Source of the DNA: an uncultured Spartobacteria bacterium
Lineage (GTDB): Bacteria; Verrucomicrobiota; Verrucomicrobiia; Chthoniobacterales; Chthoniobacteraceae
Reading direction: 5' to 3'
DNA: 59,473 bases
Assembly (NCBI GenBank): GCA_903882875.1
Contig: CAIRYQ010000005.1
Span: 1-59,473 of the forward strand
Part shown: in pieces, positions 1-59,473 of the stretch
How the letters are laid out: every line of letters begins with the position of its first letter
How positions within the stretch are numbered: position 1 is the first letter of the stretch
Program-made: the position numbers and the translations under genes
The notes under the pieces: model-generated
What the model saw: only the letters and a program-made list of their open reading frames with translations
What the model was told of the DNA's origin: nothing
The model's database searches: none

Positions 1-66
1 CGATCTCACCCGTCGTTGAAGTTCCATGCGTTCGGTATCAGTAAGAATCAATGGTTGAATGGCCAT
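1..66 (-). CDS. IS630-like transposase, N-terminal 22 codons (partial)
   Basis: On the minus strand an ATG at 66-64 opens a frame whose start, including ILTDTERMELQRRVRS, resembles the N-terminal helix-turn-helix region of IS630-family transposases (typically 'LTxxERxxLxxxVRSR'). It runs off the window, so the DDE catalytic domain cannot be seen. The second copy at 59385-59473 gives seven more residues and is otherwise identical. Confidence 0.65.
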   Translation of the reverse strand, partial: MAIQPLILTDTERMELQRRVRS

Positions 67-113
67 TCGCCAATCTTATCTCATGTGTGGCCGAAGTCAA
101 TGTTACGTTGCAC
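1..113 (-). mobile_element. IS630-like insertion sequence, 5' end only (left copy)
   Basis: These bases are the exact reverse complement of 59338-59450. The shared block ends at 113 directly beside a TA (114-115), the target dinucleotide of the IS630/Tc1/mariner superfamily. The inner end of the element reads GTGCAACGTAACATTGAC on the minus strand. The rest of the element lies outside the window. Two copies facing outwards with different inner flanks indicate two separate insertions rather than one circularised copy. Family assignment rests on the TA target and the transposase N-terminus. Confidence 0.75.
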
Positions 114-115
114 TA

Positions 116-295
116 GGACCAGGCACCCTAGGGCTGTTGGAGGTATTCGCAGCTAACCAGAATTCGAACAATATGCTTACTTGGCTCAAAATGAATTCAG
201 GTCATGCATGCACCATTTTGAATCTACCGAATGCAAGTCCTGTCCTAAAGAATATAATAAAGGAACTCATGAGCAAGCACCCTGAACTGCGATGA
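116..295 (+). pseudogene. C-terminal fragment of a gene cut by the left IS copy
   Basis: Immediately inside the IS boundary a frame runs about 60 codons to a TGA and reads like genuine coding sequence (for example LLEVFAANQNSNNMLTWLK and LKNIIKELMSKHPELR). It enters from the IS with no start of its own, so the original N-terminus is missing. It is clearly more AT-rich than the rest of the window, which suggests a recently acquired gene. I do not recognise the family. Confidence 0.45.
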
Positions 296-702
296 AGCGC
301 CTATTATTAAAATGAAGCGGTAGCACATTTTCAGTTGCCTGACTTTTTTCCTGAGTCTGTCGGTGGTTAGTCACACGCTGTGGCCCTAGGGCGAGCGGGA
401 GTCGAGTTGTAGAATATAGGGCGGAGCCTGCAACGATGCCGCTTTCCTCAATCCTCGTCGCTGTCCCTCAGTCGCTGGGGACGCACACCTAAGCAAAGCG
501 AAAGGTGTCATCATGAGCAGCGAAGCCCGAACCCGGTGGTTGATGTGCCGCATGAATCATGACCGGCGCTGCGACGGGCGGGATTTGTGCATGGTGGGGA
601 GGCTGGATTGTGGGAAGTTTGAATCGTCTGAGCTTCGCGAAGCGGTTCAATCTTCGCGGCGGGTCTTCGGTGGACAGGCGCAAAGTCTTCACCGTTTGCA
701 GA
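296..702. other. Intergenic stretch with no convincing gene
   Basis: Several overlapping frames are open on both strands between about 490 and 850, but none has a clear ribosome binding site, domain or plausible composition. The openness looks like a by-product of high GC. No tRNA, terminator or riboswitch fold was recognised. Confidence 0.5.
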
Positions 703-850
703 GGGACGAGGGACAGACTGATAGTCGTGGTCGTTCAGGGCAACAGACAAGACCAGTGCCACGCTTCAGCGTGCAGTACCGCGCGACGGCAGCTTGCGCG
801 CGAATCCGGCATCCGCGCCCACTCTCCCATCCAGCAGCCTTTGCGAGCTG
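703..850 (+). repeat. Dispersed intergenic repeat, copy A
   Basis: About 150 bp that recur in direct orientation at 1523-1671. Shared landmarks in order are GAGGGACGAGGGACAGA, CCACGCTTCAGCGTGCA (itself palindromic, GCTTCAGCGTGC), GCGAATCCGGCATCCGCGC and a CCCATCCxGCAGCC end. The copies differ by substitutions and small indels. Together they bracket the first 21-bp array. No protein is encoded convincingly. Confidence 0.7.
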
Positions 851-1070
851 AGGCCCGTGACTGCTTTGCAACGCACATCGCGCCCTTGCACTTCGGCGGG
901 CTGCCCTCGCCCTCTGAGGTGGGTGGCGAAGCCGCGGCGGGGTTTGGCGTAAGAATGGAACTGGCCGCCCGAGCACCCGCGTCGCTGCGCTCCTTCCAAA
1001 AGCACCGGAGGGCCGGCGCACTCCAAAAAGGGCCGCTTTTGACCGCTTTTCACGCCTTCCGAAGCCCGGA

Positions 1071-1511
1071 GTATCCCTGCGGCGAGTCGGCGTATCCCTC
1101 CGAGGAGTCAAAGTATCCATGCAAAAGGTCGCCGCATGGATCCGATGGCTTCGCGCAGGCCTACTTTGGACGTTCGCAGGCCTACCGCTGGCTTGCGGAA
1201 GCCTCCGCAAAGCTCACGTAGCCCTCCGCGAAGCTCGCGCATGGCTGCGCAACCCGCGCGCAGGCCTACTTTTTCCAAAAGGAGGAATGCGCCGACTCGC
1301 CGGAGGGCCGCCGCAGGGATACGCCGAGTCATCGGAGGAATACGGCTGCTCATCGGAGGGACACGATGGGTCGTCGTAAGGATGCGCAAGTCTCTGGAAG
1401 GGATGCGCGGGCCATTGGAACGGAAGAGGCAGGGTCGCGTTCACCGACTTTGCCCTTCCGTTCATCAAATTTGGCTGTGCGTTCATCAACGCGAGGTTTC
1501 CGTTCACCGAC
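1071..1511. repeat. Degenerate 21-bp tandem array 1 (about 21 units)
   Basis: Written in lines of 21 starting at 1071, the sequence aligns into columns with no indels for 441 bp. Examples are the unit starts GTATCCCTGC (1071), GTATCCCTCC (1092), GTATCCATGC (1113), GCAGGCCTAC (1155, 1176 and 1260), and a 3' sub-family with CGTTCATCA or CGTTCACCG (1449, 1470, 1491). Neighbouring units are most alike, so several sub-families succeed each other. Because 21 is seven codons, several frames stay open and read as heptads, for example RRPTLDV then RRPTAGL on the plus strand and KVGERKP then RVDERTA on the minus strand. No start or RBS marks a gene. Confidence 0.8.
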
Positions 1512-1522
1512 TTTGGAGGAAC

Positions 1523-1671
1523 GAGGGGACGAGGGACAGATAGTCCTGAACATTCAAAGCGGCAGACCAAAGCAGTCCCACGCTTCAGCGTGCAAAGCCG
1601 CGCGGCGGCAGCCTGCGGGCGAATCCGGCATCCGCGCGCACTTTCCCATCCGGCAGCCCGGAGGGCTGAAG
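1523..1671 (+). repeat. Dispersed intergenic repeat, copy B
   Basis: Second copy of the repeat at 703-850, in the same orientation and on the other side of the 21-bp array. It keeps GAGGGACAGA, CCCACGCTTCAGCGTGCAAA and GAATCCGGCATCCGCGC in the same order. Copy B then runs on into the hairpin cluster at 1680-1890. Confidence 0.7.
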
Positions 1672-1679
1672 GGAATGTA

Positions 1680-1890
1680 GCCGGTGCGTGGAGCCCGCCG
1701 GAGGCGGGCGGAACCACCGGATCCCCGTCCCCACGGCGATGCGCCCCGGAGGGGGCGCGGGGAAATGTCCGCGTCCCCTGTTTGCACCCGGTTCCAGCGC
1801 CCCATCCGGGGCGCATGACACTCTTCTACGTTCTCCGGTGGTTCCGCTACGCTCCACCACCGGCTACATTCCATTGTCCCTCCGGGACAC
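1680..1890. repeat. Cluster of short CCGGAG-type palindromes
   Basis: At least four short hairpins lie close together: GCCCGCCGGAGGCGGGC (1693-1709), GCGCCCCGGAGGGGGCGC (1741-1758), GCGCCCCATCCGGGGCGC (1797-1814) and GTCCCTCCGGGAC (1876-1888). The arms differ but the centres are TCC/GGA-like, as in intergenic hairpin families I associate with planctomycete and verrucomicrobial genomes. The surrounding text (GGTGGTTCCGCTACGCTCC) also looks repetitive. No CDS is supported here. Confidence 0.6.
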
Positions 1891-2106
1891 AACCAACGAC
1901 GACGTGCGCGCGCCTGACAGCGTGGTGAAGGACAGCGGGAGGCAGGGCAGCCTCGGGATTTAGGGACGGGAGGAGCGGCTTCATTCCGGCAAGCCCGAAG
2001 GCCCGGCGGGTGTCTTCGGAATTCTTCCCAGCCTGGCTTTGTCCGTAACCCGTACAGGCACAGGCGCTGTGGTCGTCCGGCTGCGGGGGTGGAAGGTTTG
2101 GTGGAA

Positions 2107-2379
2107 AAGCCGCCATCGTCTCCCCGAAACCCGCCGCCCTCTGCGGCAAACCCTTCCAGAAGCGCAGCAGACCTTTGTAGAAACGCGGCGTTTCCATCCA
2201 GAAGCCGAATGGAACTTGTCCACTCTCAACGCGTTGTTGGATGCCTTTGTCGTGTTGTTGGATGCTTCCGCGGCGTTGTTAAATGTTTCTGCGGCGTTGT
2301 TGAGTGCCTTTGCCACATTGCTGGATGCTCCTGCGGCGTTGTTGCGTGTTTCTGGAGCATTGCTTTCCCGTCATTGGCA
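2107..2379. repeat. Degenerate 21-bp tandem array 2 (about 13 units)
   Basis: Seven clear units start at 2233, 2254, 2275, 2296, 2317, 2338 and 2359, each beginning GTTGTTG or ATTGCT and continuing with a GATGCxTxTGCGGC-like body. About six weaker units in the same 21-bp phase precede them from 2107 (for example AACCCTTCCAGAAGCGCAGC at 2149). One plus frame reads LLDAFVV, LLDASAA, LLNVSAA, LLSAFAT, LLDAPAA, LLRVSGA, and the opposite strand reads NNAAETF-like heptads. No RBS or matching gene start was found. It shares the period of array 1 but not its consensus. Confidence 0.8.
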
Positions 2380-2594
2380 ATCGCCCCGCATCCGCGCGGA
2401 CATGAAGGCCGCGTTTTTCCCGGCAAATGAAATCGGATTGGACAGGCGTCTTTCCTAGGAACCATGACGGATGCACGAAAACCTGTCGGGCATTCATTCC
2501 ATGCCTAACGGACGGGCATGTCCATGAACGCGGACGCGGGTGCGACGGGCACGTCCCGCTTGCCTGAACACCCGCCTGTGCGCACCCTTCCGAC

Positions 2595-3014
2595 GTGAAA
2601 TCCTTCCGCAAAGAACTCTGGTTCGAGCTGCCTTCGCGCCGCGGCTTCGTGAACATCACACCGCAGGTGGAGGCCGCGTTACGCGAGAGCGGGATCCGCG
2701 AGGGGCTTTGCCTCGTGAATGCGATGCACATTTCCGCGAGCGTGTTCATCAATGACGACGAGCGCGGACTGCACGGGGACTTCGAGATGTGGCTGGAGAA
2801 GCTCGCGCCGGAAAAGCCGCACGCGCAATACCGCCACAACGACACCGGCGAGGACAACGCAGACGCACACCTCAAGCGCACGATCATGGGCCGCGACGTG
2901 ACCGTCGCCGTGACCGCTGGCAAACTCGACTTCGGCACGTGGGAGCAGATTTTCTACGGGGAGTTCGACGGCCGGCGGCGCAAGCGCGCGCTGATCAAAA
3001 TCATCGGGGAGTGA
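2595..3014 (+). CDS. YjbQ/UPF0047 family protein
   Basis: A 139-residue protein of the UPF0047 (YjbQ) family, whose members average 130-140 residues. The family signature fills the second half: [20 protein letters not shown] (about 80-99), then [16 protein letters not shown] and a [10 protein letters not shown] terminus. YjbQ has been reported to have weak thiamine-phosphate synthase activity, but its physiological role is unclear. The conserved His and Asp residues form the presumed metal-binding trimer site. The start is GTG at 2595. It stands alone after the repeat island. Family confidence is high; function is open. Confidence 0.92.
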
Positions 3015-3215
3015 CGACGCGTTTGTGAAGGCGCAGTCCATTTCGAATTCGCCAGACTCGCCCACGAGTTTGCCACGCCTGATGCGGGCATCACCCTTTC
3101 GCTCGAAGTCCCGCACGAAGGCCGCATCCTGCAAACCCGCGACGGCATTTACGACCATGCCTGCCTCATCGGGCGCAAGGACCGCGCGCCACGGGCAACT
3201 CGCCGCCCGAGGTGA
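3015..3215 (+). pseudogene. Possible coding remnant directly after yjbQ-like gene
   Basis: In the same frame, directly after the TGA of the preceding gene, 66 more codons stay open and read like protein (FEFARLAHEFATPDAGITLS, then LEVPHEGRILQTRDGIYDHA) before a TGA at 3213. There is no start codon or RBS of its own. It could be the tail of a decayed neighbour. I do not recognise the family, and an open GC-rich frame by chance is not excluded. Confidence 0.25.
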
Positions 3216-3295
3216 GAAGCGGCGCGCACCGTTGAAAGGACTTTCAATCATCGGTTGCCCTGGGCAGCCGCCGCAGCCATGAACGGCATCCGATC

Positions 3296-4225
3296 ATGAT
3301 ACTCCGCTTCCTCCTCGCACTCACTGCATTCTCAGCCAGCTTCGCCAGCGCGCAGGAGAAGCCTGCCCCGCCAGCCAAGGCCGCGCCTCCATCGCCCGTG
3401 CCGACCCATGCGGACATATCATTCGGCCCGCATCCGCATCAGCTCATTGACATCTATCTGCCGAAGAAGGGCGAGGCCCCGTTCCCCGTGCTGCTTTGGT
3501 TTGGCGGCATCTGGAAGGCGGCGAAGCATCCGGCGAATCTCGGCTTCTTCGACTCGAAGGGCATCGCCGTCATCGCGGTGGAGACGCGCACGATGGAGGA
3601 CGCGACGGCGGCGAAGGAACCGGAGCCGGCCTCGTATGTGCAGAGCGACGCGGCGCGCGCGGTGCAGTTCGTGCGGCACCATGCGGCGAAGTGGAACCTC
3701 GATCCGAAGCGCATCGCCGTCGGCGGCGGCTCGCAGGGCGCGCAGCCCGCGCTGTTCGTCGGCTGCTCGCGCGATCGCGCGAATGCGGCGGCGTCCGATC
3801 CCGTCGAGCGCGAGTCGTCGCTCGTAACTTGCGTCGCCGCATACCGCTGCCAGCCGACTTTCGATCCCGTGCGGATGCAGGAGTGGGTGCCCGGCGTGAA
3901 ATGGGGCGCACCCGCGCTCGGGGTCTCATTCGAAGAATCGCTGAAGCGCCGCGCCGAACTGCTGCCGATTTTGAAAAAATGGTCGCCCGACTACCTGCTG
4001 CACAAGGACGCCGCGCCGATGTTCTTCGAGAACGAATGGGGGCAGGTGAAGCCGGACGACATCACCCAGGCCAACTACGACGTGCACTGCCCGCGATGGG
4101 CGCTCGGCTTTCAAAAGTTCGCGCTCGCCGCGGGCGCAAAGTGCTTCGTGAAATTCCCCGATCATCCCGCCGACGATCCGGCGAAAGACATCTGGGACTT
4201 CGTCGCGAGACGCCTCCGCTTTTAA
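3296..4225 (+). CDS. Secreted alpha/beta hydrolase (BD-FAE / dienelactone-hydrolase-like)
   Basis: 309 residues. A signal peptide (MILRFLLALTAFSASFASAQ) is followed by a Pro/Ala linker, then the fold start LIDIYLPKKGEAPFPVLLWF with a GG oxyanion-hole pair. The nucleophile elbow is GGGSQG at about 142-147. Candidates for the acid and histidine are in KDAAPMFFEN (about 239) and FPDHPADD near the C-terminus. The arrangement fits secreted esterase-like alpha/beta hydrolases related to acetylxylan esterases and BD-FAE enzymes that trim plant polysaccharide esters. The substrate cannot be read from sequence. Confidence 0.8.
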   Translation: MILRFLLALTAFSASFASAQEKPAPPAKAAPPSPVPTHADISFGPHPHQLIDIYLPKKGEAPFPVLLWFGGIWKAAKHPANLGFFDSKGIAVIAVETRTMEDATAAKEPEPASYVQSDAARAVQFVRHHAAKWNLDPKRIAVGGGSQGAQPALFVGCSRDRANAAASDPVERESSLVTCVAAYRCQPTFDPVRMQEWVPGVKWGAPALGVSFEESLKRRAELLPILKKWSPDYLLHKDAAPMFFENEWGQVKPDDITQANYDVHCPRWALGFQKFALAAGAKCFVKFPDHPADDPAKDIWDFVARRLRF

Positions 4226-4289
4226 CCTGTTTGCGCACGCTGGAAAAACAGGACACCGGCGTCCTGCCAGCGGGGCAGACAGCAGTGCT

Positions 4290-5045
4290 TCAATTCCGCT
4301 TCACGAATTTCGGCGGCAGCTTCGTCCGGTTTGCCGTCGGCAGCATGAAGAGGATCACCACCACGATCAGCCCCACCACAATCCCGATCCACACCCACGG
4401 ATTCTGGAGCAGCGTGTTCTCGTTCACGATCGAATTCGACACCGAGCCCAGCCCCGGCGCGAGTGCCGCCCTTGTCGGCGCGGGCGGCTCCGGAGTTTGC
4501 GGCACCTTGTCCCCAATCACCTTCGCGACCGGCACGGCATCGGGCAAAGGCGGGAGCCCCTTGCGCTCGCGGTCCAGTTGCTCGCGCAGCTTCGCCGCCT
4601 CCGCGGCCTGCTGCTCCGCCGTCTTCGCGATCTCGGACTCGAACGCCGCGTTCTCGACCTTGCGCTTCGCCTTTTCCTCTGCGGCGATCCGATCCTCCTC
4701 GGCCTTCTTCTTCGCCGCCGCCTCCATCGCCGCGCGCTTCGGCGCTTCGTCGGCCTCCTTTTCGGCGTCGGCGATTCGCTTCATTTCCGCCTCCTTCGCG
4801 GCCTTGCGAGCGGCGGACTTTTCCGCGGACCACCCATACTGCGCCTGCAACGCGGGCGGGAGAAAATCAAAGTCAATCAGCGCGGTGCCCTCGCTGTGCG
4901 TGACGCTCACGGCCTCGCCCACGACCTTCTTCACCACCACGTCCTTGAAGGTTCCATCCGGCGTGGTGATGTCCAGGGCGCTGCCGGCGGCAGTGAAAAT
5001 GATGAGCAGCAAAAAAGTGAGGAGGGGCGCTTTCATGGCGGACAA
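4290..5045 (-). CDS. Membrane-anchored coiled-coil protein, exported
   Basis: 251 residues. An N-terminal hydrophobic signal (TFLLLIIFTAAGSALDITTP) is followed by a small beta-rich segment (FKDVVVKKVVGEAVSVTHSE). A long charged Ala/Glu/Lys helix runs from about 85 to 175 and looks like a coiled coil, then a Pro-rich linker. One transmembrane helix (WVWIGIVVGLIVVVILFML) precedes a short basic tail. The N-terminal segment resembles small SHD1-like domains seen in PVC exported proteins, but this is weak. Function unknown. It is divergent from lipA, with 92 bp between the starts. Confidence 0.75.
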   Translation of the reverse strand: MSAMKAPLLTFLLLIIFTAAGSALDITTPDGTFKDVVVKKVVGEAVSVTHSEGTALIDFDFLPPALQAQYGWSAEKSAARKAAKEAEMKRIADAEKEADEAPKRAAMEAAAKKKAEEDRIAAEEKAKRKVENAAFESEIAKTAEQQAAEAAKLREQLDRERKGLPPLPDAVPVAKVIGDKVPQTPEPPAPTRAALAPGLGSVSNSIVNENTLLQNPWVWIGIVVGLIVVVILFMLPTANRTKLPPKFVKRN

Positions 5046-5137
5046 AATACAAATGCCTGGAACGAAAGCACACGCATTTTTTGGCTGAATCGCAACCGCG
5101 GTTGATTTCCCCGCGCACGCCCCTACTCTGCGCGCCG

Positions 5138-6037
5138 ATGTCGTGCTCCAAGATCGATCCCGCGCTCCATCAGGCCCGCAAGCCTGACTGGATCAAAGTG
5201 CGCCTGCCGAACAACCCGGTCTTCTTTTCCACGAAGGCGCTCATCACCGATCTGCGCCTGAACACCGTCTGCGAAAGCGCGCAGTGCCCGAACCGCTGGG
5301 AATGCTGGAGCAGCGGCACCGCCACTTTCATGATCGCCGGCGACCGCTGCACGCGCGCGTGCGGATTCTGCGCGGTCACGACGGCAAAGCCGTTCGCCCT
5401 CGAAGACGACGAACCGCAGCGCGTGGCCGAGGCGATCCTGCGCATGAAGCTCAAGCACGTCGTCATCACCGCCGTCGCGCGCGATGATTTGAAGGACGGC
5501 GGCGCGCTGCATTTTGCAAAGACGATCGAGGCCGTCCGCGCGGCGAACCCGCAGATCGTCATCGAGGTGCTGGTGCCGGATTTTCACGCGAAGGAGGAAT
5601 GCCTGTCGCTCGTCGCAGCCGCACGCCCGCACATTTTCAACCACAACATCGAGACCGTCGAGCGTCTCACGCCGATGGTCCGCTCGCGCGCAAAGTACGC
5701 CGTGAGCATGCGCGTGCTCCGCTGGATGAAAACGCACGCGCCGGAAATCGTGACCAAGAGCGGCCTCATGCTCGGCCTCGGCGAGACGGAGCCGGAGATT
5801 TTCCAGACGATGGACGATCTGCGCGAGCACGGCGTGCAACTCCTCACCATCGGGCAATACCTGCGCCCGAGCGCACAGCACCTGCCCGTGCTCGAATACG
5901 TCCACCCGGACACGTTCAAGCTCTACGAGCGCATCGCGTATGACAAAGGATTCGAGTTCGTCGCGAGCGGTCCGCTGGTGCGCAGCTCGTACCACGCCGC
6001 CGACTACGACCCGCGCACTCGCCACAACTTGAAGTAG
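5138..6037 (+). CDS. lipA: Lipoyl synthase
   Basis: A radical SAM enzyme that inserts two sulfurs at C6 and C8 of protein-bound octanoyl groups to make the lipoyl cofactor of 2-oxoacid dehydrogenases and the glycine cleavage system. Both [4Fe-4S] motifs are intact: the auxiliary cluster Cys45-x4-Cys50-x5-Cys56 (CESAQCPNRWEC) and the radical SAM cluster CTRACGFC (71-78). LIKE-family landmarks such as GLMLGLGE, TIGQYLRPS and SGPLVRSSYHA follow. Length 299 is typical. ATG 5138 is preferred over an in-frame ATG 57 bp upstream because family proteins start here. No lipB or lipoate ligase is adjacent. Confidence 0.96.
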   Translation: MSCSKIDPALHQARKPDWIKVRLPNNPVFFSTKALITDLRLNTVCESAQCPNRWECWSSGTATFMIAGDRCTRACGFCAVTTAKPFALEDDEPQRVAEAILRMKLKHVVITAVARDDLKDGGALHFAKTIEAVRAANPQIVIEVLVPDFHAKEECLSLVAAARPHIFNHNIETVERLTPMVRSRAKYAVSMRVLRWMKTHAPEIVTKSGLMLGLGETEPEIFQTMDDLREHGVQLLTIGQYLRPSAQHLPVLEYVHPDTFKLYERIAYDKGFEFVASGPLVRSSYHAADYDPRTRHNLK

Positions 6038-6067
6038 CACGGCGCGCAGCCTGCTATTCCACGCCGC

Positions 6068-6775
6068 ATGACAGCCCAGCCCACTGCCACCCGCGCCAAC
6101 GTCGCCGCGCTCATCCCCTGCTATTTCGAGGAAAAGAAAATCCGCGAAGTCGCGACCGCGGCAAAGGCACAACTCGATCTCGTCCTCGTCGTGGACGACG
6201 GATCAACGGATCGCACGAGCGACGAAGCGCGCGCCGCGGGTGTCGAAGTGATCAGGCACGAGAAGAACGCCGGCAAAGGCGCCGCGATCAAAACCGGGCT
6301 GCGCGCGCTGCTCGATCGTCCGGGCTTCGAGTTCATTCTCATCCTCGACGGCGACGGCCAGCATCTCCCCGGCGAGATCCCAAACTTCATCGCCGAAGCC
6401 AACGCGACCGGTGCCGCGATGGTCGTCGGCAACCGCATGGGCGACGTGCGCGACATGCCTTTCGTCCGCCGCTGCACGAACCGCTACATGAGCTGGACGA
6501 TCAGCCGCGTCATCGGCCAGCGCGTGCCGGATTCGCAATGCGGCTTCCGCATGTTCCACCGATCACTCGCGGCGGAGCTGCTCGCGATGGAAAGCAGCAG
6601 CTTCGATTTCGAGACCGAGATGCTCGCGCTCACCGCTCGCCGCGGCTGCAAGATCGGCGCGGCACGCGTGAGCACGATCTACGGCGACGAAGTGAGCAAG
6701 ATTCACCCGATCCGCGACACGCTGAAGTTTTTCAAACTCCTCAAGCGCCTCAAGCGCGAGATTGCAAAAAAGTAG
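6068..6775 (+). CDS. Glycosyltransferase family 2, polyprenyl-phosphate-sugar synthase-like
   Basis: 235 residues with a GT-A fold of the DPM1-like group: VDDGSTD (42-48) for nucleotide-sugar binding, DGDGQH (94-99) as the DxD metal site, and SQCGFRMF further on. There is no C-terminal membrane segment, so it is probably a soluble or peripheral enzyme. Such enzymes move a sugar from a nucleotide donor to polyprenyl phosphate for envelope glycans. It lies 30 bp after lipA on the same strand and may be cotranscribed. Donor and acceptor are unknown. Confidence 0.88.
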   Translation: MTAQPTATRANVAALIPCYFEEKKIREVATAAKAQLDLVLVVDDGSTDRTSDEARAAGVEVIRHEKNAGKGAAIKTGLRALLDRPGFEFILILDGDGQHLPGEIPNFIAEANATGAAMVVGNRMGDVRDMPFVRRCTNRYMSWTISRVIGQRVPDSQCGFRMFHRSLAAELLAMESSSFDFETEMLALTARRGCKIGAARVSTIYGDEVSKIHPIRDTLKFFKLLKRLKREIAKK

Positions 6776-6924
6776 CCGACGACGGCGGGAGGCGAGCTGG
6801 CATTCACAATGACGGATGATCCAACAATTGTGCCCCCGTCACCTGTCACTCGTTAACGCCGGGGCTTGGCAACCCCGACATCCGGCTCGCGCATTTCGAT
6901 CAGCCCGCCTCCTGCCGTCGGCGG

Positions 6925-7875
6925 CTACGGATGAAAGCCTGCCCGCAACCACGCCGCGGCGATCAGTCCCGCAGTCACCGTTCCGCATACAATCTGCACC
7001 CACCCGCGCGCTCCGCGCCGCATTCCCGCTGCGAAAAAAGCCGCTCCGCAGAGCACTCCCGCGATGAGACCGAAAAGGTGCGCCATCAAATCGACATTCC
7101 CCGCGTCCATGATCGGAGCGCCGTCGTGATTTGTCCCGGCACCGCCGTAGAGCGCGAGGAATGCCAGCCCCGCGCCGACCGGCACGAGCAACTGCCAGCC
7201 CGTGCGCGTCGCGCGATGCGTGAGCCGCGCCGCGAGTTCGCCACCTGCGAGCAGGCCGAGGCTCGCGAAGAGCGCCGTCGAGGAGCCTAGGCTCGCGTGC
7301 GGTTTCGCGGCGTGTGCCAATGCGTTCAGCAGATTCCCCAACGCGCCGCCGAACACCGTGCCAAGCAGTCCCGCACCGACGCCGAAACGTGAAAAGACAA
7401 ACGCAAACGCGAACACCGCGAGGCCGAGATTCGACACGAGATGCTCGACGCCACCGTGCAGCGTGAGCGCCGTGAAACAGCGCCACCATTCACCGTGCAA
7501 AATCAGCGCATCCACCGCGACCCCGCGTTCGATCAGCGCTGGACTCGCAGCAGCCTGCATCCGGTAAAAGACCACCATCGCGGCGAGCATGGCCAGCAGC
7601 GCGAACTTCGGGATCACCAGCGGCTCCGGCTTCTGCACGGGCACGCGCGCATGCTCCTCCGCCTCAAATTCCGCCAGCGCCGCCGCCGCATGCTCGCGCG
7701 CACTTTCCTCGACAAACAGCACCCACTCGCCCTTCTCGCGTTCGATCCAATACGGCAGATCCATCGCGGCGATCACGAGCCCGCGTTCGCGCGCCGCCTT
7801 CAGCCTGCGAAAATGCCCGACCGCCGCGCGCGGCGCGGATGCTTCTGCATCGTCGTGTTCGTCAGGCATCATCAT
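6925..7875 (-). CDS. Rhomboid family intramembrane serine protease
   Basis: 316 residues. A soluble N-terminal part (about 1-85, containing PYWIEREKGEWVLFVEE) resembles cytoplasmic domains of GlpG-like rhomboids and precedes six predicted membrane helices. The loop His145 and Asn149 (EHLVSNL), the catalytic Ser199 in GSST and His266 in LMAHLFG match the rhomboid Ser-His dyad. The usual GxSG is GSST here, a conservative departure. It acts in the inner membrane, cleaving transmembrane substrates that cannot be predicted. It is divergent from the helicase gene. Confidence 0.85.
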   Translation of the reverse strand: MMMPDEHDDAEASAPRAAVGHFRRLKAARERGLVIAAMDLPYWIEREKGEWVLFVEESAREHAAAALAEFEAEEHARVPVQKPEPLVIPKFALLAMLAAMVVFYRMQAAASPALIERGVAVDALILHGEWWRCFTALTLHGGVEHLVSNLGLAVFAFAFVFSRFGVGAGLLGTVFGGALGNLLNALAHAAKPHASLGSSTALFASLGLLAGGELAARLTHRATRTGWQLLVPVGAGLAFLALYGGAGTNHDGAPIMDAGNVDLMAHLFGLIAGVLCGAAFFAAGMRRGARGWVQIVCGTVTAGLIAAAWLRAGFHP

Positions 7876-7975
7876 TTCGTCGCGACACGACTACCGCTTT
7901 TCGCAAAATGGGCTCACAAAAAATTTGCGTCTCGAAACTCCAAGGCAGACCCGCGCATGAGATATCGGGAGCCCG

Positions 7976-10483
7976 ATGTTCGACGTTGGACGTCCCTCCG
8001 CTCAAAACGCAGCCTCGCCCGCAGTGAACCCGCTTTTCCAACACCTCACGGTCCCCGACCTCTGGCAGCATGAAGCCGTGAGAGCGTTGCGCGCCGGGCA
8101 GGATGTTGTTGTCCACGCGCCGACCGGAGCGGGAAAGACGTATATCTTCGAGATGTTCCAGCCCGAGCTGAAAGGACAGGCCGTCTTCACCGTGCCCACG
8201 CGCGCACTCGCAAACGACAAGCTCATGGAGTGGCGGGAGCACGGCTGGGATGTCGGCATCGCCACGGGCGACCTCGCGTTGAATCTCGACGCGCACATCG
8301 TCGTCGCCACGCTCGAGACACAGCGCGCACGCTTCATCCGCCGCGAAGGCCCGACGCTCCTCGTCGTGGACGAATACCAGATGATCGGCGACGCGCACCG
8401 CGGCGTGAACTACGAACTCGCGCTCGCGCTCGCACCCGCAACCACACAGCTCCTGCTCCTCAGCGGCAGCGTGGGAAATCCGCAGGATGTCGTCGCGTGG
8501 CTGCGCCGCATCGGACGCGACGCCGTCCTTGTCTCTCACGACGTGCGCCCCGTTCCGCTCGACGAGGTGGATCTCGACACGCTGCCAAGCCGCGCAGCAT
8601 CGGAGATCCGCAGCTTCTGGCCGCGAATGATCGCGAACGCACTCCGCGCCGACCTCGGCCCGGTGCTCATGTTCGCACCGCGCCGCAATGCCGCCGAGGA
8701 ATTCGCGCAGCAGCTCGCCGCCACGCTGCCGGACACACAACAGCTCGTCCTTTCGCCCGAGCAGGAGGCCCTCGCCGGGCCGAAGCTCGCGCGCCTGCTC
8801 CGCGCCCGCGTCGCGTATCACCACAGCGGGCTGAGCTACGCGCAGCGCGCAGGAGTCGTCGAACCGCTGGCGAAGCACGGCCAGCTCCGCGCCGTGGTGG
8901 CGACGATGGGGCTCGCCGCGGGCATCAATTTTTCCATGCGCTCCGTCGTCGTCACCGACACGCGCTACATGGCCGGAAATTACGAGCGCCAGGTGCAGCC
9001 CGATGAGCTGCTCCAGATGTTCGGACGCGCGGGCCGCCGCGGGCTCGACGACGCAGGCCACGTCCTCTTCACCGAAAACTCCCCTCGCCTGCTGAACGCC
9101 CGCCCGCGCCAGCTCCGCCGTGCGACGAAGCTCGACTGGCCGACTCTCATTGCCGTGATGCAGGCCGCAAACGCACGCGGCGAGAATCCCTTCGCCGCCG
9201 CTGTTGAATCCAGCGCCCGGCTTTTCTCCCCGCAAAATGTCGCGCTCGGTGTCGAGCACGCACGCACGACAGGCCCGATGCCGTGCGGTCTCGGCGTGGA
9301 CATGGAGCGAGCGCGCTTCGTCCGCCGCACGATCACTGAGATGCGGGACTCGCGCGGCGGATGGCAGCCCTCGACTCCGCGTGAAGACGCGCCGCTCGGC
9401 GAAGCGTGGATTTTTCACGAGGGAAAGTGGCGCCCCGCGCTCAGCGTCGCGCGCGCGCTCGACGGCATCGGGTGCGGCCAGCTCTGCCGTCTGAACATCC
9501 CCAACCAGCGCCGCTACGGGCGTGAACTCATCCTCGGCACGCAGCGCGATGGAATGCTGAACATCGCGCCGTGGCTGCGTCCGCTGCTCCGGCAGCGCGC
9601 GATCACGATCGCGGAAATTCCCGCCGTGATCCTGGACCGTTTCACGCGCCTGCTGGAATCCGCAGCAGGACGCGCCTCAAAGCGCGTTGCCGCGAAAGGC
9701 GCCACGCAAACGCCGGGCGCGGCCTTCCTAATTCACGCGACATTTTCACGCGGCGAACAGTTCGTCGTACATCTCGATTTTTCCCCGCAGCGCATTTCCA
9801 TGCACCGAGATAAACACGGTTGCGCGCTGATCGAGCCAGAGATGCGCGAAAATTTTGCGGCCTGCTGCGAAAAGTGCGGGGAGGCGGAGTGGTGTCGCAG
9901 CGTGGAGATCGCCGCGACACCGGCGTGGCATTGGCGGCGGCTCGACCTCATCAATCCCGACGGCAAGCCGACACGGCGCGGGATCCTCTTCAGCTTTTTT
10001 CACCACGGCGAAGGCCTCGCAGTCGCCGCGGCACTCGAAGATGCGGGCTATGCGATTGACATTCTAATTTTCGATCTCGCGAACCTTCGCGCAGGGCCGC
10101 GTTTTGCCGGAGACGATTCGCCATTTGCGGGAAGACTCGGCGCGCTCTGCTCGAAGACCTACGATCGCGCGGATCTCGAGGGCTACCTCACGATGGGCGT
10201 GCCCGTCGAATACGGCGCCGGTGCCGCGGAAATTGTCCGCGAGATCATCGGCCACGGCACGCCGCCCGCGAAGCTCCAGACGGAAACGCTCCGCACCGGA
10301 GACATCGAACGCGCGCTGATCGAGTGGCGGAGCGTCCTGCGGCACATCGCGCTCGCGCCGGATTTCGAGTGGGATCCCTGGCGCGAACTCAGGAGGGAGG
10401 CGTCCGCACACATCGAGTCAAACTCCACCGCCCGCCTGCCCGAACTGCCGCCTCTCACCGCCGCGCAGCGTCGCAAGCCGTAG
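7976..10483 (+). CDS. Ski2-like superfamily 2 helicase with Cys-rich C-terminal extension
   Basis: 835 residues. The helicase core occupies roughly 25-400: Walker A APTGAGKT (48-55), TVPTRALAND (motif Ia), motif II DEYQ (132-135, unusual for the DEVH/DEAH box), SGS in place of SAT, and motif VI QMFGRAGRRG (about 346). These point to the Ski2/Hel308/Brr2 group. The last 400 residues match nothing I know and carry a Cys cluster CCEKCGEAEWC (about 629-639) that could bind zinc. ATG 7976 has GGGAG upstream, but GTG 8024 is an alternative because the first codons lie in a repeat-like token. A role in RNA handling or DNA repair is a guess. Confidence 0.82.
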   Translation: MFDVGRPSAQNAASPAVNPLFQHLTVPDLWQHEAVRALRAGQDVVVHAPTGAGKTYIFEMFQPELKGQAVFTVPTRALANDKLMEWREHGWDVGIATGDLALNLDAHIVVATLETQRARFIRREGPTLLVVDEYQMIGDAHRGVNYELALALAPATTQLLLLSGSVGNPQDVVAWLRRIGRDAVLVSHDVRPVPLDEVDLDTLPSRAASEIRSFWPRMIANALRADLGPVLMFAPRRNAAEEFAQQLAATLPDTQQLVLSPEQEALAGPKLARLLRARVAYHHSGLSYAQRAGVVEPLAKHGQLRAVVATMGLAAGINFSMRSVVVTDTRYMAGNYERQVQPDELLQMFGRAGRRGLDDAGHVLFTENSPRLLNARPRQLRRATKLDWPTLIAVMQAANARGENPFAAAVESSARLFSPQNVALGVEHARTTGPMPCGLGVDMERARFVRRTITEMRDSRGGWQPSTPREDAPLGEAWIFHEGKWRPALSVARALDGIGCGQLCRLNIPNQRRYGRELILGTQRDGMLNIAPWLRPLLRQRAITIAEIPAVILDRFTRLLESAAGRASKRVAAKGATQTPGAAFLIHATFSRGEQFVVHLDFSPQRISMHRDKHGCALIEPEMRENFAACCEKCGEAEWCRSVEIAATPAWHWRRLDLINPDGKPTRRGILFSFFHHGEGLAVAAALEDAGYAIDILIFDLANLRAGPRFAGDDSPFAGRLGALCSKTYDRADLEGYLTMGVPVEYGAGAAEIVREIIGHGTPPAKLQTETLRTGDIERALIEWRSVLRHIALAPDFEWDPWRELRREASAHIESNSTARLPELPPLTAAQRRKP

Positions 10484-10491
10484 CCGCGCCC

Positions 10492-10568
10492 GTGGGAGCG
10501 CGGGCCATTTTTTCACGTCTGATCCTGAGCCCGTCGCGGTGCGCGGAAAGATCAGCCCGCGCCCTCAC
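10492..10568. repeat. REP-like inverted repeat (copy 1)
   Basis: Arms GTGGGAGCGCGGGC (10492-10505) and GCCCGCGCCCTCAC (10555-10568) pair over most of their length. The same arms and near-identical spacing occur at 54764-54839. The right-hand ends share GATCAGCCCGCGCCCTCAC exactly. It lies in the gap after the helicase gene and could act as a transcript-end hairpin. Confidence 0.6.
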
Positions 10569-10614
10569 GAACGCGGGTGTGGCGGAATTCTCCGCAGCCG
10601 CTAGCCTCGCGCCG

Positions 10615-11529
10615 ATGAAGCAGCGACCGCTGACCTATTTTGCACGAATTTCCGTCGTGGCAGCGGTGATTACTTTCGTGCTGAAGCTGATCGCGTGGCG
10701 GCTCACGGGTTCGGTCGGGCTGCTGTCGGACGCGCTCGAATCGCTCGTGAACCTCGCCGCCGCTTGTGTCGCGCTCGGCTCGCTCGCCGTCGCCGCACGA
10801 CCGGCGGACGATGACCACGCGTTCGGACATTCGAAGGCGGAATATTTTGCCGCAGGCATCGAGGGCGCGCTGATCCTCCTCGCCGCGGCGGCGATCGGCT
10901 GGAGCGCGGTGGATCGCTTTGCGACGCCTCAGCCGATCAGCCAGCCGAGCGCAGGCCTCGCGATTGCAGCGATAGCGGCCGGCGTGAATTTTGCCGTCGC
11001 ACGCGTGCTGCTGCGCGTCGGGCGCAGACGAAATTCCATCGCGCTCGAGGCAGACGCGAAGCATCTGCTCACGGACGTGTGGACCTCCGTCGCGGTGATT
11101 CCCGCGGTCGCGCTCGTCGCGTTCACGGGCTGGCTGTGGCTGGATCCGCTCATCGGAGTTTTACTCGCGCTGCACATCGTCGCGACGGGCGTGAGTCTAG
11201 TCCGCGAATCCATGCTCGGGCTGATGGACACGGGATTGCCGCCCGCGCAGCTCGAAATCATCCGCGCCACCCTTGCGAAATACGCGGAGCAAGGCGTGCA
11301 GTATCACGCGCTGCGCACGCGGCGTGCGGCGGCGCGGCAATTCATGAGCGTGCATCTGCTCATGCCGGGGACGTGGACGATCGCGCGCGGACACGATCTT
11401 GCCGAGCAGCTCGAGTGCGAACTTCAGAGGACGGTCCCCGGCCTCATCGTCCTCACTCACATGGAGCCGGACGACGATCCCTCCTCGTGGAAAGACGTGG
11501 AGCTGGAGCGACAGGAACCGGCGGAGTGA
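10615..11529 (+). CDS. Cation diffusion facilitator (CDF) family divalent metal transporter
   Basis: 304 residues. Six membrane helices begin after MKQRPLTYFARISVVAAVIT. CDF landmarks are LLSDALESLVNLAA in helix 2, HAFGHSKAEYFAAG after helix 2, and HLLTDVWTSVAV plus WLDPLIGVLLA in helices 5 and 6, carrying the paired Asp/His metal site. A cytoplasmic C-terminal domain follows. Members export Zn, Fe, Co or Mn by proton antiport, and specificity cannot be fixed here. ATG 10615 is chosen over the long upstream extension because the family starts at this point. Confidence 0.9.
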   Translation: MKQRPLTYFARISVVAAVITFVLKLIAWRLTGSVGLLSDALESLVNLAAACVALGSLAVAARPADDDHAFGHSKAEYFAAGIEGALILLAAAAIGWSAVDRFATPQPISQPSAGLAIAAIAAGVNFAVARVLLRVGRRRNSIALEADAKHLLTDVWTSVAVIPAVALVAFTGWLWLDPLIGVLLALHIVATGVSLVRESMLGLMDTGLPPAQLEIIRATLAKYAEQGVQYHALRTRRAAARQFMSVHLLMPGTWTIARGHDLAEQLECELQRTVPGLIVLTHMEPDDDPSSWKDVELERQEPAE

Positions 11530-11561
11530 CGCCAGAGCAAGCGCGCGGAAATGCCAGCGTA

Positions 11562-11634
11562 AACGAAGCTCATCGCCCCGGCGCAATCTGCCGCAGCCGA
11601 CAAAGACCTCGCCCGCCGGAACGAGCTACGACTA
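11562..11634 (-). pseudogene. Decayed fragment of a ParD-like antitoxin gene
   Basis: About 70 bp on the minus strand are roughly 88 percent identical to the 3' end of the intact antitoxin gene near 12703-12765 (sharing GCGCAATCTGCCGCAGCC and AAGACCTC). One base is missing relative to the intact copy, so the frame that reads IPAGEVFARLR there is broken here. This is a relic of a second copy of the addiction module. Confidence 0.6.
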
Positions 11635-11657
11635 GGAGCAGCCGACAGGCATCCGCT

Positions 11658-12134
11658 TCAGCTCACTGCGTCTCCCCTCTGGCGTTTCAGCTCCAGCAGA
11701 TCGCGCAACCGCACCAAATCCGCGCGATCCTGCTCGCGGTAGGTGGTCTTGCTTTTGATGAGCATTTCGAGACTGAGGAAGGGCACCCGCACGCCTTCGA
11801 TCGTGATCGACTCGGCTGTGGCGATGGCGTCCGCGTAGCTCACCTGCCATGCCTGCCGGCTCACGTCCACCTCGACCTCATCGGCGATTTTCACGACCAC
11901 ATTTTCCGCGATGTCCTGCGGGGTGAGTTCGGCTGCGGCGTGGTCTTCGAGGGCGGAAAGGCCGGCGATGACCCGCTGGAAATTCTCGATGGAGTCTTCC
12001 ACGAGAATGTCCACATCCTCCGTCGTCCGCACATGGCCGTGGAGGATGCAGGCATGGCCGCCGACGATGAGGTAGCGCGCGCCGTGCTCGTTCAGCAGCG
12101 CGCAGACGCGCAGGAGCTGGTCGCGCACTTCCAT
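11658..12134 (-). CDS. Minimal nucleotidyltransferase, probable toxin-antitoxin component
   Basis: 158 residues. The pol-beta-type fold shows LIVGGHACILHG (GG motif) followed by TTEDVDILVE with the Asp-x-Asp metal pair, as in DUF6036/AbiEii-like nucleotidyltransferases. Many such proteins inactivate tRNA or modify a partner protein. A tail with ADLVRLRDLLELKRQRG follows. The start is the ATG at 12134, four bases after the stop of the gene before it in the operon. It sits in a cluster of toxin-antitoxin genes, which supports but does not prove that role. Confidence 0.7.
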   Translation of the reverse strand: MEVRDQLLRVCALLNEHGARYLIVGGHACILHGHVRTTEDVDILVEDSIENFQRVIAGLSALEDHAAAELTPQDIAENVVVKIADEVEVDVSRQAWQVSYADAIATAESITIEGVRVPFLSLEMLIKSKTTYREQDRADLVRLRDLLELKRQRGDAVS

Positions 12135-12138
12135 GCCG

Positions 12139-12384
12139 CTACCAGAGCCGCGGGTTCGGCTGCGCCTTTTTCCACGCCTCGTATTCCTCCCAGGTGCGCG
12201 CCTTGAAGACAAAGCCGCGCGGTCGCGGGAACGGGCAGATTTTCTCCGCCTCGCGCATCAGCGCGAGCGCGCGACGGTGGCAGGACACCGGATCGGCGGC
12301 GCGGCGGCGGTTGCCCACGACTTTGGTTCCAAGCTCCATGCTCGCAAACTGGCGTGCATCGCGCGGAACGTCAATGCGCCTCAT
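12139..12384 (-). CDS. Small protein paired with the nucleotidyltransferase
   Basis: 81 residues if ATG 12384 is used (MRRIDVPRDARQFASMELGT). A further in-frame ATG at 12411 would add nine residues and abut the ParE gene. It is basic, rich in Arg, with a C-terminal FKARTWEEYEAWKKAQPN. It ends five bases before the nucleotidyltransferase start, so the two are surely cotranscribed. I do not recognise the family; antitoxin or accessory partner is inferred from position only. Confidence 0.6.
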   Translation of the reverse strand: MRRIDVPRDARQFASMELGTKVVGNRRRAADPVSCHRRALALMREAEKICPFPRPRGFVFKARTWEEYEAWKKAQPNPRLW

Positions 12385-12411
12385 CTCCTGCCCACGATCG
12401 GTCGCGCGCAC

Positions 12412-12711
12412 TTACGGCATCCGACTCTTGAAATAGCCCGGCCTACGGCTAGAGTGCGCGACGGCGGCGATGATCGCCAGCTGCTCATCGAGGAGAAATG
12501 CAATGTAGTGGGGAAATCCGGGCAGGTTGACACGCCGATAGCCGCCGGGGCGGAGCCGCCAGAGCAGCGGATGCTGAACAATCGCGGCGCACGCGCTCTC
12601 GACCTCGGAACGGAATCGGACGCCAAGCCCCGCCGAGCGGGCCTCGTAGTCGCCTGTGATGCACTCAACCTCTGCGGACGCTTCCGGGAGAAATCCAAGC
12701 ACGAAACTCAT
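12412..12711 (-). CDS. RelE/ParE family toxin
   Basis: 99 residues with the ParE fold signature: FLPEASAEVECITGDYEA (helix 1), GLGVRFRSEVESACAAI (helix 2), then HPLLWRLRPGGYRRVNLPGF and the FLLDEQLAIIAAVAHSSRRP strand that ends the toxin domain. ParE members poison gyrase and RelE members cleave mRNA; this sequence looks nearer the ParE side. Its ATG overlaps the antitoxin stop by four bases (12708-12711), the usual antitoxin-first order. Expression is presumably autorepressed by the complex. Confidence 0.88.
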   Translation of the reverse strand: MSFVLGFLPEASAEVECITGDYEARSAGLGVRFRSEVESACAAIVQHPLLWRLRPGGYRRVNLPGFPHYIAFLLDEQLAIIAAVAHSSRRPGYFKSRMP

Positions 12712-12944
12712 CGTCCGGGCGCAATCTGCCGCAGCCGGGCAAAGACCTCACCCGCCGGAATGGGCTTCGACTCTCCCGCCTTGAAGCGTGCGATGCGTTG
12801 CGCGATCTCCGCTTCCCATGCGGCTTCCGCACCCGGTTCGGGTTCGAGATCCACGCTGTCCAGAAGCTGACGCGCCAGCGCGAGACGCTGCTCGGGCGGT
12901 AAAATCAGTGCGTCGTGAGCGACGGCATCAAGTGTGGCAGGCAT
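12708..12944 (-). CDS. Addiction module antitoxin (PF09720 / TIGR02574 type)
   Basis: 78 residues with the family pattern LPPEQRLALARQLLDSVD followed by AAWEAEIAQRIARFKAG and the C-terminal IPAGEVFARLRQ toxin-binding stretch. It precedes and overlaps the ParE-like toxin gene. A decayed copy of its 3' end lies at 11562-11634. Confidence 0.88.
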   Translation of the reverse strand: MPATLDAVAHDALILPPEQRLALARQLLDSVDLEPEPGAEAAWEAEIAQRIARFKAGESKPIPAGEVFARLRQIAPGR

Positions 12945-13021
12945 GGCTGACTGTAAAACAGCGACCCAGTGATGTCGAGCCAGGAAAGGCGGGCGAAGGT
13001 TGGGGCCGCTGTATTACGTTG

Positions 13022-13648
13022 CTAGACGTCAGGAGCGAGACTCTCGATCACAAAGCCATCGCGAACAAAAGCTCGTCTCTGCGGAAAATAGTCGAGCCAG
13101 ACATATTTCCCATCGGTGTCTTTGATTTTCCGCCAAGATATGCGGTTCGCCTTCTCTCCAAGGAAGGCATAGATGTGAATCTCCTGTCCAACATCTACCC
13201 ACTCTTTCCCGACGGAAACCGAGTGAGCATAAAGCTGAAGTGCCGACATCGGCCGCTTGAATAGCAAGGAAATCGAAAGCCACGCCTTCTCTGGCGTAAT
13301 TCCTTTCAAAGTCTTGCACGCTTCAACGACGTAAAAATAATCCTCAGTCTCCTTCGTATCTTGAGTGTCGCCAATGTAGTCCTTCCAGAGCAAAAGCGCA
13401 CCGTCTGAGCGGCGAAAAAGAATATGCTGCGAGCCATCTGGCAAAGGAAGAAGCTCCTCATCGTTCTCGTTCGGGACATACCAAGCTGAAGCGAGAATAT
13501 CCGTGTCGCAATCCTTCTGGAATCGCGCAACCTCTGTGCGCAAGGCGTCTTCAACTTCGCGACTGTGGAGGTCACGAGTTGGATAAAGCAAATCCAAGCA
13601 AAACAGCGCAGTATCTCCACGCTTAAACTCGATTTTGTATGCGGGCAT
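13022..13648 (-). CDS. Hypothetical protein, low-GC orphan
   Basis: 208 residues, MPAYKIEFKRGDTALF at the start, with no signal peptide or membrane segment. It looks like a mixed alpha/beta soluble protein (YFYVVEACKTLKGITPEKAW, then VWLDYFPQRRAFVRDGFVIE). GC is close to 50 percent, well below both neighbours, and codon choice differs, which suggests recent transfer. It lies between the toxin-antitoxin patch and the ACP gene. I do not recognise the family. Confidence 0.65.
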   Translation of the reverse strand: MPAYKIEFKRGDTALFCLDLLYPTRDLHSREVEDALRTEVARFQKDCDTDILASAWYVPNENDEELLPLPDGSQHILFRRSDGALLLWKDYIGDTQDTKETEDYFYVVEACKTLKGITPEKAWLSISLLFKRPMSALQLYAHSVSVGKEWVDVGQEIHIYAFLGEKANRISWRKIKDTDGKYVWLDYFPQRRAFVRDGFVIESLAPDV

Positions 13649-13666
13649 AGAATGCCTGATGTCCGC

Positions 13667-14092
13667 CTACGCCGCCGGCGTCGCCTTTTGCTGGCGGATG
13701 ACCATCTTTGCGAAGGTCTCGACGGTGAAGAGCTTCGCGATCTCCGCGGCTTTCACCGGGGATTTGATGCGGTCGCCGGGGACTTCGCTGAGGAATTCGC
13801 GCAGGCGCTGCTCGCCGGCGGGCGTGAGCGTGCCGCCGCTCTCGAATTCGGATTCCGCCAAGGTGCCGCGGGCGTCCTCGATGATCTTGCCGCGCGGGAT
13901 CTTCACTTTGAATGCGCGCTCGAGGCGGAAGACGATGTCGAGGAAATCAATGGACTCCGCGCCGAGGTCGCCGATGAGCGAGGAGTCGGGCTTCACATCG
14001 GCGGCGTCGCAGCCGAGCGCGTCGGCGATGGTGTCGGCGACCTTCGGGAGGATGGCCGAGATTTCTTCTGTGGTGATGTTGGTGTTGCTCAT
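13667..14092 (-). CDS. Acyl carrier protein, extended form
   Basis: 141 residues, longer than the usual 75-80. The ACP domain fills the first 80 residues with the phosphopantetheine site DLGAESIDFLD and Ser47. The extra 60 residues (from about 85, SGGTLTPAGEQRLREFLSEV) form a helical tail with no motif I know. It is the last gene of a FabL-FabG-ACP run, six bases after fabG. The company suggests a dedicated carrier for a special acyl pathway rather than the housekeeping AcpP. Confidence 0.88.
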   Translation of the reverse strand: MSNTNITTEEISAILPKVADTIADALGCDAADVKPDSSLIGDLGAESIDFLDIVFRLERAFKVKIPRGKIIEDARGTLAESEFESGGTLTPAGEQRLREFLSEVPGDRIKSPVKAAEIAKLFTVETFAKMVIRQQKATPAA

Positions 14093-14098
14093 AAATTT

Positions 14099-14875
14099 TC
14101 ACTCCATCTTGAATCCACCGTCCACGGACAGGACCTGGCCGGTGATGTAGTCGGAATAGCGCGAGGCGAGAAACCACACAGCGTGCGCGATGTCCTCGGG
14201 CTTGCCAATGCGTTTCAGCAGGATGCGCGTGGTGATCTGGTCGCCGGCGAGTTCGCGGACGGTCTTCGACATTTCGGTGTCGATGACGCCCGGCGCGACG
14301 GCGTTCACGCGGATGTTGCGCGCGGCGACCTCGCACGCGAGCGAGCGGGTCATCGCGTTGATGGCGCCCTTGCTCGCGGCGTAATTCGTCTGGCCGCGCC
14401 CGCCCTTTTCGCCGGAGACGGAGCTGATGTTGATGATGCGCCCGCGGCGTTTGCTCATCATGAACGGCAGCACACAGCGGCACATGTTGAACGCGCCTTC
14501 GACATTCGTCGCGAGCACGGTGCGGATGTCGTCGTCGCTCAACATGCCGAGCAGGCCGTCGCGGATGACGCCCGCGTTGTTCACGAGCACGTCGATGCGC
14601 TCGGTGCGCGCCTCGGTTTCCTCGACGAAGGACTGGCACGCTGCCGAGTCGCGCACGTCCACGGCCTTCGCGGAGATTTTCGCGTCGGGCAGGACGGCGG
14701 TAATGGCGGCGATCGTTTCCTGCGCTGCGGCGGCGTTTCCGAGGTAGGTGAAAATGACCTCCATTCCCGCAGCCGCGAGCGTCTCGACGATCGCACGGCC
14801 GATGCCGCGGCTGCCGCCGGTGACAATCGCCACGCCACCGGCGAGGCCTGAATCTGCGAGCGAAGGAGCGTTCAT
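14099..14875 (-). CDS. fabG: 3-oxoacyl-ACP reductase, FabG type
   Basis: 258-residue classical short-chain dehydrogenase. NADPH motif TGGSRGIG (19-26), NNAG (99-102) and the catalytic Ser152, Tyr165, Lys169 (YAASKGA) are intact. GQVLSVDGGFKM closes the protein as in FabG. It reduces 3-oxoacyl-ACP to 3-hydroxyacyl-ACP. ATG 14875 overlaps the upstream FabL-like gene by four bases, so translation is likely coupled. Being beside an ACP and an enoyl reductase it probably serves a local acyl pathway; the housekeeping fabG may be elsewhere. Confidence 0.88.
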   Translation of the reverse strand: MNAPSLADSGLAGGVAIVTGGSRGIGRAIVETLAAAGMEVIFTYLGNAAAAQETIAAITAVLPDAKISAKAVDVRDSAACQSFVEETEARTERIDVLVNNAGVIRDGLLGMLSDDDIRTVLATNVEGAFNMCRCVLPFMMSKRRGRIINISSVSGEKGGRGQTNYAASKGAINAMTRSLACEVAARNIRVNAVAPGVIDTEMSKTVRELAGDQITTRILLKRIGKPEDIAHAVWFLASRYSDYITGQVLSVDGGFKME

Positions 14876-15627
14876 CCGGAAATGCAGTAGCCGCCGTCCA
14901 CGACGAGCGTGTGGCCGGTGATGAGCGCCGCCTCGGGCTGGCACAGGAGATACACCGCGTCCGCGACGTGCGCAGGCGTGAGCGGCTCCTGCAGCGGCGT
15001 GCGGCGCGCGGATTCGGCGAGGAGTTCTTCACGGTTCGGAAAATGTTTCAACGCGTCCGTGTCCACGACTCCGGCGCTGACGATGTTCACGCGGATGCGG
15101 CGCGAGCCGAGTTCCTGCGCGAGCGCGCGAGCGAGGGATTCGAGCGCGGCCTTCGATGCGCCGATGAACGAGTAGTGCGGAATCGCGCGCAGCGATCCGA
15201 GACTGGAGAGTCCGATGAGCACGCCGCCATTCGTCATCAGCGGCACGGCCTGCTGCGCGAGCGTGTTCAGCGCGAGGGCGTTCGTCTCCATGCAGCGGCG
15301 CCAGTGCTTGAGCGTGAGTTCCATCGCGGGCTTCAACACACCGATGGCTGCATTGCTCACGACGATGTCCACTCGGTCGAACTGTTTCCGAAATTCCACA
15401 AACGCCTCCGCGAGGCTTGTCGGGTCGCTCACGTCCGCCTGCACCGCCATCGCGCGGCGGCCCAAGTCGCGGATCATTTTGCAGAGCGCCTCCGCCTCCT
15501 CGTGGCTGTTGAAATACACGATCGCGACATCACAGCCGGCACGGGCCAGCTTGAGCGCAGTCGCGCGCCCGATGCCGCGCGCACCGCCGGTGATGAAGGC
15601 AATTTTGCCGGAAAGAGTTTCGGTCAT
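14872..15627 (-). CDS. fabL: Enoyl-ACP reductase III (FabL-like SDR)
   Basis: 251 residues. TGGARGIG (13-20) binds NADPH. SSLGSLRAIPHYSFIG with Ser142, Tyr152 and Lys159 is the active site, and VDTDALKHFPNRE (188-200) is the stretch that marks FabL among the short-chain dehydrogenases. FabL reduces the enoyl-ACP double bond, the last step of the elongation cycle. It begins the FabL-FabG-ACP unit. The upstream region holds a 143-bp palindromic element. The closest alternative is a FabG paralogue, which the DALKHFPNRE motif argues against. Confidence 0.85.
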   Translation of the reverse strand: MTETLSGKIAFITGGARGIGRATALKLARAGCDVAIVYFNSHEEAEALCKMIRDLGRRAMAVQADVSDPTSLAEAFVEFRKQFDRVDIVVSNAAIGVLKPAMELTLKHWRRCMETNALALNTLAQQAVPLMTNGGVLIGLSSLGSLRAIPHYSFIGASKAALESLARALAQELGSRRIRVNIVSAGVVDTDALKHFPNREELLAESARRTPLQEPLTPAHVADAVYLLCQPEAALITGHTLVVDGGYCISG

Positions 15628-15753
15628 TCGTGAAAAGGGCGCGGAGTGTGTGTGGGCGGCGGAAAAAAATCAACAGGCCGTGTCGAGAAACGACGGATGC
15701 GGAAAACGGCGCTTTAATTGACGCAACCGATGCGGATACCGAGCGGCATGTCT

Positions 15754-15896
15754 CGGGTAGGGTGGGCGTCCCGCCTGCCGTATTCCGCATCCTGCGGAAT
15801 ACACACGGACTCCGACAGAGATTCGTTTGCAAACTGGCATCCGACGGGTGCTGCGCGGGACGCGCAGCACGGCGGGCGGGACGCCCACCCTACCCG
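15754..15896. repeat. 143-bp palindromic element with perfect 22-bp terminal inverted repeats
   Basis: The left arm 15754-15775 (starting CGGGTAGGGTGGGCGTCCC) is the exact reverse complement of 15875-15896. Inside are two further perfect hairpins: ATTCCGCA-TCC-TGCGGAAT (782-800 of 15xxx) and GTGCTGCGCG-GGA-CGCGCAGCAC (15848-15870). It has no coding capacity. The shape is that of a MITE or composite REP element. It sits in the 321-bp gap between the fabL start and the methyltransferase stop, where the hairpins could also end transcription. Confidence 0.85.
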
Positions 15897-15948
15897 ATGC
15901 AACGCCATCCCGCTCTTGATCCGGCCATGTTTTCAAAACGGATCATTT

Positions 15949-16560
15949 TCAGAATTTCGGAAACAGCCTTCCCGTCCGCGCGAGATGTGCGCGGTAGCTC
16001 TCGCCGTGCGTGGCGATGAGATACGCTTCCTCATCCGATGCTTTCACCCACACGCAGACGAGGTGGAAAGCGAGCAGCACGAGCGAGCACACCGTCGGCA
16101 GCAGGCAGAATGCGCCGGCGAGCATCAGGACTTGAAGGGCGTAGATGGGATGCCTCACGCGAGCGAACGGCCCGGTGGTCACGAGCGCGTTTTTTTCCTC
16201 CGAGTTGACGCCGATGCGCCACGCGCTGCCCATAATCGCATAGCACCACAGCGTGCCTGCGTAGCCTGCAACGACGAGCGCGAGACCGGTGATCGTCACG
16301 GCGACATGCACGAGCAGCGGACACAGCCGCACGAAGGCCCACGCCTTTTCCCCGACGAAAAACGGCTGCCCGATCCACACGGCGATGACGAGCAGCCAGC
16401 CGATCCACAGCACGCGCTCCTTCGGCGTGCGAGGCGTCATGTTTGGCGAACGACCGATCTGCTTTCGCACTCGGCGCGCGTTCACGAACACTCCGGCCCA
16501 GTAGATCAGCCCGGAACCTGCGACGACTGCCTTGCGGAGCAGCAGCACGTCAATCCCCAT
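15949..16560 (-). CDS. Isoprenylcysteine carboxyl methyltransferase-like membrane protein
   Basis: 203 residues with four to five membrane helices. The catalytic region is typical of the ICMT/PEMT superfamily: GSAWRIGVNSEEKNALVTTG, then GPFARVRHPIYALQVL (the RHPxY SAM-binding motif), and DEEAYLIATHGESYRAHLAR near the end. Bacterial members methylate small lipophilic acceptors or have unknown targets; true prenyl-cysteine substrates are not expected. It overlaps the preceding lipase-like gene by 11 bases. In this locus an acyl or isoprenoid acceptor is a reasonable guess. Confidence 0.82.
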   Translation of the reverse strand: MGIDVLLLRKAVVAGSGLIYWAGVFVNARRVRKQIGRSPNMTPRTPKERVLWIGWLLVIAVWIGQPFFVGEKAWAFVRLCPLLVHVAVTITGLALVVAGYAGTLWCYAIMGSAWRIGVNSEEKNALVTTGPFARVRHPIYALQVLMLAGAFCLLPTVCSLVLLAFHLVCVWVKASDEEAYLIATHGESYRAHLARTGRLFPKF

Positions 16561-17623
16561 GCCTTTGCCCGTGACGTGCGCGGATGAGCCGCTGAAGTTC
16601 GATGACCCAATGCCGTTTCACGCTCTTCCACACGTCCGCGCCAAATTCGATGCCCTCCGTGTTTCCGGGGATGTCCTTCGGTGCGACGGGATTCGTGCTG
16701 GGCGCGTAACCGTTGATCCACGCGAGCGCCTGCGGATTCGAGAGCATGCGATCGAGATCGGGCGTTTTGCCGTGGGTGAGGAAGCCGCCGGTGGGCAGCT
16801 TGACGTTGCGCACTCGCGCGCTGCCGGTGGCGTGGTAGTGATTCGAGGAACCCCAGCCGAGATAGTCGCCGCCGAGCACGTCCAGACCAAGGTGAAATCC
16901 CGTGAACTCCTCGACCGCGTCCGGCACGGAGCGCAGCGAGAACATCATGTCCCACTGGTTCGGGAGTGCGCGCGTGATGCCTCCGCCGCCGAGCGCCGCG
17001 ACGTAGGAAACCTTCAGACCGACGACGGGATGCTTTTTCCCGGTGAGCGGGTCGGTGATTTCCGTGCGCTCCTCGGGCCGCCATCGGAGCGGATTCCACA
17101 CGGTGAGATGGTCGGCAGTCTGCCCGGCGAGAAGCTGGAGCGCCTTCACGGCTTGGAACGATCCCTGACTGTGCCCGATGATCATCGGCCTCATGCCCTC
17201 GCGCTCATAGTACCAAGCGACGACTCCGGCGATCATCTCGGCATCCTCGTAGCAGCTGATCGTGTGATTGCTGTTGCCAGGGTGCCGCATCGCCTGCTCG
17301 GGGTAGCCGAGGCCGTTGAGAAATCTCGTGAACGATTCGAGGCGCTTGATCACCGTCGCGATGCCGCCGTGGATATTGATGATGTGCGGCGCGGGAGCCC
17401 CTGCGAGCGCACCGCGTACGTCGGCGTCGGTCACATGCTCCGGGTTCAGCGCGAGGATGCGGCTCTCCTGCGCGCCCGAGAGGGACCACGAGCGCAGCCC
17501 GTGCGTGGACTCGATCTGCACGGCCCTCGCGGTTTCGGCGGGCACGAGATCAATCTTGCCGCAGCCACCTAGCATCAGCACCGCACCGAGCGCGGCCATT
17601 GTGAAAAAAATCGCGGGCTTCAT
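16550..17623 (-). CDS. Lipoprotein with alpha/beta hydrolase fold
   Basis: 357 residues. MKPAIFFTMAALGAVLMLGG ends in a lipobox (LGGC, Cys21), so it should be lipid-anchored. PHIINIHGGIATVI supplies the oxyanion-hole strand and IIGHSQGSFQAVKAL the nucleophile elbow (GHSQG). The acid and His are not certain; WGSSNHYHATG and GGFLTHGKTPD are candidates. It resembles secreted lipases or esterases. It overlaps the acyltransferase-like gene before it by four bases (ATGA) and the ICMT-like gene after it, forming a tight three-gene unit. Confidence 0.8.
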   Translation of the reverse strand: MKPAIFFTMAALGAVLMLGGCGKIDLVPAETARAVQIESTHGLRSWSLSGAQESRILALNPEHVTDADVRGALAGAPAPHIINIHGGIATVIKRLESFTRFLNGLGYPEQAMRHPGNSNHTISCYEDAEMIAGVVAWYYEREGMRPMIIGHSQGSFQAVKALQLLAGQTADHLTVWNPLRWRPEERTEITDPLTGKKHPVVGLKVSYVAALGGGGITRALPNQWDMMFSLRSVPDAVEEFTGFHLGLDVLGGDYLGWGSSNHYHATGSARVRNVKLPTGGFLTHGKTPDLDRMLSNPQALAWINGYAPSTNPVAPKDIPGNTEGIEFGADVWKSVKRHWVIELQRLIRARHGQRHGD

Positions 17624-18909
17624 GCTGCGGCCTCCAGCCCGCGCACCGCGGCGGTGAATCGCTCACGCACTACCGCGATTTCCTCCCGTGAAAAGACCGC
17701 CGTGCGATACGACATCGAGAGATTCACGCCTTTGCCAAAGGTCGTGACCGACAGCACGAGCGGCGTCACTGGGCCGGTGGAAACCGCGCGCAGATAGTCC
17801 GACGGCGGAACCGCCGCGGCATCCACAGGAAGTTTTGTGAGGTTCATATTCGTGAGGCCGCCCCAGAGCGGGTAGTTCTTCGGATAGAACCGCCGCCGCT
17901 GGTCCGTCGAGAACAAAGACATGAGCCGCAGCACGAGGCCCATCTCAAGCTCGTTCGCGAGATGAAGCCCGCCGGACTTGTAACGGCGCGTCTGCGCGGC
18001 GATGGAGCGCGCGAGCGTGGAAAGGTCGGCCGTCTCCGCGATGCCGCACGCGATGGAAAATCCGCCGAGCACGAGGCCAAACGAATCGCCGCTCTCGATG
18101 CCGAGATCGCGCCGCGCATTCACGATGCAGCCGAGTGAAATCTGATCGCGCCCGTCGCGGCGCGCGGCCTCGCACAGCGGCGCAAACGACCACATGAGCA
18201 GCGCGAGCAGGAGATCATTCACGGTGACACCGAGGCGCTTTCCGGCGGCGATCATCGCTGCAAGTTCGGCGCTACCGAAGGTGAAAAGCTCGAAGGCGTT
18301 TCCAAAATCGGCGAAGTCATTGCAGCCCGGCCGGATCGCCTTCCGCATCGCGCGGAACTGAGCGGGCAGCGTGAACAGCTTCCGCAGCCACATGAAAAGG
18401 CGCGCAGGCGCACGCCGTCCGCGCCCCGCGTGGCAGTTCAAACGCCCGCCCTTCGCGGTCGCGCCACCGTACTCCGCGACGAAGTCATACACGAGCCGCA
18501 CGATCGGCTCCGCATCCGCGATGGCGTGAAAATATGCGGTGCCGAGCCAGAATGCATCGCCCTCCGGCACGGCGAAAAAACGGAACGGCGTGAAGCCGAC
18601 GCTGGAATCAAACCGCAGATTGATCTGCCGCTCCGTCTCCGTGCGCAGCGCCTCGCGCACGTCCGTGCCGTCGCACACGGCGAGTTCGATTTTCGCCGCA
18701 TCGTCGCGGAACTCGAATGCACGCGCCTTTGCATCCACCCGCACCGTCGCGATGCCGCGATCTTCGAGCACCTTTGCCAGCACCGCGCGCAGCCGCCCCG
18801 CATCGAGTGGCGCAGGCACGCGCGCGACGTGCACCGCGTTGTAGGCGTGCATTTCATCCCACAGCAGCATCGTGCGCTGGAAAGTGTTGAGTCGGCCCGG
18901 CAGGGACAT
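17620..18909 (-). CDS. Condensation-domain-like acyltransferase (WS/DGAT or PapA relative)
   Basis: 429 residues from ATG 18909 (MSLPGRLNTFQRTMLLWDEM). The CoA-dependent acyltransferase / condensation superfamily is suggested by FHAIADA (about 146), a variant of HHxxxDG in which His and Asp remain but the second His and the Gly are replaced, and by FGLVLGGFSIACGI and LSMSYRTAVFSREEI later, like the DFGWG and C-terminal parts of the fold. Such enzymes join acyl thioesters to alcohols or amines. It leads the unit with the lipoprotein hydrolase and methyltransferase. Product unknown; the altered motif leaves activity open. Confidence 0.7.
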   Translation of the reverse strand: MSLPGRLNTFQRTMLLWDEMHAYNAVHVARVPAPLDAGRLRAVLAKVLEDRGIATVRVDAKARAFEFRDDAAKIELAVCDGTDVREALRTETERQINLRFDSSVGFTPFRFFAVPEGDAFWLGTAYFHAIADAEPIVRLVYDFVAEYGGATAKGGRLNCHAGRGRRAPARLFMWLRKLFTLPAQFRAMRKAIRPGCNDFADFGNAFELFTFGSAELAAMIAAGKRLGVTVNDLLLALLMWSFAPLCEAARRDGRDQISLGCIVNARRDLGIESGDSFGLVLGGFSIACGIAETADLSTLARSIAAQTRRYKSGGLHLANELEMGLVLRLMSLFSTDQRRRFYPKNYPLWGGLTNMNLTKLPVDAAAVPPSDYLRAVSTGPVTPLVLSVTTFGKGVNLSMSYRTAVFSREEIAVVRERFTAAVRGLEAAA

Positions 18910-19087
18910 TCCGCCAAGACTGACGGAGTGGCGCGCGCGGTTCAACCGCGACGTGAGTGCGGCACACTTTTGCAAATTCCAGCGGCACACGGCTTCTCAA
19001 ATTCAAATCCGGCCCCGTCCATTCCCAATAGCGAGAAGGCAAGGTTTGGGATTGCAGCGAGGCGATGCGCGGGGCGATTTACACGGG

Positions 19088-19792
19088 ATGCGATTCGCTC
19101 CCATCATCCGAAGCTGGCTCCTCGCCGGCCTGCTGGCAGGTGCGGCGATGCGCGCATCCGCGGAAAAGCCGGCAAAGACGACGCCAACGCCGACGCCAAC
19201 GCCGACGCCAGCGCCGGCACCGGCTTCGCAGGAGCGGGACATCCAGCCGCCTTTCAGCCTCATGTGGCACGAGCCCTCGGAACGGCTGGAGCTGAAAATC
19301 GAGGCGGCGAAACTCGCGATCACCGAACGCCGCAAGCTGGAGCGGCAGTGGATCGTGACGGCGGGCGGATTCAAAAAGCCGAGCACGGCGGACGCGTCCG
19401 CACCAAAGCCGCCGGAACTCCGCCGGGTGCTGTTTCATTTCCAAGGCGGCGAAATTTCCAAGGAGAAGGGCGCAAATGGAAAAGTCCGCGAGGCGCTCAC
19501 CGGCGGCCAGCTCGTGGAAGTCGAGCTGCAATACGAACAGGACGGCTGGGACGAGGAACGCTACGGCGCGTGCCTCTCGGAAAAACGCCAGATGCTCGAA
19601 CGCCTCTACGGCCCCGGCCAGCAGCTCGTGCGCTCCAGCACGCCGACGCCCGACGGCAAGGCGACGCAGACGATCGTGGGCTACAAATGGAACCGCAACA
19701 ACACGGCGGTGGAGCTGATTTATTTTCACGTCGCGGTGAATGACGGGGGCCAGGCATTCCACACGCTGAGCCTGCACTACAAACGATCGTAG
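19088..19792 (+). CDS. Exported protein with Pro-Thr repeat linker
   Basis: 234 residues. The signal peptide MRFAPIIRSWLLAGLLAGAA ends near ASA, then a low-complexity (PT)n(PA)n linker encoded by an ACGCC/GACGCC microsatellite (about 19181-19224). The mature domain contains PFSLMWHEPSERLELKIEAA, a ligand-like beta-rich stretch, and GYKWNRNNTAVELIYFHVAV near the end. I do not recognise a named family. The repeat tract may vary in length between strains. It stands alone, divergent from the acyltransferase gene. Confidence 0.7.
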   Translation: MRFAPIIRSWLLAGLLAGAAMRASAEKPAKTTPTPTPTPTPAPAPASQERDIQPPFSLMWHEPSERLELKIEAAKLAITERRKLERQWIVTAGGFKKPSTADASAPKPPELRRVLFHFQGGEISKEKGANGKVREALTGGQLVEVELQYEQDGWDEERYGACLSEKRQMLERLYGPGQQLVRSSTPTPDGKATQTIVGYKWNRNNTAVELIYFHVAVNDGGQAFHTLSLHYKRS

Positions 19793-19972
19793 GAGCTCGC
19801 GCGCGGCACCGCTCCGTGTGAAGTGTGGCGGAAAAATCACGGGGGCGCGCGAGCGATGATTTGCAAGATTCCGCCGTTCGTGTTCTTGAAGCGGCAGACA
19901 ACAGGGAAATTTCAGGGTGCGGCGACGCGCGCGAACCGGCATTCCCCTGCCCTGCCACAGCCAACACCGACC

Positions 19973-21799
19973 ATGCCGAAAACCGACACCGCCAAGCCGC
20001 TCAGCAAAAACGTCCACCTGCTCCGCTGGGTGAAAAAAATGGCCGCGCTCTGCAAACCCGATCGCATCCACTGGGTGGATGGATCGAAGGCAGAATATGA
20101 CCGGCTCTGCGACGAGATGGTCGCGGGCGGCACGCTCACGCGGCTGAATCCGAAAAAGTGGCCGGGATGCTTCCTCGCGCGTTCCGACGCGAACGACGTG
20201 GCACGCGTGGAAGACCGCACTTTCATCTGCAGCGCCTCGAAAGAAGGCGCGGGGCCGACGAACAACTGGGTGAACCCTTTTGAGATGAAGAAGAAGCTGC
20301 GCGGACTCTTCAACGGCTGCATGAAAGGGCGCACGATGTACGTGCTGGCATTCAGCATGGGGCCGCTCGATTCGCCGATGGCGCAGATCGGCGTGCAGCT
20401 CACGGACTCGCCGTACGTTGTCACAAACATGCGCATCATGGCGCGCATCGGGAAGAAGGTGTTTGAGCGGATTGACAAGAACGACCGGCGCGTGGTGCCC
20501 GCGATGCACACCGTCGGCGCACCGCTGAAGAAGGGGCAGGAGGACGTGCCGTGGCCATGCAACAAGGAAAAGTACATCGTCCACTTTCCCGAGACGCGGG
20601 ATATCTGGAGCTACGGCTCGGGCTACGGCGGCAACGCGCTGCTGGGCAAAAAATGTTTCGCGCTCCGCATCGCGTCCGTGATGGCGCGCGATGACGGCTG
20701 GATGGCGGAGCACATGCTCGTCCTCGGCGTGGAGGATCCGCGGGGACGAAAGACTTACGTGGCCGCCGCATTCCCGAGCGCGTGCGGCAAGACGAACTTC
20801 GCGATGCTCATCCCGCCGAAACATTTTTCCGAGAAGGGCTGGAAAGTGTGGACCGTCGGCGACGACATCGCGTGGATCAAACCCGGCGCGGACGGACGGC
20901 TCCACGCAATCAATCCCGAGGCCGGATTCTTCGGTGTCGCGCCCGGAACCAGCGAGCATACCAATCCCAACGCGATGGCATCGCTGCGGAAGAACACGAT
21001 TTTCACAAACGTCGCACTCACGCCCGACGGCGGCGTGTGGTGGGAAGGCATGACGGACACGCCGCCCGCGAAGGCGATTGACTGGCAGGGCAACGAATGG
21101 ACACCGGTGATCGCGAAGGAGAAGGGCGTGAAGGCAGCCCATCCGAATTCGCGATTCACCGCGCCCGCGTCGCAGTGCCCGACGATCGATCCCGACTGGG
21201 AAAAGCCCGAGGGCGTGCCGCTCAGCGCGATCATTTTCGGCGGACGCCGCGCGACGACGATGCCGCTCGTGTACCAGGCGTTCAACTGGAGCTGCGGCGT
21301 GTACATGGGCGCGACGATGGGCAGCGAAATGACCGCCGCCGCCGCCGGCACGATCGGCAAGGTGCGCCGGGACCCGATGGCGATGCTGCCCTTCTGCGGC
21401 TACAACATGGGCGACTACTTCCGCCACTGGATCTCGATGCAGCGTTCGCTCACCACGACGCCGCGCATTTTCAACGTGAACTGGTTCCGCAAGGACGCAG
21501 ACGGGAAATTTCTCTGGCCCGGTTTCAGCGAAAACATGCGCATCCTGAAATGGATCGTGGACCGCGCGAACGGCCACGGCATGGCCCGCGAGACGCCCAT
21601 CGGCTGGATGCCCGAACATGCGGACATTGACTGGACCGGGCTCGATTTTTCCGAGGAGAAATTCAACGACCTCCAGCGATTCGACCGCGCGGCGTGGCGT
21701 CAGGAAATCCTCTCACACGAGGAGCTGTTCCTCGATCTGAAGAGCCACCTGCCGAAGGAACTCATCTACGAACGCGAGCTGCTGATCTGCCGCATGTGA
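19973..21799 (+). CDS. pckG: Phosphoenolpyruvate carboxykinase (GTP)
   Basis: 608 residues, normal for the GTP-dependent class. It interconverts oxaloacetate and PEP with GTP/GDP, the first committed step of gluconeogenesis. The kinase loop FPSACGKTN is at about 267-275, with [33 protein letters not shown] and CGYNMGDYF downstream, all of the GTP class; the active-site Cys is in SACGK. ATG 19973 is preferred to an upstream in-frame ATG at 19823 because homologues start near [10 protein letters not shown]. It is monocistronic in this window. Confidence 0.96.
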
Positions 21800-21880
21800 T
21801 CCGCATCATCGCTGTGTGTCCGCCGCAGGATCACGCGGTGCAGACCACGGGTTCCGCCGCGGAACGCAAGATGCGGCAAG

Positions 21881-23098
21881 CTACTCGTAACGCAGCGCAT
21901 CAATCGGGTCGAGCGCAGCGGCTTTTTTCGCCGGATACAGGCCGAAGAAAACGCCGACGGCAGCGCTGAAGGCGAAGGATCCGATGACATAGACCGGCGG
22001 CACATTCGTCGGCCAGCCAGCCATGCGGGAGATGATTTGCGTGGTGCCAAAACCGATGCCGATGCCGACCAGCCCGCCAATGGAACTGAGCGTGACGGCC
22101 TCGATCAAAAATTGCAGCAGGATGTCCCAGCCGTGCGCGCCGACGGCCATGCGGATGCCAATCTCGCGCGTGCGCTCGGTGACGCTCACGAGCATGATGT
22201 TCATGATGCCGATGCCGCCGACGACGAGCGAGACGATGGCGACGGCAATGAGCAGGTACATCATCGTCCTCGACTGCGCGGTCGCCATTTCCGCGATGTC
22301 CTGCTGGCTGCGGACGGTGAAGTCGTCCTCGTGGCCGGGCTGAATGTTGTGGCGCTGGCGCAGGAGAGCGGAGATTTGCTCCTGGAGCAGCGTGATGTCG
22401 GCATCGTCTGCGGCCTGGGCATTGATGCCGCGGAGAATCGTCGCGCCGGTGAGGCGCTTCATCGCGGTGGTGTAGGGAATGATGAGCACGTCGTCCTGAT
22501 CCGCGCCGCCGAGCGAGTTGCCCTTCGGCTTGAGCAGGCCCGTGATGACGAACGGAATGTTGCGCACCCGGATGATCTGTCCGACGGGATCGTTGTCGCC
22601 GTAAATCTGGTGCGCGACAGTGCTGCCGATCACAGCCACCTTGTTTGCGGAACGCACATCCTGATCGGAAAATGCGGCACCGTCCACGATATCCCACTGC
22701 CGCATTTCAAAATAATCCTCGGACTCGCCGAGCACGAGCGTGGACCAGTTTTGGTTGCCCGCGGCCACCTGCGCACCCGCGCGAACTTCCGGGCTGACCA
22801 TTGTCACGCCAGGCACCTCGCGAAGAATCGAAAACGCGTCCGGGATCTTCATCGTCCCGGCTGCGCCGAGGCCGCCTTTTGCGCCGCTGCTCGTCGAGCT
22901 GCCGGCAAAAATCAGGATCATGTTTTTGCCGAGCGTCGCGATCTGCGCCTCGACGCGCGCCTTTGCACCATTGCCGATGCCGACCATCGCGATGACCGCG
23001 CCGACACCGATGATGATGCCGAGCATCGTGAGAATGCTGCGCATTTTGTTTCGCAGCAGCGCGCGGACGGCGATGAAAAGTGTCGCGCTGAGTTTCAT
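21881..23098 (-). CDS. MacB-type ABC transporter permease
   Basis: 405 residues. One N-terminal helix (LRNKMRSILTMLGIIIGVGA) precedes a large periplasmic MacB_PCD domain (about 45-270), then three helices of the FtsX domain (LLIAVAIVSLVVGGIGIMNI and following), ending YPAKKAAALDPIDALRYE, the standard MacB tail. Its start overlaps the ATPase gene by four bases. It is a mechanotransmission pump that drives substrates from the periplasm through TolC. The substrate may be a peptide, antibiotic or siderophore. Confidence 0.93.
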   Translation of the reverse strand: MKLSATLFIAVRALLRNKMRSILTMLGIIIGVGAVIAMVGIGNGAKARVEAQIATLGKNMILIFAGSSTSSGAKGGLGAAGTMKIPDAFSILREVPGVTMVSPEVRAGAQVAAGNQNWSTLVLGESEDYFEMRQWDIVDGAAFSDQDVRSANKVAVIGSTVAHQIYGDNDPVGQIIRVRNIPFVITGLLKPKGNSLGGADQDDVLIIPYTTAMKRLTGATILRGINAQAADDADITLLQEQISALLRQRHNIQPGHEDDFTVRSQQDIAEMATAQSRTMMYLLIAVAIVSLVVGGIGIMNIMLVSVTERTREIGIRMAVGAHGWDILLQFLIEAVTLSSIGGLVGIGIGFGTTQIISRMAGWPTNVPPVYVIGSFAFSAAVGVFFGLYPAKKAAALDPIDALRYE

Positions 23099-23856
23099 TT
23101 CACGAGTTTTGCGGCGCGCTGCTCCTCGTCGAGACGGCGCATTTCGTTCTTCGCGTTGCTTCGATCCGCGACGAGGATGTCGCTCACGATCACGCCGTCG
23201 CGCATGACGACGTTGCGCTTTGTGTAACGCGCAATGTCGGGCTCGTGCGTGACCATCGCAATGGTGATGCCCTTGTCGTTCAGCGTCTGGAATGCGTCCA
23301 TGATTTCCACGCTCGTGCGGCTGTCGAGGTTGCCCGTGGGCTCGTCGGCGAGGAGCAGCGCGGGATTGTTCACGAGCGAACGCGCGATGGCGACGCGCTG
23401 CTGCTGCCCACCGGAAAGCTGGTTGGGCGTGTGATCCGTGCGCTTCGAGAGGCCCACGAGATCGAGCGCCCACAACGCGCGCTCTCGCTGCTCCTTTGCC
23501 GACAGGCGGTGCTTTCCGTACATCATCGGCAGTTCGACGTTTTCGAGCGCGGTCGTGCGCGAGAGCAGATTGAAGCCCTGGAAAATGAAGCCGATTTTCT
23601 GGTTTCGCAGATCCGCGAGCTGGTCGCGGTCGAGGCCGGAAATGTCCACTCCATCGAGCAGGTAACGTCCGAGCGTCGGCCGGTCGAGGCAGCCGAGCGT
23701 GTTCATCATCGTGGATTTTCCCGAGCCGCTGGAACCCATGATCGCGATGAATTCGCCGGGCTGCACTTGCAGCGAGACGTTCCGCACGGCGTGGACTTCC
23801 ACATCGCCGGAACGGTAAATTTTCGAAACCGAATCGAGCAGGATGACCGGGTGCAT
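23095..23856 (-). CDS. MacB/LolD-type ABC transporter ATPase
   Basis: 253 residues with a complete ATP-binding cassette: Walker [10 protein letters not shown] (about 41-49), Q-loop [11 protein letters not shown], signature [15 protein letters not shown], Walker [10 protein letters not shown] and the switch His in VTHEPD. LNLL-type sequences place it with MacB and LolD. A C-terminal stretch of about 30 residues ([13 protein letters not shown]) is unusual but short. It is encoded apart from its permease, unlike E. coli MacB. It starts 12 bases after the adaptor stop. Confidence 0.94.
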
Positions 23857-23868
23857 GTTCGCGGCGAA

Positions 23869-25071
23869 TCAGCGGCGCGGCCCGCTGCCAAGAGGGTTCG
23901 ACGCGGAAGCTGACGACGAGGTCTGCGGTGCGACGACACCCGTAACCACAAGATCACCCTCCTTGAGTCCCTCGGTGATTTCCGTGTTCACACCATCGGT
24001 GATGCCGAGCTTCACGGGCACCGGCCACGGCTTTCCGCCGCCCTTCGGCATGACGTAGATCATGCGTTCGCGCTTGAGCGCGCGCCCGCCGCTGGCGGCG
24101 TGCTTCGAAGGCGGCGGCGTAGGCGTAGGCGCGACAGTTTTTGAGCCAGGGTTCGGAATCAGCGGGGCGTCAACCGGGTGAAACCGCAGCGCGGCATTCG
24201 GAACTTTCAGCGCATTTTCGCGGTGCTGGATGATGATGTTGAGCGTGGCCGTCATGCCTGGCTTCAGCTTCAGGTCGGGGTTGGCCACGGAAATGACCAC
24301 GTCGTAAGTGACCACGTTTTGCACGGTGATCGGCGCGTTGCGGTTCTGCACCACCTTGCCGTGAAACGTGCGGTACGGAAACGCATCCACGGTGAAATCC
24401 ACGTCCTGACCGATCTCGACGTTGCCTACATCCGCCTCGGCCACATTCGTGTCAATCTGCATCTTCGTGAGGTCATTCGCGATGAGGAAAAGCACGGGCG
24501 CATTCATCGCGGCGGCCACGGTCTGGCCGACATCCACGCTTCGCGAAATGACGATGCCGTCCACGGGCGAATAAATCGTGCAGTGCTCGAGATTCACCTG
24601 CGCCTGCTCAAGGTTTGCCTCCTTCATCTTCACTGCGGCCTCGGCCTGATGAAGCGTGGCAAGTGCGTTGTCGAGATCGGCCTGCGGTGCGGCGTGCTCC
24701 GCGACGAGATCCTGTTTCCGCTTTGCAGTGAGTTGCGCGAGTTCGAGCGCGGCCTTGGAACTCGCGAGGTCGCCCTCGGCCTGGTGCACGGAAGCCTGAA
24801 ACATTGCGGCGTCAATCTGCGCCACGACCTGGCCCGCTTTCACGGGTGAATTCCAGTCGGCATTAAGTTTCGCAATGTTGCCGGAGACCTGGCTGCCGAC
24901 AGTCACGTTCAGCACCGGATTGAGCGTGCCCGTGGCCGTGACGAACTCCGTCATGTCCCCGCGCGCCACCGTCACGGCGAGGTACTGCGTCTCGTCCTTG
25001 CGATTGTGATTGAAGTACCACCATACGCCGCCTCCGGCGAGGAAGAGAATGAGTGCGATCAGTGTTTTCAT
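23869..25071 (-). CDS. MacA-like periplasmic adaptor (HlyD family)
   Basis: 400 residues. An N-terminal membrane anchor (MKTLIALILFLAGGGVWWYF) is followed by a lipoyl half-motif, a helical hairpin (QAEGDLASSKAALELAQLTA), the second lipoyl half (YSPVDGIVISRSVDVGQTVA) and a beta-barrel and membrane-proximal domain. This is the standard RND/ABC adaptor order. It bridges the MacB pair and TolC. A Pro/Thr-rich insertion (about 325-345) in the membrane-proximal part is unusual. It shares four bases with the TolC gene. Confidence 0.92.
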   Translation of the reverse strand: MKTLIALILFLAGGGVWWYFNHNRKDETQYLAVTVARGDMTEFVTATGTLNPVLNVTVGSQVSGNIAKLNADWNSPVKAGQVVAQIDAAMFQASVHQAEGDLASSKAALELAQLTAKRKQDLVAEHAAPQADLDNALATLHQAEAAVKMKEANLEQAQVNLEHCTIYSPVDGIVISRSVDVGQTVAAAMNAPVLFLIANDLTKMQIDTNVAEADVGNVEIGQDVDFTVDAFPYRTFHGKVVQNRNAPITVQNVVTYDVVISVANPDLKLKPGMTATLNIIIQHRENALKVPNAALRFHPVDAPLIPNPGSKTVAPTPTPPPSKHAASGGRALKRERMIYVMPKGGGKPWPVPVKLGITDGVNTEITEGLKEGDLVVTGVVAPQTSSSASASNPLGSGPRR

Positions 25072-26501
25072 CGAATGCTGTTCCTCTGCACGCGCTGCTC
25101 CTGGAACACGCCGGAGACCGCCTCGATGTTCCGCAGCGCAACCTGGTAGTCGTACGTCTGCGCGGCGAGATTCTGCCGCGCGGTGTTGAAATCATTGAGC
25201 GCACTGAGCAAATCCACGCTCGTCGCGGTGCCGGCGCGATACTGGATTTGCAAGTCGTGGTAACTCTGCTCCGCGGCCACGACCTGCACACGCGCGGCCT
25301 TCAGCGTCTGCTCAAAGGTCCGCACATTCAGCCACGCCTGCTTCACGTCGGACTCGACGGACTTTGCGGCAAGTTCCTTCGCCAACCGCGTCTCCTGGAT
25401 TTGAAATTCCGCCGTCTTCAAATCCACCTCGCGCTGCCCGCCTGTGAAAATCGGCACGTTCACCGAGACTGACGCCAGCCAACTGTTCGCGTCCGACGCC
25501 GACGTTCCCGAGGTGTGCCCGATTCCGCTCGAAAATCCCGCCACGACCTTTGGCCCGTACAGCCCGAGCACCGCGCCGCGCCGCGCGATGTCCTGATCAA
25601 TCGCGATGACTTTCACGCGCAAGTCTTCGCGGCGGTCATACGCGCGCGCCAGCAGCGCATCGAATGGCGGCAGCGCCGCCGGATAGCCTGGCGGCTCAAT
25701 GACGCTGAATGGCGCATTCGGTGCGAGGTTCAAAATATTTGCCAGCGTGTTGCGGCTCAGCTCCAGCGCACTCTCGGACTGGACGAGCGTCTGCCTCGCC
25801 GTCTCCACAGTGACCTGCGCGCGCAGCACATCCGTACGCGTGACTTCGCCGACATCGAGCCGCTTCTGCGCGAGGTCGCGCTGCCCCTCCGTGAGCAGCA
25901 GCGCCTCCCGATTCACCTTCACGATGCTCTGCTGTTTGATCACGGCATAATACGCGCTGGCCACGCCATACAGCGTCTCGCGGATCGTGAACTGAAGCGC
26001 GAGCCGCGTCGCTGCCTTCGAGAGTTTCGCAAGCCGGAGCGCGGGGAAAAACGTGAAATCAATCAGCGGCTGCTGCGTCGAAATTCCGATCTGCCCGTAG
26101 CCCGTGTGCGAGAGCGCATCCTGATCCACAAATGCCCTCACGCCATTCTCCAGCCTGGCCGGCACGCTCGTTCCCACGACGGTTTCGCCGCGCTGGTAGC
26201 CCGAAGTCGCGCTGACCTGCGGCCCGAGCTTCGCCCACGCGCTCCACGGCAGCAGATCCGCCTTTCGCACCTCCCAATACGCCGTGCGGATGGACTGGTC
26301 CGTCTCCAAGGCCATGTCGTAGGCCCTTTCGAGTGTGATGACACCGTTCGCCGTCCGTTCCCGAACCTTGGCCTGGGCTGCGAATGCGAGGAGGCAGCAG
26401 GTCAGCAGAAACGCAACACCACACCGAGTCGCAGGGGAGGTTACGGCACCGCCGCTCGCCGAAAGAGCACCCGCGTGCTGATGCATGGAAACCCGGACCA
26501 T
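25068..26501 (-). CDS. TolC family outer membrane efflux protein
   Basis: 477 residues. A cleavable signal (LLTCCLLAFAAQA) leads into two OEP repeats: ITLERAYDMALETDQSIRTA at the start of the first and LPPFDALLARAYDRREDLRV opening the second. The long helices contain RTDVLRAQVTVETARQTLVQ and the mirrored LLSALNDFNTARQNLAAQTY. It forms the trimeric outer-membrane channel for the MacAB-like pump and leads that operon. ATG 26501 and the ATG five codons later (26486) are both possible starts. No promoter could be assigned with confidence in the 340 bp upstream. Confidence 0.92.
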   Translation of the reverse strand: MVRVSMHQHAGALSASGGAVTSPATRCGVAFLLTCCLLAFAAQAKVRERTANGVITLERAYDMALETDQSIRTAYWEVRKADLLPWSAWAKLGPQVSATSGYQRGETVVGTSVPARLENGVRAFVDQDALSHTGYGQIGISTQQPLIDFTFFPALRLAKLSKAATRLALQFTIRETLYGVASAYYAVIKQQSIVKVNREALLLTEGQRDLAQKRLDVGEVTRTDVLRAQVTVETARQTLVQSESALELSRNTLANILNLAPNAPFSVIEPPGYPAALPPFDALLARAYDRREDLRVKVIAIDQDIARRGAVLGLYGPKVVAGFSSGIGHTSGTSASDANSWLASVSVNVPIFTGGQREVDLKTAEFQIQETRLAKELAAKSVESDVKQAWLNVRTFEQTLKAARVQVVAAEQSYHDLQIQYRAGTATSVDLLSALNDFNTARQNLAAQTYDYQVALRNIEAVSGVFQEQRVQRNSIR

Positions 26502-26841
26502 CTCGCTTCAGACAGACAGATGACGAGCCGCAGCGAAACCCTGTTCAACTCCAGCAACGATGCGGAAAAACGCATCCGCCCCGGTGTGCGTGATTTCGGC
26601 TTCGCAGCCGGAAGGGCGACACACACAGGGTTGTTTTCCATCGAAAACGGCACGGTCAAAGTTGGGGGAATTTATCGCATCGCACATGTGGACTTGGTTT
26701 GTCCTGCAGAGCGGCAAAATCTTAGACCCGGTGAATTCCATGCACAGGCTGTACGCCGGATTTCCCGACGATCGGTGAAGCTCCGTCTCACCCTTCGCTC
26801 CCGATCGGTTCCAGAGTTTCCGCAGCCCGAGCCTCGTGTGC
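26502..26841. other. Intergenic gap upstream of the exporter operon
   Basis: 340 bp between the start of the tolC-like gene and the end of the response-regulator gene. It should hold the exporter promoter and perhaps a binding site for the adjacent regulator. I see no convincing -35/-10 pair, inverted repeat or small gene. The plus-strand open frame across it is a shadow of neighbouring genes. Confidence 0.4.
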
Positions 26842-27525
26842 CTATCCGCCGATCCGCTCCGTCTCCACGTAGCGCACGGCCTGGCGGATCATCTCCGCGC
26901 TCGTGGCGAATTCGAGCTTCTCCTTGATGTGGTCGCGGTGCACGGAGACCGTCTTCGGGCTGAGGTTGAGATGCCCGGCGATCTCCTTGGCCGTCTTGCC
27001 TTCGCCGAAAAGGCAGAACACCTCGAATTCACGGTCGCTGAGTTTTTCCAACGGCGAAGTGCTCCCGCGCGGGCGGGCCGCAGCAAACGCATCCAGCACG
27101 CGCGCGGCGAGCTTGTCGCTCATGTAAATTTGGCCACCCAGCACGCGACGGATCGCCGCGAGGAAAGTGGGACCGTCGGCGTCCTTCATCAGATAGCCCT
27201 TCGCACCGGCGCGCAGCACGCGTTCGGCGTAGAGCGTCTCGTCGTGCATCGAGCACACGAGGATGCGGATGCCGGGGTGCAGCACGACGAGATCCTTCAC
27301 CAGCTCGAGCCCGCCTCGTCCGGGCATCGTGAGGTCGGTGATGATCAGATCAGGCGCGCCCTGCTCCACGGCTCCGAGCGCCTCGGGCACATTCGTCGCA
27401 GTGCCGCAAACAATGAGATCCGGTTCGGCGTTGAGCATCAGCGTGTAGCCGTTCAGCAGTGTGCGGTGATCGTCCACGAGAAGGATGCGCGATTTGCCCG
27501 GCTTCGTTTTTTTTGCGGCGGTCAT
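26842..27525 (-). CDS. NarL/FixJ-type response regulator
   Basis: 227 residues. Receiver domain with the acidic pair in ILLVDDH, phospho-acceptor Asp64 in IITDLTMPG and Lys113 in GAKGYLMKDAD. A LuxR-type HTH at the C-terminus contains KLSDREFEVFCLFGEGKTAK and LNLSPKTVSVHRDHIKEKL. The start at 27525 overlaps the sensor kinase stop by four bases, so kinase and regulator are cotranslated. The location just upstream of tolC-macAB suggests control of that exporter. Confidence 0.94.
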   Translation of the reverse strand: MTAAKKTKPGKSRILLVDDHRTLLNGYTLMLNAEPDLIVCGTATNVPEALGAVEQGAPDLIITDLTMPGRGGLELVKDLVVLHPGIRILVCSMHDETLYAERVLRAGAKGYLMKDADGPTFLAAIRRVLGGQIYMSDKLAARVLDAFAAARPRGSTSPLEKLSDREFEVFCLFGEGKTAKEIAGHLNLSPKTVSVHRDHIKEKLEFATSAEMIRQAVRYVETERIGG

Positions 27526-28985
27526 CTGGAAAATTTCACGGTGCAGGAGACACGCGCGCCGCCCGCGGGCGCGGAGCCGAATGCGAGCGCGCCGCCGATG
27601 AGCTGCGCCCGGTAGCGCATCACGCGGAAGCCGATGCCGAATCCGGGCTTTCCGCTTTCGCCGAATCCCTCGCCGTCGTCGTCCACCTCCAGCATGAGCG
27701 CGCTGCCGCGGTGTTCGAGGCCGATGCGGATCTCCGAAGGCGACGCGTGCTTGAGCGCGTTGTTCACCGCCTCCTGCGCGATGCGGTAGAGGTGGCCCGC
27801 GATTTCCGCATCCGCCAGCCGCACGGGCTCCGGACATTCGAGGACGCAGCGCACTTCGCCGCTGCGGCCGACGCCTTCGGCCAGCGTGCCGAGCGCGATC
27901 GCCAGCCCGTCATCTACAAGCGCAACGGGAGCGAGGCCGTGGGAATGCGAGCGCGTCTCCGCGATGGCGTCGCGGAGCTGCCGCCCGATTTCGTCGGCGC
28001 GTTCCGCCAGCGCGGGCGAGTCCGTTTTCAGCGCGGTGATGAGCGCGTTCACGGACATGGACGCCGCGGTGAGCCGCTGGCCGAGACCGTCGTGCAGGTC
28101 GTGGCCGATGCGCCGCCGCTCGCTTTCGGAAATATCGAGCACCTCGCGTTCGAGCCGCGCCTGTTCCGCTTCCCGCTCGCGCAGCTTGTCCGCCATCGCG
28201 ACGAATGCGCCGGAGAGTTCGCCCACCTCATCGCCACCGGAGGGCAGCGCGGCGGCATCCATTTTTCCCTCGCCGAATGCGCGCACGCCGTCCGCCAGCC
28301 GCCCGAGCCGGGCCGCGAAACTGAAATGCAGCATCGCCCAAAGCATCACACTCAGGAGCGCCATCGCCAGCGACATCCAGCCCAGTTGGACACGCGCGTC
28401 CGCACGCGCCGCGGCGATGCCATCGCTCTGATCGAACATCTGCAGCACCCATCCGGTCCCCGCTCCACCCACATGGAATGGATACGCACTGAACACGGAG
28501 TCGTCCCCGGCCCCATGCGACACGGCAAAATGTGCCGCCGGATTGATCAATGCCGCAGCAGCAGACAGGGACGTCGCCGTCGCGGGCTGTCCGCGCATTG
28601 CTCCCGTGCTGTCCGCCACGACCAGCCCGTCCTGATCCACGACGCCGACGATCTTCAGCGATGAGGAATCCACGCGCGTCTTCAGATCGTCCTCCAAGGC
28701 GTCCCGCTGGTTCTTTGCGAGCAGCCCTTCGCTCAGGCGCGCAAGGCGGCGTCCGTTCGATTCCGCGCGCGTCATCATGCCGCGCAGCGTGCGCGCGAGA
28801 TCGGCATCGAGATGCAACCGGTAGTCGAACCAAGTCGCCAGCAACCCGAAGACCAGCGCAACCAGCGGAGCGGTGATTCGGATGGGCGGCGGAAAACGCA
28901 TCCTCGCAACATGGCCGGTTTCGCCCTGCAATGCGAGCGGGGATGTTCTCGCATCGGGCGTGCGCTTTTCAGGAAGCGAGCTCAT
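27522..28985 (-). CDS. NarL-family sensor histidine kinase
   Basis: 487 residues. Two membrane helices (ITAPLVALVFGLLATWFDY and LGWMSLAMALLSVMLWAMLH) flank a periplasmic sensor domain of about 150 residues. HAMP-like segment, then HisKA_3 with ERRRIGHDLHDGLGQRLTAA (phospho-His near residue 294) and a HATPase_c domain (EAVNNALKHA, VDDDGEGF, GIGFRVMRYRA). Signal unknown. The sensor domain contains no haem or metal motif I can see. An internal ATG at codon 29 (MRFPPPIRITAP) is an alternative start. Confidence 0.92.
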   Translation of the reverse strand: MSSLPEKRTPDARTSPLALQGETGHVARMRFPPPIRITAPLVALVFGLLATWFDYRLHLDADLARTLRGMMTRAESNGRRLARLSEGLLAKNQRDALEDDLKTRVDSSSLKIVGVVDQDGLVVADSTGAMRGQPATATSLSAAAALINPAAHFAVSHGAGDDSVFSAYPFHVGGAGTGWVLQMFDQSDGIAAARADARVQLGWMSLAMALLSVMLWAMLHFSFAARLGRLADGVRAFGEGKMDAAALPSGGDEVGELSGAFVAMADKLREREAEQARLEREVLDISESERRRIGHDLHDGLGQRLTAASMSVNALITALKTDSPALAERADEIGRQLRDAIAETRSHSHGLAPVALVDDGLAIALGTLAEGVGRSGEVRCVLECPEPVRLADAEIAGHLYRIAQEAVNNALKHASPSEIRIGLEHRGSALMLEVDDDGEGFGESGKPGFGIGFRVMRYRAQLIGGALAFGSAPAGGARVSCTVKFSR

Positions 28986-29323
28986 GAGCCTTCGCGGACG
29001 AACGTGAATCCGCGAGAAGCGGTGAGCAGCAGCTCAACATCAGAAAAATCGACAGCCTCGCGTCAGGCTTGCGGTGCGGGTCGGATCTCATGGTGCCTTG
29101 ATTCCACGCCGCCACGGTATCCGGCATCGGCCCCGCGCCCGTTCGCCGATAGGCGCACCGCCTATGCCGCGTCATGGCGACACTTCGCGCATTGGCCAAG
29201 TGAAGTGATTCCACGGGACACCACTGAAAAATTCAACGCCGGGAATGCGGACGGAACACGGCCGCACACGGCGCTTGTGTCGGAGTCGTGACCTGCCGAA
29301 TCTTTCCCGACCCAATTTTTCCG
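28986..29323. other. Divergent promoter region
   Basis: 338 bp between the divergent sensor kinase and FAD oxidoreductase genes. Promoters for both are expected here. No hairpin, repeat or clear sigma-70 hexamer pair stands out, and no additional gene is supported. Confidence 0.4.
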
Positions 29324-31600
29324 ATGAAGAATTTCCTCCTCACGATCGCATCACTCACCGCCACCACGTTCGCCTCCGATCAGATTTTCATCGAGGCCGA
29401 ATCGTTCACGGATCACGGCGGCTGGTCGCTCGACACGCAGTTCATTGACGTGATGGGCTCGCCGTATCTGCTCGCGCACGGCATGGGCGAGCCGGTGAAG
29501 GACGCGACGACGACGGTGCATCTTCCGAGCACGGGAAAATACCGCGTGTGGGTGCGGACGCTGGACTGGGTGGCGCGCTGGAATGCGCCGGGTGCGCCGG
29601 GAAAATTCCAGTTGCTCGTGGATGGCAAGCCGCTCGCGGAGACGTTTGGCACGAAGGGAAAATCGTGGGCTTGGCAGGATGGCGGGACCATCGAGTTCGC
29701 GAAAAATGATGTCGCGCTCGCGCTGCACGACCTCACGGGATTTGAGGGCCGGTGCGATGCGATTTTCTTCACGAAGGACGAGGCGTTCACGCCGCCGAAC
29801 TCGAATGATGTGAACGACGCGTGGCGTCGCACCGTGCTCGGTTTTCCTGAAAAGCCCGAGGATGCTGGCAGCTACGATCTCGTCGTGGTCGGCGGCGGAT
29901 ACGGCGGGACTGCGGCGGCGATTTCCGCGGCGCGCATGGGCTGCAAGGTCGCGCTCGTGCAGGACCGCGCGGTGCTCGGCGGCAATGGTTCGAGCGAGGT
30001 GCGCGTGTGGGCGATGGGCGGCACGCGGCGCGGGAAGTATCCGATGCTCGGCGAGATCGTGGAGGAATTCCAGGACACCGCAAAGCTGTCGCCGGGAACG
30101 TATGAGGAGTTCGGCGACGACAAGAAGGAGCAGCTCGTGCGCGCGGAAAAAAACATCGCGCTGTTTTTCAACAACCGCGTGATCGCCGTGGAGATGAAGG
30201 ACAGGCAGCACGTCGGAGCGGCGGTTTCGATCGATGTGCGGACGGGGGCGAAGCGGAAGTTCAGCGGCAAACTTTTCTGCGATGCGACGGGCCACGCGAC
30301 CATCGGCGCGCTCGCGGGGGCGGATCACACGATTCGCGAGACGGAGCATCTCGGCATGTCGAACATGTGGCGTTGGAAGGACGCGGGTGTGGCGTCCGTT
30401 TTTCCCGAAGTCCCGTGGGCGCTGCCGCTCGACATGGACGACTTTCCGTATCCGCAGCGGTTCCATGCGCAGTGGTTTTGGGAGAGCGGGTTCAACAAGC
30501 ATCCGATCCTCGGGCTGGAGGACATGCGCGACTGGAATTTCCGCGCGATCTACGGCGCGTTCAACGCGATGAAGAATCGCGGCGGCAAGGCCGATCACGC
30601 GAATGCGAAACTCGAATGGGTCGCCTACATCGGCGGGCCGCGCGAGAGCCGGCAGTTGCTCGGCGATGTGGTGCTCACGCGCGAGGACATCTCAACGAAA
30701 AAGGAATTCCCAGACGGCACGGTGCCGACGACGTGGGACATTGATCTGCATTATCCGAAGGAGCAGTTTGCAAAGGGCGAGGTGAAGGACGACCCGTTCA
30801 TCTCGAAGGCGGTCTTCGACAAGAGTGTGGACAAGAAGCACGGCTACCCGGTGCCCTACCGCTGCTTCTATTCGCGCAACATCGAAAACCTTTTCATGGC
30901 GGGCCGCGACGTGAGCGTGACGCATGAGGCGCTCGGCACCGTGCGTGTGATGAAGACCGGCGGCATGATCGGCGAAGTCGTCGGCAAGGCCGCGAGCCTG
31001 TGTGTCAAAATGGACGTGATGCCTCGCACGATCTACGAGCGTTACTTTCCCGAGCTTCAGGAACTCATGGCACTGCCCGGTGCCGCCCGGCGCGCGACGG
31101 TGAACGAAGCACCGGCGCTGCCCGCCGACTACAAACCGCTCCCGCCTGTTGTGGAAAAGAGCGGAGGCGCACCCGGCATCCCGTTGAAATCACTTGCCGG
31201 CCTCACGCTTGATGACAGTCAGGCAAAGCTCACCGGGAAGTGGGCCGAAGGCCACGGCCTGCCCGGCTACTACGGCAGCGGCTACCGCTACCGCGGGGCG
31301 AAGGAGGCGGGCACGGCGCGCTACGAGTTCGCAATTGAAAAGGCCGGCACGTACGAGGTGCGCCTGAGCTACAGCCCCCACGAAAACCGGGCGACAAAAG
31401 CGCCCGTGACCGTCGAGTCCGCAGACGGTGTTAAAAACTTGACAGTGAACGAGCGTGTCCCCGCGCCCATCGAGAAAGGCCTCGTGAGTCTCGGAAGATT
31501 TCATTTTGCACCCGGCAAGCCCGCAGCCGTAGTCATCGGCGACGGCCCCGCGGATGGGAATGTCGCCATTGACGCGGTGCAACTTCTGCCCGTGGATTGA
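29324..31600 (+). CDS. Secreted FAD-dependent oxidoreductase with carbohydrate-binding-like ends
   Basis: 758 residues. Signal peptide MKNFLLTIASLTATTFAS, then a beta-sandwich module of about 150 residues (FIEAESFTDHGGW to DAIFFTKDE) like those fused to secreted PVC enzymes. The FAD_oxidored (PF12831-type) core starts at VVVGGGYGGTAAAISAARMG (about 187) and includes VLGGNGSSEVRVWAMGG and MAGRDVSVTHEALGTVRVM. A C-terminal golvesin/Xly-CBD-like module (about 610-758) ends it. Such proteins accompany polysaccharide breakdown, but the reaction is not known. ATG 29324 is chosen because it begins the signal peptide. Confidence 0.85.
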   Translation: MKNFLLTIASLTATTFASDQIFIEAESFTDHGGWSLDTQFIDVMGSPYLLAHGMGEPVKDATTTVHLPSTGKYRVWVRTLDWVARWNAPGAPGKFQLLVDGKPLAETFGTKGKSWAWQDGGTIEFAKNDVALALHDLTGFEGRCDAIFFTKDEAFTPPNSNDVNDAWRRTVLGFPEKPEDAGSYDLVVVGGGYGGTAAAISAARMGCKVALVQDRAVLGGNGSSEVRVWAMGGTRRGKYPMLGEIVEEFQDTAKLSPGTYEEFGDDKKEQLVRAEKNIALFFNNRVIAVEMKDRQHVGAAVSIDVRTGAKRKFSGKLFCDATGHATIGALAGADHTIRETEHLGMSNMWRWKDAGVASVFPEVPWALPLDMDDFPYPQRFHAQWFWESGFNKHPILGLEDMRDWNFRAIYGAFNAMKNRGGKADHANAKLEWVAYIGGPRESRQLLGDVVLTREDISTKKEFPDGTVPTTWDIDLHYPKEQFAKGEVKDDPFISKAVFDKSVDKKHGYPVPYRCFYSRNIENLFMAGRDVSVTHEALGTVRVMKTGGMIGEVVGKAASLCVKMDVMPRTIYERYFPELQELMALPGAARRATVNEAPALPADYKPLPPVVEKSGGAPGIPLKSLAGLTLDDSQAKLTGKWAEGHGLPGYYGSGYRYRGAKEAGTARYEFAIEKAGTYEVRLSYSPHENRATKAPVTVESADGVKNLTVNERVPAPIEKGLVSLGRFHFAPGKPAAVVIGDGPADGNVAIDAVQLLPVD

Positions 31601-31610
31601 GAAAGCTGTG

Positions 31611-32072
31611 ATGAAAACATCAAAGGTAATTCTTCTCCTCCTCGCGCTTTCAGCCGCAGCCTTTGCCGAGCCGACGATCCGTGTCATCAACCGCGAGTAC
31701 CCCGACGGCTCGGGAAGTTCGCGCCAAATCGATCCTTCGAAGCGCGAGTCCACCGAAACTTTCTACGATTCGAGCCGCCGGATGACGCACAGAATCGTTT
31801 ACAAGCTGGACGAGCGCCTCGCTCCCGTCTCCGCGATCCTGTACAATGCAAAGGGCCTCATTTATCAAAAGAGCGCCTACAAGACGGACGGCGAGGATCG
31901 CGTGATCCAGGAGGTCATCTACGGTCCGAAGGACAATCTACTCGGCACCAAAAACTACATCTACAGCATGCGTTCCAACGGCAGCATCGGCGTGAGCGTG
32001 GACACCTACGACGCGAATGGAAACCTGATCCAGACACCAAGGCTCTCGACGTCGGGGAAAAAGAAACGGTGA
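31611..32072 (+). CDS. Small secreted protein with YD-like strand repeats
   Basis: 153 residues. Signal peptide MKTSKVILLLLALSAAAFAE, then alternating beta-strand text (TETFYDSSRRMTHRIVYKLD, ILYNAKGLIYQKSAYKTDG, VDTYDANGNLIQTP). The YDxxGxL spacing recalls MORN/YD-type beta units found in exported proteins. It starts ten bases after the FAD oxidoreductase stop and may be cotranscribed. Function unknown. Confidence 0.7.
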   Translation: MKTSKVILLLLALSAAAFAEPTIRVINREYPDGSGSSRQIDPSKRESTETFYDSSRRMTHRIVYKLDERLAPVSAILYNAKGLIYQKSAYKTDGEDRVIQEVIYGPKDNLLGTKNYIYSMRSNGSIGVSVDTYDANGNLIQTPRLSTSGKKKR

Positions 32073-32164
32073 GCGGCTTCGCGCCTGCCTCGCGAAAAAA
32101 ACTCCGCTTCCCGCTTGACGGATGGCCCGACTTGCAGAAGAAGTCCCGCCCCTTAAATCCAACA

Positions 32165-32611
32165 ATGAAAAACGCACCATTTCTCCTCTCCTCCGCACTC
32201 GCGTTGCTCGCTGTGTTTCTCAGCTTCGTGAGCTTCGGCGCGTCGCAGAAGAACAACAGCCTGCAGAGCGAGTTCCTCAAAAAGCAGACCGAGTTCCAGG
32301 AACTCAGCAACGCCGTCACGCTGCAGAATCAGGAATACCAGCGCCAGGCTGAGATCATCAACACCGGGGCCAATCTCGGCCAGAAGGTGATCAGCCCGAT
32401 CCTCGTTGAAATGGGATACGTCGCCGCGAAAAAGAACAACGCAAAGTTCCGCGAATTCCTGAACGAATTCAAATTTGAAAAGGCAATCCCCTCGAAGGAA
32501 GACCTCGAGAAGATGGACAAGGCCATTCAGGAAAACAAAGCGCGGCAGGGCGGGGCCGCTCCCGCTCCCGCACCGAAAGCTCCGGCCGCCCCGGCTCCGC
32601 GCGAACCCTAA
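32165..32611 (+). CDS. Small membrane-anchored protein, first of a paralogous pair
   Basis: 148 residues. One N-terminal helix (FLLSSALALLAVFLSFVSFG) precedes a periplasmic coiled coil (about 28-75, KKQTEFQELSNAVTLQNQEY), a short helical domain and a Pro/Ala tail (APAPAPKAPAAPAP). It shares layout and faint sequence similarity with the next gene. A start at 32165 places ATG before the anchor. I know of no named family. Confidence 0.7.
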   Translation: MKNAPFLLSSALALLAVFLSFVSFGASQKNNSLQSEFLKKQTEFQELSNAVTLQNQEYQRQAEIINTGANLGQKVISPILVEMGYVAAKKNNAKFREFLNEFKFEKAIPSKEDLEKMDKAIQENKARQGGAAPAPAPKAPAAPAPREP

Positions 32612-32641
32612 CAGCAACCAAACCCTCACCACATAATTCCC

Positions 32642-33043
32642 ATGGAAGACCAGGAACCCAAAAACCCATTCGCCTGCATTCACACGCCGATCGCCCTCGT
32701 GGCGCTCGCGCTTTCCGTGCTGTTCTTCAGCCAGATCAAAAGCCTCGGCAATGCCACGGAGACCGTGAAGTGGCAGAGCGACAATGTGGACAAGCAGATT
32801 GCCAGCTACAAGGACGCCAAGGAAAAACTCTCGAAAGCCATCGAACAGCGCGGCCCGGCGGTCAAGGAATCCTCCGAGCTCCAGTTGCGGTTCGGACAGC
32901 TGATCAAGAAGGTGAACGAACTCTCGAAGGGCGATGAAAAGGACGAGGCGGTCAAGGACGCCAAGAACATCATCGGCATCCTCGTGAACGCGGGCATCAC
33001 CAGCATCAATGTGCCGGACGCTGCCGCCGATCCGAAGAAGTAA
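32642..33043 (+). CDS. Small membrane-anchored protein, second of the pair
   Basis: 133 residues. A short cytoplasmic lead (MEDQEPKNPFACIHTP) is followed by one helix (IALVALALSVLFFSQIKSL), then a charged helical periplasmic part that probably forms a coiled coil (YKDAKEKLSKAIEQRG, FGQLIKKVNELSKGDEKDE), ending NIIGILVNAGITSINVPDAA. It lies 30 bases after the first gene. The matching topology suggests the two proteins act together. A strong terminator follows. Function unknown. Confidence 0.7.
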   Translation: MEDQEPKNPFACIHTPIALVALALSVLFFSQIKSLGNATETVKWQSDNVDKQIASYKDAKEKLSKAIEQRGPAVKESSELQLRFGQLIKKVNELSKGDEKDEAVKDAKNIIGILVNAGITSINVPDAAADPKK

Positions 33044-33078
33044 TCCCTCACAGCGGAAAGCATCCGCATTCAAGTTTC

Positions 33079-33112
33079 AAAACGGGCTTCCCTTCACGGG
33101 GAAGCCCGTTTT
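33079..33112. terminator. Bidirectional Rho-independent terminator
   Basis: A perfect 14-bp stem, 33079-33092 (AAAACGGGCTTCCC) pairing with 33099-33112 and loop TTCACG. The A/T ends give a U-tract on either strand. It separates the convergent membrane-protein and glycerate kinase genes and should end both transcripts. Confidence 0.9.
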
Positions 33113-33139
33113 GCTATTCTGCGTGCGACAGCAAAAATC

Positions 33140-34273
33140 CTACGCCCGACGGATGATCTGTGCGGCACGGCGGCTCGCGCGTTCGAGAAGGAGATCCGCC
33201 TCGGCCATCGCCTCGGCGACGGTGAGCGGACGGTCGGCAATGGGGATGAGCGCATCGAAAGCCGCCGAGTTCTCCGCAGCAGCAGTGATTGCGCCGCCAA
33301 ACGCGATCACGCGCCTCCCCGCATTTCGCGCGAGCGCCGCGACACCGGCGGGGCCTTTGCCGTCGAGCGTCTGATCATCAATTCGCCCCTCGCCCGTGAT
33401 TACCAGATCGGCGGCGGCGATCCGCTCGCCGAGCCGGAGCGTCTCCGCGATCATGTCAAAGCCGGGGCGGATTTTTGCACCGCAGAAAGTCATCAGCCCA
33501 AAGCCGAGGCCGCCCGCCGCGCCGGATCCGGGCACGTCACGATGATCGCAGCCGAGATCCGCCGCACACACGTCGGCGAGCCGCGCGAGAGCGCGGTCGA
33601 GCAGCGCGACATCCGCGGCATCCGCGCCCTTCTGCGGGCCGTACACGCGCGCCGCGCCACGCTCGCCGAGCAGCGGATTCTGCACGTCGCACGCAGCGGA
33701 AATTTCGGGCAACGCCAGATCACCGGGACGCACGATGTGTGCGAGCGATGGCAACGCACCGGGCTCTGCGGGAAAATCACGGCCTTCATGATCGATGAAA
33801 CGGAATCCCATCGCGCGAGCCACACCTGCGCCACCATCTGTCGTCGCGCTCCCACCGAGGCCCACGAGGATACGCTGCGCACCGCGTGCGACCGCGTGCG
33901 CGATGAGGATGCCCGTCCCGAAAGTATCCGCCCGGAGCGGAACGCGCTCGTGCGATGCGATCCGGTGCAAGCCGCTGGCCTCGCTCATCTCCAAAATCGC
34001 GAGCCGTTCGTCGGCCAGCCATGCGTAACGTGCGGCAATCGGCCGTCCGATGGCATCCTCGCTCGCCACATTCACCCACTCCGCGCCGAGCGTCGCAGCG
34101 AGCGCCCCGGCAAAACCCTCGCCGCCATCCGCAATCGGCGCGAGATCCAGTTGCGCATCCGGCCACACACTGCGCAACCCGCGCGCAATGGCCTCGGCCG
34201 CCGCTGGTGCGGAAAGCGAGCCTTTGAATTTGTCGGGAGCGATGAGGATGCGCACGGAGCGAAAGGAGAACAT
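33140..34273 (-). CDS. Glycerate kinase, GarK/GlxK class
   Basis: 377 residues of the PF02595 family. It phosphorylates D-glycerate from glyoxylate, tartronate or sugar-acid catabolism. Landmarks: LIAPDKFKGSLSAPAAAEAI at the N-terminus, ADGGEGFAGAL, GLGGSATTDGGAGVARAMGF, DVQNPLLGERGAARVYGPQK, GSGAAGGLGFG and TGEGRIDDQTLDGKGPAGVA, all family-specific. The first ATG (MFSFRSVRILIAP) is kept, although homologues often start four to six residues later. It adds to the sugar-acid flavour of this part of the window. Confidence 0.94.
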   Translation of the reverse strand: MFSFRSVRILIAPDKFKGSLSAPAAAEAIARGLRSVWPDAQLDLAPIADGGEGFAGALAATLGAEWVNVASEDAIGRPIAARYAWLADERLAILEMSEASGLHRIASHERVPLRADTFGTGILIAHAVARGAQRILVGLGGSATTDGGAGVARAMGFRFIDHEGRDFPAEPGALPSLAHIVRPGDLALPEISAACDVQNPLLGERGAARVYGPQKGADAADVALLDRALARLADVCAADLGCDHRDVPGSGAAGGLGFGLMTFCGAKIRPGFDMIAETLRLGERIAAADLVITGEGRIDDQTLDGKGPAGVAALARNAGRRVIAFGGAITAAAENSAAFDALIPIADRPLTVAEAMAEADLLLERASRRAAQIIRRA

Positions 34274-34278
34274 CCGAC

Positions 34279-34313
34279 ATTCGGCGCTGAACGTTCAACA
34301 TCCAACGCCGAAT
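34279..34313. repeat. Short intergenic hairpin
   Basis: Arms ATTCGGCG (34279-34286) and CGCCGAAT (34306-34313) flank GAACGTTCAACATCCAA-like text. A related token (ATGTTCGACGTTGGAC) occurs at 7976. This looks like a member of a dispersed intergenic repeat. It lies upstream of the glycerate kinase start. Confidence 0.4.
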
Positions 34314-34417
34314 CTTTGGCTGATCGGCTAGGACATGACTGCGATTTTTTCCGTTCCCTCGCAACGTCGCGGTGGCGGGTTCGGAATGCTGAACGATCCG
34401 GAAATCTTCCCCGGCGG

Positions 34418-35707
34418 CTACAATTTCTCGCTGGTCTCGGCCTTCAGGATGTCCTCGATGCTCTCGCGGCGGCTGATGATTTCCACGCTGCCATCCGGCT
34501 CCGCCCAGACCTGCGGGGCCTTGCCGATGGAATTGTAGTTGCTGCTCATCGCGTAACCGTAAGCGCCGGCATCGCGCAGCACGAGAAGGTCGCCGGGCTC
34601 GGGGCGCGGGAGCAGGCGCGGGACGAGTTCCTCGTCGGCACCGCCGCGGGTGAAGACGTCTCCGCTCTCGCAGAGCGGGCCGGCGACGACGATCGGCTCG
34701 CGTGCCTGATTCGGATCGCCGTTCTCTTTTCCGAGCACCTCGATCTGATGATAGCTGCCGTACATCGCGGGACGCACGAGATCCACGAAGCCCGCGTCCA
34801 CCATCACAAAGGTCGCGCCGCGGCCCTTCGCATTGGTCTGCGTGCGCTTGATGTCATGCACCTGCGCGACGAGCGTGCAGCTCGGCGCGACGTAGTAGCG
34901 GCCCGGTTCGATTTCGAGACGGATCTCGCGATGCGCCGCCGAGCTGATGCGCTGGTGGCATGTGGTGAAAAGTTCGCGCAGAGGCTCGATGGGAACCTGC
35001 GCGTCGCGGTCGTGGTAATTGTGCGGGATGCCGCCACCGAGGCTGACCGCGGTGAGCTGCGGAAAGTGCGGAATCAATTCGCGGAACTCCAGCGCGAGCC
35101 GCGTGAGATTTTCGTGCAGCTCCTCGAATTTCGGCCCGCTGCCGATGTGCGCGTGCAGCATCGTGACACTCATCCCGACGGCGACCGCGGCGTCCTTCAC
35201 CGCGAGCAGATCGCTGTGCCAGACGCCGTGCTTCGATGATGGCCCGCCGGTATCGCAGGTGTTCACGTGCCCGTGGCCGAAGCCCGGATTCACGCGGATG
35301 CTCACGGGCCCGCGATAGCCCGCAGCGGCGAGCTGGCGGATCATTCCGGGCGATCCGATGTTCGGCAGCAGATTGTTTTGAAGGACGACATCGAGCGCGT
35401 TGTCGCGGAAGACATCGGCGGTGAAGCACACGACGGGCGGATTATTCCCAGGCGCGTGGCCTGCGCGCAGCGCACGCAGCGCCTCGTTGCCGCTCACGGC
35501 ATCAATCCAGATTTTCGCCGCGCCCATCTCGCGGAGCACCTTCGTCGCGGGGCACGCCTTCATCGCGAATCGCGCCTGCACGCCTGGCGCGCTGGTCATG
35601 AATTGGATGTCAGCGATCCGCTGGCGGAGCACCGCGGCGTCGTAAAACCAGAATGGAGTGCCGACCTTGGCGGCAATTTTGCGAATGAGTGGTGCGTCGA
35701 GCTTCAT
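34418..35707 (-). CDS. lysA: Diaminopimelate decarboxylase
   Basis: 429 residues, fold-type III PLP enzyme making L-lysine from meso-diaminopimelate. The PLP lysine is Lys50 in ARFAMKACP. The PLP phosphate and ring sites are in GGGIPHNYH and EPGRYYVA, and GPLCESGDVF carries the Cys contributed across the dimer. HIGSGPKFEELHENL is the HxGS motif. ATG 35707 is chosen over an ATG 87 bp upstream. The length and motifs are typical. No other lysine gene is nearby. A PLP decarboxylase of another amino acid is unlikely given the CESGD motif. Confidence 0.9.
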   Translation of the reverse strand: MKLDAPLIRKIAAKVGTPFWFYDAAVLRQRIADIQFMTSAPGVQARFAMKACPATKVLREMGAAKIWIDAVSGNEALRALRAGHAPGNNPPVVCFTADVFRDNALDVVLQNNLLPNIGSPGMIRQLAAAGYRGPVSIRVNPGFGHGHVNTCDTGGPSSKHGVWHSDLLAVKDAAVAVGMSVTMLHAHIGSGPKFEELHENLTRLALEFRELIPHFPQLTAVSLGGGIPHNYHDRDAQVPIEPLRELFTTCHQRISSAAHREIRLEIEPGRYYVAPSCTLVAQVHDIKRTQTNAKGRGATFVMVDAGFVDLVRPAMYGSYHQIEVLGKENGDPNQAREPIVVAGPLCESGDVFTRGGADEELVPRLLPRPEPGDLLVLRDAGAYGYAMSSNYNSIGKAPQVWAEPDGSVEIISRRESIEDILKAETSEKL

Positions 35708-35910
35708 CGGGCCGCGGAGAATGGCGGGCGGAGAAAAGCCGTCAAGCCGCGGAGAAGCGGATGTCAACGCCGAAGCACCAAGACGGCAGTGCACGTTCTC
35801 GAAGAATCGCGACCAGTCCGCTCAGGATACTATCCACGCAGTCCGAAAAACTCTCGATGAACCTCCTCCTCATCCGAGTGATCCATTTTTTCCAGAGGAC
35901 TCAGATGCCA

Positions 35911-36849
35911 TCACTTCCCCTGCTCCACCGCGCGATGCGCAGTGGCACGGAGGAACTTTGCATACTCGGGATCGAGTCCCGGCGGCACGAAGGGATCCGC
36001 CTCCACGTTCCTGCCGAAGAGCACTTCATACCACACGCACGCGCCGAGAAATTCGCCCGCGGTATTCGCATGATGGCCGTCCATCGTGAGTCTCGTAGTG
36101 CCATCCTTCTGATTCGTCCATCTCCAGCCGACATTGAGCGAATGCGCCTGCTCGGGCAGCTCGCCGGTTTTCGCGTTCTTCAAGTCGAATTGCGCCGTCG
36201 GTGTACGGTAGCCCCATTTCGCATCACGATTCGCGAGGTGAAACGCGTCACCCACCGGAATGCGACGCACGCCGAGTTCCTTCGCGATCGTCGCGTACGC
36301 GCTGGAGAGACCGGCGTACATTTCGTCCTGCGTCTTCGGCTCGCCGGCCTTCGGTTCCTTCGCGGCGAAACGCGGATCATCCGCGCGATACTCCCACGTC
36401 TCGTGGAGCAGCACCGTGGCATCCGGCGCGTGCTGGTGGATGTAGTCGGCGAGCTGTTTCGCAAATGGCCGGTATGTCGTGATGTCGTGGCTTTTGATGC
36501 TCGCCTGCTGGATCGTGACGAAGTCCCAGTGCGCGCCATTCAGATCATCCCGCAGGCTTTTGCCCTCGCCGTAGAGGCCGTTTTTGTCCGCTGGATCTTT
36601 CTCGAAGGACTGCACCTTGCCCCAGTGCAATTCCATACTCGAACCGCCGACATTGTCCCCGTGCAGGATCAGCGTGTCGCCCGCGGCCTTCGCAATTTCG
36701 CCAAGGTAATGCGTGGCATTTTGCGAGAAGCTGTTGCCCACCGTGAGCACGCGGACGGTCCTGCCCTTGCCTGGCTCCTCGGCGCGGATGGTCGCGCTGA
36801 AAAGCGACACGACGGCAAGTGCGATGCGGTTCAGTGATTTCAGTTTCAT
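35911..36849 (-). CDS. Secreted DUF4886-like SGNH hydrolase
   Basis: 312 residues. A signal peptide (LNRIALAVVSLFSATIRAE) precedes VRVLTVGNSFSQNATHYLGE. In this family GNSFS replaces GDS as the nucleophile block (Ser40). Later FVTIQQASIKSH and DGHHANTAGEF (about 261) supply the other blocks, with His in the DxxH-like position. Such proteins are probably esterases acting on glycans. It is encoded just downstream of the PL22-like propeller on the same strand, so a joint role in plant-polymer breakdown is likely. Confidence 0.78.
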   Translation of the reverse strand: MKLKSLNRIALAVVSLFSATIRAEEPGKGRTVRVLTVGNSFSQNATHYLGEIAKAAGDTLILHGDNVGGSSMELHWGKVQSFEKDPADKNGLYGEGKSLRDDLNGAHWDFVTIQQASIKSHDITTYRPFAKQLADYIHQHAPDATVLLHETWEYRADDPRFAAKEPKAGEPKTQDEMYAGLSSAYATIAKELGVRRIPVGDAFHLANRDAKWGYRTPTAQFDLKNAKTGELPEQAHSLNVGWRWTNQKDGTTRLTMDGHHANTAGEFLGACVWYEVLFGRNVEADPFVPPGLDPEYAKFLRATAHRAVEQGK

Positions 36850-36879
36850 AGATCCGATGTGTTTGGAAACGCGGGCTTC

Positions 36880-38277
36880 TTACGGACTCGCGCACTCGGC
36901 GACGAAAAGCCGTGTGAATTCGCCGTCGCTCACATTGAAATAAATCCGTTTGCCATCGGGGCTGAAAACCGGGTGCGGATGCGACACGCGCCACGACTTC
37001 GCGCCGTGCGAATTGTCGAAGTGATGCAGCACGATCTGCCCGGCGCCTTTTGTGTCCGCGAGCACGATTCCCCATTCGTTGCGCACGCCGCCGAAGCTCG
37101 TCATGATCGTGTCGGTGACGACGAGTTTTCCATCGGGGCTCACAGACGGATGATCGCCGCTCACGTCATGAAATTTCACACCCTCGCTTTCCGCAGCGGG
37201 CTTGCTTGCGGCGTCCGATTTGCTCGCGACGACCATCGTATCCACGGAACCTACGGTACCTTTCGTCACCGTCCTGCCCTCGGCGGCTGCCTTCGCACGC
37301 TCCGCCTTTGTGGTCGCGATAGGCGCGTCGGGGCCGGAACCTTTCGCGTTTTTCCCGCCGTTCGAACCCTTCGTTCGCTCGGCCTTCGTCGGCATGCCGG
37401 GGTTGGCTTTCACGCTGCCGTCATTGCTGTCATAGACCGTGTAGTGCATCTCGGTGATGTGCCGCGAATCCGGCTGCCACGACGGGTGGCCCCACTTCGG
37501 ATTCATGTAGAGGAACCGTTTTTCCGCGAGGCTGTAGCAGATGAGCCCCTCTCGCGCGCTGGCGCTCTTGCTGCGCGGATCCTCGCCGGTCTTCAGCGCC
37601 ATCTTGAAAAAGACGCGCTTCAAATCGGGGCTGAGGATCGGAAAAAAGATGGACGGCTTCTGCTCGCCGAACGCTCTTCCGAACCACTCGGGATACGCCT
37701 GCTTCAGCGCGTCCACCGTCACGGGCGTCTGCTTCTCCCCGGTCGCGACATTGATCAGGTCAAGGTCGCGATGCTCGCCGGGATTCCAGTGCGGGCTGTA
37801 GAGCGGGACAATGTCCGCATTCGGCTGACCCCAGCCCGCGAGCTGATTTTTTGCGAGCACGCGTTCCTTGCCCGTGTCGAGATCCACGCACCAAGTATTC
37901 CACTCGCCGTCGCGCTCGCCGTGGAAGACGACTCGCTTGCCGCCGGAGACCCACTGCTGGCACGCGACACGGTGTGCGTCCTCAGCGTTGATGTTCGTCG
38001 CGACGACCTTCTCCACGCCGGTCGCACGGTCGCGCACGACGACTTCGCCGCGGTGCCCGTCCTTCGCCGTCGAGGAATAGAACAGCACGCGCGTTCCGTC
38101 CGGGCTCTCGGGGCAGGTGTTGAAATACGAGTGCATCGTGTGCCGCCCGGCCGTCGGCGAAACGACGCTGATCGTCACGCCGCTGCGCCACGGCGCGAGC
38201 GGGTCGTCGGCCGCATTTGCGTTAAATGCCGCAGCAAGAATGAGAGTGGCGCAGGCGGTGATTTTCAGACGCTTCAT
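36880..38277 (-). CDS. Oligogalacturonate-lyase-like beta-propeller, exported
   Basis: 465 residues. The signal peptide MKRLKITACATLILAAAFNA is followed by a seven-bladed-propeller pattern. HTMHSYFNTCPESPDGTRVL, VACQQWVSGGKRVVFHGERD, LYSPHWNPGEH, HPSWQPDSRHITEMHYT and HPHPVFSPDGKRIYFNVSD match the histidine and SPDG strands of PL22 (PF14583), which splits digalacturonate. A Lys/Ala/Gly-rich segment (about 295-375) interrupts the last blades. The catalytic set could not be confirmed, so a TolB-like propeller of other function is possible. It stands between DUF4886 and DUF6259 genes. Confidence 0.72.
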   Translation of the reverse strand: MKRLKITACATLILAAAFNANAADDPLAPWRSGVTISVVSPTAGRHTMHSYFNTCPESPDGTRVLFYSSTAKDGHRGEVVVRDRATGVEKVVATNINAEDAHRVACQQWVSGGKRVVFHGERDGEWNTWCVDLDTGKERVLAKNQLAGWGQPNADIVPLYSPHWNPGEHRDLDLINVATGEKQTPVTVDALKQAYPEWFGRAFGEQKPSIFFPILSPDLKRVFFKMALKTGEDPRSKSASAREGLICYSLAEKRFLYMNPKWGHPSWQPDSRHITEMHYTVYDSNDGSVKANPGMPTKAERTKGSNGGKNAKGSGPDAPIATTKAERAKAAAEGRTVTKGTVGSVDTMVVASKSDAASKPAAESEGVKFHDVSGDHPSVSPDGKLVVTDTIMTSFGGVRNEWGIVLADTKGAGQIVLHHFDNSHGAKSWRVSHPHPVFSPDGKRIYFNVSDGEFTRLFVAECASP

Positions 38278-38347
38278 GGGGAATTCGGGTTTGGGATTTT
38301 GGGAGCCAGTGGGTGGCGGATATTAAAGTCGGACAGCCGCGTTTTAA

Positions 38348-40594
38348 TCATTTCAAAATCAGGAACGCAATCGCGCCCGGCTCGAGCGTCAGTTTCTGCT
38401 GCCACGCTGCACGTCCGGAAGCCAGCGGGCTCAGTCGTCCAGCCTCGTCCATTCGCAGGAGACTCGCCTCGTCCCCACGATGACCGAGCAAGTCCGGGTT
38501 GATCGGCACTGCGATGGTTTGCGAAGTGGTGGCGATGTTCACCAGCACGATGGCAACGCTGCCGTCCGCGTGCGAACGCGTGACGCAGTGGATCACCGAG
38601 GGCAGACGCACCACTTGGTTTTCCACGGACTCACGGAACTCCACCACAGGAGGTTCCGAAGTCAGCTTCAGCGGATGCAGCAGTTCGCCAAAGCGGAGAT
38701 ACTGCATTCCGCTTTCGGTGTAGCGCGTGGCGGATTTCAGGAATGCGAGATCAGACTTGCGCTCCGGGCTGGTGAGAAACGCCGCCGGCGAATCGCAATA
38801 GATGCGGCCCGGAATCGTGCCCTCAGTGAACAGCACGGCGAGTTCGGGAATGAGCGGGCCGTCGTCCTTGCCGGGTCGCAGCACGCGCCCATGACCGAGG
38901 CTGTAGTCGCCCCACACGGTACGAAAAACCGGCGCGTAGTTTGCGGTCACATTCACGGCGTAAAGATTCACGTCGAGCAGATCGCGGAAAGCCTCGACCG
39001 GATCCTCGCCCGACATGATCGCCTCGGGATTCACTTCGCGGATGGCCGTGCGGATGCGCTGCGCCATCGCACGCTGGCCAGCGATCACAGTGTTGCCGCC
39101 GCCAATGGGATGACCGTGCGTGTCGGCAAAACATTCCGGCGCACCTTTTCCAAAACTGTCGAGATAGACGCCGGAGAATCCGAATTCCCCCACCGCCCGG
39201 CGCGAAAGCGAGACGAGCCGGGACTGCCACCAGTCCGTGGCGCGGCACATCGAGGAAAGGCGCTTGTCCTTGCCGTCGCCATAGAAAACCTGCTGCGACT
39301 TGGAATCCTTTGTCACCGCGCGCACCGCTTCCGCGGATTCATCCGCAGAAATGCTGACATCGTAAATCATGGACTGAATGTAGGCCTGAAGATGGATGCC
39401 CTGCGTCTTTGCATCGCGAATCGCATCGGCTGCACCGGGCTTCAGCGGCAAGGCGTGTCCGTGTCCGCCCTCGTTCGAATCACTCGCTCCTGCGGGCGCC
39501 TGACTGTATCCGTACCAAGTGCCCACCATCGGCGCGGCCGCAAACATACCGCGCAGGGCGGCCATGTTCGCGACATTGTTCGCCACCGTACGCTCGGGCT
39601 TCGTCGTCGAGGGCCGGATGGCGATGGCGGCGTGCTTCAGCCACTCGGGAATGTCGCGCCGATCTGCGAGCAGGCCCTTCGAGGCCCACGTCTGTTGCAC
39701 CCACCACTTCCGGTAAATGCGCGCCGCATCCCACCAATCTCCCGTGAACGGCCCGGCAGAAATTTCATATGGCAGCCGGAAGTCGCGCACTTCGCCTCCG
39801 CGCCCGGCTGGAAAATGCTGCGTGGCAAGGACGACGGCATTGTCCCCCGGATAATTCCGCTGCTGCAAAGCCTTCGTGTAACCCTCCGCATCCTCGACGC
39901 CGCAGTAAAATCCGCGCCCGTTCTTTTTCCCGTAAGCGGCGACAAACTGAAACTTCGCCGCAGGCCCAGGATACGGCAGATCCGTGTCGCCGCGCGGCGC
40001 GGCGCTGCCGAATATCCGAAGTTGCCCGCGCCGGTACGGAACGACCATTTCATTCGCGGCCGGCTCCGGCTCGAATGCCGCGATGGCGATCTGCGGGAAG
40101 CTCACGCTCCACAGGCTGTCTCCAGCACGCGATAGCTTCACCTCGATGCCCCACAGCGGCAGTTCCAAATCCGCCGCGAGAATCACCGTGGTGGTCACCG
40201 TACCAGCGGATGTTTTGTAGAATGCGCGCAGATTTCGCTGCCGCCTGTCGCCTGAAATCGTGAACGAAACATCGCTGCCCACATCGGCCCCCAGCACAGC
40301 CGGCTTGCCCGTTCCGACCGGCTTCAGCTCCAGCGACCACAGCGGGACCGCAGGACGCGGGGATAGCAGGTTGCCATCGCCATGCCGCCAGATTCCGATG
40401 AGCGCGCCGTCCTTCTTCCGGAACAAAATGCCAGCATGGGAATTCGCGATCCCGATGCGGCTTTCATCATCCAGCGAAACGACGCCTGCGGCGTTTGCGG
40501 GAAACGGCCACGCATCCCCGGCTTCGCCCCCACGGGCATCGCCTGGCAAAAGTGCGGCGAGGAGTAACACGCCGGGGAGCAGTCGCAATTTCAT
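38348..40594 (-). CDS. DUF6259-type putative glycoside hydrolase, exported
   Basis: 748 residues. A signal peptide (LLPGVLLLAALLPGDARG) precedes an N-terminal beta-sandwich (about 30-270) and a TIM-barrel-like core starting at DWWDAARIYRKWWVQQTWAS and IPEWLKHAAIAIRP. SGVYLDSFGKGAPECFAD and IMSGEDPVEAFRDLLDVNLY carry acidic residues in the usual places for a catalytic pair, and AIVLVNIATTSQTIAVPI begins a C-terminal sandwich. This is the layout of DUF6259 proteins, related to GH clans but of unproven specificity. It is divergent from the PVC dehydrogenase gene, with 273 bp between them. Confidence 0.78.
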   Translation of the reverse strand: MKLRLLPGVLLLAALLPGDARGGEAGDAWPFPANAAGVVSLDDESRIGIANSHAGILFRKKDGALIGIWRHGDGNLLSPRPAVPLWSLELKPVGTGKPAVLGADVGSDVSFTISGDRRQRNLRAFYKTSAGTVTTTVILAADLELPLWGIEVKLSRAGDSLWSVSFPQIAIAAFEPEPAANEMVVPYRRGQLRIFGSAAPRGDTDLPYPGPAAKFQFVAAYGKKNGRGFYCGVEDAEGYTKALQQRNYPGDNAVVLATQHFPAGRGGEVRDFRLPYEISAGPFTGDWWDAARIYRKWWVQQTWASKGLLADRRDIPEWLKHAAIAIRPSTTKPERTVANNVANMAALRGMFAAAPMVGTWYGYSQAPAGASDSNEGGHGHALPLKPGAADAIRDAKTQGIHLQAYIQSMIYDVSISADESAEAVRAVTKDSKSQQVFYGDGKDKRLSSMCRATDWWQSRLVSLSRRAVGEFGFSGVYLDSFGKGAPECFADTHGHPIGGGNTVIAGQRAMAQRIRTAIREVNPEAIMSGEDPVEAFRDLLDVNLYAVNVTANYAPVFRTVWGDYSLGHGRVLRPGKDDGPLIPELAVLFTEGTIPGRIYCDSPAAFLTSPERKSDLAFLKSATRYTESGMQYLRFGELLHPLKLTSEPPVVEFRESVENQVVRLPSVIHCVTRSHADGSVAIVLVNIATTSQTIAVPINPDLLGHRGDEASLLRMDEAGRLSPLASGRAAWQQKLTLEPGAIAFLILK

Positions 40595-40867
40595 GAAGGT
40601 GAGGATCGCTGTGAGCGCGATGTGTTAGCCGGCGTTCAACCCGCACGTGGCCGGATTCGAAGCACTTTCACCCGTCATCATTCACGGCTCATTCCTTCAT
40701 TTCACATCGGTACCGAGCACGACGAAGGACACTTTGCCGAGGGGCCTTTCTCGGATGATTCGCGTTCCGGGCAAACCAATGTTTCGCACTCACCTCAGTT
40801 GCGGAACATTTTCGGGCGCTTTCCAAGTTGCAGCTTGCCGTGCAAGTCTCCGAGGACTGCCCGACCC

Positions 40868-43800
40868 ATGAAACTGCACCGCATTTTTCTCCCTGTCCTC
40901 CTGAGCGCCACTGTCAGTGCCGCTGATTTCCCGCAGCCCTTTAACACGGAGAAGGACATGAGCATCCCGCTCATGCCAGCAGAGGAAGCGGCGGCGAAAT
41001 TCCAGGTGCCGCCGGGATTCAAGGTGAGCGTCTTCGCGTCAGAGCCGGATGTGCAAAATCCCATCGCGATGTCGTGGGATTCGCGCGGGCGGCTGTGGGT
41101 CGCGGAGAACTACACCTACGCCGAGCGGCCCACGCGGTTCGAGATGGGGCTGCGCGACCGCATCCTGATCTTCGAGGGCACGAATGGCGGCAAATTTACC
41201 AAGCGCACCGTTTTCACCGACGACGTGCAGATGCTCACCAGCATCGCGGTCGGCCACGGCGGCGTTTACATGATGTGCCCGCCGCAATTGCTCTTCGTCC
41301 CGACGCAGGACGGCGACAAGCCGAGCGGCCCCGCGCAGGTGCTGCTCGACGGCTTCACGCCGCCGCAGGACAACTACCACAACTTCGCCAACGGCCTGAA
41401 GTTCGGCCCCGACGGCTGGCTCTACGGACGCTGCGGCGCATCGGCGCCCGGCGATGTCGGCGCGCCGGGTACGCCGGCGGCGGAGCGCATCCCGCTGCGC
41501 GGAACGATGTGGCGCTTTCACCCGAAGACGCACGTCTTCGAGGCGCTGTGCAGCGGCACGACGAACCCGTGGGGCCACGACTGGAACGAGCACGGCGAGC
41601 TGTTCTTCATCAACACGGTGAACGGCCACCTCTGGCACGGCATCACCGGCGCGCACTTCGTCCGCCCGCACACGATCGATCCGAATCCGCACGCCTATGC
41701 GCAGATCGATCAGCACGCCGACCACTGGCATTTCGACACGACGCAGGACTGGACGAAGTCGCGCAACGGCGCGGCGAACGCGCTCGGCGGCGGCCACGCG
41801 CACATCGGCATGATGTTCTACCTCGGCGACAACTGGCCCGCGGAATATTACGATCATCTCTTCACCTGGAACATGCACGGCCGCCGCGCCAATCAGGAAA
41901 TCATCGAGCGTCTCGGCAGCGGCTACGTCGGCAAGCACGGCACGGACATCCTGCTCGCCGAGGACAAATGGTTCCGCGGACTCGAACTCGGCTACGGTCC
42001 CGACGGCGGCGTCTTCGCGCTCGACTGGAGCGACACCGGCGAATGCCACGACAGCACAGGCGTCCACCGCACGAGCGGGCGCATATTCAAAATCACCTAT
42101 GGCGATCCGAAGCATGTGGAGCCGTTTGATCTCGCGAAGATGAGCGAGAGCGAACTCGTGAAACTGCACACGCAAGAGAATGAGTGGTGGTCGCGGCAGG
42201 CGCGGCTGGAGCTAACGGCGCGCACTTATGCAAATAAGCGTGAACGGGACAACATGCACGGCAGCAAGACCAACTTCGCATTGCTCGATCTTTTCAAAGG
42301 CGACGCGAGCGTGCTGCAAAAACTTCGCGTCCTTTGGACGCTGCACTGCATCGCTTCCAGCGATGCTGATCTGTTCGCGAAAGAGATAGCCTTGCACAAA
42401 GCCGACGAGCACCTCCTCGCGTGGGCAATTCGGTTGATGTCGGATCGGTGGCCTCTCGACACTTGCATGAGTCAGCGCCCGACGGGGAATGCTTCGGCTC
42501 CGACGGATCACGAAATCAAAACACTCATCGAGAGGGCGAAGTATGGGAAGTCAGCTCTCGTCCGCCTCGTGCTCGCGTCCACACTTCAGCGTCTGCCTTT
42601 GCAGCAACGCCCCCTTCTTGCCCTCGCGCTCGTCGCTCATGCCGAGGATGCGGACGACCACAATTTGCCGCTGATGATTTGGTATGGCCTGATTCCCCTC
42701 GCGAATTCGGATCCACTCATGCTCGCCGAGATCGGGAAGAACTGCGAGTTGCCGCTCACGCGGCGCTACATCGCACGAAGACTCGTCGAGGATATCGAGA
42801 AGGACTCTTCGCATGTGAATGATCTCCTTATGTCCGCGTTACCGCAGAGCGCCGCTTTCCAATCCGATATCGTTACCGGGCTTGCAGCACAGCGCAAAAC
42901 TCGAAGCGAAAAAGACCAACGTGCTTTCCAATCGGACATCCTCAACGGACTCGCAGAGGGCATGACCGGCTGGCGCAAGGCGACAAAGCCGAAAGTATGG
43001 GACGAGTTCGCGGCGAAGCTCGCCAATTCCACCGACGAGAACATCCGCACGCGCGTGCGCGAGCTGAGCGTGCTTTTCGGCGATGGCCGCGCGCTCGACG
43101 AGGTGAAGCAGATCGCGCTCGACGGCAAAGCCGAGATGGGCGCGCGCAAGGCCGCGCTCCAGACGCTCATCGAGAGCAACCCGCCCGACCTCCGCGCCGT
43201 GTGCGAACAGCTCCTCGGCACGCGCTTCCTCAATACCACCGCCGTGCGCGGCCTCTCGCGCTTTGACGATCCGGCGCTCGGCGAGAAGCTCGCGAAGAGC
43301 TACCGCAGCTTCATCGGCATCGAGCGCCCCGCCCTCATCGAGACGCTCGTCGCGCGGCCCGCGTTTGCGAAGGCGCTGCTCGCCGAGGTCGCCGCCGGGA
43401 AAATCCCGCGCGCCGACGTGACGCCATTCCACGCGCGCCAGATCCGCGCCTTCAACGATCCCGCGCTCACGAAGCTGCTCACCGAGGCATGGGGCGAATT
43501 GCGCGAACCCGCCGCGGACAAGAAGGCGCTCATCGCAAAACTCCGCGCGCGCCTCACGCCCGACGTGCTCGCAAAGGCCGACCTCTCCGCGGGCCGCGCC
43601 GTCTTCTCCACCGTCTGCACCGCGTGCCACCGGCTCTACGGCCAGGGCAACGACATCGCGCCCGACCTCACCGGCGCGGGCCGCGACAACCTCGACTACC
43701 TCCTCGAAAACATCGCCGACCCGAGCGCCGTCGTGAACGCGGATTTCCGAATGACCGTCATCGAGATGAAGGACGGCCGCATCCTCACCGGCATGGTCCG

Positions 43801-44005
43801 CGCGCAGACCGCGCGCACCGTCACGCTCCGCGCGCTCGACGGCGTGAACACGCTCGAACGCGGCGACATTAAAAAGATGGAGCTGTCCCCCGTCTCGATG
43901 ATGCCCGAGGGCCTGCTCGAAGCCATCAGCGAGACGCAGGTGCGCGACCTCATCGGCTACCTCATGCAGAAGACGCAGGTGCCGCTGCCCGAAACGGGAA
44001 AATAG
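40868..44005 (+). CDS. PVC-type membrane-bound dehydrogenase with C-terminal haem domain
   Basis: 1045 residues. Signal peptide MKLHRIFLPVLLSATVSAAD. The propeller domain (about 40-420) shows FKVSVFASEPDVQNPIAMSW, DSRGRLWVAENYTYAE and FALDWSDTGECHD, the signature of the PVC 'putative membrane-bound dehydrogenase' family. A helical HEAT-like middle follows (about 430-880). The C-terminal c-type cytochrome has CTACH at 917-921 and MMPEGLL as the distal Met region. It probably oxidises sugars in the periplasm. The middle has lower GC than both ends and contains an internal repeat (FQSDIVTGLA / FQSDILNGLA). Confidence 0.9.
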   Translation: MKLHRIFLPVLLSATVSAADFPQPFNTEKDMSIPLMPAEEAAAKFQVPPGFKVSVFASEPDVQNPIAMSWDSRGRLWVAENYTYAERPTRFEMGLRDRILIFEGTNGGKFTKRTVFTDDVQMLTSIAVGHGGVYMMCPPQLLFVPTQDGDKPSGPAQVLLDGFTPPQDNYHNFANGLKFGPDGWLYGRCGASAPGDVGAPGTPAAERIPLRGTMWRFHPKTHVFEALCSGTTNPWGHDWNEHGELFFINTVNGHLWHGITGAHFVRPHTIDPNPHAYAQIDQHADHWHFDTTQDWTKSRNGAANALGGGHAHIGMMFYLGDNWPAEYYDHLFTWNMHGRRANQEIIERLGSGYVGKHGTDILLAEDKWFRGLELGYGPDGGVFALDWSDTGECHDSTGVHRTSGRIFKITYGDPKHVEPFDLAKMSESELVKLHTQENEWWSRQARLELTARTYANKRERDNMHGSKTNFALLDLFKGDASVLQKLRVLWTLHCIASSDADLFAKEIALHKADEHLLAWAIRLMSDRWPLDTCMSQRPTGNASAPTDHEIKTLIERAKYGKSALVRLVLASTLQRLPLQQRPLLALALVAHAEDADDHNLPLMIWYGLIPLANSDPLMLAEIGKNCELPLTRRYIARRLVEDIEKDSSHVNDLLMSALPQSAAFQSDIVTGLAAQRKTRSEKDQRAFQSDILNGLAEGMTGWRKATKPKVWDEFAAKLANSTDENIRTRVRELSVLFGDGRALDEVKQIALDGKAEMGARKAALQTLIESNPPDLRAVCEQLLGTRFLNTTAVRGLSRFDDPALGEKLAKSYRSFIGIERPALIETLVARPAFAKALLAEVAAGKIPRADVTPFHARQIRAFNDPALTKLLTEAWGELREPAADKKALIAKLRARLTPDVLAKADLSAGRAVFSTVCTACHRLYGQGNDIAPDLTGAGRDNLDYLLENIADPSAVVNADFRMTVIEMKDGRILTGMVRAQTARTVTLRALDGVNTLERGDIKKMELSPVSMMPEGLLEAISETQVRDLIGYLMQKTQVPLPETGK

Positions 44006-44014
44006 CAGGCGCGG

Positions 44015-44052
44015 GGCGGCGCAACATCGCAGGCGGGGCTTGCAACGCCGCC
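44015..44052. terminator. Weak terminator-like hairpin between convergent genes
   Basis: GGCGGCG (44015-44021) can pair with CGCCGCC (44046-44052) across 24 bases, with GCAAC/TTGCAA extending the base. No U-tract is present, and the right arm touches the NDH-2 stop. It may be only a GC-rich hairpin. Confidence 0.3.
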
Positions 44053-45365
44053 TACACTGCCGCTGCGCCGTTCGTCGGCGGGACATCGCCCGTGGTGTTT
44101 CCGCCCGAGTGCCGGCGCGTAATGAGCCGCGCGCCGCGTCCGTAAGTCACGTACGCATAAGCCCAGTTGAATAGCACGGAGAGCCGGTTTCGGAATCCGA
44201 CGAGGAAGACGATGTGGATGAAAAGCCACGCGAGCCACGCGATGAATCCGCTTATCCGTATGGAGCCCATCTCGGCCACCGCGGCGTGACGCCCGATCGT
44301 GGCCATGATGCCCTTGTCGTGATACGAAAAGCACGTTGTCGTCCCGCCGTGCAGCAGCGCGATGATGTTCTTCGCGACGTGCCGCCCCTGCTGCATGGCC
44401 ACCGGCGAAAGTCCCGGCAGCGGCCTGCCTCCGCCCGTGGCAAAGTGCGCCTGATCGCCGATCACGAACACCTCGGGATGGCCGGGGATCGAGCAGTCCT
44501 CATTCACGATCACGCGACCCTGCCGATCGAGCGGCACGCCGAGGCTCGCGCCGAGCGGCGACGCAGCATTGCCCGCCGCCCACACGATGGTCTTCGCCGC
44601 GATTTTTTCACCGCCGGTCAAAGTGACACCGGCCTCCGAGATCGCTTCGACCTTTGTGTTCAGCCGCACGTCCACGCCGAGGTCGGTGAGCTGTTTGAGC
44701 GCGCTTTTCGGCAGGTCGCCGGAAAATGCCTGCAACACCTCCGGCCCGCTCTCGATGAGGAAGACGCGCGCCTGCGATGAGTCAATGTGCCGGAAGTCCT
44801 TGATCAAGGTGACGTGCGCGATCTCCGCGACGGCACCGGCCATTTCCACGCCCGTCGGCCCGCCGCCCACGACGACGAAGGTCATCGCCGCCTCGCGCTC
44901 GGCGTCGTCCGTCGTCTTCTCCGCAATCTCAAATGCCATGAGCATCCGGCGGCGGATGTCCAGCGCGTCGTCGAGGTTCTTCAGGCCGGGTGCGAATTTC
45001 TCCCACTCGTCGCGTCCGAAATACGAATGCCGCGCGCCCGCGGCGACGATGAGATAGTCGTATTCCACCGGCCCGTCCGTGGTGATGACGCGCCTGCCCG
45101 CGACATCAATGCCCTTCGCCTCGGTTAAAATCACCTCGGCATTTTCCTGGTTGCGCAGGATGTGTCGCAGCGGTTCCGCGATGTCCGCCGGCGAGAGCGC
45201 CGCCGCCGCCACCTGGTAAAGCAGCGGCTGGAAGAGGTGATGATTCTGGCGGTCGAGGAGCGTGATCCGCACGCCAGCCTTGCGGAGCGCCTTCGCGGCC
45301 TCCAGCCCGCCGAACCCGCCACCGATGATGACGACGCGGCGCAGATTGCGATGATGAACATTCAT
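44052..45365 (-). CDS. Type II NADH dehydrogenase (NDH-2)
   Basis: 437 residues. The first dinucleotide motif VVIIGGGFGGLEAAKALRKA binds FAD, and FVVVGGGPTGVEMAGAVAEI binds NADH. YQVAAAALSPADIAEPLRHI is the family signature, and VFVIGDQAHFA closes the FAD site. The C-terminal helices (FIAWLAWLFIHIVFLVGF) anchor it to the membrane. It passes electrons from NADH to quinone without pumping protons. ATG 45365 is used; the upstream ATG adds an unlikely tail. It ends 46 bp from the PVC dehydrogenase stop, facing it. Confidence 0.93.
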   Translation of the reverse strand: MNVHHRNLRRVVIIGGGFGGLEAAKALRKAGVRITLLDRQNHHLFQPLLYQVAAAALSPADIAEPLRHILRNQENAEVILTEAKGIDVAGRRVITTDGPVEYDYLIVAAGARHSYFGRDEWEKFAPGLKNLDDALDIRRRMLMAFEIAEKTTDDAEREAAMTFVVVGGGPTGVEMAGAVAEIAHVTLIKDFRHIDSSQARVFLIESGPEVLQAFSGDLPKSALKQLTDLGVDVRLNTKVEAISEAGVTLTGGEKIAAKTIVWAAGNAASPLGASLGVPLDRQGRVIVNEDCSIPGHPEVFVIGDQAHFATGGGRPLPGLSPVAMQQGRHVAKNIIALLHGGTTTCFSYHDKGIMATIGRHAAVAEMGSIRISGFIAWLAWLFIHIVFLVGFRNRLSVLFNWAYAYVTYGRGARLITRRHSGGNTTGDVPPTNGAAAV

Positions 45366-45443
45366 GAGTGCCTCTTGCGTCACGCGCCATAGCAACGACA
45401 CGGCGCTTTCAAAAAACAAATCGCGCCTGCTTTCGGCCGCCGC

Positions 45444-46757
45444 CTACTTCGCAGTGCCGAGCTGGATGCACGCAGCTTCCTTCGTCGAGCGGACGAAGAC
45501 TCGGCCGTTGCTCATCACGGGCGTCGTCCAACATTTGCCTTCGATCGCCTTGAAGCGGCCGAGTTCCTTGTAGGCGTCGGGCGAGGCTTTGAAGGCGACG
45601 ATTTCGCCGGCATCAGTCAGCGCGAGGACGTTGCCGCCTGCGGTGAGGATCACGTTGCCGGGGCCGAAGCCGGGCTGCTCCCATTTGATGTCGCCATCGG
45701 GCAGCTTCACGCACTTCACGGGGCCTTTGCCGTATTCCTTAAACTGGAACATGCCGTAGAGGCAGCCGTCGTAAAACACGGGCGTGCTCCAGTGGTTCGC
45801 GAGCGGTTTTTGCGGGACGCGCATGACCTGCTCGGCCTTCCACTGGCTGCCGGCCTTGCTGATTTTGAAACCGACGGCACCGACGCCGTACCCGGCGCTC
45901 GCATACACGTAGTCGCCCGCGACGACGGGGCTCGCGGCGGTCGAGGTGCTGTATTTGAAATCGGCGTGCCAGAGCGGCTGGAGCGTCTTTGGATCAAGCG
46001 AAGTGAGGCCGTCCTGCATGTAGAAAATGATCTGCCGCGTGCCGAGGATCGTCGTCGCGACGGGCGTGGCGTGCGTGATCGTCCCGTCGCCGGATTTTGC
46101 GAGCACCGCGCCGGTCGCGGGATTCAGCGCGAGAAACGTCTGCCCCGCGCCGCCGCCGCCGACATAGAGCACGCCGTTTTCAAAAAGCGGGCTCGCGGCA
46201 TTCTGCCAGCGGATGTTGTGCCCCGCGTTTTCCTTGATGATGTCACGCTTCCAAAGCGGCTTGCCGGTCACGGCGTCGAACGCGTGCAGCACAAGGTCGC
46301 TGTGCATCGCGACGATGATCCTGCCAGCGAGCGTCGGCGTGCTGCGCGGGCCGTCGCCACCCTTGTTGTCATTGGTGCCCGCGTCGCCGCCGCCGTCGTA
46401 TTTCGCCAGGCCGAGATTCTGCGTCCACTTGTCCTTGCCAGTCGCGGTATCGCGCGCGACGAGCACTTCACTGCCGCCATTTCCCTCGATGGCGAAACAC
46501 CACGCGCCGCTCACTATGAACGATCCGAAGCCGGTTCCCGCGGGAACTTTCCAAAGCACCTTCGGCGCGGAGGGCCACTGCGCGGGCAGCGCCTCGCTCG
46601 TGGAGCCATCGCCATTCGGCCCGCGGTACTGCGGCCAGTCGTAGGACGCGCCGGCTGTCTTGACGGTCGCAGCCGTGGTGGCGGGCACGGCATTGGCGGC
46701 GAAGGCCGCGGTGGAAAGTGTGAGTGCGACGAAAGGAAGGTAGGCGCGGAGTTTCAT
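45444..46757 (-). CDS. Exported PQQ-like beta-propeller protein
   Basis: 437 residues. Signal peptide MKLRAYLPFVALTLSTAAFA. Repeated tryptophan-docking blades: YDWPQYRGPNGDGSTSEALP, ARDTATGKDKWTQNLGLA, FDAVTGKPLWKRDIIKENA, SLDPKTLQPLWHADFKYS, GEIVAFKASPDAYKELGRFK. The YRGPNGDG start is typical of planctomycete and verrucomicrobial outer-membrane-type propellers. It lacks the full set of PQQ ligands, so it may be structural rather than an alcohol dehydrogenase. It is encoded 79 bp upstream of NDH-2 and may be cotranscribed with it. Confidence 0.88.
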   Translation of the reverse strand: MKLRAYLPFVALTLSTAAFAANAVPATTAATVKTAGASYDWPQYRGPNGDGSTSEALPAQWPSAPKVLWKVPAGTGFGSFIVSGAWCFAIEGNGGSEVLVARDTATGKDKWTQNLGLAKYDGGGDAGTNDNKGGDGPRSTPTLAGRIIVAMHSDLVLHAFDAVTGKPLWKRDIIKENAGHNIRWQNAASPLFENGVLYVGGGGAGQTFLALNPATGAVLAKSGDGTITHATPVATTILGTRQIIFYMQDGLTSLDPKTLQPLWHADFKYSTSTAASPVVAGDYVYASAGYGVGAVGFKISKAGSQWKAEQVMRVPQKPLANHWSTPVFYDGCLYGMFQFKEYGKGPVKCVKLPDGDIKWEQPGFGPGNVILTAGGNVLALTDAGEIVAFKASPDAYKELGRFKAIEGKCWTTPVMSNGRVFVRSTKEAACIQLGTAK

Positions 46758-46939
46758 GGAGGTGCGGCTGTATGGGTTTCGGGTCGGGAAGTCAAAGCCG
46801 CGCGCCGTCGAAAATCTTAGCGGCAGTGATCCGCTCTGCCTTTAGCGAGGCAAGAAGCCGCAGGTGAATGCGCAAACATCCTCCCCGGCCCAAGTGCGTG
46901 ATTGAACCGCGCCGCCGGTTCCTCCTACGGTGGACGCAC

Positions 46940-47275
46940 ATGAGTAAGCCCACCTGCCCGATGTGTGAAATGAACGACGTGCTCGAGCATCCCGAACGAT
47001 GGGAATGCGCGACGTGCGGGCATGAGTGGGCGCGTGAGACAGCGCCCGATGCGCCGGACGCCGCGCGCATCGTGAAGGACGCACACGGCAATGCGCTCGC
47101 GGACGGCGACTGTGTGACGCTGATCAAGGATCTGAAACTGAAAGGCTCCTCGCAGGTGATCAAAGGCGGGACGAAATCCAAGCCGATCAAACTCGTGGAC
47201 GGCGACCACGAGATCTCATGCAAGATGGACGGCATCGCCATCGGGCTGAAAGCGTGCTTCGTGAAAAAGGCGTGA
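46940..47275 (+). CDS. YjdM/PhnA-type zinc-ribbon protein
   Basis: 111 residues. The zinc ribbon is formed by Cys6, Cys9, Cys23 and Cys26 (CPMC and CATC). The second half, VKDAHGNALADGDCVTLIKD, LKLKGSSQVIKGGTKSK and EISCKMDGIAIGLKACFVKK, matches the YjdM (formerly PhnA) family. Despite the old name its role in phosphonate use is unproven. ATG 46940 gives the normal length. It is followed 22 bp later by a lipoprotein hydrolase gene. Confidence 0.92.
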   Translation: MSKPTCPMCEMNDVLEHPERWECATCGHEWARETAPDAPDAARIVKDAHGNALADGDCVTLIKDLKLKGSSQVIKGGTKSKPIKLVDGDHEISCKMDGIAIGLKACFVKKA

Positions 47276-47297
47276 CGCCTGCGTCCTCCTGAGCACC

Positions 47298-48926
47298 GTG
47301 TCCCGGCTCCCTTCGCTCCTCGCCGCATCCGCGCTCGTGCTGCCGTTCGCCGGCTGCACGCCGTACTGCGCAGTGATGGAGACCCGCACGCTGCGCCCGG
47401 CGAACACGCAGGACGCGAAGCGGATCGCTCAGACGATCGCCCGCCATCCGACTCGCCCGCATACCGCGCTCGGCGCGTGCCTCGATGCAGCTTCTGCGGC
47501 GGAGCGCCGCCTGCGGTCCGCGCCGGACGATGCGCGGGCTCGCGCGGACTATAATTTCGCGACCAGCCGCATCTTCGGGATCATCCACGACGCAAAGCTC
47601 GAACCGTGGAAAACGCCCGTCCGCGTGAAAGGCAGCGAAGGCGAGTGGCTGCTCACTTTCAAGAATGGAACGCACACGGAAGTCGATCCCGGCAAGGTCG
47701 GCATCCTGCCCGCCGACCGCTACACTTTTCACGGCACCTACATCCGCACGCGCACGTTGAAGGATGGGCTCGGCGCACCGCTCGTCGTCATCGGAAGCCA
47801 GAGGGACGTCATGCACGCCGAGGGTTTCGCGCAGAGCAAGGATGCGTATTACGGGATGACGGGGCTGCTGCGTTTCGACGGACGCGACTGCGTGCTCACC
47901 ACCGAGGATCCGCTCGCCGTGGAGCGCGTGCAGCACGGCGGACACAGCTTCCCGCTCGCGGCGGATTTCACCGCGCCGCTCGCACTGGCGCTGGCGAAGG
48001 AGCGTCCGCTCATCTTCGGCTGGGCCCAGATGCTGCGCCCGCAAAAATACGCGTACACCACGCGCATCGCGCGGCTTCAGCCGTACGACCCGGCGAAGAT
48101 TCCCGTCATCTGCGTACACGGGCTCATGGATTCGCCGAGCACCTGGGTGCCCTTTCTCAACACACTCCGCGGCGACGAGGCCATCCGACGGCACTACCAG
48201 TTTTGGTTTTACAGCTATCCGAGCGGCTTTCCTTATCCGCACTCCGCGGCGATCATGCGCGAGCAGCTCGATACGATCAACAGGCTCTACCCGGATCACA
48301 AAAGGGAAATCCTCATCGGCCACAGCATGGGCGGCCTCATCAGCCGCACGATGATCACGGACAGCGGGATGAAACTCTGGAACGCCTATTTCAACGAGCC
48401 GCCCGCGCAGCTCGCCGTGTCGCCCGAGACGCGGAAATTCCTGACCGAGGCGCTCATCTTCCGCCACCGCCCGGAAGTGAGCCGCGCGATCTTCATCTCC
48501 ACGCCGCACCGCGGGAGCGAGACGGCCGCGGGCTGGCTCGGCAAAGTCGGGAGATGGCTCGTGAAAGTCCCGGACTTCGTCATGCGGATCACTGCGGAGA
48601 CCGGCAGCCTCCCCGCAGGGGCTCAGGCCGCCGGCCTCACACCGAACAGCATCGAGCGGCTCTCGCCGAAAGACCCGTTCATCCGCACGATCGCCACCAT
48701 CCCGATCGTGCCCGGTGTTCCCTTTCACTCGATCATGGGCGACCGCGGCAAGGGCGGCAACAAGGACCACACGAAGCCCGTGAGCACCGACGGCTTCGTC
48801 CCGTACTGGAGCAGCCACCTCGACGGCGCGCGCAGCGAACTGATCGTACCCTCGAAACACAGCGCGCACCAAAACGAGAAGGCCATCGAGGAAGTCCGCC
48901 GCATCCTGCACGAAGCCGCGCGCTAG
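47298..48926 (+). CDS. Lipoprotein with lipase-like alpha/beta hydrolase domain
   Basis: 542 residues from a GTG. The signal sequence ends in a lipobox (FAGC, Cys19 or so). The first 260 residues contain a poorly known beta-rich region (FHGTYIRTRTLKDGLGAPLV). The hydrolase part has VICVHGLMDSPSTWVPFLNT (HG oxyanion-hole pair), ILIGHSMGGLISRTMI (GHSMGG) and SSHLDGARSELIVPSKHSAH (catalytic His near 523). It is related to the secreted lipases and acyltransferases of the LipA/PGAP1-like group. The substrate is unknown; a thioesterase gene follows. Confidence 0.85.
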   Translation: MSRLPSLLAASALVLPFAGCTPYCAVMETRTLRPANTQDAKRIAQTIARHPTRPHTALGACLDAASAAERRLRSAPDDARARADYNFATSRIFGIIHDAKLEPWKTPVRVKGSEGEWLLTFKNGTHTEVDPGKVGILPADRYTFHGTYIRTRTLKDGLGAPLVVIGSQRDVMHAEGFAQSKDAYYGMTGLLRFDGRDCVLTTEDPLAVERVQHGGHSFPLAADFTAPLALALAKERPLIFGWAQMLRPQKYAYTTRIARLQPYDPAKIPVICVHGLMDSPSTWVPFLNTLRGDEAIRRHYQFWFYSYPSGFPYPHSAAIMREQLDTINRLYPDHKREILIGHSMGGLISRTMITDSGMKLWNAYFNEPPAQLAVSPETRKFLTEALIFRHRPEVSRAIFISTPHRGSETAAGWLGKVGRWLVKVPDFVMRITAETGSLPAGAQAAGLTPNSIERLSPKDPFIRTIATIPIVPGVPFHSIMGDRGKGGNKDHTKPVSTDGFVPYWSSHLDGARSELIVPSKHSAHQNEKAIEEVRRILHEAAR

Positions 48927-48980
48927 CATCCGCACTCCGGGATTGCGCCGCACGGTACGGTTGCGCACCGTGCATGACCG

Positions 48981-49445
48981 ATGCCGCACGAATTCACCCT
49001 CTCCCATCGCGTGGAGTTTGCCGAGACCGACATGGCGGGCATCGTGCATTTCGCGAACTTTTTCCGCATGATGGAAAATGCCGAGCACGCATTCTTCCGT
49101 TCGCTCGGCTTCAGCATCCACGCGCACGACGGCAGCGCGACCGTCGGCTGGCCGCGCGTGAGCACCGCATGCGATTATTTTAAGCCGCTGCGCTTCGAGG
49201 AAATCGTGGACATCCAACTCCTCGTCGCCGAAGTCCGCACGCGCAGCATCCGCTACGCGTTCCGCTTTTGGAAAAATGAATCCGGCGAGCGCGTGGAGAT
49301 CGCGCGCGGCTCCGTGACGACCGTCTGCACGACCGTGGACAGGACGGCCGGCAAGCTCGGCGCGGTGGAAATCCCCGATGCAATCCGCGCCGCGATCCAG
49401 CCCGCACCTGCGGAAATGCTCGCGGCAATCGCCACTGCAAAATGA
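48981..49445 (+). CDS. Hotdog-fold acyl-CoA thioesterase (4HBT type)
   Basis: 154 residues. HRVEFAETDMAGIVHFANFF is the 4-hydroxybenzoyl-CoA thioesterase pattern with the catalytic Asp in ETDMAG. VSTACDYFKPLRFEEIVDIQ follows as in the YbgC group. It hydrolyses an acyl-CoA or acyl-ACP of unspecified chain. It lies between the lipoprotein hydrolase and, after one membrane-protein gene, a PaaK-like ligase, all on the plus strand, which suggests linked acyl metabolism. Confidence 0.9.
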   Translation: MPHEFTLSHRVEFAETDMAGIVHFANFFRMMENAEHAFFRSLGFSIHAHDGSATVGWPRVSTACDYFKPLRFEEIVDIQLLVAEVRTRSIRYAFRFWKNESGERVEIARGSVTTVCTTVDRTAGKLGAVEIPDAIRAAIQPAPAEMLAAIATAK

Positions 49446-49532
49446 ATTTGGAAGGCAGGAACTCAGGAATAACAGACGGCTGCGTTCACAGCGGCCTCGA
49501 TCCGTTTCATGGCTTCATGGCTTCCAAATTCA
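49443..49532. repeat. Intergenic inverted repeat
   Basis: TGAATTTGGAAG (49443-49454) and CTTCCAAATTCA (49521-49532) are perfect 12-bp inverted arms. The left arm overlaps the thioesterase stop codon. Between them is ATGGCTTCATGGCTTCC, with a short internal direct repeat. It might fold as a transcript-end structure or be an old insertion scar. Confidence 0.5.
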
Positions 49533-49663
49533 TCCGCTGCTCCGCCGCCCGTCCGCTCTTTGTCACTTTGCGACTTTGCGCGGGACATTTTCTGCGCAGC
49601 GCCTAAGCACGGCTGAACTGCGCAGTTTTCACTTTCCACTCCCCGGCACAAACACACAACGCA

Positions 49664-50236
49664 ATGTCCAACCCGCAAAAAAAATCTATGACCTGGATCC
49701 TCTACTCATTCCTCACCGTCGCCTGCTGGGGCGTCTATGGCGTCTATCTCCACCGCGGCCAGACGGAGATGGCCGACATGGCGAACGGCCGCTGGAAGGC
49801 GTTCCTCTTCGTGGGCTTCGCGTATTTCCTCGTCGCCGTCATCGCACCGCTCGTGATGCTGCGGCTGAACGGAAAACCGGGTGACACAAACTTCCTGGCG
49901 TATCCGCGCAGCGGGCAGGTGTGGTCGCTCATCGCGGGAATCGTCGGCGCGGTCGGTGCGTTCGGCGTGCTGCTCGCGTTCGGCGCGGCGCCGCAGCCGA
50001 AGGCGAGCTACGTGCCCGTCGTGATGTCCATCATCTTCGCGGGCGCGCCCATCGTGAATGCGTTCGTCTCGATGTACATGACGCATGGCCCGGCGGGCAG
50101 CCGCTTTGAAATAAGGCCGCAGTTCTGGATCGGCATCGTCTGCGCCGCACTCGGCGGCAGCCTCGTCGCGCTCTACAAGCCGGAGCCGGTGAAGGAAAAG
50201 ACGCCGCCCGCAGCCGAGCAGCCGGCGAAGCACTGA
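49664..50236 (+). CDS. Multi-pass membrane protein, EamA/DMT-like
   Basis: 190 residues with about five membrane helices: WILYSFLTVACWGVYGVYLH, AFLFVGFAYFLVAVIAPLVM, WSLIAGIVGAVGAFGVLLAF, VPVVMSIIFAGAPIVNAFVS and FWIGIVCAALGGSLVALYKP. The layout and the VPVVMS...GAPIV segment look like half of a drug/metabolite transporter (EamA), which may work as a dimer. The C-terminal tail is Lys/Pro-rich. ATG 49688 is an alternative start. The substrate is unknown. Confidence 0.75.
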   Translation: MSNPQKKSMTWILYSFLTVACWGVYGVYLHRGQTEMADMANGRWKAFLFVGFAYFLVAVIAPLVMLRLNGKPGDTNFLAYPRSGQVWSLIAGIVGAVGAFGVLLAFGAAPQPKASYVPVVMSIIFAGAPIVNAFVSMYMTHGPAGSRFEIRPQFWIGIVCAALGGSLVALYKPEPVKEKTPPAAEQPAKH

Positions 50237-50254
50237 GGCTCCTCGCCACGCGCG

Positions 50255-51517
50255 ATGAACGGCGACACGCTCGAAAAACTCCGCGCGCTCGTCGCTGCGA
50301 TTCGCGGCAACCGCTTCCAGTCGTCGCGCCTCGCGGGCGTCGGTGAAATCGCGGGCGTCGGTGAAATCGCGAGCGTCGAGGATTTCACCGCGCGCGTCCC
50401 TTTCACCACGAAGGCCGACATCGTCGCGGATCACGCAGCGCATCCGCCATTCGGATCGAACCTCACTTTTCCAAAGGAACGCTACACGCGCTTCTGCCAG
50501 ACGAGCGGGACGACCGCGCAGCCGCTCGCCATCCTCGACACGCCGGAGAGCTGGGACTGGATGCTCGGCAACTGGGCGCGCATCTACCGCGAGTGCGGCA
50601 TCGCGCCGGGCGACTGCGTGTATTTCGCGTTTTCGTTCGGGCCGTTTCTCGGGTTCTGGACGGCGTTCGAGGGCGCGGCGAAATACGGCTGCCTGTGCAT
50701 CCCCGGCGGCGGGCTTTCGAGCGCCGCGCGCATCCGCGGCATCGTGCAGCACCGCGCGGAGGTGCTGCTCTGCACGCCGACCTACGCGCTGCACCTCGCC
50801 GAGGTCGCCGCGCGCGAGGGACTGTCGCTACGCGATTCTGCGGTGCGGAAAATTTTCGTCGCGGGCGAACCGGGCGGCAGCGTGCCCGCCGTGCGCGAAC
50901 GCATCTCCGCCGCCTGGAACGGCGCGGAGGTGCTCGACCACTACGGCATGACGGAAGTCGGCCCGGTGGCATTCCAGCGCGGGAAAAAATTCGACGCTAG
51001 CGGCAAAGTGCTCGCCGATGGCGAACCCGGCGCGCTGCACATCATTGAGGAATCCTACTTCGCGGAGATTATCGATCCCGCGAACGGCACACCCGTCGCC
51101 GACGGCACGACCGGCGAACTAGTCCTCACGACGCTGGGCCGCGAGGCGAGTCCCCTGCTCCGCTACCGCACGGGCGACCTCGTACACCGTCGTGCAGGCG
51201 CGGGCTTCGTCCTCGAAGGCGGAATCCGCGGCCGCACCGATGACATGCTCGTCGTGCGCGGCGTGAACATTTTCCCGAGCGCCGTGGACGCCGTCGTGCG
51301 CGCGCTGCCCGAGATCGCCGAATACCGCGTCCACGTCACGCGCAACGGCGCGATGACGGAACTCGCCATCGAGATCGAAAGCGCGGACGACACCTCGGCA
51401 CCGCGACTTGCCGCGAAGCTCACCGAGGCATTCGCGCTGCGAATCCCCGTCACCCGCGTCGCCATCGGCCCGCTCCCGCGCTTTGAACTCAAAGCGCGCA
51501 GGTGGGTGAAAGGCTGA
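50255..51517 (+). CDS. Phenylacetate-CoA-ligase-like AMP-forming ligase
   Basis: 420 residues, the short PaaK-type adenylate-forming enzyme. ATP/AMP motifs are QTSGTTAQP (about 84), HYGMTEVGPVAF and YRTGDLVHRR; the C-terminal domain begins RTDDMLVVRGVNIFP and ends FELKARRWVKG with the catalytic Lys. It activates an aryl or acyl acid to its CoA ester. A tandem hexapeptide AGVGEIAGVGEI (18-bp DNA repeat near 50334-50369) near the N-terminus is a local expansion. It follows the DMT-like gene by 18 bp. The acid is unknown. Confidence 0.87.
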   Translation: MNGDTLEKLRALVAAIRGNRFQSSRLAGVGEIAGVGEIASVEDFTARVPFTTKADIVADHAAHPPFGSNLTFPKERYTRFCQTSGTTAQPLAILDTPESWDWMLGNWARIYRECGIAPGDCVYFAFSFGPFLGFWTAFEGAAKYGCLCIPGGGLSSAARIRGIVQHRAEVLLCTPTYALHLAEVAAREGLSLRDSAVRKIFVAGEPGGSVPAVRERISAAWNGAEVLDHYGMTEVGPVAFQRGKKFDASGKVLADGEPGALHIIEESYFAEIIDPANGTPVADGTTGELVLTTLGREASPLLRYRTGDLVHRRAGAGFVLEGGIRGRTDDMLVVRGVNIFPSAVDAVVRALPEIAEYRVHVTRNGAMTELAIEIESADDTSAPRLAAKLTEAFALRIPVTRVAIGPLPRFELKARRWVKG

Positions 51518-51536
51518 CGGAGCGTGCTCCTCCGAA

Positions 51537-51965
51537 TCAGTGCGGCGTCGCGGCGAGCCCGCCCTGCGGGGCGCCTTTCTTTGGCGGATGGAAGAGGAGC
51601 AGCAGCGCGGCGGCGGCGGCGAGCGCGGCGTAGGTGGGCACGAGGAAAAGGCCGTGGTAGTCCACCTTGTCGCCGTGCTTGAAGACGGCCTGACCGAGCT
51701 GCGGGCAGACGGAATTTGCCACGAGCGCGCCGATGCCGAGGATCATGACATTGAACAATCCCTGCGCGCTGGCGCGGACGTCCTTCGGGAAGTATTCGTC
51801 CACGAAGATATAGACGGTGGCGAAGAAGAACGCGTAACAGATGCCGTGGAGGATTTGCACGGTGATGATGAGCGACTGCGATTCGGGGAAGAAGGCATAC
51901 ACGGCGAAGCGCGCGGCGTGGCCGAGCACGCCGATGCTTGCGAAGGTCGCAGCGCAACGCAGCGC
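51537..51965 (-). pseudogene. 5'-truncated MFS transporter paralogue
   Basis: The in-frame fragment VLGHAARFAVYAFFPESQSL, VQILHGICYAFFFATVYIFV, DVRASAQGLFNVMILGIGAL corresponds to the last third of the intact neighbour (ILGHAARFAAFAYC, VQVLHGICYAFFFASVYIFV, DVRASAQGLFNLLILGVGMV). The homology begins a few codons after the neighbour's stop and the N-terminal two-thirds are missing. A GTG at 51929 could start a short protein, but with only four helices it should not transport. The divergence suggests an old tandem duplication that was then deleted. Confidence 0.75.
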
Positions 51966-53387
51966 TCAATGCGGTGCGTTTGCAGCACCGGTTTGCTCGG
52001 GACGTTCGGTTGGAGGTTTGAAGAAGAGCGTGAGCAGGATGATGCCGAGGATCGCAAGCGTGGTCGGCACGAGGAACAACTTCTGCCAGTTCGAGTGCCG
52101 CCATTCGTCCTGAATGATTTTCTTCAGCGGCTGCTTCGCGCTATCCGTGGCCGCGGATTTTTCCGCGTCCTCGATCTTTGCCAATTCGTCGAGCGCGGCA
52201 AGCGACGGCGCGGCGAGGATCTTTTTTGCGTCCGGTGATTTCGCGATTTGCGTCTGCACCTCCAACTTCGCCATCAGCCCGTCGAGCACCGGCTGGTTCA
52301 CCCATTTGCCCTGCAACATCGGGAAGACGAAGCTCGCGACGACCATGCCGACGCCGAGGATGAGCAGATTGAACAGCCCCTGCGCGCTCGCGCGCACGTC
52401 CTTCGGAAACACCGCGTCCACGAAGATGTACACGCTGGCGAAGAAGAACGCGTAGCAGATGCCGTGGAGCACCTGTACGCCGATGATGAGCACCTGCATG
52501 TCCGGGCAGTATGCGAATGCCGCGAAGCGCGCCGCGTGGCCGAGGATACCGACGACCATTGTCCATTTCCAACCGAGCCTAGCGAGCACGGTGCCGAGCA
52601 CGAGCATCGTGGCGATTTCCGCGACCTGGCCGATGCTCATCACGACCATGCTGAGGTTGCCCGCGATGCCGACGCGGTTCGTGAGGAAGCCATCCGATAC
52701 GACGAAGTAGCCGTTGTGGATCACCGAATCGAGCAACGTGACAATGAAGAGCACGAGCACGAACGGATGCGCGAGCAGCTTTGCAGCGCGGAGCCACGCG
52801 AGCTTGTCGAGGCCATGCACATCCTTGCGCGGCGGCGTGTGCGGGAGCGTGAGCGAATAGATCGCCATCACAAACGAGATCGCCGCACCCACAAGGAAAA
52901 TCCACCGCGTCTGCTCCTGCGTCGCCTTTTCCCCGATGAGGAAAATGAATGGCCAGCTCACGACAATCCACCCGATGGTACCGCCCATGCGGACGAAGCC
53001 GAAGTCCTTCGCAGGCTCCTTCAGGTTTGCGAACGCGAGCGAGTTCGTGACCGAGATCGTCGGCACATAGAGCAGCCCGTAGATGAGGAAGCACGTGAAG
53101 AACGGGACGAACTCCTTTTGATACGCCGCGCCCACAAGCGCGATGCCGCCGACGGCGTGGCTGAACGCGAGGAATTTCTCGGCGGAAAAATTGCGGTCGG
53201 CAAACTGGTTGCTGAAAAAGATGCCGAGGATCGAGGCGATGCCGAAGATGCTGCCGACGAGCGCCTGCTGCCACGGGAGGAAACCGAGCTGGCCCATGTA
53301 GCTGAAAATCTTCGGCTGCCATGCGCCCCACACGGCGATTTCGAGGGCCATCATCAGGAACAGCTTGTTGCGAGGGGAGGAATTCAT
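51966..53387 (-). CDS. MFS transporter, nucleoside:H+ symporter-like (NupG/XapB type)
   Basis: 473 residues, about twelve helices. MALEIAVWGAWQPKIFSYMG, ASILGIFFSNQFADRNFSAE, FTCFLIYGLLYVPTISVTNS and LKEPAKDFGFVRMGGTIGWI are typical of the nucleoside:proton symporter group in the major facilitator superfamily, often annotated in PVC sugar loci. A non-membrane insert of about 90 residues (MAKLEVQTQIAKSPDAKKIL) lies between helices 11 and 12, which is uncommon. ATG 53387 begins the family consensus. It precedes the truncated paralogue. Confidence 0.88.
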   Translation of the reverse strand: MNSSPRNKLFLMMALEIAVWGAWQPKIFSYMGQLGFLPWQQALVGSIFGIASILGIFFSNQFADRNFSAEKFLAFSHAVGGIALVGAAYQKEFVPFFTCFLIYGLLYVPTISVTNSLAFANLKEPAKDFGFVRMGGTIGWIVVSWPFIFLIGEKATQEQTRWIFLVGAAISFVMAIYSLTLPHTPPRKDVHGLDKLAWLRAAKLLAHPFVLVLFIVTLLDSVIHNGYFVVSDGFLTNRVGIAGNLSMVVMSIGQVAEIATMLVLGTVLARLGWKWTMVVGILGHAARFAAFAYCPDMQVLIIGVQVLHGICYAFFFASVYIFVDAVFPKDVRASAQGLFNLLILGVGMVVASFVFPMLQGKWVNQPVLDGLMAKLEVQTQIAKSPDAKKILAAPSLAALDELAKIEDAEKSAATDSAKQPLKKIIQDEWRHSNWQKLFLVPTTLAILGIILLTLFFKPPTERPEQTGAANAPH

Positions 53388-53449
53388 GAGCGGGCTGTGT
53401 AGGCGAGAGAGTGAAATGTGGCAAGAGCCGCGGGCCGGATTTTCACTGC

Positions 53450-53517
53450 GAAGGACACGAAGGGCACGAAGACGGGACGCGGTAAAATCATCCACCCTTC
53501 GTGTTCTTCGTGCCCTC
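53450..53517. repeat. Intergenic inverted repeat of the GAAGGACACGAAG type
   Basis: GAAGGACACGAAGGGCACGA (from 53450) pairs with CCCTTCGTGTTCTTCGTGCC (from 53495), with a few mismatches. Each arm also contains a near-tandem ACGAAGG unit. It sits between the divergent MFS and Gfo/Idh genes. It resembles dispersed intergenic hairpins of verrucomicrobial genomes. Confidence 0.5.
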
Positions 53518-53576
53518 GTAGTTGAAAACACCGCGCCCGGCTTGCCACGGACAGAGCGTCCACGTTTGCTCATCGC

Positions 53577-54743
53577 ATGAATCTCTCCCATCTCCGCGCA
53601 GGCATCATCGGCACCGGCTTCATCGGGCCCGTCCATCTCGAAGCACTCAAGCGTCTCGGCGTGCAGGTGAATGCCGTGTGCGGTTCGCGCGACAGCGCGC
53701 TGGCGCTCGCGAAGAAGTGGGGCGTGTCCGAGGTGTACGGCGACTACGATTACGAGGCGATGTATGCGTCGCCGAATGTGGACGTCGTCCACATCACTTC
53801 GCCGAACAAGGCGCACGTAGAGCAGTCGCTCGCGGCGCTCGCAGCAGGCAAGCATGTCGTCTGCGAAAAGCCGCTCGGCATGACGAGCGCCGACACTGCG
53901 CGCGTGGTGAAGGCCGCGGCGAAAAGCGATCGCGTCTTCGCCGTGAACTACAACTGCCGGTTCATCCCAGCGATCCTCCAGATGCGCGCGATGATCGCAC
54001 GCGGCGACCTCGGGCGCATCATCCACGTGCAAGGTCACTTTTTCCAAGACTGGCTGCTGAAGGAGACCGACTACAACTGGCGCCTGCTCGCCAGCGAGGG
54101 CGGAAAATTGCGCGCCGTCGGCGACATCGGCACGCATTGGGTGGACGCGGTGTCATTCATCCTCGGCGCAAAACCGGACTCCGTCTTCGCGACACTCGAA
54201 ACTTTCCACAAGACCCGCAAGCGCCCGCGCGGCGAGGTGAAGACCTTCGCAAAAGTGAACCCGAAGGACATGGTGAGCTACAAGGTGGACACCGAGGACT
54301 TCGCAAGCGTGCTGCTTCACTTCGGAAAATCCGCGCACGGAAATGCCGAGGGCGTCCACGCGAATGCGAGCATCTCGCAGGTCGCCGCAGGATGGAAATG
54401 TTCGCTCGCGATCGGCATCTACGGCACAGAAGGCAGCATGCGCTTCGACCTCCAGGATCCGAACGTCCTCCTCATCGGCCGCCGCGACACGCCAAACGAA
54501 ATCCGCCACCGCTGCGCGCCCGGCTTCGACAAGGACATCGCGCATTTCACCGACTACCCCGCCGGCCACGCCGAAGGTTTCCCCGACGCGCACAAGATGC
54601 ACTACCGCTGCATCTACGAACACATCGCGAGCGGAAAAAGGACGCCGGCACTTTTTGCAAACGCACAGGACGGCCATGAGGAAGTGAAACTCTGTGAGGC
54701 GATCCTGAAGAGCAACGCAAAGCGCGCTTGGGTGAAAGTGTAG
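53577..54743 (+). CDS. Gfo/Idh/MocA family NAD(P)-dependent oxidoreductase
   Basis: 388 residues. Rossmann motif AGIIGTGFIGPVHLEAL (about 6-22), then VHITSPNKAHVEQSLAALAA and HVVCEKPLGMTSADTARVV with the EKP signature. The C-terminal substrate domain holds GDIGTHWVDAVSFILGAKPD (the Asp and His of the active site) and GTEGSMRFDLQDPNV. It oxidises a sugar, polyol or inositol derivative. A TIM-barrel isomerase often accompanies such genes but none is here. Specificity is unknown. Confidence 0.93.
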   Translation: MNLSHLRAGIIGTGFIGPVHLEALKRLGVQVNAVCGSRDSALALAKKWGVSEVYGDYDYEAMYASPNVDVVHITSPNKAHVEQSLAALAAGKHVVCEKPLGMTSADTARVVKAAAKSDRVFAVNYNCRFIPAILQMRAMIARGDLGRIIHVQGHFFQDWLLKETDYNWRLLASEGGKLRAVGDIGTHWVDAVSFILGAKPDSVFATLETFHKTRKRPRGEVKTFAKVNPKDMVSYKVDTEDFASVLLHFGKSAHGNAEGVHANASISQVAAGWKCSLAIGIYGTEGSMRFDLQDPNVLLIGRRDTPNEIRHRCAPGFDKDIAHFTDYPAGHAEGFPDAHKMHYRCIYEHIASGKRTPALFANAQDGHEEVKLCEAILKSNAKRAWVKV

Positions 54744-54763
54744 CCCGCCTGTAACTGCGCTTG

Positions 54764-54839
54764 TGAAAGCGCGGGCACTTTCTTCCGACGATCGTATTGA
54801 CTTCGGAAGGCACGCAATCCGATCAGCCCGCGCCCTCAC
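54764..54839. repeat. REP-like inverted repeat (copy 2)
   Basis: Arms GTGAAAGCGCGGGC (54764-54777) and GCCCGCGCCCTCAC (54826-54839). Matches 10492-10568 in arm sequence, spacing and the exact string GATCAGCCCGCGCCCTCAC. It lies just after the Gfo/Idh stop, again in a gene-end position. Confidence 0.6.
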
Positions 54840-54901
54840 AACAGCCGCCGCGGATGCGACCTTGCATCGCACACGCATCGGTGGTCTTTGGGCGTACACA
54901 C

Positions 54902-55249
54902 ATGGACTACAACTTCTACAAAATCGCCCACCTCGTCGGAATCTCGGTCCTTGCCATCGGCGTCGGCGGCATGATGGCCGGCGGAGAAAAGCGCAAGACC
55001 TTCGCGATGGTGCAAGGCATCGGCCTGCTCGTGATGCTCATCACCGGCTTCGGCCTGCTCGCAAAGCTCAAGCTCAGTCCCTACGTGCCGCACTTCGCCA
55101 TCGTGAAGATCGTCCTCTGGCTCGTCATCGGCGCACTCCCTGTCCTTTTCCGCAAGCTCAAGACTCCGCTGCCCGCAGCCATCCTCGTCTCGCTCATCCT
55201 CGTCGGCATCATGGCCTACCTTGGAGTGGTGAAGCCCGCGCTGTGGTAA
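54902..55249 (+). CDS. Small four-helix integral membrane protein
   Basis: 115 residues from ATG 54902 (MDYNFYKIAHLVGISVLAIG). Four membrane helices fill the sequence: VGISVLAIGVGGMMAG, VQGIGLLVMLITGFGLLAKL, FAIVKIVLWLVIGALPVLF and AAILVSLILVGIMAYLGVVK. HLVG and the invariant-looking G residues recall SirB2/CopD-like small membrane proteins, but the match is weak. Function unknown. It is the last chromosomal gene before the tRNA and island. Confidence 0.75.
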   Translation: MDYNFYKIAHLVGISVLAIGVGGMMAGGEKRKTFAMVQGIGLLVMLITGFGLLAKLKLSPYVPHFAIVKIVLWLVIGALPVLFRKLKTPLPAAILVSLILVGIMAYLGVVKPALW

Positions 55250-55391
55250 CCGACTGACGCGGAAAAAACGCGTGCAGGCTGCGTCATTCGTCATTCGCCG
55301 TCCGGAAAGACAGGGTCGCACCTTGGCGAAAATTTCCGCTGGCATCGTCCACGAAAACCGTCTCTATTCCGCCTCCCGCGACCGGAAAAAT

Positions 55392-55466
55392 GCGCGCTTA
55401 GCTCAGTGGTAGAGCGCTTGCTTCACACGCAAGAAGTCGCAGGTTCGAACCCTGCAGCGCGCACCA
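55392..55466 (+). tRNA. tRNA-Val (anticodon CAC), CCA encoded
   Basis: Acceptor GCGCGCT pairs fully with AGCGCGC (55456-55462), discriminator A, then encoded CCA. D-arm TTAGCTCAGTGGTAGAGC, anticodon arm CTTGC-TTCACAC-GCAAG with anticodon CAC, and T-arm GCAGGTTCGAACCCTGC. The 3' half overlaps the 3' end of the integrase gene, as expected for an attachment site within the tRNA. Confidence 0.95.
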
Positions 55467-56731
55467 TTTTCCGACTCGTGACTGGCCGTGACAATTCGTG
55501 ACGCATCGCGTCCGAAGCCTGTATTTATCAGCATTCCAGGCTCATCGTGATTTTCATTTGGAGTGCCAGACCGTGACACCTCATGACGCCCTGAGACTGG
55601 CGAAAGTGTGCCCACAGGTGTCCCCTGGGGTGTCCCCTGTTTCGAGTTCTTGAGAAGGGAAGGCAGAGCATTCACCGTGGCGGCAGTCGGCAGTTTGCCG
55701 GCGTCCGTGTAAGTCTTCGTCGTCAGCTTCATGTCGCTGTGGCGCATCAGTTCCATCGTCACTCGCGGCAACGATCCGTTGAGCGTCAGCAACATTTGGA
55801 ACGTATGACGGAGCGCGTGGAGGTCCATCCGCTTGCCCTCGGCATCGACGACCGGGATTCCCGCCTCAGCGAGATCCTTTCGCACCCGAGGCATTCGCGG
55901 CACCATTCGCGGGAAGACCTTGGCCTTTGGCGAAACGTCAATCGGGCGCATCTCCCGCAACGCCTCCGCAGCATCCGGGTGAAGCGGTTGCTGCGCGTTT
56001 TTCCCATTCTTCGTCGTGGCAGCCCGGAGCGCCAGGAAGGGGCACTCTGCATCGAGCCGAACATCACGCCATTCCAGTTGCTGAAGTTCTTCGCGCCGTA
56101 ATCCTGCAGTCATCACCAAGAGATAAAGCGGGGCTCGTGGACCACCCTTTTCGATCAGTTTTTTCGCCTGTTCCAGAGTCAATGACCGTCGCTCGAAAGT
56201 GGGCGTGTGACCTTGGATCTTGTCCACGGACCGCAAAGGATTGCGGGAAACTTTTTCGCCTTTCTCCAGCCAGTTCAGAAAATGCAAAGCAGAACCCAAG
56301 TATTCATTCAGCGTCTTCACTGAATTCGTCTGCCCGCGCCGCCATGTGCAAAACGATTCCGCGGTCACGTCACCGAGCGTCTTCCATTTGCAATCAGTGA
56401 TCAGCGTAGCGAGATGCGTATGCACTCCATCCACGTAACGGGGCGCACGGCGCTTCACGCGCAGCTCCCTGATGAACTCTTCCATGTGTTCAGTGATGGG
56501 ACGCCGCATCGCTTCGCGCAGATTTCGCGGAGCGAGCATTCCCGCCCTCTCACGCTCTTTTTCGTTCACGATGAGACGCAGATTCGTTTCCGCAACCTGC
56601 TTGTCTGTCGTTTCAAATGCGACTTCCGTATCTTTGACATCGCCCGCAAGACGATAACGACCGGAGTAAACGGGCGAGACGTGCAGTTTGCCGTTTTTGC
56701 GGCGTTTACGTTTGAACACATGGCATTTCAT
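55403..56731 (-). CDS. Tyrosine recombinase (integrase) of the tRNA-Val island
   Basis: 442 residues. An N-terminal arm-binding region and SAM-like core-binding domain (about 75-165) precede the catalytic domain. Residues visible: Arg212 (AGLRREELQQLEW), Lys241 or Lys244 (TKNGKNAQ), His305 and Arg308 (LHALRHTF), His331 (LMRHSDMKL) and nucleophile Tyr341 (KTYTDAG). It integrates or excises the element at the tRNA. The last 20 codons (RCRVRTCDFLRVKQALYH) are the antisense of the tRNA itself, so the natural stop lies within it. The gene borders the element's left end. Confidence 0.93.
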   Translation of the reverse strand: MKCHVFKRKRRKNGKLHVSPVYSGRYRLAGDVKDTEVAFETTDKQVAETNLRLIVNEKERERAGMLAPRNLREAMRRPITEHMEEFIRELRVKRRAPRYVDGVHTHLATLITDCKWKTLGDVTAESFCTWRRGQTNSVKTLNEYLGSALHFLNWLEKGEKVSRNPLRSVDKIQGHTPTFERRSLTLEQAKKLIEKGGPRAPLYLLVMTAGLRREELQQLEWRDVRLDAECPFLALRAATTKNGKNAQQPLHPDAAEALREMRPIDVSPKAKVFPRMVPRMPRVRKDLAEAGIPVVDAEGKRMDLHALRHTFQMLLTLNGSLPRVTMELMRHSDMKLTTKTYTDAGKLPTAATVNALPSLLKNSKQGTPQGTPVGTLSPVSGRHEVSRSGTPNENHDEPGMLINTGFGRDASRIVTASHESENGARCRVRTCDFLRVKQALYH

Positions 56732-56746
56732 GGGTGACTCCTTTGC

Positions 56747-56938
56747 TTAATCGCCGCGCTGTTCGCGCAGCCGTTTTTGAAAATTTGCGATGTCGCTTGC
56801 GAACCAGCGGACGGAACGACCGATCTTGACTGGTTTCGGAAGGGTGCCATCGGCAACACGACGCCAGACGGAACGCTCATCAATCCCAAGCAGTTTCGCA
56901 ACGGCGTGCAAATCGAGCATTTCTTCCAAAGCGGTCAT
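56747..56938 (-). CDS. AlpA/excisionase-like helix-turn-helix regulator
   Basis: 63 residues from ATG 56938 (MTALEEMLDLHAVAKLLGID). The winged-HTH text LGIDERSVWRRVADGTLPKP and VKIGRSVRWFASDIANFQKR is the classic AlpA / HTH_17 excisionase signature. Directly upstream of the integrase gene (15 bp), it probably sets the direction of recombination or represses it. Its start overlaps the next gene's stop by four bases (ATGA). Confidence 0.88.
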   Translation of the reverse strand: MTALEEMLDLHAVAKLLGIDERSVWRRVADGTLPKPVKIGRSVRWFASDIANFQKRLREQRGD

Positions 56939-57465
56939 TTCACGTCCTCCCACGGATAAGGCCGACGCACATTTTTACGCTTTTTGTCCTTTGGATCCTT
57001 GTTGAGAAACTCGTGCATCGTTGGTGTGTGTTCCCCCTCCGCTTCTTCAAACGCCTCGTCATCCTCCGGTGTTGCCGTTTTCGTTGCTTCGATTCGTGCG
57101 CTCCGTTCCTCCAATTCTTTCCGCCACGCCTGGCACTCGGGGACCGAGACGTACACAATTGGCTCAACCTTCAGAATTTTCTTCCCTCCGAAAAAGGTCT
57201 TTTTCTCCTTGGTGATGTGAAAGCAAAATGCCGTCAGCTTTCCCGCACGCATCCGCTTATAGACACCCTCGCGTGACACTTGGGCGTACACGGCCGCCCC
57301 GCCCGGCGATACCAAGGCATTCAGCGGAACGCACACTTTATCGAACCACTCCGCCATCTCGTCTGAACTTCCTTCACGCCTGTAAATTCGTGTGCCGGGG
57401 TCAGGTTCTCCCGCAAGCCGCAGGAGATCGGGCGGAATTTCTGTGAGTAGCGGTTTAGTTGTCAT
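56935..57465 (-). CDS. Probable DNA-binding accessory protein of the island
   Basis: 176 residues, MTTKPLLTEIPPDLLRLAGE at the start. VYAQVSREGVYKRMRAGKLT looks like a helix-turn-helix of the same general kind as the AlpA-like protein, followed by two strands (KKTFFGGKKILKVEPIVYVS) and a charged helical tail rich in Lys/Glu. It starts the three-gene island operon with the regulator and the integrase. The function is not known; a replication or repressor role is conceivable. Confidence 0.7.
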   Translation of the reverse strand: MTTKPLLTEIPPDLLRLAGEPDPGTRIYRREGSSDEMAEWFDKVCVPLNALVSPGGAAVYAQVSREGVYKRMRAGKLTAFCFHITKEKKTFFGGKKILKVEPIVYVSVPECQAWRKELEERSARIEATKTATPEDDEAFEEAEGEHTPTMHEFLNKDPKDKKRKNVRRPYPWEDVK

Positions 57466-57472
57466 TTAACGA

Positions 57473-57491
57473 ACTACACTGAAGATGTAGT
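57473..57491. promoter_or_regulatory. Candidate operator upstream of the island operon
   Basis: ACTACA (57473-57478) and TGTAGT (57486-57491) are perfect inverted hexamers separated by seven bases, eight bases upstream of the first gene of the island operon (start 57465). The position and size suit a repressor binding site. The regulator is not identified. Confidence 0.35.
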
Positions 57492-57496
57492 CTGTT

Positions 57497-57860
57497 CGTG
57501 TTTCGTCAACTCTTTTTGTGGTGCGTGGATTCTTTCATCGTCATCGCTGGAATCGCACAACTCTAATTCCTCGGTGTCCAGAGGTTGGGTTACGAGCTGC
57601 CGCACTGGCTCCATGCAGTCCCGCCCCTCACCACGAAGCTCAGATTGCTAGCCGTGGTCACGTCCACCCTTCGGGCTGCCTGCCGTTTCGACAGGCTCAA
57701 GGGCCCGGAGCTTGCCGAGGGGCGGCTGGCGATGTCGCTCCGCTCCATTCCCCGCGCAAATACTGCGTTGCCAAGTCATCAGGTTGGCAACGAGGGTGAA
57801 AATCCCACCTTGTTGCGACTGAAGCATGGTCATACAAACGCGTGAACATCTGAGCCGAAG
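57497..57860. other. Intergenic region between the island operon and the cargo gene
   Basis: About 360 bp with no convincing CDS. A degenerate hairpin at 57689-57717 (CGACAGGCTC with GAGCTTGCCG) is the main structure. The remainder should carry the divergent promoters. Confidence 0.4.
57689..57717. repeat. Degenerate hairpin of the CGACAGGCTC type
   Basis: CGACAGGCTC (57689-57698) and GAGCTTGCCG (57708-57717) pair at eight of ten positions around AAGGGCCCG. This resembles widely dispersed short hairpins of the 'TCGACAxGCTC-CxGAGCxTGTCGA' kind. Confidence 0.4.
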
Positions 57861-59348
57861 ATGAAACTTCTAATTGCATCCACAACTTGGCTGGCACTGT
57901 CTGCCGCGATCTGGTCCCCTTGTTCTGTCTTCGCCCAGACAGACGCTGGTCGTACCGCGGAAACGAAACAGGCACCCGGCAAGCTCCCCGACAGCGATGG
58001 CGATGGCATCCCAGACCGGGACGACCCGCACCCGTTCATTGCCGACATCACCGGCGTAAGCTGGCGCATCAGTCCTTTGAGCCTTGGATGGAAGGCGGAT
58101 TCTTCGCTGGAAGAGCAGGTTTCGATGCTCGACCAGCATGAGAAGGAAATCCTGCGGCGAAAACAGTTCACCTTCGGCGGTCAGGCAGATGCCAGTGCGA
58201 GCGTTGAGTCTGGCGGCAGAGGCGAACTCTCTGCGAATCCCTTGAAGCTTTTCGGACTGCGCGACTCGGAGGCTCACGTGGCATACGGCGCCCGCTTTGG
58301 CGTTTCGGGAAATATGGGCTGGAGTCAGACCGACCAGGAAACGGCCAAAACCCTCCTGCACGCGGTTCGCCAGACGCAGGTTGCCCAGAGGCTGTCGGAT
58401 TTGAATCTCGAATTCACCGTGAGGTTCTTTAACCAAAGCGACGAAGCGTTCGTGGGGAGAAAACTGGAAATCCCCATCAAAGTTGGCGATCAGGTCGTCG
58501 CCTTCGCCCAGCCCGTCGGTGCCAATGGGCCTGACCTCGAATTCAGTATTCCCGCGGGGCGTGAGCACGGCATTCCCATCCGCTTCCGGGCGAAGCTGGA
58601 CACCACCCAATCTCTCCTCCTGCTGCAAGTCATGCAGGCAAGAAGCCCGGACATTACCATCGAAGAATCGCAGGGCGAAATCGTTGGCCAAGTCAACGGA
58701 CGCAGGGTGGACGCTATCTCCACGCTCAGTCAAATCCGAAGGAAGACCTGCTTGTTCACTGTCGAACTGGACGGCAGGGAGTTCTCGTGGTCGGTGGCGC
58801 GTCGCGACGACAAGACTGGTCGCCGGCTCCGTTTGTCTGATTTGTTTGATCAGGTGAACGCAATGGCTGTTCCCGAAGACGGCGGAACCCACGTCCTTTT
58901 TCAAAGCTCGGGGCGTTACTTGCGCTCAGCCTTGGGTCGGGATAATTCACTTTGGCCCGTCCGCTGGTGGGTCATCGCTGATGGGGAACACGAAACGACG
59001 GGGCGCGATATTGACCTGTCTGAAGAACTCCCTCCTCATATTCGGCTGCGGTATCAATTCGGGTTCCCAAAAAAAATGCCCCGCTGGATCAAGAATGTGG
59101 ATGCCAAAGACCCGTGGTCATTGTCGGTAGCTGGACAACTATTGATGGCAGGCGCGGGCGGATCGGCCTTGGATCAGAAGAAGGGCGTGGAGTTATTTCG
59201 AAAGGCTGCCGATCTCGGGGATGCTTCCGGAATGTTTGGTCTGGGCCAAGCCTACTGGTTCGGGATAGGGGGAGGGGCAAAAGACGAAAAGAAAGCCGTG
59301 GAGTTATATCAGAGAGCAGCCGCTCTGGGCAATACTAGTGCAACGTAA
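57861..59348 (+). pseudogene. Secreted Sel1-repeat protein, truncated by the right IS copy
   Basis: The open frame gives 495 residues, but the last three codons and the stop come from the IS beginning at 59338. Signal peptide MKLLIASTTWLALSAAIWSP. SDGDGIPDRDDPHP (about 44-57) is a thrombospondin type-3-like calcium motif. The middle (60-400) is a beta-rich domain I do not recognise. Two Sel1 units close it (KKGVELFRKAADLGDASGMF and KKAVELYQRAAALGN), normally part of a longer series. Such proteins mediate protein contacts at the cell surface. It is the only cargo gene seen. Confidence 0.82.
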
Positions 59349-59473
59349 CATTGACTTCGGCCACACATGAGATAAGATTGGCGAATGGCCATTCAACCAT
59401 TGATTCTTACTGATACCGAACGCATGGAACTTCAACGACGGGTGAGATCGCGTAGCGTTCGAGCAGAGGATTC
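59338..59473 (+). mobile_element. IS630-like insertion sequence, 5' end only (right copy)
   Basis: The element begins GTGCAACGTAACATTGACTT immediately after the TA at 59336-59337, inside the Sel1-repeat gene. It is the perfect reverse complement of the left copy over the first 113 bp and continues 23 bp further to the window edge. The 3' end and its terminal repeat are outside. Confidence 0.75.
59385..59473 (+). CDS. IS630-like transposase, N-terminal 29 codons (partial)
   Basis: ATG 59385, 47 bp inside the IS end, starts a frame containing LILTDTERMELQRRVRSRSV, consistent with the leading helix-turn-helix of IS630-family transposases. The frame is open at the window edge. The DDE domain is not visible. 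Confidence 0.65.
   Translation, partial: MAIQPLILTDTERMELQRRVRSRSVRAED

Follow-up and report, generated by a model that had tools for sequence, protein, structure and literature searches.

The window, a 59,473-nucleotide stretch of an uncultured Spartobacteria genome (contig C5 of genome G000), carries near its left end two tandem arrays with a 21-bp unit, which we call A and B. Array A lies between the two copies of a dispersed repeat in direct orientation. Array B is unrelated to A in sequence, and the first confident gene to the right of the arrays, which encodes a UPF0047 family protein, is separate from both. The features of this region are as follows.

703 to 839, plus strand: dispersed repeat, left copy of the direct repeat around array A, 82% identical to the right copy.
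983 to 1050, plus strand: left flank of array A, common to two sister copies (the BLAST match starts at 983).
1050 to 1301, no strand assigned: left and middle part of array A, 21-bp units whose box changes from GTATCCCTCC to GCAGGCCTAC (folding, box positions).
1302 to 1322, no strand assigned: half-unit phase step, 10 bp fewer than in the sister copy on contig C68 (boxes at 1302 and then 1313).
1313 to 1430, no strand assigned: right part of array A, units in inverse orientation with box GGAGGGATAC (box positions).
1431 to 1516, no strand assigned: right end of array A, sub-family CGTTCAYCR, spaced at 21 bp; the sister alignments stop before or at its start.
1526 to 1658, plus strand: dispersed repeat, right copy of the direct repeat, 82% identical to the left copy.
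2143 to 2356, no strand assigned: array B, 21-bp units of the GCGTTGTTGGATGCCTTTGTC type (repeat search, lag scan).
2595 to 3014, plus strand: UPF0047 family gene (Pfam).

An earlier note had described 1071–1511 as a degenerate 21-bp repeat in perfect phase without a single indel. The array is real: the sequence folds into lines of 21 as described, and the four sub-families that were named are visible on folding. Autocorrelation gives an identity of 0.548 at lag 21, higher than at other multiples of three, a result that passes the refutation test set in the note (lag 42, 0.469; next best lag 32, 0.342; mean over lags 9–45, 0.265). When the whole window is scanned at lag 21, the three highest-scoring 200-bp stretches begin at 1065, 2144 and 1299, and first-order Markov copies of 30 genome stretches yield no peak at the scan threshold. 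The periodicity starts slightly to the left of 1071 (scan region 1031–1514). Tandem Repeats Finder recovers array A in part, as three short 21-bp pieces, and the array is therefore easy to miss.

Array A can be followed through a recurring 10-bp box, counted here at 7 or more matches out of 10. The left form, GTATCCCTCC, starts at 1071, 1092 and 1113; the middle form, GCAGGCCTAC, at 1155, 1176, 1197, 1218 and 1260; and the right form, GGAGGGATAC, at 1281, 1302, 1313, 1334, 1355, 1376 and 1397. The right box is the reverse complement of the left box, showing that array A has an inverted layout with its centre as the turning point. Between the boxes at 1302 and 1313 the step is 11 bp, half a unit, so that the 21-bp spacing claimed for the array stands and its freedom from indels does not; the lines of 21 still look aligned because the rest of the unit masks the shift. 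Near 1302–1322 the C68 sister copy has 10 bp more than the window, and as it keeps the 21-bp spacing there, a loss of these 10 bp (half a unit) from the window is more likely than a gain in C68.

Sister copies of array A are present elsewhere in the same genome, on contigs C129 (72174–72510) and C68 (133012–133363), with a weaker copy on C79 (46719–46975). Over 415 and 436 aligned bases, about 68 bp of left flank included, those on C129 and C68 show about 81% identity to the window. The alignment of the window with C129 has one gap, of 11 bp; that with C68 has gaps of 21, 1 and 10 bp, plus 1, 2, 3 and 7 bp in its poorly aligned last part; and C129 differs from C68 by 11 + 10 (one unit), 21, 21, 21 and 1 bp. 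These gap sizes indicate that units are mostly gained and lost whole, and only one half-unit step is seen among the copies. In 146 other genomes, with the best four candidates per genome scored, array A proper has no real-looking match, a search in which faint copies may be missed because the genome's own weak C79 copy was not among the matches listed. Seven relatives match a hairpin arm in the left flank only (981–1036), and two genomes, G006 and G018, have short matches that we read as ordinary coding sequence.

The hairpin arm belongs to a dispersed element, TTTGGAGTGCGCC...GGCGCACTCCAAA, one arm of which resembles window 983–1028 and abuts array A, and which is found in several related genera (loci L123–L143). 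None of 16 hairpin-arm loci of relatives has an array within the 1.6–3.1 kb examined. A near-perfect 42-bp array (identity 0.93; L140:884–1332, on contig C115 of the own genome) lies near another copy of the arm. Parts of the direct repeat (703–839, 1526–1658) recur at further sites in the genome, and array B has relatives on contigs C6 and C2. No match was found in either the plasmid or the phage collection searched, leaving a plasmid or phage origin unsupported. The UPF0047 gene is found at E ≤ 1e-20 in none of the nine same-genus genomes searched and is present in 11 of 28 other genomes, where the examined flanks carry no lag-21 array.

Array A is not a single oddity; it is probably one of dozens of mostly sequence-unrelated arrays of equal unit length. 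We scanned the own genome at lags 9–100, separating coding from non-coding peaks by a crude rule. Seven contigs (C120, C42, C15, C72, C34, C111 and C123; 958,631 bases) were not picked for arrays: they carry chance-level matches to array queries, and no array was seen at those sites. They contain 13 non-coding peaks, eight at 21 or 42 bp and one at 43 bp, the others having periods of 9, 12, 16 and 66. The strong 21- or 42-bp arrays L147, L189 and L191 are labelled coding by the crude rule and fall outside the count of eight; in our judgement, L189 and L191 lie upstream of the true gene start. The entire own-genome scan, which is partly array-chosen (1,276,106 bases), has 14 non-coding peaks of period 21, a single one each of 42 and 43, and six with other periods, among which L227 proves on inspection to be a 21-bp array. 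By scaling up, the genome should hold some 50–70 arrays. Array A is ordinary within its genome; it is the genome that is not ordinary. The peak of period 66, in a region of contig C120 (about 155606–156231; L151:15606–16231), is CRISPR-like by eye, with a constant 32-bp repeat and unlike 34-bp spacers.

As a control we scanned 811,091 bases around a conserved gene at 80 loci of other genomes. The six non-coding peaks there have periods of 16, 27, 27, 41, 92 and 100, none of them 21 or 42, and there is one coding peak at 21. The 41-bp peak is a near-perfect non-coding array in a Tannerellaceae MAG (L053:125–748), so periods near two or four helical turns are not wholly confined to this lineage. 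The earlier note had proposed looking for 21-bp arrays in related genomes. Some relatives do have them: non-coding peaks at 21 or 42 bp number three in 340 kb of G007, two in 280 kb of G002 and none in 140 kb of G008, while samples of 28 kb each give one peak in G009 (41 bp) and one in G014. Thin samples of about 4–40 kb from each of ten further relatives contain none at 21 or 42. Genome G001 has a short non-coding array of period 11 (L205, about 7610–7690; GGTTGGAAGGA).

To describe the period we used a list of 33 arrays, which were mostly picked for 21- or 42-bp periods and therefore measure its precision, not its frequency. The best lag in the range 15–53 is exactly 21 or 42 in 31 of the 33; the exceptions, L157 (43) and L210 (41), are not codon-based and yet come close to four helical turns. 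Identity at lags 14, 28 and 35 does not rise above background, showing that there is no 7-bp sub-unit. The 33 arrays together show no half-unit (one-turn, 10.5 bp) similarity (Wilcoxon p = 0.57), which counts against a single helical turn as the ruler; array A and its copies, unlike the set of 33, show a small half-unit excess. Two of the 42-bp arrays, L173 and L259, look like paired diverged 21-mers (lag-21 identity 0.49 and 0.65), and two others, L152 and L271, do not (0.26 and 0.10).

The arrays share a length and not a sequence. Pairwise comparison of the 33 strengthens this claim: only 12 of the 528 possible pairs match at E ≤ 1e-3, and each of these falls within one of four small families, namely A (four loci), B (three), the alaS array described below with L189 (two), and L147, L193 and L200b (three). 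Array L158 has two relatives elsewhere in the genome (three loci). Among young arrays, defined as non-coding peaks with an identity of at least 0.85 in the own and relative genomes, a period of 21 or 42 is found in eight of nine; the remaining one, L169 (69 bp), seems to be a leucine-rich-repeat gene.

Many units are palindromic. Dyad symmetry of the unit reaches p < 0.05 in 14 of 27 arrays when compared with genomic pseudo-arrays given equal noise (Fisher 3e-14), and in 16 of 30 by column shuffle. The test of 27, the stricter one, omits three of the 30 rows, the right half of array A and the C79 and C6 relatives, all of which have p < 0.05 by column shuffle. One of the strongest signals comes from the left half of array A; the symmetry of the array B unit is not significant (0.71 and 0.08, the former against the pseudo-arrays). 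Several young arrays show little or no signal (L247, p = 0.85; L237, 0.40; L200a, 0.27; L193, 0.25). The lack of a clear palindrome there and in array B weakens the case for hairpin-driven amplification. Degenerate arrays tend to give a stronger signal, which may be due in part to both orientations being mixed on one grid, as in A.

One array lies inside an essential gene. The own alaS carries an in-frame 21-bp array of about 309 bp in the loop between TLP and DVAFRVIADHIR. In the 26 genomes in which this loop was read, four have arrays: the own genome, G002 (42 bp), G016 (21 bp) and G041 (42 bp). Their units are mutually unrelated, and G041 belongs to another family. The other 22 loops are short, except in G014, where the insert (L265) is, as we take it by eye, an alkyltransferase-like stretch. 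The loop query matched at least 175 of the 213 genomes of the order; all but those whose loops were read or re-searched were judged from match tables alone. We re-searched 22 genomes with split or partial loop matches, where 18 loops were readable, one cut at a contig end; these 18 show no comparable period, the highest lag-21 and lag-42 identities being 0.36 and 0.39 (G028). Most of the re-searched loops, many of them from genomes of family f8, contain other, non-periodic inserts ('GVSPA...RDAQP' and others; L294–L311), so the loop tolerates insertions and serves as a natural trap. Counting against a ruler, arrays within genes have to be multiples of three in any case.

What the arrays have in common is a length near two helical turns, often combined with dyad symmetry; they have neither a sequence, nor a reading frame, nor a gene context in common. 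Crude gene calls place them between convergent, between divergent and between tandem genes, at distances that are not fixed, a varied placement that makes promoter, terminator or translation roles unlikely as a general function. The reading we prefer, to which we give about an even chance, is that array A is non-coding, satellite-like DNA and that the genome-wide set has grown and spread in 21-bp steps set by a ruler of about two turns. Here the ruler and the amplifying agent are what we infer. Arrays would arise and lengthen through tandem duplication, each step measuring two turns of the DNA helix, perhaps helped by hairpin-forming units through slippage or template switching in replication or repair, or through an enzyme that acts on hairpins. 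They would then drift by substitution with their length kept, and might occasionally give rise to copies at new sites or undergo a second amplification as 42-bp double units. We place the ruler in the amplification step and not in later selection because the young, near-identical arrays already have the period. The broader claim, that the lineage has a sequence-independent amplification process with a two-turn ruler that lays down 'satellite DNA' at dozens of loci including an essential gene, is one we hold only tentatively.

Two of the readings first offered for array A, a phased DNA array and a self-propagating short element, each fit the wider evidence: the spacing is two turns while the sequence is free, about half of the arrays have palindromic units, small families occupy several loci, and unrelated arrays share the alaS loop of four genomes; the binding protein of the one and the propagating enzyme of the other are putative. 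Amplification by a ruler has as its main rival a binding protein that selects for spacing; the next is a REP-like transposase.

The main rival holds that a putative dyad-symmetric protein of low specificity, of a nucleoid or silencing type, occupies one face of the helix at two-turn intervals, and that selection would keep the spacing and the dyads while letting the sequence drift. This would account for strict length with loose sequence, for palindromic units in about half of the arrays, for the scarcity of small indels between sister copies that have diverged by about 19% (a raw count, taken without a neutral expectation) and for the inverted units of array A sitting on one grid, the half-unit step aside. 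However, selection acting after random duplication would not predict that young arrays are periodic from the start, and the arrays occur alike in all gene orientations, with one inside alaS. We regard this protein-phased alternative as unlikely, although it comes closest to the preferred one.

REP-like palindromic elements, spread by a RAYT or another Y1 transposase and clustered head to tail, are a less probable source. The units are of the 20-bp class, palindromic in about half of the arrays, and some are dispersed; the own genome has three Y1_Tnp genes (PF01797; on C120, C92 and C3), one of them about 1.8 kb from a 21-bp array on C120. Clustered REPs, REPs within genes and REPs of a verrucomicrobial genome have been described (PMC3733652). 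REP and REPIN elements with their RAYTs are likewise palindromes of about 20 bp, dispersed, clustered and also within genes, and Y1 transposases are present here (PMC3733652). The arrays differ from them in being long and contiguous and in having no sequence common to all: relatedness is confined to the few pairs given above, and ends like the GTAG tag (REP palindromes share a GTAG or CGTC tag) are seen, by eye, only in array A. Moreover, genome G041 carries an alaS array and has no PF01797 match, which hints at arrays without a Y1 transposase, and no array lies within the 2.4 kb examined around the Y1 copy on C92. On this evidence we think a REP-like origin improbable.

A structured RNA, in which the array would be transcribed and work as a long hairpin, is more improbable still. 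The predicted folding energy of 1040–1520 lies well below that of shuffles (z = −6.2 on the plus and −7.1 on the minus strand), and the real order of units gives a lower energy than shuffled orders in A68 (matched by 0 of 60 shuffles) and L158 (2 of 60), with array A borderline (4 of 60). However, a stable fold is what the inverted units lead one to expect. The two strands of array A give folds of about equal stability, no clear effect of unit order is seen in five of the eight arrays tested, pair-keeping double changes are near chance in small numbers (plus strand, 2/6 and 2/6; minus strand, 1/5 and 1/6), and window 1–3300 has no Rfam match. An RNA element was rejected as a candidate, its strong fold not being backed by covariation between copies.

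A heptad-repeat gene, remnant or living, was also put forward as a former coiled-coil gene and is scarcely credible: 21 bp is seven codons, array A has one stop-free frame, its C129 copy two and some arrays several, and four arrays are in frame inside alaS, but the 1-, 10- and 11-bp gaps between sister copies shift any frame so that none is kept (the half-unit step alone breaks any frame common to the window and C68), stops occur in all six frames of the C68 copy, L146 (second array), L157, L210 and L259, periods of 41 and 43 bp exist, and no Pfam family matches any of the four ORFs over array A. A Pfam scan for a coding origin, covering ten ORFs in or near arrays, gave only UPF0047 and a PIN domain beside the C2 array above the cut-off.

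Bacterial minisatellites (VNTR) are head-to-tail units of 10–100 bp, intergenic or in frame within genes, that differ by whole units. The arrays described here have the same layout of head-to-tail units of one length, the same intergenic and in-frame sites, and whole-unit differences, found between sister loci within one genome. Unlike minisatellites, many sequence-unrelated arrays here have one period, about half are palindromic, and the degenerate ones keep their length though neighbouring units match at only about 55% (array A). CRISPR arrays differ again, as the units here are contiguous and have no spacers. Eukaryotic satellite DNA is amplified in tandem irrespective of sequence, is homogenised locally and forms higher-order repeats. 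The arrays resemble it in their proposed sequence-free amplification, local homogenisation and doubling to 42-bp higher-order units, and differ in a unit of 21 bp, in lengths of about 150–900 bp only and in being bacterial. The TAACTGA heptamer repeats of Beggiatoaceae are numerous intergenic direct repeats mostly just upstream of start codons (PMC4679880); they are like the arrays in being numerous intergenic direct repeats in one bacterial lineage, but theirs is one fixed 7-bp sequence, whereas the arrays have no fixed sequence and no 7-bp sub-period. Among the titles and abstract openings listed from open-licence PMC papers, we found no description of sequence-unrelated arrays with one period.

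These results suggest that something makes or keeps repeats of about two helix turns irrespective of their sequence. The usual explanations of tandem repeats are slippage at a chance starting length and selection on protein repeats. Many unrelated non-coding arrays of one exact length point instead to a physical ruler, which might lie in helix geometry, an enzyme or a filament, and the question of what sets the unit length of a tandem repeat becomes testable. The alaS loop is a ready natural assay, since arrays of different sequence occupy the same place in several genomes. As a side observation, contigs G031:C12, G021:C139, G083:C76 and G197:C236 end within or near the alaS query region, where assemblies possibly break at arrays.
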